This document shows positions 1 through 46,639 of a stretch of 46,639 nt of DNA, in pieces (position 1 is the first letter of the stretch; each line of letters starts with the position of its first letter). Origin of the DNA: an uncultured Bacilli bacterium (GTDB lineage Bacteria; Bacillota_I; Bacilli_A; RF39; UBA660); the NCBI GenBank assembly GCA_944329365.1, contig CALVIC010000009.1, forward strand, positions 1-46,639, written 5' to 3'. Under the pieces are notes generated by a model. The model saw only the letters and a program-made list of their open reading frames with translations. It had not been told where the DNA came from and ran no database searches. A program made the position numbers and the translations under genes.

Positions 1-105
1 AGGTCGTTACTGACCCTCTATTACTTGTCCAATTATCACTAGTTTTTGGTTTGACCAACACTACTTGACATTGAACCAGTAAATATTAAAATTTTTGGCT
101 TGATT

Positions 106-1446
106 TTAAAGTTGTTTTTTTATAAGTCTTTTGCTGGGGTACATGAATCGAGTCATAGTTTGATGTTCTGGATAACCAATTAAAAAGAATAAAGTTGCTG
201 AAGGATAATCTTTTGCAAAATTAACTGTATTTCTATATAAAAGGTCATTAATATACTTATTAAATGATTCGTCATAAAGCAGTACATTTGTTTCGTTATA
301 AGGATTATTAATATGATTATCATTAACTGGTTGAAAGAAATCCATTGGAATAAGACCTAACTGCTCTGTCGGCTTAGATAAATTAACAGTATAATTTAAA
401 GTTGGAAATTTATGCTTATCGATTAATTTGATCTTAGTTATTTGATTATATAGTTCATCATAGTTTAAAGTATCTACTAATAATGTGTTTTGATTTTTTT
501 CATATAAAAATCTTGGATTTATAGATGAAACCCTTACTTTTTGCCCATTAACGTTAACAAATCTTTCATAAGAATTATTTAGCCATTTGTTTTCTTGAAC
601 TATTGCAATTGCTAATTCAGATTGCCTTTTAATATCATAATTACTTTGTTGTAAATCTCTTAATTCTTCTAACCAAGTGTTAGTTTGTTTTTTTAGTTTA
701 TAGCTTAAGTCTCTAATTTTATCGACATTATTTTTGCTATATGGTTTTATAACATTTATCCACTGCCTTATTTTGTTTTTTTCACTCTCATCATCTAAAT
801 ATTTTATTATAATTTTTAGTGCAAGTACAACATACCCTTTTAAAATAGGGCACTCATCAATTATGTGGCACAAATTTAAATATTCGTTTATTCTTTTTTT
901 GTTAAATCTATTTGTATAATCATCATATATGATTTTTCGAAATTTATATAAATAATTATTGATTGTATCATCAATGACAACATATTCATCATAAACACCT
1001 TTATATGTGATATCATCAACACTTCCATATTTATATCCGGCAAATGGCGTTGGATCAACTTGATATGTATGCCCTTCTTCAGAATCTATTAAAACAACAA
1101 CGTGGATTGTGGTAACGTCATCCATGTCAAATAGTCTTTTTCTTGCTAAAGCACATCTCGCGTTGGCGCCTATATTTAATTTTCGAACATAATTAAAAAA
1201 GCAAAATGACGCGGTATAACAATTTCCGTTCATCTCAATAATATCATTATCTGGGTTGGGTAATCCATTTGGGTAAACGCTTTGTCTTACTATATCACAT
1301 AGAATTTGTAATTTTTTTTGAAAAGGAAGATTATTAAATTTTACGTTAAAACCACATTCATAAAAAATATTATTCTTATCCACAATTGGTATAAGCTCTT
1401 CTAAACTTGGTAATAAATTCATATAGTGCCTCATATAATCAACCAT
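106..1446 (-). CDS. Transglutaminase-like (Cys-His-Asp) protein of unknown function
   Basis: A 446-residue soluble protein with no signal peptide or membrane segment. The N-terminal third has the order of a papain/transglutaminase-type triad: Cys76 in NGNCYTAS, His115 in TTIHVVVLID and Asp131 in YQVDPTPF. The spacing and the local strand-helix pattern fit the transglutaminase-like superfamily, which also resembles arylamine N-acetyltransferases. The remaining ~300 residues are charged and not recognised. It is the last gene of a minus-strand cluster with three glycosyltransferase genes, 203 bp after the GT2 gene, so a role in making or modifying a surface polymer is possible but only inferred. 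The ATG at 1446 has its nearest AGGA-like site about 21 nt away. ATG 1422 is preceded by GAGG with 6-nt spacing and may be the true start. An in-frame TGA lies just upstream. The enzyme assignment is moderate; substrate unknown. Confidence 0.55.
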   Translation of the reverse strand: MVDYMRHYMNLLPSLEELIPIVDKNNIFYECGFNVKFNNLPFQKKLQILCDIVRQSVYPNGLPNPDNDIIEMNGNCYTASFCFFNYVRKLNIGANARCALARKRLFDMDDVTTIHVVVLIDSEEGHTYQVDPTPFAGYKYGSVDDITYKGVYDEYVVIDDTINNYLYKFRKIIYDDYTNRFNKKRINEYLNLCHIIDECPILKGYVVLALKIIIKYLDDESEKNKIRQWINVIKPYSKNNVDKIRDLSYKLKKQTNTWLEELRDLQQSNYDIKRQSELAIAIVQENKWLNNSYERFVNVNGQKVRVSSINPRFLYEKNQNTLLVDTLNYDELYNQITKIKLIDKHKFPTLNYTVNLSKPTEQLGLIPMDFFQPVNDNHINNPYNETNVLLYDESFNKYINDLLYRNTVNFAKDYPSATLFFLIGYPEHQTMTRFMYPSKRLIKKQL

Positions 1447-1649
1447 ATATATTAACTGTTCGATTGATTCCTTTCATTATATACTCATGTTTATGTAAAG
1501 GTTCTGCATTTTAATTATATTTGCTTTATAAATAAAGGTTAACATTTGTAAAAAAGTAATCATCTAATTATACATCATCACTTAATATTATAAACAATTA
1601 ACCAATTTATCTGATTTTTTATACTTTTAATTAAAATTATTATATGTGA

Positions 1650-3143
1650 TTACCATTTCCAAGGCTGATTTAGCAACTTTTCATACATAATATAATTATC
1701 ATGTGCTTCTTTATTCTTTTGTTCAATGCTTCCACTTCTAGGTGGATGTTTAATATGATAAACACAGGAAGATAATACAGGTATGACATAACATCCTTTG
1801 GATATTAATTTGGCAGAAAAATATGCATCCTCCATTCCCCACCCTTTAAATTTTGAACTAAAAGGTTCGGAAAAGTTTATCAACGCTTTATTTAATGCTA
1901 TATTATGTCCGGATACTACAGTTGCAATATTATAAATATCAATTTGTGAACCAAAACTTAATTCTTTAAAATAATCTGTATCATCTAATATAGAAATTTC
2001 TTCATTCAAATAAGCTTTGTCTCCACCTATATGATATTCTTTTCCTTTAGTAATAACTCTACTATCATCAAAATCTGTGCTAGAATCAACTCCCGATAAC
2101 AAGAGGTTTTCTTTCAAAATATTAGAACTTCTATCAATATTTTTTCTCATACAAGTAAATATTGCGTTTGGTATTAACTGAATTCGTATATTCATATCAT
2201 ATATGTAATTTTTACTTAAAACAATATCTGAGTCCAAGAAAAGGACTTGATTATATTTCGAAATAGCAAAACCAACATTTCTTGCATTAGACAATCCCAT
2301 ATTCTCTTCAAATGAAATTATTTGTAATTCAAAATCCAATTTGTTTTTAATTTTATTAATTTCATCTATTACATTATTTTTCGATCCATCATTAACAACA
2401 ATAACCTGAATTTTTTTCTTATTGTCTCTTGATAAGTTTTGACCTTGTATAGACAATAAAGTGTATGTTACATCTTGATTGTACACCGGAATTATTATAC
2501 TCATGTTCATTATTGAACAGTCTTTTTTTTGGTGAGAATTTGTAGATAATAGTTGGTGACCCATTATTTTCTCATAATAATAGTCCAAGTATGAATAATC
2601 ATTAGATATATTTGACAGTCTTACTTTTAGTGATGTACTAGTTGAACGAATATCTAATCCTGTTTTTAATCCATAATTTCTTATTTTGGAATTTAAAACC
2701 CCTATTTCATCAAACAAATGCTCTGGTTCGGGATTTACAATAAGTTTGTGGTCATTAATATTATCATAGCGTATGAGTTTAAATTTTTTCTCAAGGATTT
2801 GACATAACTGTTCATTTTCCGTGGAAATTATAGTTCCATGATAAGTATTAAACAATATAGAACAATTCTTAAATTTTAAAAAAGATATATCGTTAATATA
2901 ATAATCTTTTGAATTGTCAAATGATTTAAAAAAATATTTAAGATTTTTATTTTCAACAAAAATGGCTTTTGATCTATTCTTCTGCCTATAACTAACCTTG
3001 TTATTTAAAATTTCAATTTGAAATTTATCATCCGCAGAAAAAACGTTTAATCGCCTTTGTATTTGTGGAAGAGAGTCTACTTTAATTAAGCAGTTAATTA
3101 TGTTTTTCTCTTGGTTCTTGTTTTTAATTATTAAATATTTCAT
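1650..3143 (-). CDS. Family 2 glycosyltransferase with unassigned N-terminal region
   Basis: A 497-residue protein. Residues ~213-460 form a GT-A fold family 2 glycosyltransferase: SIIIPVYNQ near 215, VVNDGS near 250, NMGLSNARN near 281 and the metal/nucleotide-binding DxD as LDSD (Asp304, Asp306). The GWGMED segment (Glu438-Asp439) resembles the galactosyltransferase-type C-terminal motif of chondroitin/polysaccharide synthases. The first ~210 residues are not recognised; they could bind acceptor or partner proteins. There is no membrane segment, so it probably acts at the cytoplasmic face on a lipid-linked or nascent glycan. It lies 15 bp downstream of the phosphatase-glycosyltransferase fusion, which argues for one operon. 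Donor and acceptor sugars cannot be read from the sequence. Confidence 0.85.
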   Translation of the reverse strand: MKYLIIKNKNQEKNIINCLIKVDSLPQIQRRLNVFSADDKFQIEILNNKVSYRQKNRSKAIFVENKNLKYFFKSFDNSKDYYINDISFLKFKNCSILFNTYHGTIISTENEQLCQILEKKFKLIRYDNINDHKLIVNPEPEHLFDEIGVLNSKIRNYGLKTGLDIRSTSTSLKVRLSNISNDYSYLDYYYEKIMGHQLLSTNSHQKKDCSIMNMSIIIPVYNQDVTYTLLSIQGQNLSRDNKKKIQVIVVNDGSKNNVIDEINKIKNKLDFELQIISFEENMGLSNARNVGFAISKYNQVLFLDSDIVLSKNYIYDMNIRIQLIPNAIFTCMRKNIDRSSNILKENLLLSGVDSSTDFDDSRVITKGKEYHIGGDKAYLNEEISILDDTDYFKELSFGSQIDIYNIATVVSGHNIALNKALINFSEPFSSKFKGWGMEDAYFSAKLISKGCYVIPVLSSCVYHIKHPPRSGSIEQKNKEAHDNYIMYEKLLNQPWKW

Positions 3144-3158
3144 ATATCCTCCTAAAAG

Positions 3159-4736
3159 TTAAAATTTAAAATCAATCTTATCAATAGGTATCGATATATT
3201 TTTGTCATAAAAAGATGTCTTTGGAGTTTTTGATAAAACGTTTTGATAAGTTTTATATTCTCGAGAATTATTCCAATGTCTTTCATCTTTGGCAAATGTG
3301 TCATACTTTTCCTTATCTTCTGGCAAAAATTTATAATGAAGTAAATAGGAGCAATATTTTGATTTCTTATTTATGTTCCATGGATAATAATAATGGTCAT
3401 TTGCTAAAACCTCACTACCAGAATATGAAATAAATGGTATTTTTTGTAAGCTAGGAGATATTTCGAAAATTCTAGCTCTAGGCCCACCATAGAAACGTTG
3501 CCCATATGGAACAGTGCTGGTTTTTCTATATGTTCCTCTATCAACAAACTTGAAGTCATCGAGTTTTCCTGCATAAATATTTTTATTGGTATAAACATCA
3601 AGCATTAAGCTTTTGATAAATGACACCTTTGTTTTTGCTAGAAAATCAGTAAAGGAAATTTTTTGATGATTTTTATATATAAATAATTCGTCAGAATCAA
3701 CAATTAAATACTTTTTCCCGGAACCATAATACTCCAAAATTTGTTGTTTCCAACCGCACATTTTATAACAGTTATATGTCTCGTTAATTTTCCAGAATGA
3801 GATATTAACTTTTTTTTCATATTTTTTTAAAATATTTGTTGATTTATCTGTGGAATTATTATCAACCAAAACAAAGTTCTTAATTCCTATATTAATGTAA
3901 TGATTCATCCATTTTTTAGCTAAAGGCTCAAAATTATTATAAAAACAAATTAAAATAATTCCGTCATCAAATTTTTGTTTCTTTATTTGAGCTAAATTAC
4001 TTGTTTTTATTCCGTCTAGAAAATTTACGAAATAATCTTCTGAAAATTCTATATTATTAAAATCTTTGGCCATTTTCATTATATTTTTCTTTAAGTTGTT
4101 GTTAATATTTAAATCCTTTACCATCTGTATTCTTTCTTTTATGTGTTTAGATTTAATGCTTTTTAAAAAAGTTAAATGTTTAAATAACGGAGAAAAATCA
4201 ACATCGACAAATTCTTCTATTTTTCCTGTTTTGATATGAGGAGATTTAATTTTTAAAATTCTTTTCATATAAGAGGTTATAGAACCGTGTGAAACAATTA
4301 AAATAGTATTATTTTTAAAATTGTGAGCATAAACATCGTTCAAGAAGTCACATAATCTAGTCTCTATATCATACTTATTCTCACCATATTCTCCGAATCT
4401 TACAAAATAATCTCCTTCAATTTGCATTATTCTTGTTTGATCAAGGTCCTCATTATTTTTTTGCCCAGAGTATTTTCCATAATATATCTCGTGTAGTCTT
4501 TTTTCAATAACTACCTCAGTAGTAGGATGTTTTTCAAAAACAAAATGAGCGGTTTCAATAGTTCTAGGAAAAGGTGAGACATATATTTTGTCAATACTAT
4601 CTGGTAAAGATTTTATTGATTCTAAAACTGTTTCCTTCCCTTTTTCAGTAAGCACAGACCAGTATATTTCTTTATCAGAAATCAATTCTTTAATGTTATC
4701 TGTTGCTTCTCCGTGTCTCATAAAAATTATATTCAT
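3159..4736 (-). CDS. Fusion of histidine phosphatase and glycosyltransferase
   Basis: A 525-residue two-domain protein. Residues 1-200 are a phosphoglycerate-mutase-type histidine phosphatase: MRHGEAT with catalytic His8, SPFPRTIETA with Arg58, the E-x-x-Y-G-K-Y-S-G segment near 83-91, and the second catalytic His150 in IVSHGS. Residues ~258-480 are a GT-A-type glycosyltransferase of the Glyco_tranf_2_4 kind (ICFYNNFEPLAKKWMNHY, VDNNSTDKS, and VDSDE with the DxD at 347-349). The family knowledge is phosphate-ester hydrolysis plus sugar transfer; coupling of the two on one surface-glycan intermediate is inference. The start overlaps the upstream GT4 stop (ATGA), showing translational coupling. 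Each domain assignment is strong; the combination is unusual. Confidence 0.85.
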   Translation of the reverse strand: MNIIFMRHGEATDNIKELISDKEIYWSVLTEKGKETVLESIKSLPDSIDKIYVSPFPRTIETAHFVFEKHPTTEVVIEKRLHEIYYGKYSGQKNNEDLDQTRIMQIEGDYFVRFGEYGENKYDIETRLCDFLNDVYAHNFKNNTILIVSHGSITSYMKRILKIKSPHIKTGKIEEFVDVDFSPLFKHLTFLKSIKSKHIKERIQMVKDLNINNNLKKNIMKMAKDFNNIEFSEDYFVNFLDGIKTSNLAQIKKQKFDDGIILICFYNNFEPLAKKWMNHYINIGIKNFVLVDNNSTDKSTNILKKYEKKVNISFWKINETYNCYKMCGWKQQILEYYGSGKKYLIVDSDELFIYKNHQKISFTDFLAKTKVSFIKSLMLDVYTNKNIYAGKLDDFKFVDRGTYRKTSTVPYGQRFYGGPRARIFEISPSLQKIPFISYSGSEVLANDHYYYPWNINKKSKYCSYLLHYKFLPEDKEKYDTFAKDERHWNNSREYKTYQNVLSKTPKTSFYDKNISIPIDKIDFKF

Positions 4737-5464
4737 TTTATTACCTCCAAAATTTCACTAATCTTATTTTCCCAATTATAATTCTTAACTACATATTCTC
4801 GGCATTGTTTGGCAATCACTTTTCTATCAGCATTAATAGCCTTTTCTATTCCTTCCAGAATTGAATCTACAGTTGGTGCCACGACAAAACCTCTTCCATC
4901 TGCTAATAGTTGCTTATTTACCTGTGTTTCAGTTGCTACAACAGTTAAACCACAACTCATAGCTTCAAGAATAGTTCCCTGAAGTCCTTCTCCATATTCA
5001 GAGGGTGATACAAAAATATCAGCTTGCTTATAAATTTTTTCTGTATCAATAATTGTCCCTGTAAATTTCACACATTTAGAAATGTTTTCTAAACGTTCTC
5101 TCTCTGGACCATCGCCAACAATAATTAACTTTAATCTGTACTTTTTGTACAATTTTTCAAAAGCGTAAATTATTTTGTCAACATTTTTTCTAGATATCAA
5201 ACGACCAACATATAAAACAGTTATGCAAGCAGAATTTTTTACTTGTAAGTCTTTTAACGAAAAATTTTCGCAATCGATGCCTGTTGATACCACAGGCATG
5301 TTTTTATTATAATACTTTTCCCAGGCTTTTTTTACATTTTGCGAAATTGCGATAACAATGTCATATGATGATAAAAAACTGCCTTGAAAATCGTTCTGAT
5401 TTTTTGGGGTTCCGCATAAATATAAAACATTTTTTGGAATTATAAAAAAGGAAAAGTAAAACAA
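4733..5464 (-). CDS. Glycosyltransferase family 4, N-terminally truncated
   Basis: A 243-residue protein containing a complete C-terminal Rossmann domain of a GT4 glycosyltransferase: VLYVGRLISRKN, LIIVGDGPERERL, the E-x7-E region SPSEYGEGLQGTILEAMSCGLTVVAT, and GFVVAP. A normal GT4 is about 350-400 residues. Here only ~85 residues precede VLYVGRL, so roughly half of the acceptor-binding N-domain is missing. The start is TTG at 5464 with AAGGGAAGG five to six nt upstream; an in-frame TAA lies just before it. A short ORF in another frame (5470-5502, peptide MFFDILYTKGR) would continue naturally into this protein if one base were added, suggesting a frameshift as well as truncation. It is the first gene of the glycan operon and has a good promoter. 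It may be a decayed enzyme or a half-enzyme. Confidence 0.75.
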   Translation of the reverse strand: MFYFSFFIIPKNVLYLCGTPKNQNDFQGSFLSSYDIVIAISQNVKKAWEKYYNKNMPVVSTGIDCENFSLKDLQVKNSACITVLYVGRLISRKNVDKIIYAFEKLYKKYRLKLIIVGDGPERERLENISKCVKFTGTIIDTEKIYKQADIFVSPSEYGEGLQGTILEAMSCGLTVVATETQVNKQLLADGRGFVVAPTVDSILEGIEKAINADRKVIAKQCREYVVKNYNWENKISEILEVIK

Positions 5465-5514
5465 AGCTACCTTCCCTTAGTATATAAAATGTCAAAGAAC
5501 ATTAGATTATATAC

Positions 5515-5543
5515 AATATAGCACATGTTTAAGACCTTGTCAA
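5515..5543 (-). promoter_or_regulatory. Sigma-A promoter of the glycan operon
   Basis: On the minus strand TTGACA (5538-5543), exactly 17 nt, then TATATT (5515-5520). Transcription would begin near 5508, just ahead of the truncated GT4 gene. The -35 box overlaps the T-tract of the murC terminator, so the glycan operon restarts immediately after the Tad-murC operon ends. Confidence 0.65.
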
Positions 5544-5569
5544 ACAAAAAACAAGCTTTAATTAGCTTG
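5541..5569 (-). terminator. Rho-independent terminator after murC
   Basis: The minus strand reads CAAGCT-AATTAA-AGCTTG followed by TTTTTTGTTTG. The stem includes the murC stop codon. It closes the Tad-murC transcription unit. Confidence 0.75.
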
Positions 5570-6865
5570 GCTTTGATATTTTTCGATATATGCCTTTTCC
5601 ATGTCGGTTATATCATTTGGACTCATAAAGATGATAACTGAGTTATGGAAGTCAAGTAATTTATCTATTTGATCTTCAGAGATGCTTTCGCTATTTGGAA
5701 TTTCTTTGATCAAATCTTCACTTGTGATATCAAAATCTTCTTTGTTTTCTCTAGCTCCGTAAATATCCATGATATAAGCTTTATCTACTTTACTTAAAAC
5801 ATCGATATAATCGTCTTTAAAGGCTTTAGTGCGTGAGTATGTATGTGGGCCAAAAACGACTACAGTTTTTTTATCAGGATATTTTTGATTTACAGCTTTT
5901 AAGGTGGCTCTGATTTCGGCTGGATGGTGGGCATAATCGTCTATTACAATATTATCTAAAACTGGATATTCAGTAAATCTTCTTTTGGCTCCTTCAAATG
6001 TTTTTAGAGTTTTACTCACCTCTTTGGCTTCTAATCTTTCGTAGTAGCAAAAGCTAATAACAGCTAAGGCATCTAAAAGCATGTGTTTACCATATAGTTT
6101 TAAATCAAAGTGTCCATAGTAATTGTCTTCGATGAAGACGTCAAAGCTAGTTCCGTTTTCAGTATATTCTACTTCTTTGGCAATGATATCGTTGTCTTCG
6201 TCTAGGCCGTAATAAAATATAGGCTTGTCGACTTCTAAACTATGAGTGTATGGATCGTCACCACAGGCGATAACCATTTTTTCGGCGTTGTTGGCATATT
6301 CGGTGTAAGCGCTTATAACGTCGTCAATGCCTTGATAGTAATCGACGTGGTCGAGATCGATATTAGTAATAATCGCATAGTATGGATGATAGGCCAAAAA
6401 ATGTCTTTTGTATTCGCAAGCCTCTAAGACGAAGTATTTGTTTTCTTTGCTTGCGTGGCCTGTCCCATCACCGATTAAGTAATTGGCTCCTCTTAGTTCG
6501 TCTAAGACGTGAGATAACATGGAAGTCGTTGTAGTTTTACCGTGACATCCAGCGATGGTTATCGTTTGAAACATCGTTGTTAGTTTGGCGACCATTTCTT
6601 CATACGGATGAATTTTAAGACCTAACTCTAAAGCTCTTTGAACTTCGGGATTATCGTCTTTAATCGCACCTCCTTTGATAATATACATTCCTTCTTGGAT
6701 GTTTTTAGAATCATACGATAAAACTTCAATGTTTTTTTCTTTTAATCCTTCTTCGGTAAAGTAGTGATTGTCGTTATCACTACCTTTTACTTCATAACCT
6801 AAATCTTTTAAGATGCCTGCAAGTGCGGACATACCTGTTCCTTTTATTCCGATAAGATAGTACAT
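5558..6865 (-). CDS. murC: UDP-N-acetylmuramate--L-alanine ligase MurC
   Basis: A 435-residue Mur ligase that adds L-alanine to UDP-MurNAc in the cytoplasm, the first peptide step of peptidoglycan synthesis. Seen: the N-terminal dinucleotide-like motif GIKGTGMSALAGIL, the ATP loop AGCHGKTTTT (105-114) and the MurC-type DDYAHHPAEI in the C-terminal half. Length is normal for the family. The start has GGGGG(A) a few bases upstream. It begins 10 bp after tadC and is followed by a terminator, so it is read as the last gene of the Tad pilus operon, an unusual place for murC. Its presence shows the organism makes a wall. Confidence 0.95.
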   Translation of the reverse strand: MYYLIGIKGTGMSALAGILKDLGYEVKGSDNDNHYFTEEGLKEKNIEVLSYDSKNIQEGMYIIKGGAIKDDNPEVQRALELGLKIHPYEEMVAKLTTMFQTITIAGCHGKTTTTSMLSHVLDELRGANYLIGDGTGHASKENKYFVLEACEYKRHFLAYHPYYAIITNIDLDHVDYYQGIDDVISAYTEYANNAEKMVIACGDDPYTHSLEVDKPIFYYGLDEDNDIIAKEVEYTENGTSFDVFIEDNYYGHFDLKLYGKHMLLDALAVISFCYYERLEAKEVSKTLKTFEGAKRRFTEYPVLDNIVIDDYAHHPAEIRATLKAVNQKYPDKKTVVVFGPHTYSRTKAFKDDYIDVLSKVDKAYIMDIYGARENKEDFDITSEDLIKEIPNSESISEDQIDKLLDFHNSVIIFMSPNDITDMEKAYIEKYQSQAN

Positions 6866-6875
6866 GATGTTCCCC

Positions 6876-7574
6876 CTAACCTATAAATTCAATTAAGTAC
6901 GGTCCCAATATTAGAACTAATATAAGTGGGACCACAAATATTACGGAAATAATAGAAGCTTTATTTGGAATTTTGTTGATTTGGCTTTTAACGGCCAATA
7001 TTTGTTTGGTTCTCAAAAAGTCTATTTCGTTATATAAGACGTTTAAGATACTGTTACCAAACTGACTTGTCTGAATAATATTTAAAATTATGTTGTTGAT
7101 GTCGTTTGATGAAATTCTTTGACGCATGTCGCTTAATGCTTCAATTAATGATTTACCAAACTGCATTTCAAATAAAGTCTTTTTAAATTCATCACTTATT
7201 TCAGAATCAACGTTGTCGCAGGTAACTCTAAGTGCTCCTTCTAGGTTGTTACCAGATTCTAAGGTAAGTGAGAGTATTTCAAAGAAGAATATTGCTTCAC
7301 TTTCAAGTCTTTTGTTGCGAATTTCAATTTTTTTAGTAATGTTTAAATAATAAAATAGATAATATGTTCCAACGGCAACAAATGGCGCGAGAATGTAACC
7401 GAGGTCAGTGAGTAAAACGATGAGGACGGTTACGAGAAGAGTTACTAGAAGGCGGTCACGAACAAAGGTACTTACAGTATATTTGGTATCGTGACCTAAA
7501 CAATTTAAATCTTTTTCAATTTTTTCGAGTTCTGAGGCTCGATATAGTTTAGTTAGCCAGAGACTTTTTTTCAT
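6876..7574 (-). CDS. tadC: TadC-like inner-membrane platform protein (T2SSF family)
   Basis: A 232-residue membrane protein of the type II secretion F (T2SSF) family. It has a hydrophobic pair near residues 45-80, a helical cytoplasmic domain (EILSLTLESGNNLEGALRV, QFGKSLIEALSDMRQRI, TSQFGNSILNVL), and C-terminal membrane helices ending IILVLILGPYLIEFIG. In Tad systems TadB and TadC form the platform on which the CpaF motor works. Its start codon directly abuts the tadB stop (7574/7575), indicating translational coupling. It is shorter than many TadC proteins but the T2SSF core is complete. Confidence 0.85.
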   Translation of the reverse strand: MKKSLWLTKLYRASELEKIEKDLNCLGHDTKYTVSTFVRDRLLVTLLVTVLIVLLTDLGYILAPFVAVGTYYLFYYLNITKKIEIRNKRLESEAIFFFEILSLTLESGNNLEGALRVTCDNVDSEISDEFKKTLFEMQFGKSLIEALSDMRQRISSNDINNIILNIIQTSQFGNSILNVLYNEIDFLRTKQILAVKSQINKIPNKASIISVIFVVPLILVLILGPYLIEFIG

Positions 7575-9065
7575 CTAAATCACGACCTTCATTATTCTTC
7601 TAATACATACTATAAAGATTATATAGTAAATTATCATAAATATCAATAAAATTATGCCAAGTTCGCTATTTATAAACGGTAAAAAGTATGTCGGATTAAT
7701 GGTGGAGATAATTAATACGAATACAAATGGCATGAAAAGTAAGGTATAGACGACAAGTTTACTACCACTTGTCAAGGAGTTTAATTCAAATTTAAGTTTT
7801 TGCTTTTCAAACATACTATTTTCGATATTTTCGAATATTTTAATGATGTTACCACCGGTTTTGTTGATTATAGTCAAAGAAGCAGTTAAATATTTAGCCT
7901 CTTCAAGCCCAGTACGACTGGAAAACCTTTTGAAAACACTTTCGAGTTCGAGTCCATAAAGAAGTTCAAGGCTCATCTTTTTATATTCGTCACCAATTGG
8001 TCCTTTAACTTCCCGGCCGACGATTTCGATGGCCTGAGATATGCTTCTTCCAGCTTTAAAGGCGTTGTTCATAACGGTAATAGCCGAGAGAAAATCACTT
8101 TCTAGTTTGTAACGATATGCTTTATAACGAATCATCAAGAATAAATCTAAAGCAAAAAATCCTAAGGTATATATTAAGATGAATTCGTATATGTTTAGAA
8201 GATCTAGCTGGATTGCTTTGGCAAATACGGCAATAATGACAAAGATTAGACCGATAATAATTTTGCCACTGACGATTTCAAATCCGGTTTGATGATATTT
8301 AGTTATTTTAGTGTATTTTTCTAACCTTTTTGCATATTTAGTGATGAAAACAGATTTTTTGAGTGATTTGCCTAAACTTTGAATTAATTTGGTATATTTA
8401 TTTAGCAGTTTATCGGTAAAGGAAACCGTTTTTTTATTTAGCGGCTCAATGGTGTAGGCATTTATTCGTTTTTCGAGTTTAAAGGCCCTTCTCAAGCGGT
8501 TAAAGTAAACTAATAAAGCTACTAAGATAACGGTTATAAGGCTTAAGAGAATTAAAAGTTCGCTTGAATGAGAGGTGACTTCAAGATTTAGACTTACCGA
8601 ACTTGTATTTCCAGCTTCGTCGGAAACGGTATAAGTTAAGGTTTTATTCCCAGATGTTGTTAGGTCTAAGTCTTTTAGGTTGTTAGTTATTTTATTGCTT
8701 AAATCACCATCGTAATTATCTTTAGCAGTTACTTCTGGTAAGTTTTTAATGTTAGCGATTGTAAAATCTTCGTCTTCGATGGTGATTTCTGGCTTTTCTT
8801 TATCAATTATGTATTCGCCAGATTCTTCGGTAAAGGTAAAACCAGTGTTTAAGGTTACAGATACTGATATTTTATAGGTTCCAGTTGTGTCTAAGGTAAA
8901 GGTGGCGGGAATGTTTTGATTGACTGTTTGAGTGTCAACTATTTCACCATCTTTATAAAGATTGTACGTATACTCCACCATGTTTGGGTTTGGAGTAAAG
9001 GTTATGGTTAAGTTTTGATTAGTCGGTGTTTGACTGTTTTTATCAAATGTTCCACCTTCAAACAT
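7575..9065 (-). CDS. tadB: TadB-like platform protein with two N-terminal Ig-like domains
   Basis: A 496-residue fusion. Residues ~15-88 and ~90-163 are two beta-sandwich domains; the second resembles the DUF5011/HYR type (KPEITIEDEDF, VTAKDNYDGDLSNKIT, TLTYTVSDEAGN). Helix ~168-187 crosses the membrane. After a basic linker, residues ~265-496 form the T2SSF platform (TGFEIVSGK, VMNNAFKAGRSISQAIEIV, LEYGLELESVFKRFSSRTGLEE-like segment, TGGNIIKIFENI) with four more hydrophobic helices. There is no signal peptide, so the Ig region would be exported N-out. TadB normally has no such ectodomain; it could hold the pilus or bind wall polymer (inference). The ATG at 9065 has a perfect AAGGAGGT, so the Ig part is translated as one protein with TadB. 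Confidence 0.85.
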   Translation of the reverse strand: MFEGGTFDKNSQTPTNQNLTITFTPNPNMVEYTYNLYKDGEIVDTQTVNQNIPATFTLDTTGTYKISVSVTLNTGFTFTEESGEYIIDKEKPEITIEDEDFTIANIKNLPEVTAKDNYDGDLSNKITNNLKDLDLTTSGNKTLTYTVSDEAGNTSSVSLNLEVTSHSSELLILLSLITVILVALLVYFNRLRRAFKLEKRINAYTIEPLNKKTVSFTDKLLNKYTKLIQSLGKSLKKSVFITKYAKRLEKYTKITKYHQTGFEIVSGKIIIGLIFVIIAVFAKAIQLDLLNIYEFILIYTLGFFALDLFLMIRYKAYRYKLESDFLSAITVMNNAFKAGRSISQAIEIVGREVKGPIGDEYKKMSLELLYGLELESVFKRFSSRTGLEEAKYLTASLTIINKTGGNIIKIFENIENSMFEKQKLKFELNSLTSGSKLVVYTLLFMPFVFVLIISTINPTYFLPFINSELGIILLIFMIIYYIIFIVCIRRIMKVVI

Positions 9066-9076
9066 AGGTTACCTCC

Positions 9077-10399
9077 TTACTTTCCAAAAATATCAGTTAA
9101 ATCGTCAATGTCGCGAACTTTAATACGATTGTATACTTTAGGTATATATTTATGCATGAGGAATTCGCCAATTACTTCGCCATTTGGCATAACTCCTGTC
9201 TGTTTAAATTTAAATATTTCTTTTTGTTCGATTTCGCCGTTTTTAATACCGGTTATTTCGTTGATTGCACTGACTCTTCTTCGACCGTCGGAAAATCTGG
9301 TTACTTGAACAACGATTTGAATTGCACTTTCGATATATTCTCTAATGGCAGCAACAGGAATTTCAACACCGTTCATCAAGACCATCGTTTCAAGCCTGTT
9401 TAGGGCATCTTCTGGACTGTTGGCGTGCATAGTGGTCATACTACCTTCATGACCGGTATTCATAGCTTGAAGCATATCGAAGGCTTCTTTGCCACGGACT
9501 TCACCGACGATTATACGGTCAGGTCTCATTCTAAGTGAATTAATTACTAAGTCTCTAATAGTTATAGCTCCTGAGCCTTCATAATTATCACTTCTAGTTT
9601 CAAGAGAAATGACGTGACTTTGTTTTAGCCTTAACTCAGCGGCATCTTCGATAGTGATTATACGATCAGCCGGATCGCAGAATGAGGATAAGACGTTTAA
9701 TAACGTCGTTTTCCCGGCGCCGGTTCCACCGACAATTAGAATATTTAATTTAGCGTGAACGCAGGCTTCTAAGAATCTTGCCATGTACGGCGTAAGGGTT
9801 CCTGTTCTTAGGAAGTCATCAATCGTAGCGAGTTCAGGTTTAAATTTTCTAATCGTTAGGACTGGGCCTTTTAACGATAGCGGTGGCAAGACAGCGTTTA
9901 ATCTCGAACCATCTGATAGTCTTGCATCGACCATCGGATGAGCTGTATCGATTGTTCTACCTAGTGGCTGAATCAGTCTTTGAATAACTCTTATGATGTG
10001 ATCGTTATTAATAAAGCTTACGGTTTCATCTTTGATTAATTTACCGTTTAATTCGATATATATTTCGCTTGGACTGTTGACCATTATTTCGGTTATTTCA
10101 TGATCTTTTAGCAGTTCGGTTAAGGGTCCAAAACCGTTTATTTCGTTATCGATGAGGTTATATATGTAACTTCTTTCGGCGTTTGATAAATCGTAGCGGT
10201 CGATGATTTCACTTGTCTGTTTTTTGACGAAGTCATCCATTGTTTCGCCGTTTTTGACATTGTTGTCGATTAAGTTTTGAATTATTTCATTGCGCAGTTT
10301 ATCTAGTAGTTCTTTGTTAGGAAATGCGTTATAATCACTTGTTGCAACTATTTCTGGTGTTTGCGGGCGATATTTAAATTCATCTATAAATTTTTTCAT
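9077..10399 (-). CDS. tadA: Tad pilus assembly ATPase TadA/CpaF
   Basis: A 440-residue type II/IV secretion ATPase of the CpaF subfamily, the cytoplasmic hexameric motor for Flp/Tad pilus extension. Seen: an N-terminal domain (GFGPLTELLKD, EIMVNSPSEIYIE), Walker A GGTGAGKTT at 224-232, the Asp box region IITIEDAAELRL, Walker B-like RPDRIIVGEVRG, and the His box GSMTTMHANSPEDAL. All catalytic elements are intact and the length is typical. It sits between the tadZ-like and tadB genes, 11-12 bp from each, with the standard Tad order. Confidence 0.95.
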   Translation of the reverse strand: MKKFIDEFKYRPQTPEIVATSDYNAFPNKELLDKLRNEIIQNLIDNNVKNGETMDDFVKKQTSEIIDRYDLSNAERSYIYNLIDNEINGFGPLTELLKDHEITEIMVNSPSEIYIELNGKLIKDETVSFINNDHIIRVIQRLIQPLGRTIDTAHPMVDARLSDGSRLNAVLPPLSLKGPVLTIRKFKPELATIDDFLRTGTLTPYMARFLEACVHAKLNILIVGGTGAGKTTLLNVLSSFCDPADRIITIEDAAELRLKQSHVISLETRSDNYEGSGAITIRDLVINSLRMRPDRIIVGEVRGKEAFDMLQAMNTGHEGSMTTMHANSPEDALNRLETMVLMNGVEIPVAAIREYIESAIQIVVQVTRFSDGRRRVSAINEITGIKNGEIEQKEIFKFKQTGVMPNGEVIGEFLMHKYIPKVYNRIKVRDIDDLTDIFGK

Positions 10400-10411
10400 G
10401 ATTATGGCCTC

Positions 10412-11152
10412 CTACTTTAGAAAATCATCAATAATGTGATTTAAAACTTCAATTCCTTTTTCTTTAGCATTTGCTTTATCTAATGTGGCGATTTCACCGT
10501 TTTGAACGTATTTTTGCAAGTTACGAAGGTGAAATGACTTCGGCAATGTGTAATCAATAGAATGGTTTAGAATTGTTTTGATATCGAATTTGCTAAATTC
10601 ATCTTGGTTTAGTGATTCGTTTAAAACAATTTTATAATTTGATTTTTCCATATCTTCATAGATGGTAATCATATTTTTCATGTTACGAAAATCCATAAGG
10701 TCGTTACTTAGAAGATATATTATTTGATCACTGTTATCATAAGTAATGAGGTTTACTCCGTCGATTATATGATTAGTATCGATAAGGATAACGTCGTATT
10801 TAAAGCTTAAGCGACTTAAAACAACGTTTATGTATTTTGGATCGATTTTATAGGCCATTCGAGGGTCTTTAGGAGCAGCTAAAAGGTCTATATAGTCGTT
10901 ATATTTGGTAATGTAGTCTTCAATCTGGTTAAAACGATTATTTTCAATATCACTAGCTAAGTCATAAAAATCGTTTTCGACTTGAACATTTAAGCTTGGG
11001 GCAATTACGCCTGAATGAAGGTCTAGGTCAACGATAATGGTTCGAAGTTTTCTTGTACTCAAAAGTCCGGCAATATTTAATACTGTCGTAGTTTTACCAG
11101 TTCCACCTTTTACTGATGTGACTGTAATTGTTTTAGCTTTAGCATTTTGCAT
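10412..11152 (-). CDS. tadZ: TadZ/CpaE-like ParA/MinD ATPase
   Basis: A 246-residue P-loop ATPase with deviant Walker A KGGTGKTTT (15-23), a switch region IIVDLDLHSGVIAPSL and DVILIDTNHIID near 130. In Tad loci this position is held by TadZ/CpaE, which places the pilus machine in the cell. The receiver-like domain common at the N-terminus of CpaE is absent, so this is the short, MinD-like form. The C-terminus (LNHSIDYTLPKSFHLRNL) resembles the end of MinD/CpaE proteins. It lies 12 bp after the second TadE gene and 12 bp before tadA. Confidence 0.85.
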   Translation of the reverse strand: MQNAKAKTITVTSVKGGTGKTTTVLNIAGLLSTRKLRTIIVDLDLHSGVIAPSLNVQVENDFYDLASDIENNRFNQIEDYITKYNDYIDLLAAPKDPRMAYKIDPKYINVVLSRLSFKYDVILIDTNHIIDGVNLITYDNSDQIIYLLSNDLMDFRNMKNMITIYEDMEKSNYKIVLNESLNQDEFSKFDIKTILNHSIDYTLPKSFHLRNLQKYVQNGEIATLDKANAKEKGIEVLNHIIDDFLK

Positions 11153-11164
11153 AATGTTTTCCCT

Positions 11165-11557
11165 CTATTCTTTTATTATTTTGCCAGTATCAAACTGACC
11201 GATATAGGTTAGGTTGATTTCAAATTGCTTTTTAAAAAGTTCACTATAAATACCGTTTGGATTGTGAGTAATATGAATTTCTATGGAGTTTTCGGTTATG
11301 CTTATTTCTTTGTTTCCTTCGATGTTTTTATCAAGCAGACGATTTAGTTTAGATTCGAGGTTTTCATCTTCTTGATGTTTTAGACCATATTCGATGGTAC
11401 TTTTGATTTCGTTTTCGTACTTGTTTTTTAGGTATGTTATGTTACCTAGTTCAAAGATGAAAGCCATAAAGAGAAGAAGAACGGGAAGTAAAACGACGAA
11501 GACGACGAGGCTTTGACCTTTACTGTTTAAAGATCGTCTTAGAAGTTTTAATTTCAT
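11165..11557 (-). CDS. TadE/TadF-type pseudopilin
   Basis: A 130-residue secreted protein. The N-terminus SKGQSLVVFVVLLPVLLLFMAFIFELGN is a TadE-family class III signal/transmembrane segment, followed by a ~90-residue charged beta-rich domain. TadE/F are minor pilins thought to be cut by the TadV peptidase after the conserved Gly. Its start overlaps the upstream TadE gene by 38 bp, implying coupled translation. No major Flp pilin or TadV gene is present nearby, so those must be encoded elsewhere. Confidence 0.8.
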   Translation of the reverse strand: MKLKLLRRSLNSKGQSLVVFVVLLPVLLLFMAFIFELGNITYLKNKYENEIKSTIEYGLKHQEDENLESKLNRLLDKNIEGNKEISITENSIEIHITHNPNGIYSELFKKQFEINLTYIGQFDTGKIIKE

Positions 11558-11855
11558 AGTCGCTTCCTAATAGTTGCTGAATGACTGGCGTGCTTATGGA
11601 AACTTTTTGGCTTAAGGTTAAAGTAATCATATCGTCTTTGGATTCTTCCGAAAGGTTTATATTTTCTTCTTCTAAGTAATTGTTTAAATTAGTCATGTCC
11701 CCATTTTCATAAAGGGTGGCTACTGTTTCTAGATCGTTATTTAAGTCGAATTTCTTCAAAAAAATATTACCAATATCGATCATCGAAATAACTATTAAGA
11801 GGAGTATTGGTAATACTAATATGAATTCAACTAGTGCTTGCCCCTTCTTATTCAT
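11520..11855 (-). CDS. TadE-type pseudopilin, first gene of the Tad operon
   Basis: A 111-residue protein with the TadE signature KKGQALVEFILVLPILLLIVISMIDIGN at its N-terminus, then a short acidic ectodomain. It resembles the next gene in architecture, suggesting duplication. It is the first gene of the minus-strand Tad operon; a TATAAT lies at 11880-11885 about 25 nt upstream, though no good -35 was found. Function is inferred from the family: a minor pilin or initiation subunit of the Tad pilus. Confidence 0.8.
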   Translation of the reverse strand: MNKKGQALVEFILVLPILLLIVISMIDIGNIFLKKFDLNNDLETVATLYENGDMTNLNNYLEEENINLSEESKDDMITLTLSQKVSISTPVIQQLLGSDYEIKTSKTIFKQ

Positions 11856-11935
11856 ATTATCACTCTACCTATCATATCAATTATATCAAATTTTTAAGTA
11901 AATTAAAATAAATTATTAAATATTTTAGAACTATC

Positions 11936-11959
11936 TAAAAAACTCCGTTAATTGGAGTT
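11936..11959 (-). terminator. Terminator after the TasA-like gene
   Basis: Minus strand AACTCC-AATTAAC-GGAGTT followed by TTTT. The stem spans the stop codon of the TasA-like gene and separates it from the Tad operon. Confidence 0.7.
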
Positions 11960-12457
11960 AGTAGCTTGAATGTATTCAACAACTATTTGGGCTTCACTGC
12001 TTGTTTCACTGCCATCATAATCTGGATTATAGGCAATTTCAACGGTTATTTGTTTAGTTTGACCTTGTTTTAAGGTTTCCCCAATATTATATCCAGCTGT
12101 TTGGATGGATACAGCATTGTTTGTTTCACCACTTGTGATGATGTTTTCTAATTTGGCATCGATATTTCCTTTGTTTTGAATAGTTACAATATATTTGACA
12201 CTGTCACCCGGTTCATAAAGGTTTGCCTCCATATTAGCGGTTGTTTGAGTCCAGGTTGGAGTTTTAGCGCTTTCACCAGAACCTTTTGTTTCAGATATGG
12301 AAACATTTGTAACTTCAATGTTCCAATTACCGGTAATTGCAGTACTTCCTTTGACATTAAAGCTTGTTTGAAAGGCGGCGTAACCGACGCTCAAACAAAG
12401 TAAAAGTGATAAACAAACGACTAAAATTATTTTTGTTTTTTTATTTTCTCTATGCAT
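11948..12457 (-). CDS. TasA/camelysin-like exported protein with SipW-type signal
   Basis: A 169-residue protein. Residues ~8-29 are a hydrophobic signal (IILVVCLSLLLCLSVGYAAF) of the SipW-dependent kind found on TasA, TapA-like and camelysin proteins. The mature part is a single beta-sandwich (GNWNIEVTNV, YEPGDSVKYIVTIQNKGNIDAKLENI, TKQITVEIAYNPD). In Bacillus this family forms surface or matrix fibres; here a surface role is inferred. It is clearly homologous to the first ~165 residues of the 420-residue protein near the end of the window. AAGGTAGGGAAG precedes the ATG and a TATAAT is present at 12476-12481. It is a single-gene unit between mutS and the Tad operon. Confidence 0.75.
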   Translation of the reverse strand: MHRENKKTKIILVVCLSLLLCLSVGYAAFQTSFNVKGSTAITGNWNIEVTNVSISETKGSGESAKTPTWTQTTANMEANLYEPGDSVKYIVTIQNKGNIDAKLENIITSGETNNAVSIQTAGYNIGETLKQGQTKQITVEIAYNPDYDGSETSSEAQIVVEYIQATNSN

Positions 12458-12499
12458 TGTTCTTCCCTACCTTCAATTATATTTTAACAAATTTTTTGA

Positions 12500-12546
12500 T
12501 AAAAATAAAGAAAAACATTTACACTTTTTAGAAGCGGTGTAAATGT
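12500..12546 (-). terminator. Terminator after mutS
   Basis: A perfect 10-bp stem, ACATTTACAC with GTGTAAATGT (12515-12524 and 12537-12546), is followed on the minus strand by TTTTCTTTATTTTT. Confidence 0.85.
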
Positions 12547-15080
12547 TAGTTTTCTTTAGATAACTTTTTTAATTTATAAAGTATATTCAAAGCGTCCATC
12601 GGGGTCGTTTCGAGAGGGTCGATTTTATCGAGTTCTTCTTCTAATTTGCTTTTCTTTGGAATTAGGGCATCGATTGGCAGGGTTTCTTGGATTTTATTAT
12701 CACGCGATTTTTCTTTACTTTCATACACCTTTAATATTTCGCTTGCCCTATTTATAACTTCGTTTGGAAGTTTTGCAAGTTTAGCTACGTGTATACCGTA
12801 ACTTTTAGAGGCTGGCCCTTCTTTTATTTTGTGCAAGAAGGTTATTTTTCCATCTTCTTCGTAGGCACTTACATGAATGTTCTTGAGGTGTTTTAGGGTT
12901 TCGTTTAAATCTGTTAATTCGTGGTAGTGAGTTGAGAAGAAGGTTTTGGCTTTGATGTTTTGGTGAATGTACTCAATAATCGCTTGAGCTAGAGCCATGC
13001 CATCAAAGGTCGAGGTTCCTCTTCCTAGTTCATCAAAGAGGATTAAGCTTTTATCAGTAGCACTTGTTATGGCGTTTCCAGCTTCCATCATTTCGACCAT
13101 GAAAGTCGATTCGCCACTGACTAGGTCGTCTGAGGCGCCAATTCTCGTATAAATTGCATCAAAGATTGGAAGCCTTGCTGTGCTAGCAGGAACAAAACAG
13201 CCTATTTGCATCATAATGGCAATAATGGCCATTTGCCTCATATAGGTCGATTTACCTGCCATATTCGGTCCGGTTATAAGTAAAATATTAGTTTTTTTAT
13301 CCATGATTATGTCATTCGTGACAAATTCCGCGTTTATTACTTTTTCGACGACTGGATGACGAGATTCTTTTATACAAATTTCATCTTCAGTGATTTGCGG
13401 TCTTACGTAATTGTTTTCTTCACTGATTGTTGCAAATGAAGTTAAAACATCTACTTCACTGATGATTTTAGCTATTGTTTGAAGTCTTGGAATGTATTTT
13501 TTTACTTCGTCTCTAATTTCTGTGAATAAATTATATTCGATTTCAACTATTTTCTCTTCGGCGTTTAAAATTAGAGCTTCTTTTTCTTTTAGAATTGGAC
13601 TTATGTATCTTTCACAGTTGGCTAGGGTTTGTCTTCTTTGGTATCCCCAATCTTCTTTTACTTCTTTGACGTTACCTTTACTGATTTCAATATAATAACC
13701 AAAGACACGGTTATAGCCAACTTTTAGATTTTTAATGCCGGTTCTTTCTCTTTCTTCGGTTTCAAATTTGGCGACAAAGTCTTTACCACCCTTTCTGAGC
13801 ACTTTTAATTCATCAAGTTCGACGTTATAACCTTCTTTAATTAGATATCCTTCCTTGGTCGATACTGGAGGATTTTCATAGATACTTTTTTCGAGTAAGT
13901 TATACAATTCATCTAGGGTTTCTAAGTTTTTAGGATAGTTTATCTTTGTTAAGATTTCTTTGATTTTTGGTAATATTTTGATAGAGTTTTTTAATTGTAA
14001 GAGATCTTTACCATTAGCTGAGCCAAAGGCAATTTTACCGCTTAATCTTTCAAGATCATAGACATCTGTCAAGTATTTTTCTAGGTCACTTTTTAAAATG
14101 AATTCGTTAATTAGAGTTGCGACGGTGTTTAATCTGTACTCGATTTCGTTTTTATCAACTAGTGGGTTTAACAGGTATGATTTTAAAAGTCTGGCACCCA
14201 TGGCAGTTTTGGTTTTATCTAAAAGCCACAATAATGAATACTGTCTTTCTTTTAATCTTAAGGTTTCAGTTAGTTCGAGGTTTCTTTTGGTGTGAACATC
14301 CATACGCATATGATCTTTGGTTTGCCTTATAATAACTTTTTGAAAATGTGAAAGGTCTCTTTTTTGATTATCGGCAATATAAGCTATTAGATGTTTTACG
14401 GAAATAATATATCTTTCATCGGTCAAATCTTTATATACTGATTCGCACTTGTCCGTTGTAATGTCGGTTATAGTTGCCGTTAAGTGGAACTGATTTTTTA
14501 AAATTTCGTATATGTTTTTATTAGTGTTTTCGGTCATAATTACTTCTTTGATACCAAGGTTTATAATTTCACTAACAACTTTAGAGGTGTCGTGTTCTAT
14601 CAAAAAGGCATATATTTCTCCGGTTGTAGCATCAGCGTATGAAATGCCGTAACAGTTTTTAAAATCGGTAATACTGGCAATAAAGTTATAATCGGTTTTG
14701 TTTAACATATCGTCATTCATGACAGTTCCCGATGAGACTATTTGAATGATGTCTCTTTTGACTATTCCTTTTGCAGCTTTAGGGTCTTCTAGTTGTTCAC
14801 ATATACCAATTTTATATCCTTTTTCAAGTAATTTATCAATATAACCACTAGCAGCATGATAAGGTATTCCACACATTGGTATGCGTTCTTCTAATCCTGC
14901 TGACTTACCTGTTAAAGTAAGTTCTAGTTCTCTACTTACTTTTTCGGCATCGTCAAAAAACATTTCATAAAAGTCACCTAATCTAAAGAAGATTATCAAA
15001 TCTTCATGAGCGTTTTTTATCTCTAAATACTGTTTCATCATTGGAGTTATTTTGTTCATATCGACACTTTTTCTATCCAT
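12546..15080 (-). CDS. mutS: DNA mismatch repair protein MutS
   Basis: An 844-residue full-length MutS that recognises mismatches and starts methyl-independent repair. Seen: the mismatch-contact Phe-x-Glu in GDFYEMF (35-41), the clamp/lever region, and the ABC-type ATPase with Walker A TGPNMAGKSTYM near 600, the signature STFMVEM and Walker B LILFDELGRGTSTFDG. The C-terminal helix-turn region (GIHVAKLAKLPNEVINRA) is present. AGGAAGTAG precedes the ATG at 15080. No mutL lies beside it in this window, although the pair is adjacent in many Firmicutes; downstream is the TasA-like gene after a terminator. Confidence 0.97.
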   Translation of the reverse strand: MDRKSVDMNKITPMMKQYLEIKNAHEDLIIFFRLGDFYEMFFDDAEKVSRELELTLTGKSAGLEERIPMCGIPYHAASGYIDKLLEKGYKIGICEQLEDPKAAKGIVKRDIIQIVSSGTVMNDDMLNKTDYNFIASITDFKNCYGISYADATTGEIYAFLIEHDTSKVVSEIINLGIKEVIMTENTNKNIYEILKNQFHLTATITDITTDKCESVYKDLTDERYIISVKHLIAYIADNQKRDLSHFQKVIIRQTKDHMRMDVHTKRNLELTETLRLKERQYSLLWLLDKTKTAMGARLLKSYLLNPLVDKNEIEYRLNTVATLINEFILKSDLEKYLTDVYDLERLSGKIAFGSANGKDLLQLKNSIKILPKIKEILTKINYPKNLETLDELYNLLEKSIYENPPVSTKEGYLIKEGYNVELDELKVLRKGGKDFVAKFETEERERTGIKNLKVGYNRVFGYYIEISKGNVKEVKEDWGYQRRQTLANCERYISPILKEKEALILNAEEKIVEIEYNLFTEIRDEVKKYIPRLQTIAKIISEVDVLTSFATISEENNYVRPQITEDEICIKESRHPVVEKVINAEFVTNDIIMDKKTNILLITGPNMAGKSTYMRQMAIIAIMMQIGCFVPASTARLPIFDAIYTRIGASDDLVSGESTFMVEMMEAGNAITSATDKSLILFDELGRGTSTFDGMALAQAIIEYIHQNIKAKTFFSTHYHELTDLNETLKHLKNIHVSAYEEDGKITFLHKIKEGPASKSYGIHVAKLAKLPNEVINRASEILKVYESKEKSRDNKIQETLPIDALIPKKSKLEEELDKIDPLETTPMDALNILYKLKKLSKEN

Positions 15081-15153
15081 AAATCTACTTCCTTTTCTGC
15101 CTTTAGTTATTATATCATTTTTTGAGTCTGAATTTCCAGGAAATAGTAAAATT

Positions 15154-15181
15154 AAAACAAAAGATTGAAAACTTTTGTTTT
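15154..15181 (-). terminator. Strong hairpin, probable terminator of a lost gene
   Basis: Perfect 10-bp inverted repeat AAAACAAAAG / CTTTTGTTTT with an 8-nt loop. On the minus strand it follows the remnant coding stretch that ends at 15270, so it is probably the old terminator of that gene. The T-tail on the minus side is short and interrupted. Confidence 0.5.
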
Positions 15182-15269
15182 ACGAGTAATAGCTAAATTT
15201 TAAACGTTTGATTGAAGTGACTTGATTATGCATGGTGAAAGACTTGTAACTTTAGATATTTTTTGGATA

Positions 15270-15446
15270 CTATCCTCTAGATTTAAGCAAATTCTTAGCT
15301 GTTTCGATTGGGACGCTTTCTTTACTGAATTTAATTCCATCAACTCCACCAATTTCAAGGACTTAATTAGATGTTATTTTTGTGTTAGAGTTTGCTTGAG
15401 CGAATATTTTAAGATCCTTGTCGGCTTTGGCAGATGTAATTACTAG
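15270..15446 (-). pseudogene. Unidentified coding remnant with internal stop
   Basis: On the minus strand one frame reads as a normal protein fragment: 27 codons (LVITSAKADKDLKIFAQAN and on), a TAA at 15363-15365, then 30 codons (VLEIGGVDGIKFSKESVP and on) to TAG at 15270. No start codon precedes it and there is an in-frame stop upstream. I do not recognise the family. Residue composition is protein-like, unlike the antisense frame, which is only a shadow. It lies directly after the Rpn remnant, in the degraded patch between mutS and the Fic gene. Confidence 0.4.
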
Positions 15447-15714
15447 CCATGATTATTCTTAATCATTTTATTTGGATTATCAGTATTATTCATTTCAAAA
15501 TTAACGGTATAATTAAATCAATGATTAAATCTTTATTTTCGTATTTTTCTTCTGAAAGTTCAGTGTTTTTAAAAACTAAATTTTGATAAATTCTATTTTT
15601 ATTTAATAAAAGTAGTTTACTTAGGACATATGATAATAGGTTTTTATTCCTTGGATCTTGCCATACGGCCTTAAATAATTTATCGAATGAAGCGGGAATT
15701 ATTTTACCTGGCAT
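15443..15714 (-). pseudogene. Broken Rpn/PD-(D/E)XK nuclease family gene
   Basis: The first frame (15490-15714, 74 codons) carries the usual start of Rpn-type PD-(D/E)XK 'transposase' nucleases: KIIPASFDKLFKAVWQDPRNKNLL followed by an L-K-N-x-E-L segment and KDLIIDLI. It then shifts frame near 15500, where the other frame gives VNFEMNNTDNP, matching the family's conserved Glu-containing strand, before a stop at 15443. The full protein would be ~250-300 residues. The good ribosome binding site AAGGAGG at ~15738 is followed by ATA rather than ATG and by a second apparent shift. It is a decayed gene, not a functional nuclease. Confidence 0.55.
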
Positions 15715-15955
15715 TAGATTTTTTTATTCGTTGTTTTCCTCCTTCATAGATAATCATAGTTCATGCATCTTCGATTTCCTTTTTTATTTTCAAATTTTTT
15801 TAATTTTTCCGAAAAAAATATGAAAAATGGTGGATTCCATAGTATTCTTAGCTTTAATTTACTCTTTTAGTTGTCCTTCTTATGGCAAACGCTGATACAA
15901 TTACACATGTTATTAGGCGATGATATTGTTTCTATATCAAAAAAACGTATTATCT

Positions 15956-16947
15956 TTATGTTCGATAATACATTTGATTTTTGCTAGTTGGTTTATCTGG
16001 AATTGTCATTTTTACTAAACCATTTTCAATAGCTGGATCTAAATAATTTTTTCTAAATGTTTCTTTGGATTTTATACCAAGTTTTTGCATGATTTCTGTT
16101 GCCGTCATAGGGATATTATAATCCATTACATCAAGAAGTTTAGATACATAGTTATTAGTTCGAGCAATTTCGGGCTCGGCTTTTAATAAAAATTCATTTA
16201 AAGTGTCGTTAATCATTTTTAACATAAACTCAATAAATGCAGTGGAGTTTCCGTTTTTATTGGAATTTGCTATTGCCCGATAGTAATCGGATTGGTATTT
16301 TTTTATTTGTGTTTCGATAGGAAGATATTCGAATATTCCTTTCCATTTTGTAAGTATAACATTTTGCCAAAGTCTGGCTATTCTTACATTACCGTCGCTA
16401 AATGGATGAATAAAAACAAATTCATAATGGAAAACACTAGATAGAATTAACGGGTGAATTTTATCTTTGCTTTTTTTCATCCAATCAAACAAATTTTGCA
16501 TAAGAGAAGGTACTAATTCGGGTTTTGGGGCTATAAAGATACAAACATCGTCATCGAATACACCCTCGTTACCTTTTCTAAATTCACCGGATTCTGTAAC
16601 CGTTAAATGAGTCATAACCTCATGAGCTTTTTTTAATCTAAAATACTATAAGGATTTAAATCGTTGATCATTTCATAGGCTTTATAGGCGTTTTGTACTT
16701 CTCTTATTTCTCTTTCTGGACCAATTACCATTTTGCCGTTTATAACATCTTTGACTTCATCTAAGGTTAACGAATTCGCTTCAATTGCAAGTGATGAATG
16801 AATAGAATTTATTCGATTGTTGCGTCTTAAAACAGGCATCTTGCTTAAATTATGAAATGTATCCAATTTGCCGAGTTTTTCCATGATATCGGCAATTAGG
16901 TTTAACATATTTGGGGTTATTTGAAATGGTGGGATGTATTTATCCAT
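15956..16947 (-). pseudogene. Fic-domain AMP-transferase gene interrupted by a frameshift
   Basis: Two frames form one Fic protein. Codons from 16947 to 16633 (104 aa) hold the N-terminal helices with the inhibitory helix HSSLAIEAN (Glu56) and ...QNAYKAYEMI. Codons from 16615 to 15956 (219 aa) hold the Fic core HPFSDGNVRIARLW and a C-terminal winged-helix-like region (TATEIMQKLGIKSKETFRKNYL). At 16628-16636 the minus strand reads GATTAAAAAAAGC; one extra T gives GAT TTA AAA AAA GCT and a continuous protein. The Fic motif is normally HPFx(D/E)GN(G/K)R; here the G/K position is Val. Intact relatives AMPylate target proteins. With the shift and the substitution, activity is doubtful. A sequencing error cannot be excluded. 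Confidence 0.75.
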
Positions 16948-16990
16948 AACTTTTCACCTCTTTATCTTATATATATTATGCTATAAATAC

Positions 16991-17014
16991 TAAAAATAAG
17001 CAATTATCTTGCTT
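16991..17014 (-). terminator. Terminator after ylbL with AAGCAAGAT repeats
   Basis: Minus strand AAGCAA-GATAA-TTGCTT then ATTTTT. Two further copies of AAGCAAGAT lie between this hairpin and the ylbL stop (17016-17038), so three direct copies occur in ~40 bp. Confidence 0.6.
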
Positions 17015-17041
17015 AAATCTTGCTTATTATCTTGCTTAAAA

Positions 17042-18046
17042 TTATAAATTTTCTAAGTATTCTAAGGCCTCATCAAAGGTTTTGACGGGAACTAAATCTA
17101 TTTTGTATCCTTTCTCTTCTTTGACTTTCTTAGCCTCTTTGTAATTATCTCCGTCTGGAACTAAGAAGATATCAGCTCCTTTATCAACTGCGCCAATTAA
17201 TTTATATTTAACTCCACTTATCTCGCCAACGTTACCATCTTCGTCGATAGTACCAGTTCCAACTATGGTATGGCCGTGAGTTAAATCTATTTCGTTTAGA
17301 CAGCTATATAAGGTTAAGGTAAGCATAAGGCCGCCAGACGGGCCTGATTCACTATCTTTAAATTCTAATTCAACTGGATGATCTGATTTTAAATCAAAAG
17401 TTTCAGAAAGTAAGGCACCAACTTTAGGTTCGCCAAGGACATCGATTAAAGTTGCGGTTTTTGTTTGTTTTTTATCATCTCTGATTACTTTGAAAGTTAT
17501 TTTATCCCCTACTTTTTTAGTACTGATATAGTTATATAGATCTTCTTTTGTAGAAATTTTGTGGCCATCTGCTTCAATGATTTGGTCGCCAACTTCTAAA
17601 TTAGTTTTTGCAAGGTCATCAATATAAGTTAAATATACTTTGATGTTTTTCATTTTATATTCAATTTCTGATTTATCATAAGCTAGTTTTAATGCGGTGT
17701 TGCTAGCTTCTTCAAGCATCATTTTATTTCTAAATTCCATGTCTTCGACAGTTTCTGATCCGGTAACTGTTTCAGCTTCGGTTTCAATGTCCCAATCAGG
17801 GTCTAATAAAGCCCATATAAGTGTTGGTATTGTGGCGTGAATTTCCGTGACGTATGCCATGTTTAAGGAGCCGGACATTTCGAAATCAGTATTTTCTATT
17901 TTATCTTTGGTGTCCATAAGTCCACCTGGGGCCGATATGTAATATGGAAGGTTCATTGTTAAAACGATAAAAATGAGGACATAGATAAAAATAAAGCCAA
18001 ATTTTTTAATGAAATTTTTAAGTTTTTCATATATTTTATTAAACAT
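17042..18046 (-). CDS. ylbL: PDZ/Lon-like membrane protease YlbL (SepM family)
   Basis: A membrane-anchored serine protease of ~334 residues. Helix ~19-40 anchors it, a PDZ domain covers ~125-205 (LEVGDQIIEADGHKI), and a Lon-type proteolytic domain ends the protein, with Ser239 in GPSGG and Lys284 in VKYKLIGA (numbered from the upstream ATG at 18052). Family members cut extracytoplasmic peptides: SepM trims a competence pheromone and YlbL acts on cell-division control proteins in Bacillus. AAAGGA lies 7 nt before ATG 18046, which I prefer over ATG 18052. It is divergent from ylbJ, its usual neighbour in Bacillus. Confidence 0.92.
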   Translation of the reverse strand: MFNKIYEKLKNFIKKFGFIFIYVLIFIVLTMNLPYYISAPGGLMDTKDKIENTDFEMSGSLNMAYVTEIHATIPTLIWALLDPDWDIETEAETVTGSETVEDMEFRNKMMLEEASNTALKLAYDKSEIEYKMKNIKVYLTYIDDLAKTNLEVGDQIIEADGHKISTKEDLYNYISTKKVGDKITFKVIRDDKKQTKTATLIDVLGEPKVGALLSETFDLKSDHPVELEFKDSESGPSGGLMLTLTLYSCLNEIDLTHGHTIVGTGTIDEDGNVGEISGVKYKLIGAVDKGADIFLVPDGDNYKEAKKVKEEKGYKIDLVPVKTFDEALEYLENL

Positions 18047-18093
18047 AGGCATTTCCTTTCTATATAACTATATACAACCAAGGTGAAAAAAAG

Positions 18094-19059
18094 ATGAAAA
18101 AGTTAACAAGTATTTTAATAATGGCCGTTTTAATTTTTGTGGCTATTTCTATTTTAGTAGATTCTGAGAACATTTTAAGGTCGGTAGAATTTTCTTTGAA
18201 TATTTTTAAAGAGAATATTTTTCCGTCTTTGTTCCCTTTTTTCGTTTTGTCAAATATTTTAGTAAAATGCGGTTTTGTCGAACTTATTGGAACTTTGTTT
18301 AAAGGCATTATGGGCCGGATATTTAGAATAAAAGGAGCGGCGGCTTTTGTTTTTATAATGAGTATTATATCTGGCAATCCGGCAAATGCGAAATATACGA
18401 AAGAACTTCTAGATAACGGAACTTTAAATAAGGGTGAAGCGACAAAGATACTTTGTTTTACTTGTTTTAGTAATCCCCTTTTTATTTTGGGAACAGTGTC
18501 TCTTACTTTTTTAAACAACAAAGAAGCTGGAATTCTTATTTTAATTTGTCATTATTTGGGCAATATAATAATTGGGGTGATGATGAGAAATTATTGTCCT
18601 AGTGAAGATGGTGGTAAAGTCAGTTTTCGAGAAGCTATCGACAGGATGCATAACAAAAGAATTAGTAATAATGAAAATTTAGGGGTAATTCTTACTAATT
18701 CTTTGACTACTAGTATAAATACTTTACTACTTGTTTTAGGCGTTATTACGACTTTTTTAGTAATTACGACGATTATTAGTGAGACTATTTCACTAAACAG
18801 CGTAATGCAAAGTACGTTAAATGGTTTTATTGAAATGACACAAGGTCTTAAATATATAAGTATGGAAGCAATTCCTTTAAAACTTAAATGCGTACTGGCG
18901 GTAATGATGCTTTCATTCGGTGGGCTTTCGGTTCATATGCAGATAATGAGTATTTTAAGTGATGCAAAAATTAAGTATTTGCCATTTTTATGTGCGAGAG
19001 TAATGCATAGTTTAATTTCAGGGATGATGGTTTATTTTTTATTTGATTTCTGGTTTTAA
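18094..19059 (+). CDS. ylbJ: YlbJ-type nucleoside-recognition membrane protein
   Basis: A 321-residue integral membrane protein with about eight hydrophobic helices and the family signatures FPSLFPFFVLSNIL and SGNPANAKY. YlbJ belongs to the nucleoside-recognition (Gate) family and is needed for spore cortex in Bacillus subtilis, although homologues occur in non-sporing Firmicutes. AAGGTG precedes the ATG at 18094. It is divergent from ylbL (ATG 18046), and the stop overlaps the convergent pilin gene by a few bases. Whether it serves sporulation here cannot be told: no other clear sporulation gene is in the window. Confidence 0.88.
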   Translation: MKKLTSILIMAVLIFVAISILVDSENILRSVEFSLNIFKENIFPSLFPFFVLSNILVKCGFVELIGTLFKGIMGRIFRIKGAAAFVFIMSIISGNPANAKYTKELLDNGTLNKGEATKILCFTCFSNPLFILGTVSLTFLNNKEAGILILICHYLGNIIIGVMMRNYCPSEDGGKVSFREAIDRMHNKRISNNENLGVILTNSLTTSINTLLLVLGVITTFLVITTIISETISLNSVMQSTLNGFIEMTQGLKYISMEAIPLKLKCVLAVMMLSFGGLSVHMQIMSILSDAKIKYLPFLCARVMHSLISGMMVYFLFDFWF

Positions 19060-19493
19060 TAATAGTAGATGGTATTATATACATAGTCATCTTCCATATT
19101 GTCACTGTGAAGGGTCATTTTAAAATTAAGGAAACAATTATCTCCTTCACAAGTAGTGGTTAGCCTCGGTGAGGTTATACTGACGGTTTTAGGCATATTG
19201 AACTTTTGTTTACCAATGGTTACTTGGGTACTGCTTACAGATACGGTATTTGAGCCGATTGTACATTTAGATCCGGAACACGTTGGAATAACTGAACCGT
19301 CATCTGGAAGGATTCGACGCATATTTTTAGAGATGATGGCGGTTTTTTCCATAATCGCACTTTTGATGGTTTGAGTTTGATAAATATCTTTAACTTGCAA
19401 AACTATTTCGAAAAGTAAAACGGTTATAACCATTGTTAGGGCAAATGAGGCAATTAATTCAACAACGGTAAATGCTTTATTATTAAGTTTCAT
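19056..19493 (-). CDS. Type IV pilin-like protein with paired TCxGxxC motifs
   Basis: A 145-residue pseudopilin. The N-terminus KLNNKAFTVVELIASFALTMVITVLLFEIVLQ is a type IV prepilin signal, with Ala in place of the usual Gly before FT and the conserved Glu at +5. The ectodomain holds two similar cysteine pairs, TCSGSKC near 82-88 and TCEGDNC near 117-123, which could form two small disulphide loops. It lies head-to-head with the PilB-like ATPase gene, so it is likely a minor pilin (ComGD/ComGF-like position) of the same type IV pilus or DNA-uptake machine. The exact subunit is unknown. Confidence 0.75.
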   Translation of the reverse strand: MKLNNKAFTVVELIASFALTMVITVLLFEIVLQVKDIYQTQTIKSAIMEKTAIISKNMRRILPDDGSVIPTCSGSKCTIGSNTVSVSSTQVTIGKQKFNMPKTVSITSPRLTTTCEGDNCFLNFKMTLHSDNMEDDYVYNTIYYY

Positions 19494-19554
19494 AAAAATC
19501 CCCTTTTCTTTTGTAAACTTTTATTAAAACAATAAATATTTGACATATTATTAA

Positions 19555-19583
19555 TTGTAATTCTTCTTTTATTATTATATAAT
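19555..19583 (+). promoter_or_regulatory. Promoter of the PilB-like gene
   Basis: TTGTAA (19555-19560), 17 nt, TATAAT (19578-19583). It is 57 bp ahead of the ATG. Confidence 0.6.
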
Positions 19584-19639
19584 ACATTTAGGATAAAATC
19601 TAGTCCAAAGTTAATTTAGAAAAGGAGCTGAGTGATAAA

Positions 19640-20977
19640 ATGATGAGAACTTTTGATTTTCAAACAATGCCAATCGTCGATATCGTAAATGAGATATTTG
19701 TCGATTCTTCACGAAGAGGTGTGAGTGATATTCACTTCGATCCTTACGAAGAGTATTTGCTTGTTAGAATAAGAATAGATGGGGAACTTTACGATTATAC
19801 GCATGTTCCAAATAATATCAGAGATTATTTAATGACTAGAATTAAAACTGTATCTAAAATGAATATTACGGAATCAAGACTTCCACAAGATGGGGCGATT
19901 AAAACGACTATCGATGGAGTTGATCTCGATTTACGTGTTTCTTGTTTGCCTCTTACCAATGGTGAGAAAATAGTTGTCCGTATTTTGGATTATACGATGA
20001 GTATGGCTGGTCTTGAGGAACTCGGATTTAGCGAAAAGAACTATAAGAAACTTATCGATATGGTAAATTTGCCGAATGGTATTATTTTAGTTACTGGGGC
20101 GACTGGTAGTGGTAAATCGACAACAGTTTATTCTATGCTTCAATATTTAAATAAGATTTCAACGAATATTATTACAGTTGAGGATCCGGTCGAAATGGAT
20201 ATTACAGGTATTAACCAGGTTCAAACGAACAGTAAAATCGGTTTGGATTTTGCGATTGTGCTTAGGTCAATTTTAAGACAGGACCCAAATATCATAATGA
20301 TCGGCGAAATTCGTGATACGGAGACTGCCAAAATCGCAGTTAGAGCTTCAATTACTGGTCACCTCGTTTTGTCAACGGTCCATACAAATTCTTCTTTGAC
20401 AACTATCGAACGTTTAATCGATATGGGTGTTCAAAGGTATTTGCTGGCATCTGCTTTGGAGGGCGTTATTTCGCAAAAACTTGCTCGTAAACTTTGTACG
20501 AAGTGTAGAGAGCTTAGACCAACTACGGAATATGAGAGAACAATTTTTAAAGCTGTGTTAGGTCAAGATATCACGCAAATTTACGATGCTGTCGGATGTG
20601 AAGAGTGCAACAACGGATATAAAGGAAGAGTTCCAATTCACGAGGTTTTACGAATCAATCAACAAATTCGCGATGCTTTGGCTAACGAGGTTCCAAAAGA
20701 GAAACTTCGCGAACTCGTATATGGTCCTGATGTTACGACAATGCTTCAAGATGGGCTTGAAAAAGTTGTCTCTGGTTTAACGACTTTTAGCGAAATACTT
20801 AAAATTATCGAGCTTGATGACGATGATAAGTTAAACGAGAATTCAGCATTTAAAGAAGCGGTTTATGAAACTAGAGAGGTTATGGAAAAACGAAGCGAGC
20901 AAGAAAAGTCACAAGAACAATTCATCGGTGAAAGAGAAAATTCAGTTTTTGATAAAGCTGATACAATGGATATATAA
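19640..20977 (+). CDS. pilB: Type IV pilus/competence assembly ATPase (GspE/PilB family)
   Basis: A 445-residue cytoplasmic motor ATPase. Seen: the C-domain starting GVSDIHFDPYEE, Walker A GATGSGKST (153-161), Asp box ITVEDPVE, Walker B-like NIIMIGEIRDTETA, His box STVHTNSS, and the zinc tetracysteine Cys286, Cys289, Cys320, Cys323. The long N1 domain of GspE is absent, as in ComGA-like proteins. The last ~45 residues are an acidic tail (SEQEKSQEQF) not typical of the family. AAAGGAG precedes the ATG by a rather long 12-nt spacing. It stands alone, without pilC/comGB beside it. The CpaF of the Tad operon is a separate motor, so two pilus systems are present. Confidence 0.93.
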   Translation: MMRTFDFQTMPIVDIVNEIFVDSSRRGVSDIHFDPYEEYLLVRIRIDGELYDYTHVPNNIRDYLMTRIKTVSKMNITESRLPQDGAIKTTIDGVDLDLRVSCLPLTNGEKIVVRILDYTMSMAGLEELGFSEKNYKKLIDMVNLPNGIILVTGATGSGKSTTVYSMLQYLNKISTNIITVEDPVEMDITGINQVQTNSKIGLDFAIVLRSILRQDPNIIMIGEIRDTETAKIAVRASITGHLVLSTVHTNSSLTTIERLIDMGVQRYLLASALEGVISQKLARKLCTKCRELRPTTEYERTIFKAVLGQDITQIYDAVGCEECNNGYKGRVPIHEVLRINQQIRDALANEVPKEKLRELVYGPDVTTMLQDGLEKVVSGLTTFSEILKIIELDDDDKLNENSAFKEAVYETREVMEKRSEQEKSQEQFIGERENSVFDKADTMDI

Positions 20978-21008
20978 AAACTTGAGAAAAAAATCCCAAG
21001 TTTTTTTA
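20977..21008. terminator. Bidirectional terminator between pilB and the 145-aa gene
   Basis: AAAACTTG ... CAAGTTTT stem (20977-20984 and 20997-21004). T-runs are available on both strands, serving the convergent genes. Confidence 0.75.
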
Positions 21009-21443
21009 TAAATATTCTTTCAATATCTCAATATGATTTTCAAAGTCTTTGACAAAGTTTTTAGCTAAAGATAAGTTTTTTCTATCTGCATCATTTTTAT
21101 AATTTTCAATTCTTTTGTTTATTTCGAGATTACCCATGGTTAGGCCTTGGATTAGCATGTCTGCTAAATGAGCGTCACTGTTGTCATTTTTAATCTCTTT
21201 TTTTATACCCATTGTGCTCATGGTTTTGGTAAATATGTTTTCTTCCTCACCTTTGGTTTTAGATTTTTTTAAAAGTTTTTCGCTTTCTTTTAGATATTTT
21301 TCATATGTTTTAATGATGTCTTCAGCTGCTTTTTTAATTTTATTGTCTTTTTCTTTGATAGTGTTTAAAAGGTTGGTAGTAGTGGACACTCCCATATCAC
21401 TTGTTTTATAAATAAATTCTAATAATTCTAAATTTTCATTCAT
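21006..21443 (-). CDS. Helical bundle protein of unknown function
   Basis: A 145-residue soluble, fully helical protein rich in Lys and Glu. It has a heptad-like first half (NTIKEKDNKIKKAAEDIIKTYEKYLKESEKLL) and a conserved-looking HLADMLIQGLTMGNLEI near the middle. It resembles ferritin-like four-helix hypothetical proteins of clostridia, but carboxylate metal ligands are not evident. AAAGGA lies upstream of the ATG. It ends in the shared terminator with pilB. It is probably the last gene of the yxeA-family, editing-protein and 134-aa run. No function is assigned. Confidence 0.75.
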   Translation of the reverse strand: MNENLELLEFIYKTSDMGVSTTTNLLNTIKEKDNKIKKAAEDIIKTYEKYLKESEKLLKKSKTKGEEENIFTKTMSTMGIKKEIKNDNSDAHLADMLIQGLTMGNLEINKRIENYKNDADRKNLSLAKNFVKDFENHIEILKEYL

Positions 21444-21499
21444 TTAAGCATTTTCCTTTCCTTTTTTATTATGAGCATAAAAGGAAAATGTATGTTTTT

Positions 21500-21904
21500 T
21501 TATTTAGAAATTTTTTCGTTATATGTTTTTACTGCCGAGGCTGATACTTTTAGTTTAAATTGAATCGAAACCGGAACATATGAGTCAGGGCGATTTCTAG
21601 TAACAGATATTGCGTTTTTTTTAAATGGAGACAGTTTGAAGTCTTTGTTTTTTTGATATTTTTTGATTAGTTCGGTTAACAAGTTTCGACTGAATGAGAC
21701 AGAGTTAGATGCCGGCATTCTAGTATTAAAGTGTCTGATAAAGTTAGTTTGGAAAACGTAAATGTCCATGGCAATAACTTTTTCACCATCTATTTCTCTT
21801 TCTTCGAATCTAATGGCTGCAAAATTGACTCGCCCATCGGCAGTTATTTGATCTATATATTCTATAGTTAGGTTTGATATTTGTTTTATTAGTTCTTTGT
21901 ACAC
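21500..21904 (-). CDS. Conserved-looking hypothetical protein, GTG start
   Basis: A 134-residue soluble protein of mixed alpha/beta prediction (ITADGRVNFAAIRFEEREIDGEKVIAMDIYVFQTNF; SVTRNRPDSYVPVSIQFKLKVS). I do not recognise the family and see no membrane segment or catalytic motif. The start is GTG 21904 with AAAGGGAG 6 nt ahead, which is a convincing translation start. It lies 36 bp downstream of the tRNA-editing-domain gene, on the same strand and probably in the same transcript. Confidence 0.7.
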   Translation of the reverse strand: MYKELIKQISNLTIEYIDQITADGRVNFAAIRFEEREIDGEKVIAMDIYVFQTNFIRHFNTRMPASNSVSFSRNLLTELIKKYQKNKDFKLSPFKKNAISVTRNRPDSYVPVSIQFKLKVSASAVKTYNEKISK

Positions 21905-21940
21905 AGTTTTCTCCCTTTCTTTTTTATATTATACATGAAT

Positions 21941-22402
21941 TTAATAAAAAAGATAGCTGTTTCCTTCGAACTCGATAAATTTAATCAAATCTTGTTGCAT
22001 TATAGATATAGTTTTAGTATTGATGTTTGGGTGGAATAAAAGACGTTTTTGTTTTAGCCCTTCATCGATCAAGATGGTTACTACATGATTTTTATCATTT
22101 ATAATTCCAAATGGCGAGACACTTCCTTTAGATAATTTTAGAATACGTTTAAGTTCTTCTTCGCTTCCAAATGAGAGATGACCGTTTAGTTTTTGTGATA
22201 AGTTTTTTAAATCTATTTTAGTTTGATCTTCGGCAATTAAGAGATAGTAGCCATTTTTATTTTTTAAAAATAAGTTTTTACACCCTACTCCACTTATGTT
22301 TTCTTTTATTTTTTGAGCTTTTTTAACGGTAAAAACTGGTTCGTGGTTTATCATTTTATATTCAATGTTTAATTTTTTTAACGTTTTAAATACTTCATCC
22401 AT
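21941..22402 (-). CDS. Prolyl-tRNA editing (YbaK/PrdX-type) deacylase
   Basis: A ~153-residue free-standing editing domain of the YbaK/ProXp family, which hydrolyses mischarged Ala-tRNA(Pro) or Cys-tRNA(Pro). Seen: HEPVFTVKKAQ, GVGCKNLFLKNKNGYYLL with the conserved Lys-Asn-Leu-Phe-Leu core, KGSVSPFGIINDKNHVVTILID, and the C-terminal HPN. The first ATG (22411) follows the yxeA-family stop by 1 bp. ATG 22402 has better spacing from GTGAG and is taken as the start. Substrate (Ala or Cys) is not resolved; the PrdX-like sequence favours Ala. Confidence 0.85.
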   Translation of the reverse strand: MDEVFKTLKKLNIEYKMINHEPVFTVKKAQKIKENISGVGCKNLFLKNKNGYYLLIAEDQTKIDLKNLSQKLNGHLSFGSEEELKRILKLSKGSVSPFGIINDKNHVVTILIDEGLKQKRLLFHPNINTKTISIMQQDLIKFIEFEGNSYLFY

Positions 22403-22412
22403 AAAAATCATC

Positions 22413-22760
22413 TCACATTCTAAGTTTGGTTTGGGCTTTGGCTTCGATTTGTTTAAAAGTCACTTCTTCCCAATTTATAACTCCTCTTACGTACATAACT
22501 TCTAGTTTTAGATAAGCACCTTCTTTTAATTTACGGCTTGTTTTAAATGTTAGTTTTTTAAAGCTTCCTTTACTATTATAACCATCTAAGGTATATTCGA
22601 ATTTCATATCTTCTTCACTCAAGGCTTTTAATTTTGTATTATCGACTTTAACATAGTAATCTGTACTTTGATAAAACAGAACGTAGATTACAACAAAGCA
22701 GATAGCGATAAAGGCAATGATTCCGAATAATTCCAGCGTTTTTTCTTTTATTTCGTCCAT
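22413..22760 (-). CDS. YxeA-family (DUF1093) membrane-anchored protein
   Basis: A 115-residue protein with one N-terminal membrane helix (~10-28, LFGIIAFIAICFVVIYVLFY) and an extracytoplasmic domain with the YxeA pattern: YTLDGYNSKGSFKKLTFKTSRKLKEGAYLKLEV ... GVINWEEVTFKQIEAKAQTKL. YxeA-family proteins are common in Firmicutes; their role is uncertain, with some induced by cell-envelope stress. It is first in a likely four-gene minus-strand unit. Confidence 0.75.
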   Translation of the reverse strand: MDEIKEKTLELFGIIAFIAICFVVIYVLFYQSTDYYVKVDNTKLKALSEEDMKFEYTLDGYNSKGSFKKLTFKTSRKLKEGAYLKLEVMYVRGVINWEEVTFKQIEAKAQTKLRM

Positions 22761-22839
22761 AATTTTCTCCTTTCGATTACATTATAGATAATCTTGGAGA
22801 ATTTTACCTTAGTTAATGGTTACAAAATATTACATTTTT

Positions 22840-22868
22840 GCAAGAAGAAAAAGGCCATTTGGGCCTTT
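22840..22868 (-). terminator. Terminator after tRNA-Glu
   Basis: Minus strand AAGGCC-CAAAT-GGCCTT followed by TTTCTTCTT, ten bases after the encoded CCA. Confidence 0.8.
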
Positions 22869-22878
22869 GATTTCAAAA

Positions 22879-22955
22879 TGGTAGCCTGTACGGGGTTTGA
22901 ACCCGTGAATACGAGCTTGAGAGGCGCGCGTGTTAAACCACTTCACCAACAGGCC
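22879..22955 (-). tRNA. tRNA-Glu (anticodon CUC)
   Basis: The minus strand folds as a class I tRNA: acceptor GGCCTGT/ACAGGCT, D-arm GTG...CAC, T-arm ACGGG-TTCAAAC-CCCGT, encoded CCA at 22879-22881. The anticodon loop CTCTCAA reads CUC (Glu, codon GAG). The arrangement matches bacterial tRNA-Glu. The anticodon stem CGCGC/GCTCG has one C-U mismatch at positions 29-41, which is unusual. Confidence 0.9.
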
Positions 22956-22972
22956 ATGTCTTTGACTATTTA

Positions 22973-23001
22973 ATAATATCATATTTTTGATGGTCTGGCA
23001 A
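22973..23001 (-). promoter_or_regulatory. Promoter of tRNA-Glu
   Basis: On the minus strand TTGCCA (22996-23001), 17 nt, TATTAT (22973-22978), 18 bp before the tRNA 5' end. Confidence 0.55.
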
Positions 23002-23009
23002 TAGTCAAC

Positions 23010-23038
23010 TTTACAAAAAAAACAGATTATTATATACT
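23010..23038 (+). promoter_or_regulatory. Promoter of the J-domain gene
   Basis: TTTACA (23010-23015), 17 nt, TATACT (23033-23038), 25 bp ahead of the ATG at 23063. Confidence 0.6.
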
Positions 23039-23062
23039 TTTGCTTGTAAAGGGATTGATTTT

Positions 23063-23821
23063 ATGGATAGTAAAATGAATTATTACGAACTGCTTGGAGT
23101 AGAAAGAACGGCTTCAAAAGAGGAAATTCAAAAGGCTTATAAAAATCAGATGAAGAAGTGGCACCCCGATATTAACAAATCATCTGAGGCACCAAAGATG
23201 GCGATGAAGTTAAATGAGGCTAAAGCTATTTTATTAGATGACGATAAGCGAAGAGGTTATGATCTTTCGTTAGATCAAGATATAAATGAAAGTTATAACA
23301 AATATACAGGAAGGGAACAAACAAATAATTATACAAATACTCAAAATTCTCATACAAATACCCAGACAGATAATATCGATGATGATATGGTTACTAAATG
23401 GGAATATTTAAAAGAATATATGAAATATAGTAAAGATCCTCTTCCAAGAAAAATACTTGCCTGGATAGGAGTTTATTTGGAAACTTTCTTATGTTTTTTG
23501 ATAAAGGTTATTTTAATCGGTTTTGCCTATTTGAGTAGTGCGGGTAGTAATATTATTTTAAGTATATTCAGCAGATTATTTCCGTTTGCCTGTTTAATTT
23601 TGGTGTTTCTAATGTATTTGATTAATGATCAAGGCTTTGATAAGGTCATGGAAACAAATGGTCCTTTAGCAATAGGTATAGCAATATTTTTTGGACTTTA
23701 TGTACTAGGACTTTTCTTACCAATACTTGCCAGGGCAATATTATCACCAAAGACATTTTACGTTTTATATAATAAAATAGATATTACTTTATTTAAGTGG
23801 TGTGTGGGATATAAAGATTAA
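23063..23821 (+). CDS. Membrane-bound J-domain (DnaJ-like) protein
   Basis: A 252-residue protein. Residues 5-68 are a J domain (NYYELLGVERTASKEEIQKAYKNQ, HPD near 34, and a final helix DDDKRRGYDLSLD) that would stimulate DnaK ATPase. A polar Asn/Thr-rich linker (~80-105) follows, then a C-terminal region with three or so membrane helices (~135-235). It lacks the zinc-finger and client-binding domains of true DnaJ, so it is a specialised co-chaperone that recruits DnaK to the membrane (inference). It has its own promoter and terminator. Confidence 0.85.
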   Translation: MDSKMNYYELLGVERTASKEEIQKAYKNQMKKWHPDINKSSEAPKMAMKLNEAKAILLDDDKRRGYDLSLDQDINESYNKYTGREQTNNYTNTQNSHTNTQTDNIDDDMVTKWEYLKEYMKYSKDPLPRKILAWIGVYLETFLCFLIKVILIGFAYLSSAGSNIILSIFSRLFPFACLILVFLMYLINDQGFDKVMETNGPLAIGIAIFFGLYVLGLFLPILARAILSPKTFYVLYNKIDITLFKWCVGYKD

Positions 23822-23822
23822 A

Positions 23823-23856
23823 AAAGTGCGATTTTGATACGCACTTTTGTTTTTTC
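23823..23856 (+). terminator. Terminator after the J-domain gene
   Basis: AAAGTGCG-ATTTTGATA-CGCACTTT followed by TGTTTTTT. Confidence 0.85.
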
Positions 23857-24061
23857 TCAGTTGCTTTTTTCATAGTAAATACTAAAATTACTATACATAT
23901 GATTCCAACTACAACAATTATTATACTAGCATAAGCATACTTAGGACAAAGATACTTATAATTATTATTTATTTCATATATGAATTCCCTTCTTTCTGTT
24001 TTTTTAAGAAAAAATTTGAGCTAAAATTAAGTGTTTACTTATAATTGCTTTTTTTAAGCAT

Positions 24062-24089
24062 CAAAAAAGACAATCTTTTGTTGATTGCC
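24062..24089 (-). terminator. Terminator after ackA
   Basis: Minus strand GGCAATC-AACAAAA-GATTGTC followed by TTTTTT. Confidence 0.8.
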
Positions 24090-24090
24090 T

Positions 24091-25269
24091 TTATTTTATA
24101 AGTTCTAAAGTATCACGAGCGATCATTAATTCTTCATCAGTTGGAATAACGTATACAGCTACTTTAGAATCATCCGCGCTTATTTTAGTTAATTTTCCAC
24201 GAACGTTATTTTTCTCTTCATCTAGTTTTACCTCTAAGCAAGCAAGTTTTTCACAAACAAGTTTTCTTAAAATTGGACTATTTTCCCCTACTCCAGCAGT
24301 AAAAGCAATTACGTCAGCTCCGCCTAGGCGAACATAATACTGAGCAATATAATCAACAATTCTTTGAACGTATTTATTGAATGTTAAGACAGCTCTTGGG
24401 TTTCCTTCGTTATAAGCGTCTTCGATATCACGCATATCACTAGATATACCACTTAAACCTAAAACACCACTATTTTTATTTAAATCATTGATGATATCAT
24501 CAATTGTTTTATTTTCAGCCTCCATTACTGGTGGGATGATTGATGGGTCAACGTCACCTGAACGAGTTCCCATCATGATTCCAGCAAGTGGGGTGAATCC
24601 CATTGAAGTATCGACACATTTACCATCTTTGATAGCAGTTATTGATCCACCGTTTCCAATGTGACAGCTGATTAATTTAAATTTATCAGTTTTAAGTAAA
24701 TCTTTAACTGTTTCGGTTATATAGCGGTGGCTTGTTCCGTGAGCACCATATTTACGAATTCCATATTTTTCATACCATTCATAAGGTACGGCATATAGAT
24801 ATGTTTCTTCGTCCATTGTTTGATGGAATGCCGTATCGAAGACAACTGACATTGGAACGTTTGGCAAAGCTTTTCTGAACGCTTCAATTCCAAGCATATT
24901 AGCTGGGTTATGAAGAGGGGCAAAATGTTTGATTGATTCAAGTTTCTCCATTACTTCATCGTCAACTAATACTGATTTGTCAAATAAATCTTTACCTTGA
25001 ACGATACGGTGACCTACTCCACCGATTTCATCTAATGATTCAATGATATGCATACTAGTTAATTTATCTAATAAGATATTAACTGCGTCGGCATGAGTTT
25101 TTAAAGGAACTTCCTCTTTATATTTTTCGCCGTTAAATTTAATGGTATAACAACTTCCGTCGATACCAATTCTTTCAAATACTCCACTGGCGATAACTGA
25201 TTCATTATCCATGTTAAATAGACTAAATTTTAGTGAGCTACTACCAGCATTAATAGAAATTATTTTCAT
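24091..25269 (-). CDS. ackA: Acetate kinase
   Basis: A 392-residue ASKHA-fold kinase that converts acetyl phosphate plus ADP to acetate plus ATP. Seen: the N-terminal INAGSSSLKFSLF, VFDTAFHQTM, HGTSHRY, ISCHIGNGGSI, DTSMGFTPLAG and AFTAGVGENSP, all family signatures. Length is typical. It pairs metabolically with the phosphoketolase gene ~17 kb away, giving ATP from pentose or hexose phosphate cleavage. A TATAAT is visible ~25 bp upstream, without a clear -35 box. It is transcribed alone, divergently from the ABC transporter. Confidence 0.97.
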   Translation of the reverse strand: MKIISINAGSSSLKFSLFNMDNESVIASGVFERIGIDGSCYTIKFNGEKYKEEVPLKTHADAVNILLDKLTSMHIIESLDEIGGVGHRIVQGKDLFDKSVLVDDEVMEKLESIKHFAPLHNPANMLGIEAFRKALPNVPMSVVFDTAFHQTMDEETYLYAVPYEWYEKYGIRKYGAHGTSHRYITETVKDLLKTDKFKLISCHIGNGGSITAIKDGKCVDTSMGFTPLAGIMMGTRSGDVDPSIIPPVMEAENKTIDDIINDLNKNSGVLGLSGISSDMRDIEDAYNEGNPRAVLTFNKYVQRIVDYIAQYYVRLGGADVIAFTAGVGENSPILRKLVCEKLACLEVKLDEEKNNVRGKLTKISADDSKVAVYVIPTDEELMIARDTLELIK

Positions 25270-25463
25270 TAAAATACCTTCCTTCCTTTAATTATTATAC
25301 TATAAGGTTTTAAATATTGAAAGATTTTTTTGCGTTTAATGGTGTTATTTTTTGGGGGATGAAATATTTTATGTTCTTTTTATCAATGTTAGAAAGAGAG
25401 TTATTTTCATAGAAAGTATTTAATAAAAATGATATAATGAAGGTAATTATAGGAGGGATAATT

Positions 25464-26165
25464 ATGGCTTATATATCACTTAAGGGAATAAACAAAATTT
25501 ATAAGATGGGCGAGGTTCAAATACAGGCTTTAAAAAATGCCGCCTTTACGATTGAAAAAGGCGAACTAGCAGTTATTTTGGGCCCGTCTGGAGCAGGAAA
25601 AACGACGGTTTTAAATATTTTAGGTGGGATGGATAGTTGTAATAGCGGGTCAGTTGTGGTCGATGGAAAAAATATTGAAAAATTAAATAAGAGGCAACTT
25701 GTATTATATAGAAGATATGATATTGGTTTTGTTTTTCAATTTTACAATTTGGTTCAGAATTTGACTGCTTTAGAAAACTGTCAGCTAGCTTCACAAATAT
25801 GTAAAGATCCTCTAGATCCAGCCGAATGTTTAAAGAGGGTTGGGCTTAAGGATAGGATGAATAATTTCCCGGCTCAACTTTCTGGCGGGGAGCAACAAAG
25901 AGTGGCGATTGCCCGGGCGATTGCGAAAAATCCGAAGTTACTTTTGTGTGACGAACCGACTGGAGCTTTAGATAGTAAAACTGGCCGAAAGATTTTAGAA
26001 CTTTTACAAGAGATGAGCCGAAAATACAATATGACAACGATTATCATTACACACAATTCACAAATTGCCGAAATTGCCGATAGAGTTATCGAAATGAAAA
26101 ATGGAACTGTAGTTAGCGAGAGAGTTAACGAAAATCCGAAGGATGTCAAGGAGATTGAATGGTAG
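25464..26165 (+). CDS. ABC transporter ATP-binding protein (MacB/LolD type)
   Basis: A 233-residue ATPase: Walker A GPSGAGKTT (40-48), Q-loop FVFQFYNLV, signature LSGGEQQRVAIARAIA, Walker B LLLCDEPTGALDS and H-loop ITHN. It powers the FtsX-type permease encoded directly downstream. The ATG at 25437 lies inside the likely -10 box (TATAAT, 25433-25438), and AGGAGGG stands 6 nt before ATG 25464, so translation starts at 25464. Its substrate is likely a lipoprotein, peptide or envelope signal rather than a small nutrient, as for other MacB-type systems. Confidence 0.93.
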   Translation: MAYISLKGINKIYKMGEVQIQALKNAAFTIEKGELAVILGPSGAGKTTVLNILGGMDSCNSGSVVVDGKNIEKLNKRQLVLYRRYDIGFVFQFYNLVQNLTALENCQLASQICKDPLDPAECLKRVGLKDRMNNFPAQLSGGEQQRVAIARAIAKNPKLLLCDEPTGALDSKTGRKILELLQEMSRKYNMTTIIITHNSQIAEIADRVIEMKNGTVVSERVNENPKDVKEIEW

Positions 26166-29100
26166 ATGTGGCTTTTATTTAAATCTTCTTTATTTAAAAT
26201 TAAAAAGGCAATTGGCAGGTTTTTATCGGTTGTTTTGATTGTAGCTTTAGGAACAGGATTTTTTGCCGGGCTTAGGGAAGCTTCGCCAGATATGATACAT
26301 ACAATCGATAAATACTTTGACGACAGTAATTTAATGGATTTTAAGGTTACATCGACAATGGGACTTAACGACGATGATATTAAATCGCTGGAAGAGCTCG
26401 ACAATGTCGATAAGGTCATACCTACCTACTCTTTGGATGTGATGAGTAAAGGTAAGACAATTAGGGTTCATGCGATTGAGGATGATGTAAACGAAGTCGT
26501 TTTGAAAGATGGCAGGATGCCAAAGAAGAGTTCTGAATGTTTGGCGGAAGATGGTAAATATAAAGTTGGTGAGATGATCAATTTCGAACTAGATAATTTA
26601 GATGATTATATGAGCATAAGTTCGTGTGAGGTTACGGGACTTATTACTACTCCTTTATATTTAGCCAAGGAAAAGGGAATCGCAAATATCGGTAATGGTA
26701 AGTTAGATTCATATGTTTATGTTTTAAAAGATGATTTTGATATGGAATACTACACAGAAGCTTATCTTTTAGCTAAGGGAAGCAAGGATGAGAAAGCTTA
26801 TAGTGATGAGTATAACGAGATGACTGAGAAATTAGATAGCGAGCTTGAGAAGCTTAAACCGATTAGAGAGACTAAACGATATGAGGAAATCTTACAAGAA
26901 ACAATGGATGAGATAAATAAGGCTGAGGCTGAGATTAACAACGAGCTTAATAGTGCGAGAGCGGAACTTGAGGCGGGCAAGAAGTCTTTGGATGATAATT
27001 ATAATGAGCTTATGGATTCAAAGGCAAAGCTCGATAGTGCGTTAAGTGATTTAAATAAGCAAGAACGTGACGGTATGAGTCAGATTGCTTCAGGAAGAAG
27101 GCAAATTACAGCAAGTAGAAATCAGATTTTGAATACTTTAAGTGGTTTTGGACTTGATGAGAGTAATTTAGATAGTTATATAGTTAATCTTAATAGTCAG
27201 ATTCAAAATTGCAAGGAGAATTGTGACGTTTTATCTACTCAGTATCAAAGTTTAGTTCAGTTACAAAATGGATTAAACGAGTTAAATTCAAAAGAAGATG
27301 AAATAGATAAAAATGAAAGTACTTTAAAGAAAGAAATTTCTAATGGAAGAGATAAAATTAATAAGAATTACAAGAGTGTCAATGATGGCATAGCTCAGGT
27401 TCAAAGTGGTTATGATGAATATAATGCCGGGGTTTTAGAACTTGAGTCAAGAGAGGATGAGGCTGAGCAAAAGATTGCTGAAGAGCGCGAAAAATTAGAT
27501 TTAATAGAAAAACCAGTATGGTATTTACTCGATAGAACAAGTAATAATGGATATACTAATTTCTATGATGATGCGAGTAAGGTCGAAGCTATTTCAAATG
27601 TATTCCCGATTTTCTTTATTTTAGTCGCAGGGCTTATATGTCTTAATACTTTAGGAAGATTAATCGAGGAAGAAAGAAGCGAGATTGGTATTTTAACTTC
27701 GCTTGGATATAGCAATTTCAAAATTACTTTAGGTTATATATTTTACTGTTTGATTGCAACGATTATTGGAGTTTCAGTGGGTCTTTCAGTGGGATATTAT
27801 TTAATTCCTTCGGTTATTTATGGAATTTATAATTCTAATTATGTAGTTCCTGATTTGATTATTGGCGCTAAACCTGTTTCATATACAGTTATTTTACTTT
27901 GTACTTCGGCTTTAATGGTCTCAGTGGCAATTTACGTATGTCTTAGGGAGCTTAGGGAAAAACCAGCAGTACTTCTTAGACCGAAGGCACCTAAAGAAGG
28001 TAAAAAGGTTTTACTTGAAAGATGGAAATTTGTCTGGAATAAACTTAGTTTTACTTGGAAGATTACAATTAGAAATATATTTAGGTATAAAAAAAGAGTT
28101 TTCATGACGATAATCGGAGTTGCCGGGTGTACGGCTTTATTGCTTACTGGTTTTGGTTTACGAGATGGTATTAATAGTATTGGTGATTTACAATACGGAA
28201 AGATTTTAAAATATGATGTTTTGGTTTCAGTTAGTGAAAATACCGAAGATATCAGCGATGATTTACAAGGTATTTTAGATAAGAATGATATTACTTCCCC
28301 TACTTTAATTAATCAAGAAGCCTTTACTTTTGAGACTAATAATAAGACTAATGATGTGTATATGCTAACGTTCGAGGATAAAAGTAAAGTTAATGATTAC
28401 ATAAGTTTAAATGATTGTGAAACCGGGGAGAAGCTTTCTTTACCTAACTATGGGGCGATTATAACTGAAAAGATGGCAAATTTACTTGGCGTAAGTAAAG
28501 GTGATTCAATTAAAATAAGAGATACTGACAATAATTTGCATGTTATTTATGTGGCTGGTATTTGTGAGAATTATGCAATGCATTATATTTATATGAGTTC
28601 AGAATACCGCGAAAAAGTATTTGATAGCGATGGCTACAACATGATTATGGGTAATTTAAGTAGTGACAAATACGATGATATCGCAACTAATTTACTTAAA
28701 GAAAATAATATTAATGCGGTTAATTATACTAATGATAATATCGAGACTTATAATTCGATTATCGATGGACTTAACAGTATTGTCTATTTAATTATTGGGG
28801 CTGCCCTACTTTTAGCAATTGTTGTTTTATATAATTTACTAATTATAAATATGAATGAAAGAAAAAGAGAGATTGCAACATTTAAGGTTTTAGGATTTAA
28901 GAATAAAGAGATTTCAAGTTATGTATATAGAGAAACTATTATATTAACCCTTATTGGTATTGCTGTAGGACTTGTTTTAGGAGTGATGCTTGATCAATAT
29001 GTAATTACTACAGCTGAGACTGATGAAATAATGTTCTTAAGGTCTATAAGTGTTTGGAGTTTCGTATTTGCGACAGTTTTAACTATTGTGTCTTCAATTG

Positions 29101-29174
29101 TCGTCGAATTATTTACTTATAATTATTTAAGAAAAGTGGATATGATCGAGTCTTTAAAGGCTTTGGATCAATAA
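26166..29174 (+). CDS. FtsX-type ABC permease with long extracellular coiled coil
   Basis: A 1002-residue permease whose ATG directly follows the ATPase stop. A first membrane helix (~17-38) leads to a large extracytoplasmic part with a MacB-like periplasmic domain and, at ~200-445, a long heptad-rich coiled coil (EEILQETMDEINKAEAEINNEL and following, with several DKNEST / KEISNGRDKI stretches). Helices near 475-600 form the first FtsX domain (FFILVAGLICLNTLGRLIEEERSEIGILTSLGYS). A second periplasmic region and FtsX domain end the protein (ERKREIATFKVLGF). MacB-type systems couple ATP use to mechanical movement outside the membrane; the coiled coil may reach a wall enzyme or peptide (inference). 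No regulator genes (two-component) are adjacent. Confidence 0.88.
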   Translation: MWLLFKSSLFKIKKAIGRFLSVVLIVALGTGFFAGLREASPDMIHTIDKYFDDSNLMDFKVTSTMGLNDDDIKSLEELDNVDKVIPTYSLDVMSKGKTIRVHAIEDDVNEVVLKDGRMPKKSSECLAEDGKYKVGEMINFELDNLDDYMSISSCEVTGLITTPLYLAKEKGIANIGNGKLDSYVYVLKDDFDMEYYTEAYLLAKGSKDEKAYSDEYNEMTEKLDSELEKLKPIRETKRYEEILQETMDEINKAEAEINNELNSARAELEAGKKSLDDNYNELMDSKAKLDSALSDLNKQERDGMSQIASGRRQITASRNQILNTLSGFGLDESNLDSYIVNLNSQIQNCKENCDVLSTQYQSLVQLQNGLNELNSKEDEIDKNESTLKKEISNGRDKINKNYKSVNDGIAQVQSGYDEYNAGVLELESREDEAEQKIAEEREKLDLIEKPVWYLLDRTSNNGYTNFYDDASKVEAISNVFPIFFILVAGLICLNTLGRLIEEERSEIGILTSLGYSNFKITLGYIFYCLIATIIGVSVGLSVGYYLIPSVIYGIYNSNYVVPDLIIGAKPVSYTVILLCTSALMVSVAIYVCLRELREKPAVLLRPKAPKEGKKVLLERWKFVWNKLSFTWKITIRNIFRYKKRVFMTIIGVAGCTALLLTGFGLRDGINSIGDLQYGKILKYDVLVSVSENTEDISDDLQGILDKNDITSPTLINQEAFTFETNNKTNDVYMLTFEDKSKVNDYISLNDCETGEKLSLPNYGAIITEKMANLLGVSKGDSIKIRDTDNNLHVIYVAGICENYAMHYIYMSSEYREKVFDSDGYNMIMGNLSSDKYDDIATNLLKENNINAVNYTNDNIETYNSIIDGLNSIVYLIIGAALLLAIVVLYNLLIINMNERKREIATFKVLGFKNKEISSYVYRETIILTLIGIAVGLVLGVMLDQYVITTAETDEIMFLRSISVWSFVFATVLTIVSSIVVELFTYNYLRKVDMIESLKALDQ

Positions 29175-29210
29175 TCCACTTTTTTAATGTAAAACTCTTT
29201 TGAACAATAA

Positions 29211-29233
29211 AAAAAGATTTATTAAATCTTTTT
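29211..29233. terminator. Shared terminator of tRNA-Arg(CCG) and the ABC operon
   Basis: Near-perfect palindrome AAAAAGATTTA-TTAAATCTTTTT. The minus strand gives a T-run after the tRNA, the plus strand gives one after the permease gene. Confidence 0.65.
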
Positions 29234-29245
29234 AGTATTCATATA

Positions 29246-29320
29246 TGGCGCCCAAAAGGAGAATCGAACTCCTATCTTTCCCTTCGGAGGGGAATACTCT
29301 ATCCATTGAGATATTTGGGC
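29246..29320 (-). tRNA. tRNA-Arg (anticodon CCG)
   Basis: Minus strand: acceptor GCCCAAA/TTTGGGC, anticodon stem TTCCC/GGGAA with loop CTCCGAA (CCG, codon CGG), T-arm AGGAG-TTCGATT-CTCCT, discriminator G and encoded CCA at 29246-29248. All stems pair. Confidence 0.93.
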
Positions 29321-29354
29321 TCATATATATTATATCATATACATGATTTATTTA

Positions 29355-29381
29355 ATAAAAAAATCAGAATAAATCTGATTT
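29355..29381 (-). terminator. Terminator of the ftsY-herA operon
   Basis: Minus strand AAATCAGA-TTTAT-TCTGATTT followed by TTTTATT. It ends the operon after the 144-aa gene. Confidence 0.8.
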
Positions 29382-29815
29382 TATAGGTTTGTTTGAACTT
29401 CAACGTCGACACTCCTAGCTGTAAATAAGTTTACGTTGGTTTTTATATAAAGGGTTTTACTTGCTTCTTCAGTTATGGTACTACCTAAATAAGATGTTAT
29501 ACTGGCAATTTCATTTTTATCGCTATCTCTAAAGGTCATTGTTATGGGAGAGATGGATAAAATATTAGAAGTTAGATTTGTGACTTTTGAAGTTACTACA
29601 TACTCGCCTTTTTCTTCATTTATTTTAATATCACTAAATAGTAAGTGATTTTGAACAACTGATTTTAATTTTATTTCTTCTAAGGTTTGAACGGTTGCAA
29701 CTGTATTGGGTTTTATAAGAATGTAATTTATCCAAAGAAGGATGGCGAGGATTGCTAATAATGAAATTATAATTATTAATATTTTGTTTGCTGGCCTTAT
29801 TTCTTTTTCGCGCAT
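29381..29815 (-). CDS. Membrane-anchored protein with FxLYD-like ectodomain
   Basis: A 144-residue protein with one N-terminal membrane helix (~11-30) and a small beta-sandwich outside (VVQNHLLFSDIKINEEKGEYVVTSKVTNLTSNILSISPITMTFRDSDKNEI). The pattern resembles FxLYD-type domains, which often sit on Gram-positive anchored proteins, but this is a fold-level guess. It starts 2 bp after the HerA-like gene stop, so the two are coupled. Function unknown. Confidence 0.7.
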   Translation of the reverse strand: MREKEIRPANKILIIIISLLAILAILLWINYILIKPNTVATVQTLEEIKLKSVVQNHLLFSDIKINEEKGEYVVTSKVTNLTSNILSISPITMTFRDSDKNEIASITSYLGSTITEEASKTLYIKTNVNLFTARSVDVEVQTNL

Positions 29816-29817
29816 TT

Positions 29818-31572
29818 TTAGTTAGCTTGCCATGTTCTAACAACGTCACAACTACTACTTGACGGAGCTGGATCTGGCATTTGCATTCTAACGATTGTCG
29901 GTATTTTAAAAGCTGAACCAAAGGCCATACAAGTTCCTGGCTGCAATGTTTTTTGTTTTTCGACGATGTCGGCACTGATGTTTGGAAGCATTTTAGTGAT
30001 ATAGTCGAGATCTCTTGGGTGGGTTATTTTAAAGATTAAGAAGTTCGCACACTGAGATATAACGGTATCTGATATTTCAACTGGTCTTTGAGAGATTAGG
30101 TTGAACATAAGTCCGTATTTACGTCCTTCTTTAGCGGCTCTTTCGAAGATGTTGTAACCGATTAATTCGACATCACCATCTCTTTGAACGTATCTATGAG
30201 CCTCTTCGACAAAGATGTGGAATGGAATTGAGGCACGATCTTTTAATTTTTTAGCAAAGTTAAATAACATTTTAGTGTATATTTTAACTACTACTTTAGC
30301 AAACCAGTCTTCGACATCTTCGAGGTTGAAGTTGATGATTTGAGCTTTACGACCATTTTTCGCAACTAATGTTGCTATATAATTTTCCATGGTTATAAAG
30401 TTTGGATATCTCAAGTAGCGGGAGTTTTCAGAAATGGTCAATGAGTGAAGACGAACTTTTAATGTAATAGCATCGGCATATGTTTCTTCGTTATTTAAAA
30501 GTCCTTCACTAATTAAAGTAAATTCTAAAGCTTTTTCAAGATCTTCTAGAGTATAATATTTGGTTTCTTTTGGTTCGTAAGTGTCTAGTGATTCATCAAT
30601 AAAGCTAGTTACATATTCAGTCATTAAAATGCTTTCTGGGAACTGTCCGTGAGTATCGATAGTAAAACATTCTCTAAATTTACGGGTATAGCCGATTCCT
30701 TGTACTGGAGCTTCTAGATTGAACTGCGGAGTTGAACAAGTAGCTAGAATTTTGAAGACGTCATTACGTTTACTACTTGCGGTTTGATTTGTATATAAAA
30801 TTGTCATTATGGCTTTGGCAATTAAATGATTTTTATATTTTAAAGATAAATCATCTTCTGAGGCGAAAATGGTAACTAATTTAAGCATTCTTTCGATTAT
30901 GGTTAATTGTGAGTGTTTATCGGCGCGTAATAATAGGGCCATGTCGTCGATATCCATAAGCCAAAGTGGGATACTTAAGATTTCACCGTCAGTTTGATTG
31001 ACATTGGTCGTGTAAAATTTAAAACCTAAGTTAGGGTTTACTTTATCTATATTTTGAAGAGCGTTGTGGTATTCACCATAAGCATCAAAGATGAAGATGT
31101 TGGCTCTAAACGGTAATAGTTTTGGATTTGAAAAGACATTTTGTAAGAGTCTTGCTACTCCGCATGATTTACCAGAACCACTGTTTCCAAATATAGCCAT
31201 ATGACTACTAAACAGGTCATTAATATCAACTCTGATTTTGTTTCCTTCATATAAAGGACTATCACCTAAGACAAAGGTAGATGGAGTATCTTCACCGACT
31301 AACATTCCAACTTCTTCAGGGGTGATTAGGCGAAGAGAGGCATTAAAGGTTGGTTTACGAATGACACCACCGATAAACTTACCGTTTGTGATTTCACCGA
31401 GAAATCTAATTTTGATTATTTCGTCGTTGATGTCTTCAACTTCACCCAAGACTTTTTTGTCGCCATCTTCGAAGACGACATGCATATTCATAATATTGGT
31501 GTTCAATCCACCTTCAGCAGCTATTTTAACGTGAGCTTCTGTATCACTTATAAAAACAATTTTTCCAAACAT
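29818..31572 (-). CDS. herA: HerA-like DNA translocase (DUF87 ATPase)
   Basis: A 584-residue FtsK/HerA-superfamily ATPase. The N-terminal ~90 residues form a HAS-type beta barrel (KIVFISDTEAHVKI, VLGEVEDINDEIIKIRFLG). The motor has Walker A GNSGSGKSCGV near 129-139, Walker B FHIFVEEAHRY and the RxYGLMFNLISQRP sensor region. HerA homologues pump or unwind DNA as hexamers, usually with the NurA nuclease. No nurA or mre11-rad50 gene lies beside it, and the C-terminus ends in an unusual Ser-rich PDPAPSSSSCDVV. It follows ylxM by 10 bp in the ftsY operon. Confidence 0.88.
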   Translation of the reverse strand: MFGKIVFISDTEAHVKIAAEGGLNTNIMNMHVVFEDGDKKVLGEVEDINDEIIKIRFLGEITNGKFIGGVIRKPTFNASLRLITPEEVGMLVGEDTPSTFVLGDSPLYEGNKIRVDINDLFSSHMAIFGNSGSGKSCGVARLLQNVFSNPKLLPFRANIFIFDAYGEYHNALQNIDKVNPNLGFKFYTTNVNQTDGEILSIPLWLMDIDDMALLLRADKHSQLTIIERMLKLVTIFASEDDLSLKYKNHLIAKAIMTILYTNQTASSKRNDVFKILATCSTPQFNLEAPVQGIGYTRKFRECFTIDTHGQFPESILMTEYVTSFIDESLDTYEPKETKYYTLEDLEKALEFTLISEGLLNNEETYADAITLKVRLHSLTISENSRYLRYPNFITMENYIATLVAKNGRKAQIINFNLEDVEDWFAKVVVKIYTKMLFNFAKKLKDRASIPFHIFVEEAHRYVQRDGDVELIGYNIFERAAKEGRKYGLMFNLISQRPVEISDTVISQCANFLIFKITHPRDLDYITKMLPNISADIVEKQKTLQPGTCMAFGSAFKIPTIVRMQMPDPAPSSSSCDVVRTWQAN

Positions 31573-31582
31573 GATTATCCTC

Positions 31583-31873
31583 CTATATTAATTCTTCTAT
31601 TTGTTTTTTTAAATTTTCATCAATGTTTTTGATTAGTTTTTTTATCTCTTTTGATTTTTTTATTAACTCTAGTTTGTCTTCATAGTATTTTAATTTGTCT
31701 TCTGCGACTTTCAATTGCCGGTATATCGCATTACGAGTGATTCCTTCTTCTTCGCTTATTTCAGATAAGCTTAGATTGTTGAAATAATAAGCTTCGAAAT
31801 AAAATTTTTGCTTGCTTGTTAAAAGTTCACCGTAATAATCGTATAAATTTATATAGTATAAGGTTTTATCCAT
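31583..31873 (-). CDS. ylxM: YlxM-like SRP-associated HTH protein
   Basis: A 96-residue helix-turn-helix protein of the UPF0122/YlxM family: YYGELLTSKQKFYFEAYYFNNLSLSEISEEEGITRNAIYRQLKVAEDKL. YlxM stimulates the signal recognition particle GTPase system and is usually encoded beside ffh or ftsY, as here. Its start overlaps the preceding small membrane gene by 8 bp. Confidence 0.9.
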   Translation of the reverse strand: MDKTLYYINLYDYYGELLTSKQKFYFEAYYFNNLSLSEISEEEGITRNAIYRQLKVAEDKLKYYEDKLELIKKSKEIKKLIKNIDENLKKQIEELI

Positions 31874-32111
31874 TTATAATCCTGACAATGGCAAAGACCA
31901 TAATGAGCAGTCCAACAACGGCATATATAGCTGTCATGGCTTTTCTTTTATACTCTTTTTGGTTGTTATAGGCCATTACTAGTAAAGTTATCCCGGCAAG
32001 GATTTCACTATAGTTTAAAAGTTTATTATAAAAACAGGTAACTATAAGCATAGCCAAGAGAATTATAGCTAAAACTAATTGTATTTTTAGTCCGACACTT
32101 AACTTTTTCAT
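31866..32111 (-). CDS. Small three-helix membrane protein
   Basis: An 81-residue protein with hydrophobic helices near 8-27, 32-48 and 58-76. The start is ATG 32111: GGAGGA lies 5 nt ahead, and the start follows the ftsY stop by one base (TAA-C-ATG). A longer frame from 32156 exists but has no such site. The family is not recognised. Its place between ftsY and ylxM suggests a membrane role near protein targeting, which is inference only. Confidence 0.75.
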   Translation of the reverse strand: MKKLSVGLKIQLVLAIILLAMLIVTCFYNKLLNYSEILAGITLLVMAYNNQKEYKRKAMTAIYAVVGLLIMVFAIVRIING

Positions 32112-32112
32112 G

Positions 32113-33093
32113 TTAGTCCTCCATTTCTTTGAATAAACCATAGATGTATTTTTCAATGTCGAAGACTCTTAGATCTTCTTCTTTTTCGCCAAGGCCGACG
32201 AATTTTACAGGGATACCAGTACTATCTTTGATAGCTAAAACGATTCCACCTTTGGCAGTTCCGTCGAGTTTGGTTAAAACGATTCCGGTTATATTGGTGA
32301 TTTCTTTAAAGTTTTTAGCTTGAGAAACACCGTTTTGGCCAGTTGTTGCATCAATAACAAGTAAGGTTTCGTGCGGGGCACCTGGTATTAATTTACCGAT
32401 TACTTTATTAACTTTTTCAAGTTCTTTCATAAGGTTTACTTTGTTTTGGAGCCTTCCAGCTGTATCGATTAAAACGACATCGTAGTTTTCGTTTTTGGCT
32501 TTAGTTACGCCTTCATACATGACACTTACTGGGTCTGTTTCCTTTTCTTTGTGGGTGACAATGTCGACTCCTACTCTATCTGCCCAGATATTTAACTGTT
32601 CAGTGGCTCCAGCTCTAAATGTGTCACCAGCTATCATCAAAACTTTTTTGCCTTCCTTTTTTAGCTTACTGGCAAGTTTACCAATGGTTGTTGTTTTACC
32701 AGCTCCGTTGACACCGACAAACAAGATAACTGTTGGCCCTTCTTCGGCGTAGTTTATTTTATTTACAATAATATCGTTATCGACATAGATTATAAACATT
32801 TCGTCGACGATGATGTTTTGAAGTTCCTGTGGTCCTTCGATTTTCTCTTTTTTTACTCTTGTTTTTAGTCTGTCGATTATTTTCATGACCGTGTCGACAC
32901 CGATATCGGCCATAATAAAAATCTCTTCTAATTCGTCAAAGTAATCATCATCTATTTTGGTGTAGTGTTTATTTAAATTGATAAGTGAGGTTAGAAAATT
33001 TTGCCTTGTTTTCTCTAGTCCTTCACTATAAGCTTCTGTCTCTTTTTTTTCTTCTTTCTTAAAAATGTTTTTAAATTTATCGAATAATCCCAT
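32113..33093 (-). CDS. ftsY: Signal recognition particle receptor FtsY
   Basis: A ~326-residue SRP-family GTPase that docks ribosome-SRP complexes to the membrane. Seen: an amphipathic start MGLFDKFKNIFKK, the N domain, P-loop GVNGAGKTTTIGKLA, the insertion-box GDTFRAGATEQL, DTAGRLQN, TKLDGTAKGG and the C-terminal GLGEKEEDLRVFD. The acidic A-domain is very short. ATG 33093 has AGGAGA 7 nt upstream and gives the normal N-terminus; the 18 codons upstream are not protein-like. It leads an operon with the small membrane protein, ylxM, the herA-like gene and the anchored protein. Confidence 0.96.
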   Translation of the reverse strand: MGLFDKFKNIFKKEEKKETEAYSEGLEKTRQNFLTSLINLNKHYTKIDDDYFDELEEIFIMADIGVDTVMKIIDRLKTRVKKEKIEGPQELQNIIVDEMFIIYVDNDIIVNKINYAEEGPTVILFVGVNGAGKTTTIGKLASKLKKEGKKVLMIAGDTFRAGATEQLNIWADRVGVDIVTHKEKETDPVSVMYEGVTKAKNENYDVVLIDTAGRLQNKVNLMKELEKVNKVIGKLIPGAPHETLLVIDATTGQNGVSQAKNFKEITNITGIVLTKLDGTAKGGIVLAIKDSTGIPVKFVGLGEKEEDLRVFDIEKYIYGLFKEMED

Positions 33094-33118
33094 ATCATAC
33101 TCTCCTATTACATAGTTA

Positions 33119-33147
33119 ATTTTACAACAGATAATTAAATAAAGCAA
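33119..33147 (-). promoter_or_regulatory. Promoter of the ftsY operon
   Basis: Minus strand TTGCTT (33142-33147), 17 nt, TAAAAT (33119-33124), 26 bp before the ftsY start. Confidence 0.55.
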
Positions 33148-33148
33148 G

Positions 33149-33185
33149 AAAATTAAAAGAAAAAAGAGGATTTTACAACCTCTTT
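33149..33185 (-). terminator. Terminator after the DPYEKLYY gene pair
   Basis: Minus strand AAAGAGG-TTGTAAAAT-CCTCTTT followed by TTTCTTTTAATTTT. It separates the hypothetical pair from ftsY. Confidence 0.7.
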
Positions 33186-33880
33186 GGCTTGAAATGATTA
33201 TTGCTTAAATAATGATTAATCGTTCCGTCAATGGCCAAAATAAAACTTTTCTCATCTACTTTGTTATGACTAATTTTACTTTCGATGTTTTTTGCTATAT
33301 AAATTTGGCTATAATTAGAAAGTTCAATTAAAGAATTGATGTTTAAACTTAATACCTCTGGCAAAATATTCGATAAGATAGCAATATATTCTTCGGGAAA
33401 GGTAACGTATGTTTTTAATATTTGATATGTTTTTTTGTCTAAAGTATTTAGTTTTTGAGCTTGAAGAGTACATTTGGCCGTAGTGGACGGATATTTTTCT
33501 AGAAGCTTATCGGTTTTTTCAGAAAATATATTTTCATCTAGTGATTTTAAATAATATAATTTTTCGTAGGGGTCAGTTACGTTTGATGAATTTAGAACAC
33601 TGTAAATGTAAAGCTTACGCCTTGTCACACTTATTAATGGAGTCACAAAGGTTTTAGCATTTTCAATATAATCTTTATATTCTAAATTGCTTGTACTAAT
33701 AAAGGCAAGGTCAAACAATGTCATATAAGCTCTTTGTTCTTCAGCTTCTTCGTATTCCATAAGCTTAACTAAAAGTTTTTTATCGATTACCGAGTCAGAT
33801 TCGTTTGCTTGGTTTAATTTGACATAAATTTCGTATTTTAAGAGATTGATATGTTCGTTAAATGCTTTATATATATCCAT
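33173..33880 (-). CDS. Hypothetical protein B of a tandem paralogous pair
   Basis: A 235-residue soluble, helical protein that I cannot assign. Around residues 99-130 it has SSNVTDPYEKLYYLKSLDENIFS followed by a YPSTT; the upstream gene has the same NVTDPYEKLYY block and YPAT at the same relative spacing. Outside this block similarity is weak, so the genes are old paralogues or share one conserved domain. It starts 3 bp after the partner's stop and is followed by a terminator, so the pair is a two-gene unit. No catalytic residues, membrane helices or signal peptide are seen. Confidence 0.75.
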   Translation of the reverse strand: MDIYKAFNEHINLLKYEIYVKLNQANESDSVIDKKLLVKLMEYEEAEEQRAYMTLFDLAFISTSNLEYKDYIENAKTFVTPLISVTRRKLYIYSVLNSSNVTDPYEKLYYLKSLDENIFSEKTDKLLEKYPSTTAKCTLQAQKLNTLDKKTYQILKTYVTFPEEYIAILSNILPEVLSLNINSLIELSNYSQIYIAKNIESKISHNKVDEKSFILAIDGTINHYLSNNHFKPKRL

Positions 33881-33883
33881 TTT

Positions 33884-34582
33884 TTATAAATTCTTTTGTT
33901 TAGATTCTTGGTTGTCTATAATGATCTGGGTCACTTTTTTTATACATTTATTAATGTCAAATTCTTCGTCTTCAATATGTGGTTTGACGTTTTTATCCAT
34001 ATAATCATAATGATATTCTTGAACGAGTCTTAAAAGCTGGACGGTTTCTGATTCGTTTAAGTCATTTGCAAAGTCAATACTAAACAATATTCTAAGAGAA
34101 TTTTCTTCATATTTAGGCATTGTATGATTATCTTTATGACTTTGATTTGCTAAAAGTTCTGTGGCTGGATAGTTATTTAAATAATTATTTATCACTTTAG
34201 TGCTAGAGTAATCTTCTTTAGGAAGGCAATTTATGAAATAGTATAGTTTTTCGTAGGGGTCGGTTACATTATACTTTTCCATAAAAAGATAAAATAATTC
34301 TTGTTTTAAAATTGCATAATGAATGTTTTCAATAATTATACGGCTGCCTAATAAGATATCTGGTTTTTCTAATATATAAGGAGCAATTTCTTCGAGCTTT
34401 GGAAAAACCATAATATAATCAAGAGTTACTTCGTAGTTTAAATGTGTTTGGACTTCATCTAAGGCCAAAAGATTTTGAATGGTATCTTTAGATAAGATTC
34501 TTTTGTTTGTTAGAGATTCGAATACCTCTTTTTCTTTTTTCTTAATGATGTCTTCTAAAACTTGGTATTTATCTTTTTTCAT
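33884..34582 (-). CDS. Hypothetical protein A of a tandem paralogous pair
   Basis: A 232-residue soluble, mostly helical protein with EKYNVTDPYEKLYYFINCLPKEDYSS at ~107-132 and LNNYPATELL after it. The shared block is the same in the downstream gene and is also nearly identical at the DNA level over ~20 bases (34245-34268 versus 33563-33585). I do not know the family. AAGAAGGAAAC precedes the ATG. It is divergent from the RNase J gene. Confidence 0.75.
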   Translation of the reverse strand: MKKDKYQVLEDIIKKKEKEVFESLTNKRILSKDTIQNLLALDEVQTHLNYEVTLDYIMVFPKLEEIAPYILEKPDILLGSRIIIENIHYAILKQELFYLFMEKYNVTDPYEKLYYFINCLPKEDYSSTKVINNYLNNYPATELLANQSHKDNHTMPKYEENSLRILFSIDFANDLNESETVQLLRLVQEYHYDYMDKNVKPHIEDEEFDINKCIKKVTQIIIDNQESKQKNL

Positions 34583-34674
34583 TTGTTTCCTTCTTTCTTT
34601 TCATGTATTTTAATGATTTTATGAGTAGGTGTCAAGAATAAATGCGGGAATTTTTAACAGCTTAGGAGGATAAC

Positions 34675-34703
34675 TTGCCATTTTATGAGAAAAAGTATAT
34701 AAT
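34675..34703 (+). promoter_or_regulatory. Promoter of rnj
   Basis: TTGCCA (34675-34680), 17 nt, TATAAT (34698-34703), about 40 bp ahead of the ATG. Confidence 0.7.
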
Positions 34704-34742
34704 TAGGTAGTCAGTTTTAAACTTTTTAGAAAGGAGTTTTTA

Positions 34743-36425
34743 ATGAAATTTGAAAAAGATGTAACTTACGTTTTCGCGATGGGTGGGCTTGGCGAAATCG
34801 GTAAGAATACGTATTGTATGATGCGTAATGATGAACTTATTATTACAGATGCCGGTGTTTATTTCCCTGGTGATGAGTTAATGGGTATTAATTATGTTAT
34901 TCCAGATTTTTCTTTTTTAAAGGAAAATGAGAGTAAGATAAAAGGTTTATTTATTACTCACGGTCATGAGGATCATATTGGGGCAATTCCATTTTTAGTA
35001 ACAATGGTCAATATCCCAGCTATATATGCACCTCATCAAGCAGCGGCTTTAATTAGAAAGAAATTAGAAGATAGAGGTATTAAATATAATAATGTTTATG
35101 CCTATGATGATGATAGTATTTATAAATTCAAAGAATTTCAAGTTGAGTTTTACAGGGTAACCCACTCTATTCCTGACGCTCACGGTATTATTATTAAGTC
35201 TAAAGACGGAACAATTATGACAACGGGCGATTTCAAGTTCGATTTGACACCTATTGGACCGCTTCCTGAACTTCACAAGATTGCAAAACTTGGAGCTGAA
35301 GGGGTTACGTTACTGATGAACGATAGTACAAATGCGATGAATAAAGGTACAAGTAACAGTGAGTCTTTAGTTAACAATGCTTTAGAACAGATATTTACAA
35401 AGAACCCAGATAGAAGGATTATAATCGCAACGTTCGCATCTAATATTTACAGGCTTAAGCATATTGTCGATACTTGTAAAAGACATGGAAGAAAGATTGT
35501 TACTTTCGGTAGAAGTATGGAAAATAATATCGAGATATCAATCGAAGGTGGTTATATTAAACACAAAGAGGTATTTATCACACCTGAGGAAGCTAAGAGA
35601 ATGGCTCCTGAGAAGGTATGTATTTTATGTACAGGTACTCAAGGTGAACCGCTTGCAGCTTTAAGTAGAATTGCGAATGGTACTTTTAGACAGATCAAAT
35701 TAACACAAGATGATATCGTTATTTTCTCATCTTCAGCAATTCCAGGAAATGCTTTAAGTATCGGTAGAACTATTAATAAGTTATATTTAAAAGGAGTTAC
35801 GGTTTATACTAACTCTGATTTGAAAGAAATTCATGCTTCTGGTCATGCGAATGAGGAAGAACTTAAATGGTTATTCCAACTTGCTAGGCCAAAATATTTA
35901 ATGCCATTCCACGGTGAATACAGAATGCTTAAGGCAAGTGCGGATATCGCAGTTAAATGTGGTATGCCAAGAGAAAATGCGTTTGTTTTAAGTAATGGTG
36001 ATGTTCTAGCAATGAAGGACCAAGTTATCAAATATGCTGGACATATTCATATCGGTAATAATTATGTCGATGGTAATCGTGTTGGCGATGTAAGTAATTC
36101 AGTTATGAAGGAACGTAAGACGATGGCCAATGATGGTATCGTAGTTGTAATTGCCAATATCGATGTTAAAAATAAAAAGTTGATTGGAACTCCTAATGTT
36201 ACAACTCGTGGTTTTGTTCTAGTTAACGACAATATCCAATTGCTTAAAAAGCTAGAAGGTATGGCTAAATGGGCCATTAACGATAAACTTAAAACTGACG
36301 CCGATTATGCGGATATAAAAAATGAAATTATCAGTACTATTTCTAGCTATATAAGTACTCATACAGGTAGAAGGCCTATTATTTTACCAGTAATTATGGA
36401 TATTAAAAAAAGCGTTAAATCATAA
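34743..36425 (+). CDS. rnj: Ribonuclease J
   Basis: A 560-residue metallo-beta-lactamase/beta-CASP ribonuclease with endo- and 5'-exonuclease activity in mRNA decay and rRNA maturation. Seen: GGLGEIGKNTY, the zinc motif HGHEDHIGAIP (73-83), TGDFKFD, the beta-CASP region FGRSMENNIEI, and the C-terminal HASGHANEEEL and PFHGEYRML. Length matches RNase J1/J2. The shotgun C-terminal dimerisation domain is present (TRGFVLVNDN ... HTGRRPIILPVIMD). AAAGGAG precedes the ATG. A single copy is seen, so J1 versus J2 is not resolved. Confidence 0.95.
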   Translation: MKFEKDVTYVFAMGGLGEIGKNTYCMMRNDELIITDAGVYFPGDELMGINYVIPDFSFLKENESKIKGLFITHGHEDHIGAIPFLVTMVNIPAIYAPHQAAALIRKKLEDRGIKYNNVYAYDDDSIYKFKEFQVEFYRVTHSIPDAHGIIIKSKDGTIMTTGDFKFDLTPIGPLPELHKIAKLGAEGVTLLMNDSTNAMNKGTSNSESLVNNALEQIFTKNPDRRIIIATFASNIYRLKHIVDTCKRHGRKIVTFGRSMENNIEISIEGGYIKHKEVFITPEEAKRMAPEKVCILCTGTQGEPLAALSRIANGTFRQIKLTQDDIVIFSSSAIPGNALSIGRTINKLYLKGVTVYTNSDLKEIHASGHANEEELKWLFQLARPKYLMPFHGEYRMLKASADIAVKCGMPRENAFVLSNGDVLAMKDQVIKYAGHIHIGNNYVDGNRVGDVSNSVMKERKTMANDGIVVVIANIDVKNKKLIGTPNVTTRGFVLVNDNIQLLKKLEGMAKWAINDKLKTDADYADIKNEIISTISSYISTHTGRRPIILPVIMDIKKSVKS

Positions 36426-36435
36426 CGCTTTTTTC
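36407..36435 (+). terminator. Terminator after rnj
   Basis: AAAAAGCGTT ... AACGCTTTTT stem spanning the stop codon. The pilin gene converges on it from the other side. Confidence 0.8.
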
Positions 36436-36438
36436 GTG

Positions 36439-38047
<1,609 letters not shown>

Positions 38048-38063
38048 CTACCTTTCTTTATAA

Positions 38064-38092
38064 ATTATAACATTGCTTGAGTTTTTTGTGAA
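38064..38092 (-). promoter_or_regulatory. Promoter of eno
   Basis: Minus strand TTCACA (38087-38092), 17 nt, TATAAT (38064-38069), 25 bp before the eno ATG. Confidence 0.65.
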
Positions 38093-38173
38093 CTATAAAA
38101 GATTATTTTGACAGTTAATTTAGTTTTACATTCCATTTAGGTTATCTTTTTTTCTAAAATATTGATAAAAATA

Positions 38174-38202
38174 TTGTAATTTTTTAAATTTTATTGTATA
38201 CT
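38174..38202 (+). promoter_or_regulatory. Promoter of tRNA-Arg(UCU)
   Basis: TTGTAA (38174-38179), 17 nt, TATACT (38197-38202), 20 bp before the tRNA. Confidence 0.65.
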
Positions 38203-38222
38203 TGGTATGTCGCGTGAGTTAT

Positions 38223-38299
<77 letters not shown>

Positions 38300-38310
38300 C
38301 TTATGATTAT

Positions 38311-38336
38311 TAACCCTTTAATTAAAGGGTTTTTTC
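38311..38336 (+). terminator. Terminator after tRNA-Arg(UCU)
   Basis: AACCCTTTAATTAAAGGGTT palindrome followed by TTTTT. Confidence 0.85.
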
Positions 38337-38340
38337 ATAC

Positions 38341-38371
38341 AAAAAATTCAGTCTTTTGAACTGATTTTTTT
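38341..38371 (-). terminator. Terminator after the Nudix gene
   Basis: A-rich/T-rich arms around TCAGT ... ACTGA, with a T-run on the minus strand. Confidence 0.65.
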
Positions 38372-38765
38372 AAATGTTTTGAATTTTTCTTTTTAGAAAA
38401 TCGGTCATATATTCTGAATCTTTAGTAATCCACTTATAGGAGGTGTGCTCGAAGCTCAATTCGATGGCAGCTTTTTCTTTGTCTACTTCGATTAAAAAAT
38501 CTAGTTCGATAAAATGTGATTTGTTTCCATCTTTTTCTCTTATTTCATCATAAAAGTTGGTGATTTTAGGTTCACTAGTTAAATCATAATTTATTTCTTC
38601 TTTAAGCTCTCTTTTTAGGGCTTTGGTAATTGTTTCGCCATCTTCTAGGTGTCCACCTGGGAATTCCCAAGGAGAAGGATATGTTTCATCATAGTCTGCT
38701 CTTTCGACAATTAGATAGTGATCTTTTGATTTTAAGATTCCGGTTACGACAATTTCTGTTTTCAT
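38370..38765 (-). CDS. Nudix hydrolase (MutT-like)
   Basis: A ~131-residue Nudix protein with the full box GGHLEDGETITKALKRELKEEI (G-x5-E-x7-R-E-x2-E-E form) and the upstream PWEFPGGH typical of MutT/NUDT1-like enzymes, which remove damaged nucleotides such as 8-oxo-dGTP. Actual substrate is not shown. ATG 38765 is preferred: AAGGG is 9 nt upstream, whereas the ATG three codons earlier is only 1-2 nt from it. Confidence 0.85.
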   Translation of the reverse strand: MKTEIVVTGILKSKDHYLIVERADYDETYPSPWEFPGGHLEDGETITKALKRELKEEINYDLTSEPKITNFYDEIREKDGNKSHFIELDFLIEVDKEKAAIELSFEHTSYKWITKDSEYMTDFLKRKIQNI

Positions 38766-38860
38766 TTTTCTCATTCCCTTCTAGTTCTATTTTACATGAA
38801 ATTATAGAAATTAATAGCCTTTAGAAAATATTTGTTAAATTTTTTGTTTTCTGGTTATGA

Positions 38861-39643
<783 letters not shown>

Positions 39644-39650
39644 TTTAAGG

Positions 39651-39677
39651 GTTCCTCTTTTTTGAGGAACTTTTTTT
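39651..39677 (+). terminator. Terminator after the collagen-like gene
   Basis: GTTCCTC-TTTTTT-GAGGAAC followed by seven T. Confidence 0.9.
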
Positions 39678-39773
39678 ATGTGAAAGATATGTCACATTAT
39701 GTATTTTTGACTTTTTTTCAAATTAATTTCACATAAATTGGATATTCTAAAATTATAAAGGAGGAGTTTAGAG

Positions 39774-41414
39774 ATGAGAGAATCTAAGAAAAGTCATAAA
39801 ATTTTAATTATATTTGTCGCTTTGATATTAATTATAGGAATTTTGAGTATTATTTTTGGAAGGAGGATTTATAATAATTATTTAAAGAATGATGATGAGA
39901 TAAGTTTTGTCTATAGTGATGGGATTTATGAGGTAAATAAAGATGATGATACTTCGATATTCACTTCAGATTATCAAGATACAATTGAGAAGAAAATAGA
40001 TGAATTAAAGGATGATGGAAATTATACGATAGATAATCCACTTATCATCTACAATCCTTATGGAACTGGTAGTTTGTCTTATTATATTTATTATACTAGT
40101 GATGAGGATAGTCAGCTTTCATATAAGATAAGTACAGATGGGTACGATGATTTTGAAAGGGATTTGAGTAATGATTATTCTTTGGAGAAAGAATTTCAAT
40201 TAATTGGGTTTGTGCCTGGTGAGGTAAATGAGCTTACACTTAGGGAGACGAATAAGAATAATGAGGTTTTGGAAAAGACTTATGAAATAAAGACACCTAA
40301 GCTTAATGAGAATATCGATACGCAATTAGAGGTTACGGATGGCGATACGGAGGCGGAGTTAAGCGATGGGCTTTATACGGTTTTAGGTCATGATAAAAAT
40401 TATGCATCTAATATATATATTTATGATAATTCTGGTGTTTTAAGAGAGGAATTTGTCTTGGACGGATACCGAGCTGACAGGGTTATATTTGATGATGATT
40501 ATATGTATTATCCTTATAAAAAAAGAGGAATCATTAAGGTTAATAAATTAGGAAAGATTGTTAAATTTTACGATTTAGGTAATTATTCGATGCATCATGA
40601 TATGGTTTTGGATGATGATAAGTTGATTATTTTAGTTAACCAAGATAATACAGAAACTATTGAGGATACAGTTATAAGTTTAGATTTGGAAAGTGGCGAA
40701 GTTAAACAGCTTTTTGATATGAAGGACTTACTTCCTGAATTTTACGAAACAGCGGTTAATCCTGGAGAAAACAGTTATGGAACCGATACTTTAGATTGGA
40801 TTCATATAAATGCATTAAGCGTTATTGGTGACGACGTAGTTTTGAGTTCAAGAGAGCTTAGTACTATTATTTATGTCAGTGATTTTGAAAGTGATCCAAA
40901 GGTTAAATATTTGATTACTGATCCATCAATGGTAGAGGGAACTTCTTACGCTTCTCTACTCTATGAGAAAAAGGGAGATTTCGTTTCACATGCCGGACAA
41001 CATAGTATTACTTATTATAAGGACGATTCTTTAAAGAGTGGTGAGTATTATTTGTTTATGTTCAATAACAACTATGGAGCAGCAACGACTAGACCTGATT
41101 TTGAGTGGTCTAATTATCCTGGCGTTGGCAGTTATAACAAGGGAGAAACTTCTTATTTTTACGAATATTTAGTCAATGAAAACGATAAGAGTTATGAGCT
41201 TGTTAAATCATTTAGAGTTCCTTATTCGAGTATTGTAAGTAGTGTGGAGCTTATGGATAATGACAATATTGTAGTCGGCAGTGGTAAAGATAATTCTTTT
41301 ATAGAATACGATAATGAGGGAAATTTAATTAGACGATTTGATTATAGTGCGAAAAAATATGCTTACCGGGTGTTTAAGTATTCTTATGACAATTTATTTG
41401 AAAACGAAAAATAG
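39774..41414 (+). CDS. Membrane-anchored arylsulfate sulfotransferase (ASST)
   Basis: A 546-residue protein with an N-terminal membrane anchor (~9-28), an Ig-like N-domain (to ~180) and a beta-propeller. The ASST active-site set is present: His274/275 in SMHHDMVL, His344 in DWIHINAL, Arg360 in SSREL and His410 in AGQHSIT. ASST enzymes move a sulfate group directly from one phenolic sulfate ester to another phenol outside the cell, through a sulfated His, with no PAPS. In gut bacteria this changes drug and polyphenol conjugates. It has AAGGAGGAG before the ATG, stands alone with its own terminator, and has no dsb genes nearby. Confidence 0.88.
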   Translation: MRESKKSHKILIIFVALILIIGILSIIFGRRIYNNYLKNDDEISFVYSDGIYEVNKDDDTSIFTSDYQDTIEKKIDELKDDGNYTIDNPLIIYNPYGTGSLSYYIYYTSDEDSQLSYKISTDGYDDFERDLSNDYSLEKEFQLIGFVPGEVNELTLRETNKNNEVLEKTYEIKTPKLNENIDTQLEVTDGDTEAELSDGLYTVLGHDKNYASNIYIYDNSGVLREEFVLDGYRADRVIFDDDYMYYPYKKRGIIKVNKLGKIVKFYDLGNYSMHHDMVLDDDKLIILVNQDNTETIEDTVISLDLESGEVKQLFDMKDLLPEFYETAVNPGENSYGTDTLDWIHINALSVIGDDVVLSSRELSTIIYVSDFESDPKVKYLITDPSMVEGTSYASLLYEKKGDFVSHAGQHSITYYKDDSLKSGEYYLFMFNNNYGAATTRPDFEWSNYPGVGSYNKGETSYFYEYLVNENDKSYELVKSFRVPYSSIVSSVELMDNDNIVVGSGKDNSFIEYDNEGNLIRRFDYSAKKYAYRVFKYSYDNLFENEK

Positions 41415-41437
41415 TATGTGATTCATACTATTTTTTT
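41408..41437. terminator. Bidirectional terminator after the sulfotransferase gene
   Basis: ATAGTATG-TGATT-CATACTAT with T-run on the plus strand; the convergent 209-aa gene ends inside it. Confidence 0.75.
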
Positions 41438-42057
41438 ATGTTTTTACCAGTAAATTCAGCATTCCAAGAATCTTCTAGTTCGGCTAGTTCGGCTAGTTCA
41501 TCGTATTTATCGATTTCTTTTCTAAATGAATTTAGTTGATTTTTTTCATCTATTGTTTTTCTAAAGGCAGTTTCAACCATACTTATAATTTTATCTGTGT
41601 GCTGGGGATCATCAATGATATCGTGGTCTTGATAATGCCATATAATTCGATACCGAGAGTTAAATGGGATTTTTTCAAAGACTTCGTTTAAGATAATTTT
41701 TTCGGAATCTTTTTTGATTTTACCTTCAACATTTATTAAAATGTTATATATCTCTTCGTCTTTATCGTATTCAACGGTATAGTCTGGAACTCTACCTTCT
41801 TCTTTGGATTCTTCTTTTATTTCTAATTTTTTTGGTTTAGGGGGTAGCCAAACAGATATGCTTCTAGGTTTCGCAGATACTGGGTACCCTTCTCCTACTT
41901 CATGAATCTCATAGTTTTTATCTTCACCATATTCACTTTCGATATTTTTGATAACCTCAAGTTTTTCATCGCCAGATAGATTTTCTGGGCAGTAATATAT
42001 TTTTATTTTATCTTTTGTATATTCGATAGAAATTTCACCTTTTTTTATGTTATACAT
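41428..42057 (-). CDS. Hypothetical protein downstream of phosphoketolase
   Basis: A 209-residue soluble, acidic protein that I do not recognise. It has two similar-looking alpha/beta parts (TKDKIKIYYCPENLSGDEKLEVIKNIES near the start; YRIIWHYQDHDIIDDPQHTDKI later), joined by a Pro/Glu-rich linker (PPKPKKLEIKEESKEEG). The C-terminus has a short Ala-Glu-Leu repeat. It starts 12 bp after the phosphoketolase gene and is surely cotranscribed. A role linked to phosphoketolase is possible but not shown. Confidence 0.7.
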   Translation of the reverse strand: MYNIKKGEISIEYTKDKIKIYYCPENLSGDEKLEVIKNIESEYGEDKNYEIHEVGEGYPVSAKPRSISVWLPPKPKKLEIKEESKEEGRVPDYTVEYDKDEEIYNILINVEGKIKKDSEKIILNEVFEKIPFNSRYRIIWHYQDHDIIDDPQHTDKIISMVETAFRKTIDEKNQLNSFRKEIDKYDELAELAELEDSWNAEFTGKNIKK

Positions 42058-42069
42058 GTTTTTGTCCTC

Positions 42070-44397
42070 CTATTTGTTTTCCCATTTCCATTCTCTTATT
42101 TCTTCCATATCTTCACCATAATCTTGAATATAGCTATTATGTTTGATAAGCTGGTTTTCCATTTTTTCAATCAGATAAATACTTTTGCTTGTTTTATTTT
42201 TTAAATGATTGATAACATCGATGACTAAGTGATAGCGATCGATTTCGTTGCGCACACGCATATCAAATGGGGTTGTGATTGTTCCTTCTTCTTTGTAGCC
42301 ATGAACTGAGATATTGCGGTTATGACGCAGGTAAGTAAGTTCATGGATTAGGGATGGATAACCGTGATAGTTAAAGATAACTGGTTTGTCTTTAGTAAAC
42401 AAGTTATCATATTCTTCATCACTTAACCCGTGTGGATGATTTTTCTTAGATTCGAGTTTCATTAAATCGACAATATTTATACATCTTATTTTAACTTCAG
42501 GGAGTTCTTCGTTAAGGATGGAGATAGCGGCTAATGTTTCAATTGTTGGCGTATCACCACAGCAAGCCATGACGACGTCTGGTTCGTCTTCGTCATTACT
42601 GGCCCACTGCCATATTCCAAGGCCTTTTGTACAATGTTTGACTGCTTCGTCCATCGATAGCCACTGATAACTTGGATGTTTAGAGGCAACGATGGCATTA
42701 ATGTAATTTTTGGATTTTATGCAATGGTCAACGCATGATATTAGGCAATTGGCATCTGGTGGGAAATACATTCTGACTATGGATGCTTTTTTATTGGCTA
42801 AGTGGTCGATGAATCCCGGGTCTTGATGGGTATAACCGTTGTGGTCTTGCTGCCAAACGTTAGAGGTTAAGATGTAGTTTAGTGAGGCTATATCTTGTCT
42901 CCAAGAGATGTTATGACACATTTTAAGCCATTTGGCGTGCTGAGAAGCCATTGAGTCGATTACTCTAAGGAAGGCTTCATAACTAACAAACATGCCGTGT
43001 CTTCCGGTTAATAGATAGCCTTCAAGCATACCTTCACACAGGTGCTCGGAAAGATACGAGTCCATTATTCTTCCGTCTTTGGCTAAGTGATCATCTTTTG
43101 GTTTAAGATCAGCTTGCCAGTCACGGTTTTCAGCATCAAAGATACTATATAAGCGGTTGGACATAGCTTCATCTGGGCTAAATATTCTAAAGTTTTTATC
43201 ATTTTTTAGGTAAACATCTTTTAAATATTTACTTAGCTCAAGCATGTCCTGAGCCTTAACTGAGCCGCGTTCTTTGATGTCGACGGCGTATTTGCGAAAG
43301 TCTGGAAGGATTAAGTCTTTAAGAAGCAATCCCCCATTGGCATGAGGGTTTGACCCCATTCTTTTAGTTCCTTTAGGAACGAAGTCTTCAACCTCTTTGA
43401 TAATGTGACCATTTTTGTCAAATAGTTCTTCTGGATGATAGCTTTTTAACCATTCTTCGATTTGTTTAATGTGCTCGTCTGTGTCAGGCTGAATTGGAAC
43501 TTGATGGGCTCTAAAAGTGCCCTCTATCTGATTTTCGTCGACCATTTTAGGTCCGGTCCAGCCTTTAGGTGTTTTTAGGATAATCATTGGCCAGAATGGT
43601 CTTTTTGATTCACCGTTTTCTCTCGCGTTTTTCTGGATTTGTTTAATTTCTTTAATGGCTTTTGTGAGGGCTTGATGCATAATTTTGTGCATTATTTTTG
43701 GGTTATCACCTTCGACTAAGTATGGATGATAACCACAACCATAAAAGAAACTTCCAAGTTCAGAATTACTAATTCTAGAAAATACTGTAGGGTTGCTTAT
43801 TTTATAACCGTTTAGGTTCAAAATTGGTAATACAGCTCCATCTTTTTTGGGGTTTATAAATTTATTGGCGTGCCATGAGGTGGCAAGCGGACCTGTTTCA
43901 GCTTCACCATCTCCAATAACACAAGCCGCTATTAAGTCAGGGTTATCTAAAATGGCTCCGTAAGCGTGTGCTAGGGAGTAACCTAATTCCCCTCCTTCGT
44001 TAATAGAGCCTGGGGTTTCAGGGGCGGCATGTGATGGAATCCCACCAGGGAATGAGAACTGTTTAAATAGTTTTTTTAATCCTTCTTCATCTTGACTGAC
44101 ACTTGGATAAACTTCACTATATGTCCCCTCCAAATAAGTGTTAGCTACTGGACTATTGCCACCATGGCCTGGTCCAGAGATGTAAATCATATTTAGGTCA
44201 AACTCGTTTATCATCTGATTTAAATGAGTGTATATAAAATTTTGGGCAGGTACAGTCCCCCAGTGACCGACTATTTTTTTCTTGATATCTTTTCTAGTTA
44301 GCTTTCTTTTTAGTAGTGGATTATCAAGTAAGTAGAGCTGACAAGCTGATAAGTAATTAGCAGCTCTAAAGTATTTATCAATTATTTCAATATTCAT
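42070..44397 (-). CDS. xfp: Xylulose-5-phosphate/fructose-6-phosphate phosphoketolase
   Basis: A 775-residue thiamine-diphosphate enzyme that splits xylulose-5-P (and often fructose-6-P) to acetyl phosphate plus glyceraldehyde-3-P or erythrose-4-P. Seen: [11 protein letters not shown] near 44, the pattern ISGPGHGG (73-80), the ThDP-binding GDGEAETGP (162-170) with the following Asn, and the mid region [14 protein letters not shown]. Length is near the usual ~790-830. With acetate kinase it gives one ATP per acetyl phosphate. It has its own promoter and starts 120 bp from the bactofilin gene, divergently. Confidence 0.95.
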
Positions 44398-44420
44398 GTT
44401 ATCCCCTCTATTCTTTTATA

Positions 44421-44450
44421 ATTATACCATGGTTTACAGAGGTTAAACAA
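44421..44450 (-). promoter_or_regulatory. Promoter of the phosphoketolase operon
   Basis: Minus strand TTGTTT (44445-44450), 18 nt, TATAAT (44421-44426), with the ATG at 44397. Confidence 0.55.
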
Positions 44451-44461
44451 GTTTTTTTAAT

Positions 44462-44490
44462 TTGACATGGTCTAAAGAAAAGTTTATACT
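44462..44490 (+). promoter_or_regulatory. Promoter of the mini-bactofilin pair
   Basis: TTGACA (44462-44467), 17 nt, TATACT (44485-44490); near-consensus sigma-A. Confidence 0.75.
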
Positions 44491-44516
44491 GTTATGTGCA
44501 AGGAGGATGAAAAAAA

Positions 44517-44843
44517 TTGCATGATGAATTAATATTTGAAGGAATAACATTGATTTTTGGAAACTGGACAATGCCAGTTAAAACAATTTTACCAAAAGGT
44601 TCAAACTGGGAGCATAGAGGCGAACTCATCTTTAGCGATGATGCAATAATCGATGGTGATTTAAAAGTTACTGGGCCTTTAGCTTTCGATGGTGATTTAT
44701 ACATTAATGGATCTATTACTTGCGAATCTAGTGTATTTTGCCGAGGTAAAGTATATGGAAACGGCAAGGTTAACTGTCCAAGATTATTTACTTTGGATGA
44801 AGATGCCGAAGTAAAAGTTAAGAATAAAGCTTTACTGAAATAG
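44517..44843 (+). CDS. Small bactofilin-like beta-helix protein 1
   Basis: A 108-residue protein. Repeating short strands with Gly-Asp turns (GELIFSDDAIIDGDLKVTGPLAFDGDLYINGSI) give the look of a right-handed beta-helix as in bactofilins, which are polymer-forming cytoskeletal proteins. It is shorter than most bactofilins (~120-200) and lacks a clear membrane-binding N-terminus. The start is TTG at 44517, ten nt after AGGAGG; nearby ATGs are out of frame and give only tiny ORFs. The second copy begins 20 bp downstream. Family assignment is by pattern only. Confidence 0.6.
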   Translation: MHDELIFEGITLIFGNWTMPVKTILPKGSNWEHRGELIFSDDAIIDGDLKVTGPLAFDGDLYINGSITCESSVFCRGKVYGNGKVNCPRLFTLDEDAEVKVKNKALLK

Positions 44844-44863
44844 GAAAAAGGAGATAATGATAA

Positions 44864-45190
44864 ATGAAAAACATAGAAAAAAATGAAGAAGGAAACGTTT
44901 TTATCAAGGATAAGGAAATGGTTATCGATAAAACAATAAATATTGATGGTGATTTACTTGCTTGCCATGATTTAACAATTGATGGTGGAGATGTTTTAGT
45001 AAGCGGAGATGTTTACGTAAAAGGAACATTAACACTTAAAAATGGTTCTCTTTTTATTGGAGGTTATTTATTTACCCCTAGACGAATTATTGAATATGGA
45101 TGTAATATAAAAGAGGGATATGAATTTGATGAAGAACCAGATATTAAAACTAATTCTAAATCATTTATTAAAAAATTGCTTAGAAAATAA
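44864..45190 (+). CDS. Small bactofilin-like beta-helix protein 2
   Basis: A 108-residue protein of the same length as the gene before it, with the same repeat type (KTINIDGDLLACHDLTIDGGDVLVSGDVYVKGTLTLKNGSLFIGGYL). A basic C-terminal tail (SFIKKLLRK) could touch membrane or nucleic acid. AAAGGAG is ~10 nt before the ATG. It is the second gene of a two-gene unit and ends in a terminator. The pair probably arose by duplication; whether they co-polymerise is unknown. Confidence 0.65.
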   Translation: MKNIEKNEEGNVFIKDKEMVIDKTINIDGDLLACHDLTIDGGDVLVSGDVYVKGTLTLKNGSLFIGGYLFTPRRIIEYGCNIKEGYEFDEEPDIKTNSKSFIKKLLRK

Positions 45191-45202
45191 GCAATTTTTT
45201 TA
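45174..45202 (+). terminator. Terminator of the mini-bactofilin pair
   Basis: AATTGCTTA-GAAAA-TAAGCAATT followed by T-run, overlapping the last codons. Confidence 0.85.
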
Positions 45203-45234
45203 TATAATTTTTTATTTTTACATTTGTGTGAATG

Positions 45235-46497
45235 TTACATTATTGTAAATGGATCACTTTCTGTTCCGCTTCCACTTAAGAAAAGATTAGAGGTTAGATA
45301 GAGAGTTGGAAAAACGCTGTTAAAGCCTTGGTATACAGAATCATCGTTCAAAAAGCCATTATAGCTACTCACACCAAAGACAAGAGTGGAATTATTGGCG
45401 ATAGGCGAAATTGTCCATAAACCAATAACTGATGATACTATATTGTACATCCAATTTGTGGATAAGCATATTGAAGCATTTGCATTATTTAAATTAGCTG
45501 TTTCACATTGTTCAGCATTTGTATTTGCCCTTAAATACTCGCTAGCCGTTATCATTCCAATACTAGTACTTTGTGATTGTGTACCATTTTCTGATGCTAT
45601 TTGTCCAGCTAAATCATTATTACCAGATGTTACTCCTCCTACACTCCATGTATGGCTTATCATTTTATCTTGATTCGTTTTTATAGTATCTAGATATTCT
45701 CCATTTAAATATGTTTTTATGTCAGATGTTTCCCAGTTATTATTATTCCCGAAATCAAAGACTTTATTTCCACCACTTTCATTTCGCATTATTTTTATTA
45801 ATCCATTAGAATCAATTGATATTATTCTCCACATTTCATTATTAAAGGTTATATAGTTATTTGGATTAGTTCCTTTGTAGGTATATTTTCCTTCTTCATA
45901 TTCATCTTTATATAATCCATCACCTTCTGTAACTGCTAAAGATTTTAAATCTTCAGAAGTCATCGTTGGTACTGGCTCTACATATCCATTTGGTGCCTGA
46001 CTATAATCCAATGTCACTGTAAAATCTGCTGTTAAATTATCTGGTTGCTTTGTTACATCATTATATTTTACTATTACTGTTAGTAGTGCTGTATTACCTG
46101 CTTTTAATAATGTTCCTTCTCTTATTCCTGTCACTTCAAATCCTATGGCTGGATTTGTACTTTCTGGTACAGTTATTTTATCTAATTTTGCATCAATATC
46201 TCCCTGATTTTCTACAGTTATATCATATTGCATACTATCTCCGGGACTTACCAAGTTTGTTTTAAATGTTGCAGTTGTTTCTGTATGACTTGGTGCCTCG
46301 GCATCTGTGGCGTCTCCTGATAATGTTTTACTTTGAATATCTGTTATTAATACTTTCCAGTCACTTGTTATATTACTTGTTCCATTTATTGTAAGTTGCG
46401 TTCTAAATGCCGCATACCCTGCGGCCATTACTAAAAGTATTGAACATAGACCTAAGATTATATAGTTTCTTTGTCTTGTATTAAATCTTTGTCTCAT
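45235..46497 (-). CDS. Large TasA-like surface protein with C-terminal lectin-like domain
   Basis: A 420-residue exported protein. The SipW-type signal (~12-31, YIILGLCSILLVMAAGYAAF) and first beta-sandwich (to ~165; LVSPGDSMQYDITVENQGDIDAKLDKI) are homologous to the 169-residue TasA-like protein at 12 kb. Residues ~185-420 form a second domain (NNEMWRIISIDSNGLIKIMRNES, SDIKTYLNGEYL, and a final SGSGTESDPFTIM) of a type common in surface proteins of gut Bacilli; it resembles DUF6273/lectin-like folds. It is probably a matrix fibre subunit or adhesin carrying a ligand-binding head (inference). AAAGGAGTG precedes the ATG. The promoter has an unusual G-tract spacer. Confidence 0.75.
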   Translation of the reverse strand: MRQRFNTRQRNYIILGLCSILLVMAAGYAAFRTQLTINGTSNITSDWKVLITDIQSKTLSGDATDAEAPSHTETTATFKTNLVSPGDSMQYDITVENQGDIDAKLDKITVPESTNPAIGFEVTGIREGTLLKAGNTALLTVIVKYNDVTKQPDNLTADFTVTLDYSQAPNGYVEPVPTMTSEDLKSLAVTEGDGLYKDEYEEGKYTYKGTNPNNYITFNNEMWRIISIDSNGLIKIMRNESGGNKVFDFGNNNNWETSDIKTYLNGEYLDTIKTNQDKMISHTWSVGGVTSGNNDLAGQIASENGTQSQSTSIGMITASEYLRANTNAEQCETANLNNANASICLSTNWMYNIVSSVIGLWTISPIANNSTLVFGVSSYNGFLNDDSVYQGFNSVFPTLYLTSNLFLSGSGTESDPFTIM

Positions 46498-46520
46498 ATA
46501 AAAACACTCCTTTTCTATCG

Positions 46521-46535
46521 TACAATTCCATTGTA
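46521..46535. promoter_or_regulatory. Palindrome overlapping the -10 box
   Basis: TACAAT-TCC-ATTGTA is a perfect 6-bp inverted repeat with a 3-bp centre. One arm is the -10 box of the TasA-like promoter, so it could be an operator; the arm identity with the -10 makes chance also possible. Confidence 0.35.
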
Positions 46536-46558
46536 CCCCCCCTCCCCATAAAAATCAA
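46530..46558 (-). promoter_or_regulatory. Promoter with poly-G spacer, likely phase-variable
   Basis: Minus strand TTGATT (46553-46558), a 17-nt spacer TTTAT-GGGG-A-GGGGGGG (46536-46552), then TACAAT (46530-46535). A change in G number would alter the -35/-10 distance from the optimal 17. It drives the large TasA-like gene starting at 46497. Confidence 0.65.
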
Positions 46559-46600
46559 GGGGGGGATGTTATCATTTTTTTAGACAATGTAAAGAGGGGG

Positions 46601-46631
46601 TCAAGTACCCATACTTGGATAGTGGTATAAT
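46601..46631 (+). promoter_or_regulatory. Outward extended -10 promoter with inverted repeat
   Basis: TGGTATAAT (46623-46631) is an extended -10 element firing out of the window to the right; no proper -35 is present. Just upstream lies TCAAGTA-CCCA-TACTTGG (46601-46618), a near-perfect inverted repeat that could be an activator or repressor site. The gene it serves is not in the window. Confidence 0.4.
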
Positions 46632-46639
46632 AACTGAAA

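Follow-up and report, generated by a model that had tools for sequence, protein, structure and literature searches.

The porA promoter of Neisseria meningitidis carries a poly-G tract between its -35 and -10 boxes, and the gain or loss of a single G alters transcription of the surface protein (PMC3639595, PMC3899988). In Treponema pallidum the tp0126 tract is likewise located between the -35 and -10 boxes, with an optimum of 17 nt, and tprL has 7-11 Gs (PMC7864442). Here we describe a promoter of comparable organization from the RF39 lineage, a group of animal and human gut bacteria that is known mainly from metagenomes and whose surface biology is almost blank. The promoter was encountered in a stretch of 46,639 nt that was analyzed as a whole (hereafter the window), and was followed through the host genome, its genus and its family. 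We assign a probability of roughly 0.77 to the reading that it belongs to a lineage-wide, porA-like set of phase-variable surface-gene promoters driven by slippage.

Organization of the promoter and its copies within the host genome

The promoter occupies the extreme end of contig C9, part of a draft genome of 1.30 Mb, and on the minus strand it reads, 5' to 3', CATCCCCCCC, TTGATT, TTTATGGGGAGGGGGGG, TACAAT, GGAATTGTAC, GATAGAAAAGGAGTG, TTTTTAT and ATG; all of its features given below are on this strand. The -35 box TTGATT (46553..46558) is near-constant in paralogous and orthologous copies, and the -10 box TACAAT (46530..46535) is identical in the copies from the genus. The 17-nt spacer TTTATGGGGAGGGGGGG (46536..46552) that separates them contains the variable G tract, which in this copy comprises G7 (46536-46542), an A (46543) and G4 (46544-46547). 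This is the arrangement upstream of a large gene that the first-pass annotation had reported, and a consensus promoter scan also calls the same promoter. A ribosome binding site, AGGAG, is present at 46507..46511, and a perfect 7-3-7 palindrome, GTACAATGGAATTGTAC (46520..46536), covers the -10 box and the start region and is a candidate operator. The window contains just two runs of at least seven G or C residues, namely the spacer G7 and a C7 run (46559..46565) that adjoins the -35 box and is complementary to the G7. The C7 run is particular to the window copy, the same position being occupied by CCCAAGC or CCCCCTNAAAAGC in other copies. As 0.87 G7 runs are expected by chance per window and 24 of 100 shuffled sequences have at least two, the count is in itself unremarkable and it is the position that stands out. 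Hence, the run was rejected as a statistical surprise by itself, and its initial description as striking does not hold by count.

A palindrome over the -10 box, GTACAATnnAATTGTAC, is also found directly upstream of Phd/YefM antitoxin genes (Pfam: PF02604) in unrelated bacteria (L100, L104, L107, L110). Given this location, a Phd/YefM-like repressor might bind the surface promoters. On the other side of the promoter, the segment at 46566..46639 is a repeat that is common to two further contig ends with the same promoter and resembles the end of an insertion element. The three promoter copies that share it are that of the window and others among the end of G000:C15 and the starts of C5 and C29, and a related end (GGGACTTTGTCAATATTTTGGACACATTTTAGAGGGGG) comes after a flank orthologous to another promoter, that on C29. 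These contig-end repeats look like the ends of insertion elements situated just upstream of the promoters; a search for plasmid relatives of the repeat found none.

In the host genome the pattern CTTGATTTTN{6,22}GTACAAT recovered six matches, and none in the control. The spacers from TTGATT to TACAAT in these copies measure 18 (G3AG7TG), 18 (G5TG5TG), 17 (G3AG6TG), 17 (the window copy, G4AG7), 18 (G11TG) and 15 nt (AG7TG). The palindrome GTACAATGGAATTGTAC is found in this genome only at these six copies, and five of the seven tracts of G7 or longer in the entire genome fall within four copies of the promoter. Four contigs (C8, C23, C6 and C17) carry additional close paralogs of the window gene, which have an ordinary upstream region devoid of the tract, suggesting that the tract is an option rather than a requirement for genes of this type. 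A further paralog (G000:C12:17344-17544) appears to be dead, its promoter (TTGACA..GGGGGTGTGCGATG) having decayed and its reading frame containing a TGA.

Surface-type proteins encoded downstream

The gene downstream of the window promoter (45235..46497, minus strand, with the ATG starting from 46497) encodes a 420-residue protein that is of the surface type according to its sequence and profile searches. It has an N-terminal membrane segment, an Ig-like region and a weak match to DUF6273, and its predicted structure has a mean pLDDT of 38, too low to be of use. The first-pass annotation had called the gene TasA-like, a designation that proved weak: none of the TasA or camelysin family models reaches its cut-off against the window protein. 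One paralog shows a weak match to the BsaA family (score 17; cut-off 60), which the window protein lacks. Membership in the TasA/SipW-dependent family was accordingly rejected, with no family model above its curated cut-off. Comparisons of the window protein with six paralogs from its own genome revealed 63-76% identity over the first 175 residues and 15-41% beyond, and such a conserved N-terminus with a variable remainder would be expected for surface proteins under diversifying pressure.

This organization is seen more generally among the genes that follow poly-G promoters in the family. A hydrophobic N-terminus is present in 72 of the 81 proteins encoded behind promoters with a readable downstream gene, as against 7 of the 33 ORFs of the window that served as control. 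The types of proteins include prepilin-type, PARCEL-repeat/DUF285, Ig-like, DUF6273 and possible sortase-anchored versions, and the exceptions, as judged by reading, are some promoters followed by the gene for an ABC-transporter ATPase or by unrelated genes (G178, G282). Taken as a whole, the sequence features suggest that genes controlled by poly-G promoters encode products that are probably exposed on the surface. Elsewhere in the window (38894-39643, plus strand) reading identifies a collagen-like protein with G-x-T repeats, a type known from the spore surfaces of Bacilli.

Variation of the promoter in sister species

Exact matches to the promoter were recovered in three others of the 44 genomes of the genus, sister species that together contain approximately 20 further copies. 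String matches to public records identify one as Candidatus Coprosoma intestinipullorum CHK147-3167 and the other two as MAGs of uncultured Bacilli. Candidatus Coprosoma corresponds to the GTDB genus CAG-822 of the order RF39 (PMC8035907). Across these copies the -10 box is constant, and the -35 box is TTGATT in one class and the canonical TTGACA in another, with a single copy having TTGCTT. The spacer, on the other hand, is highly variable, with the 26 genus copies in which it is readable displaying 19 distinct sequences of 15-23 nt, built of G5-G12, (TG)n, A8G7 or G runs broken by one base. The first-pass annotation had named an invariant G7 as a result that would refute its proposal, and between copies and species the tract was found to vary. 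In a strict ortholog pair, with upstream regions 99.3% identical over 1441 bp, (TG)3G7 is replaced by (TG)4G5, and the total spacing is 20 nt in both. Five copies from a single species (G021) are all exactly G12, for which collapse in the assembly, recent copying or genuine stability may be responsible. Three individual copies also merit description. The diverged copy L192:162-190 (G001:C133) reads TATAATGATATTATA, in which the -10 box has become TATAAT and a corresponding change in the other arm preserves the dyad symmetry. The gene behind a promoter with a 20-nt spacer on G001:C21 (L073) stops early, after 33 codons, and its closest relative has no stop there. At the end of contig G021:C30 an 18-G run lies beside a long A run and is possibly a read artefact. 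Near-identical copies were also sought in viral contigs, with one chance match for the genus pattern, none for its G-run version and four scattered matches for the general pattern; this search was not informative.

Comparison of G000:C5:11935 and C6:28544 with G001:C18 and C52 shows conserved upstream genes that lead into a promoter-plus-surface-gene unit in one of the two species and into unrelated sequence in the other. This presence and absence after conserved upstream genes implies that such units come and go between species, and raises the alternative that recombination, either as promoter inversion or as movement of the promoter-plus-gene cassette, is the main switch and the tract is incidental. 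The near-identical N-termini and variable C-termini of the genes and the frequent ending of contigs at poly-G promoters are in line with such recombination. However, every promoter examined faces its gene, and an orthologous promoter in three species of one genus has G8, G9 and G11, giving spacings of 15, 16 and 17 nt, with no change of cassette; the upstream kilobase of these orthologs is 89-90% identical. Inversion was rejected as a candidate mechanism, as no convincing pair of inverted repeats flanks the promoter in the three copies with both flanks complete, the window copy having only 74 bp upstream. We therefore consider recombination a highly improbable explanation for the switch.

Spacer length across the family

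To survey the wider distribution of such promoters we scanned 386 genomes from 150 genera of the family with the pattern TTGAN{3,20}GGGGGGN{0,3}TAYAAT, using the same pattern backwards as the control. Matches were recovered in 64 of the 386 genomes and 44 of the 150 genera, with a maximum of 31 per genome, as opposed to a single match in each of four genomes for the control. A few single matches located within genes (L202, L205, L209) were counted as chance. In most of the family the -35 box is the canonical TTGACA. The 140 promoters listed have G runs of 6-16 and spacer lengths with peaks at 19 (56 promoters) and 18 nt (35 promoters). Otherwise identical promoters of one genome differ in the number of Gs (7/8, 9/10, 10/11, 11/12 and 13/16), with assembled tract lengths being consensus values that are possibly off by one or two and each species being represented by one genome. 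In the 140 promoters listed, spacers with a longer non-G part tend to have a shorter G run (r = -0.49), and the variance of the total spacer length is 2.35 compared with 4.51 in shuffled pairings, none of 5000 shuffles being as low. This compensation in length between the two parts indicates that the spacing is under selection. Ordinary TTGACA/TATAAT promoters in the loci examined were too few to provide a spacing optimum.

These data also bear on an alternative in which the G run is an element of fixed function, for instance a G box bound by a protein, or a DNA-shape element governing how strong or how specific the promoter is, with its length drifting over evolution and no switching in populations. 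The G run adjoins the -10 box in 126 of the 140 copies and several copies per genome share the same G length, as might be anticipated for such an element. Furthermore, within the genus of the window the run is flanked by a conserved CCCCCT on its upstream side and by the palindrome over the -10 box on the other, which makes binding sites plausible. Against this, TG repeats, A8G7, G4AG7 or G5TG5 take its place in near-identical promoters, which would hardly be tolerable for a sequence-specific site; other genera retain the G run and lack both the palindrome and the C box; and the G counts of close orthologs are one to three apart. A fixed element is thus an unlikely account, although a better one than recombination, and slippage remains our preferred reading.

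Poly-G is a known false signal of two-colour Illumina data, and an origin of the tracts in sequencing or assembly would be consistent with the suspect 18-G run described above and with the location of many copies near contig ends: 25 of 100 lie within 200 bp of an end as against the 2.1 expected. This excess could be caused by repeated sequence or by mixed tract lengths. The tracts, however, are internal, always placed between the -35 and -10 boxes in the same orientation to the gene, and recur in many genomes, including two of the G8/G9/G11 trio with contigs of 0.2-0.9 Mb, leaving an artefact with the lowest probability of all the explanations considered. As RF39 assemblies break at poly-G promoters in this manner, their surface genes are probably under-recovered.

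A proposed model for the switching of surface genes

We propose that each promoter consists of sigma-A-type -35 and -10 boxes with a slippage-prone repeat in the spacer, usually a G run abutting the -10 box. Slipped-strand errors during replication would add or remove Gs, and each gain or loss would shift the distance between the boxes, which is about 15-21 nt among the copies, and thereby turn transcription of the downstream surface protein up or down. With the copies changing independently, the cells of one population would come to display differing mixtures of surface proteins. In regard to the phase-variable surface-protein switch postulated by the first-pass annotation, the promoter spacer, the surface-type protein and the variation of tract length between copies and species are borne out, and from these we infer slippage as the cause, its reversibility and its effect on expression.

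Some observations weigh against a slippage switch: rapid slippage should scatter the G12 shared by the five G021 copies, the strict ortholog pair differs in its make-up and has the same total spacing, and mismatch repair is present. The mutS gene of the window (12546..15080, minus strand), which the first-pass annotation had correctly recognized, encodes a protein with Pfam MutS domains I-V, and RF39 genomes retain mutSL (PMC7301438). In Neisseria the loss of mismatch repair raises the rates at mononucleotide tracts by 100- to 1000-fold (PMC3639595). MutS is expected to restrain slippage, slowing the switch rather than making it. The pure run of the window copy, G7, is at the short end and is broken from the G4 by an A, with other copies reaching G9-G16; given this short interrupted run and the presence of MutS, the window copy should switch slowly and be among the more stable ones. 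Its 17-nt spacing equals the textbook optimum, and it is thus probably ON, although spacers across the family are most often 18-19 rather than 17 nt long and the ON length may accordingly differ from the textbook value.

A more speculative extension, to which we give slightly less than even odds, is that the RF39 family runs its surface by means of many independently slipping poly-G promoters, with one cassette per genus being reused across many surface genes. The mode of 18-19 nt would then leave the majority of copies OFF or weakly active at any time, and a copy would be switched on by losing one or two Gs. In the Candidatus Coprosoma genus a Phd/YefM-like repressor might in addition act at the -10 palindrome.

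If the tracts slip, RF39 bacteria, which retain mismatch repair, would possess one of the larger sets of phase-variable genes of the promoter type. This would explain surface diversity at the level of both cells and strains, and could bear on escape from phages and antibodies. Slippage is testable at present with existing gut metagenome reads, without the need for culture.

Relationship to described systems

The mechanism is of an already known kind; novelty appears to lie in the lineage, in how many genera are involved and in the way a single cassette serves many surface genes. A literature search of incomplete coverage recovered no paper joining RF39 and phase variation, and hence offers weak evidence of novelty; the RF39 genome papers searched make no mention of phase variation. 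The first-pass annotation had cited G tracts between the -35 and -10 boxes as a known device, which is documented for Neisseria porA and also for Treponema tp0126; it had additionally named mycoplasma surface genes as a precedent.

Among proteins, the N-terminal membrane segment looks like that of the TasA/SipW-dependent matrix proteins, but the window protein has no match to that family. The PARCEL-repeat (DUF285) surface proteins of mycoplasmas and their relatives are of the same type as those behind some of the poly-G promoters, whereas the window protein itself is of a different type. As for the promoters, the likeness to porA lies in the poly-G tract between the -35 and -10 boxes and in the surface-type gene. 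However, porA is a single gene of a Gram-negative pathogen, while in RF39, which are gut-associated Bacilli, a genome can have numerous paralogous promoters and the device extends over 44 genera. Treponema tp0126 and tprL share with RF39 the presence of poly-G in the promoter and the use of the device by several genes. They differ in encoding spirochete outer-membrane proteins and in that length variation was measured in vivo, whereas the RF39 lengths come from assemblies. Moreover, unlike those of Treponema pallidum, the promoters found in any one RF39 genus represent copies of a single cassette.
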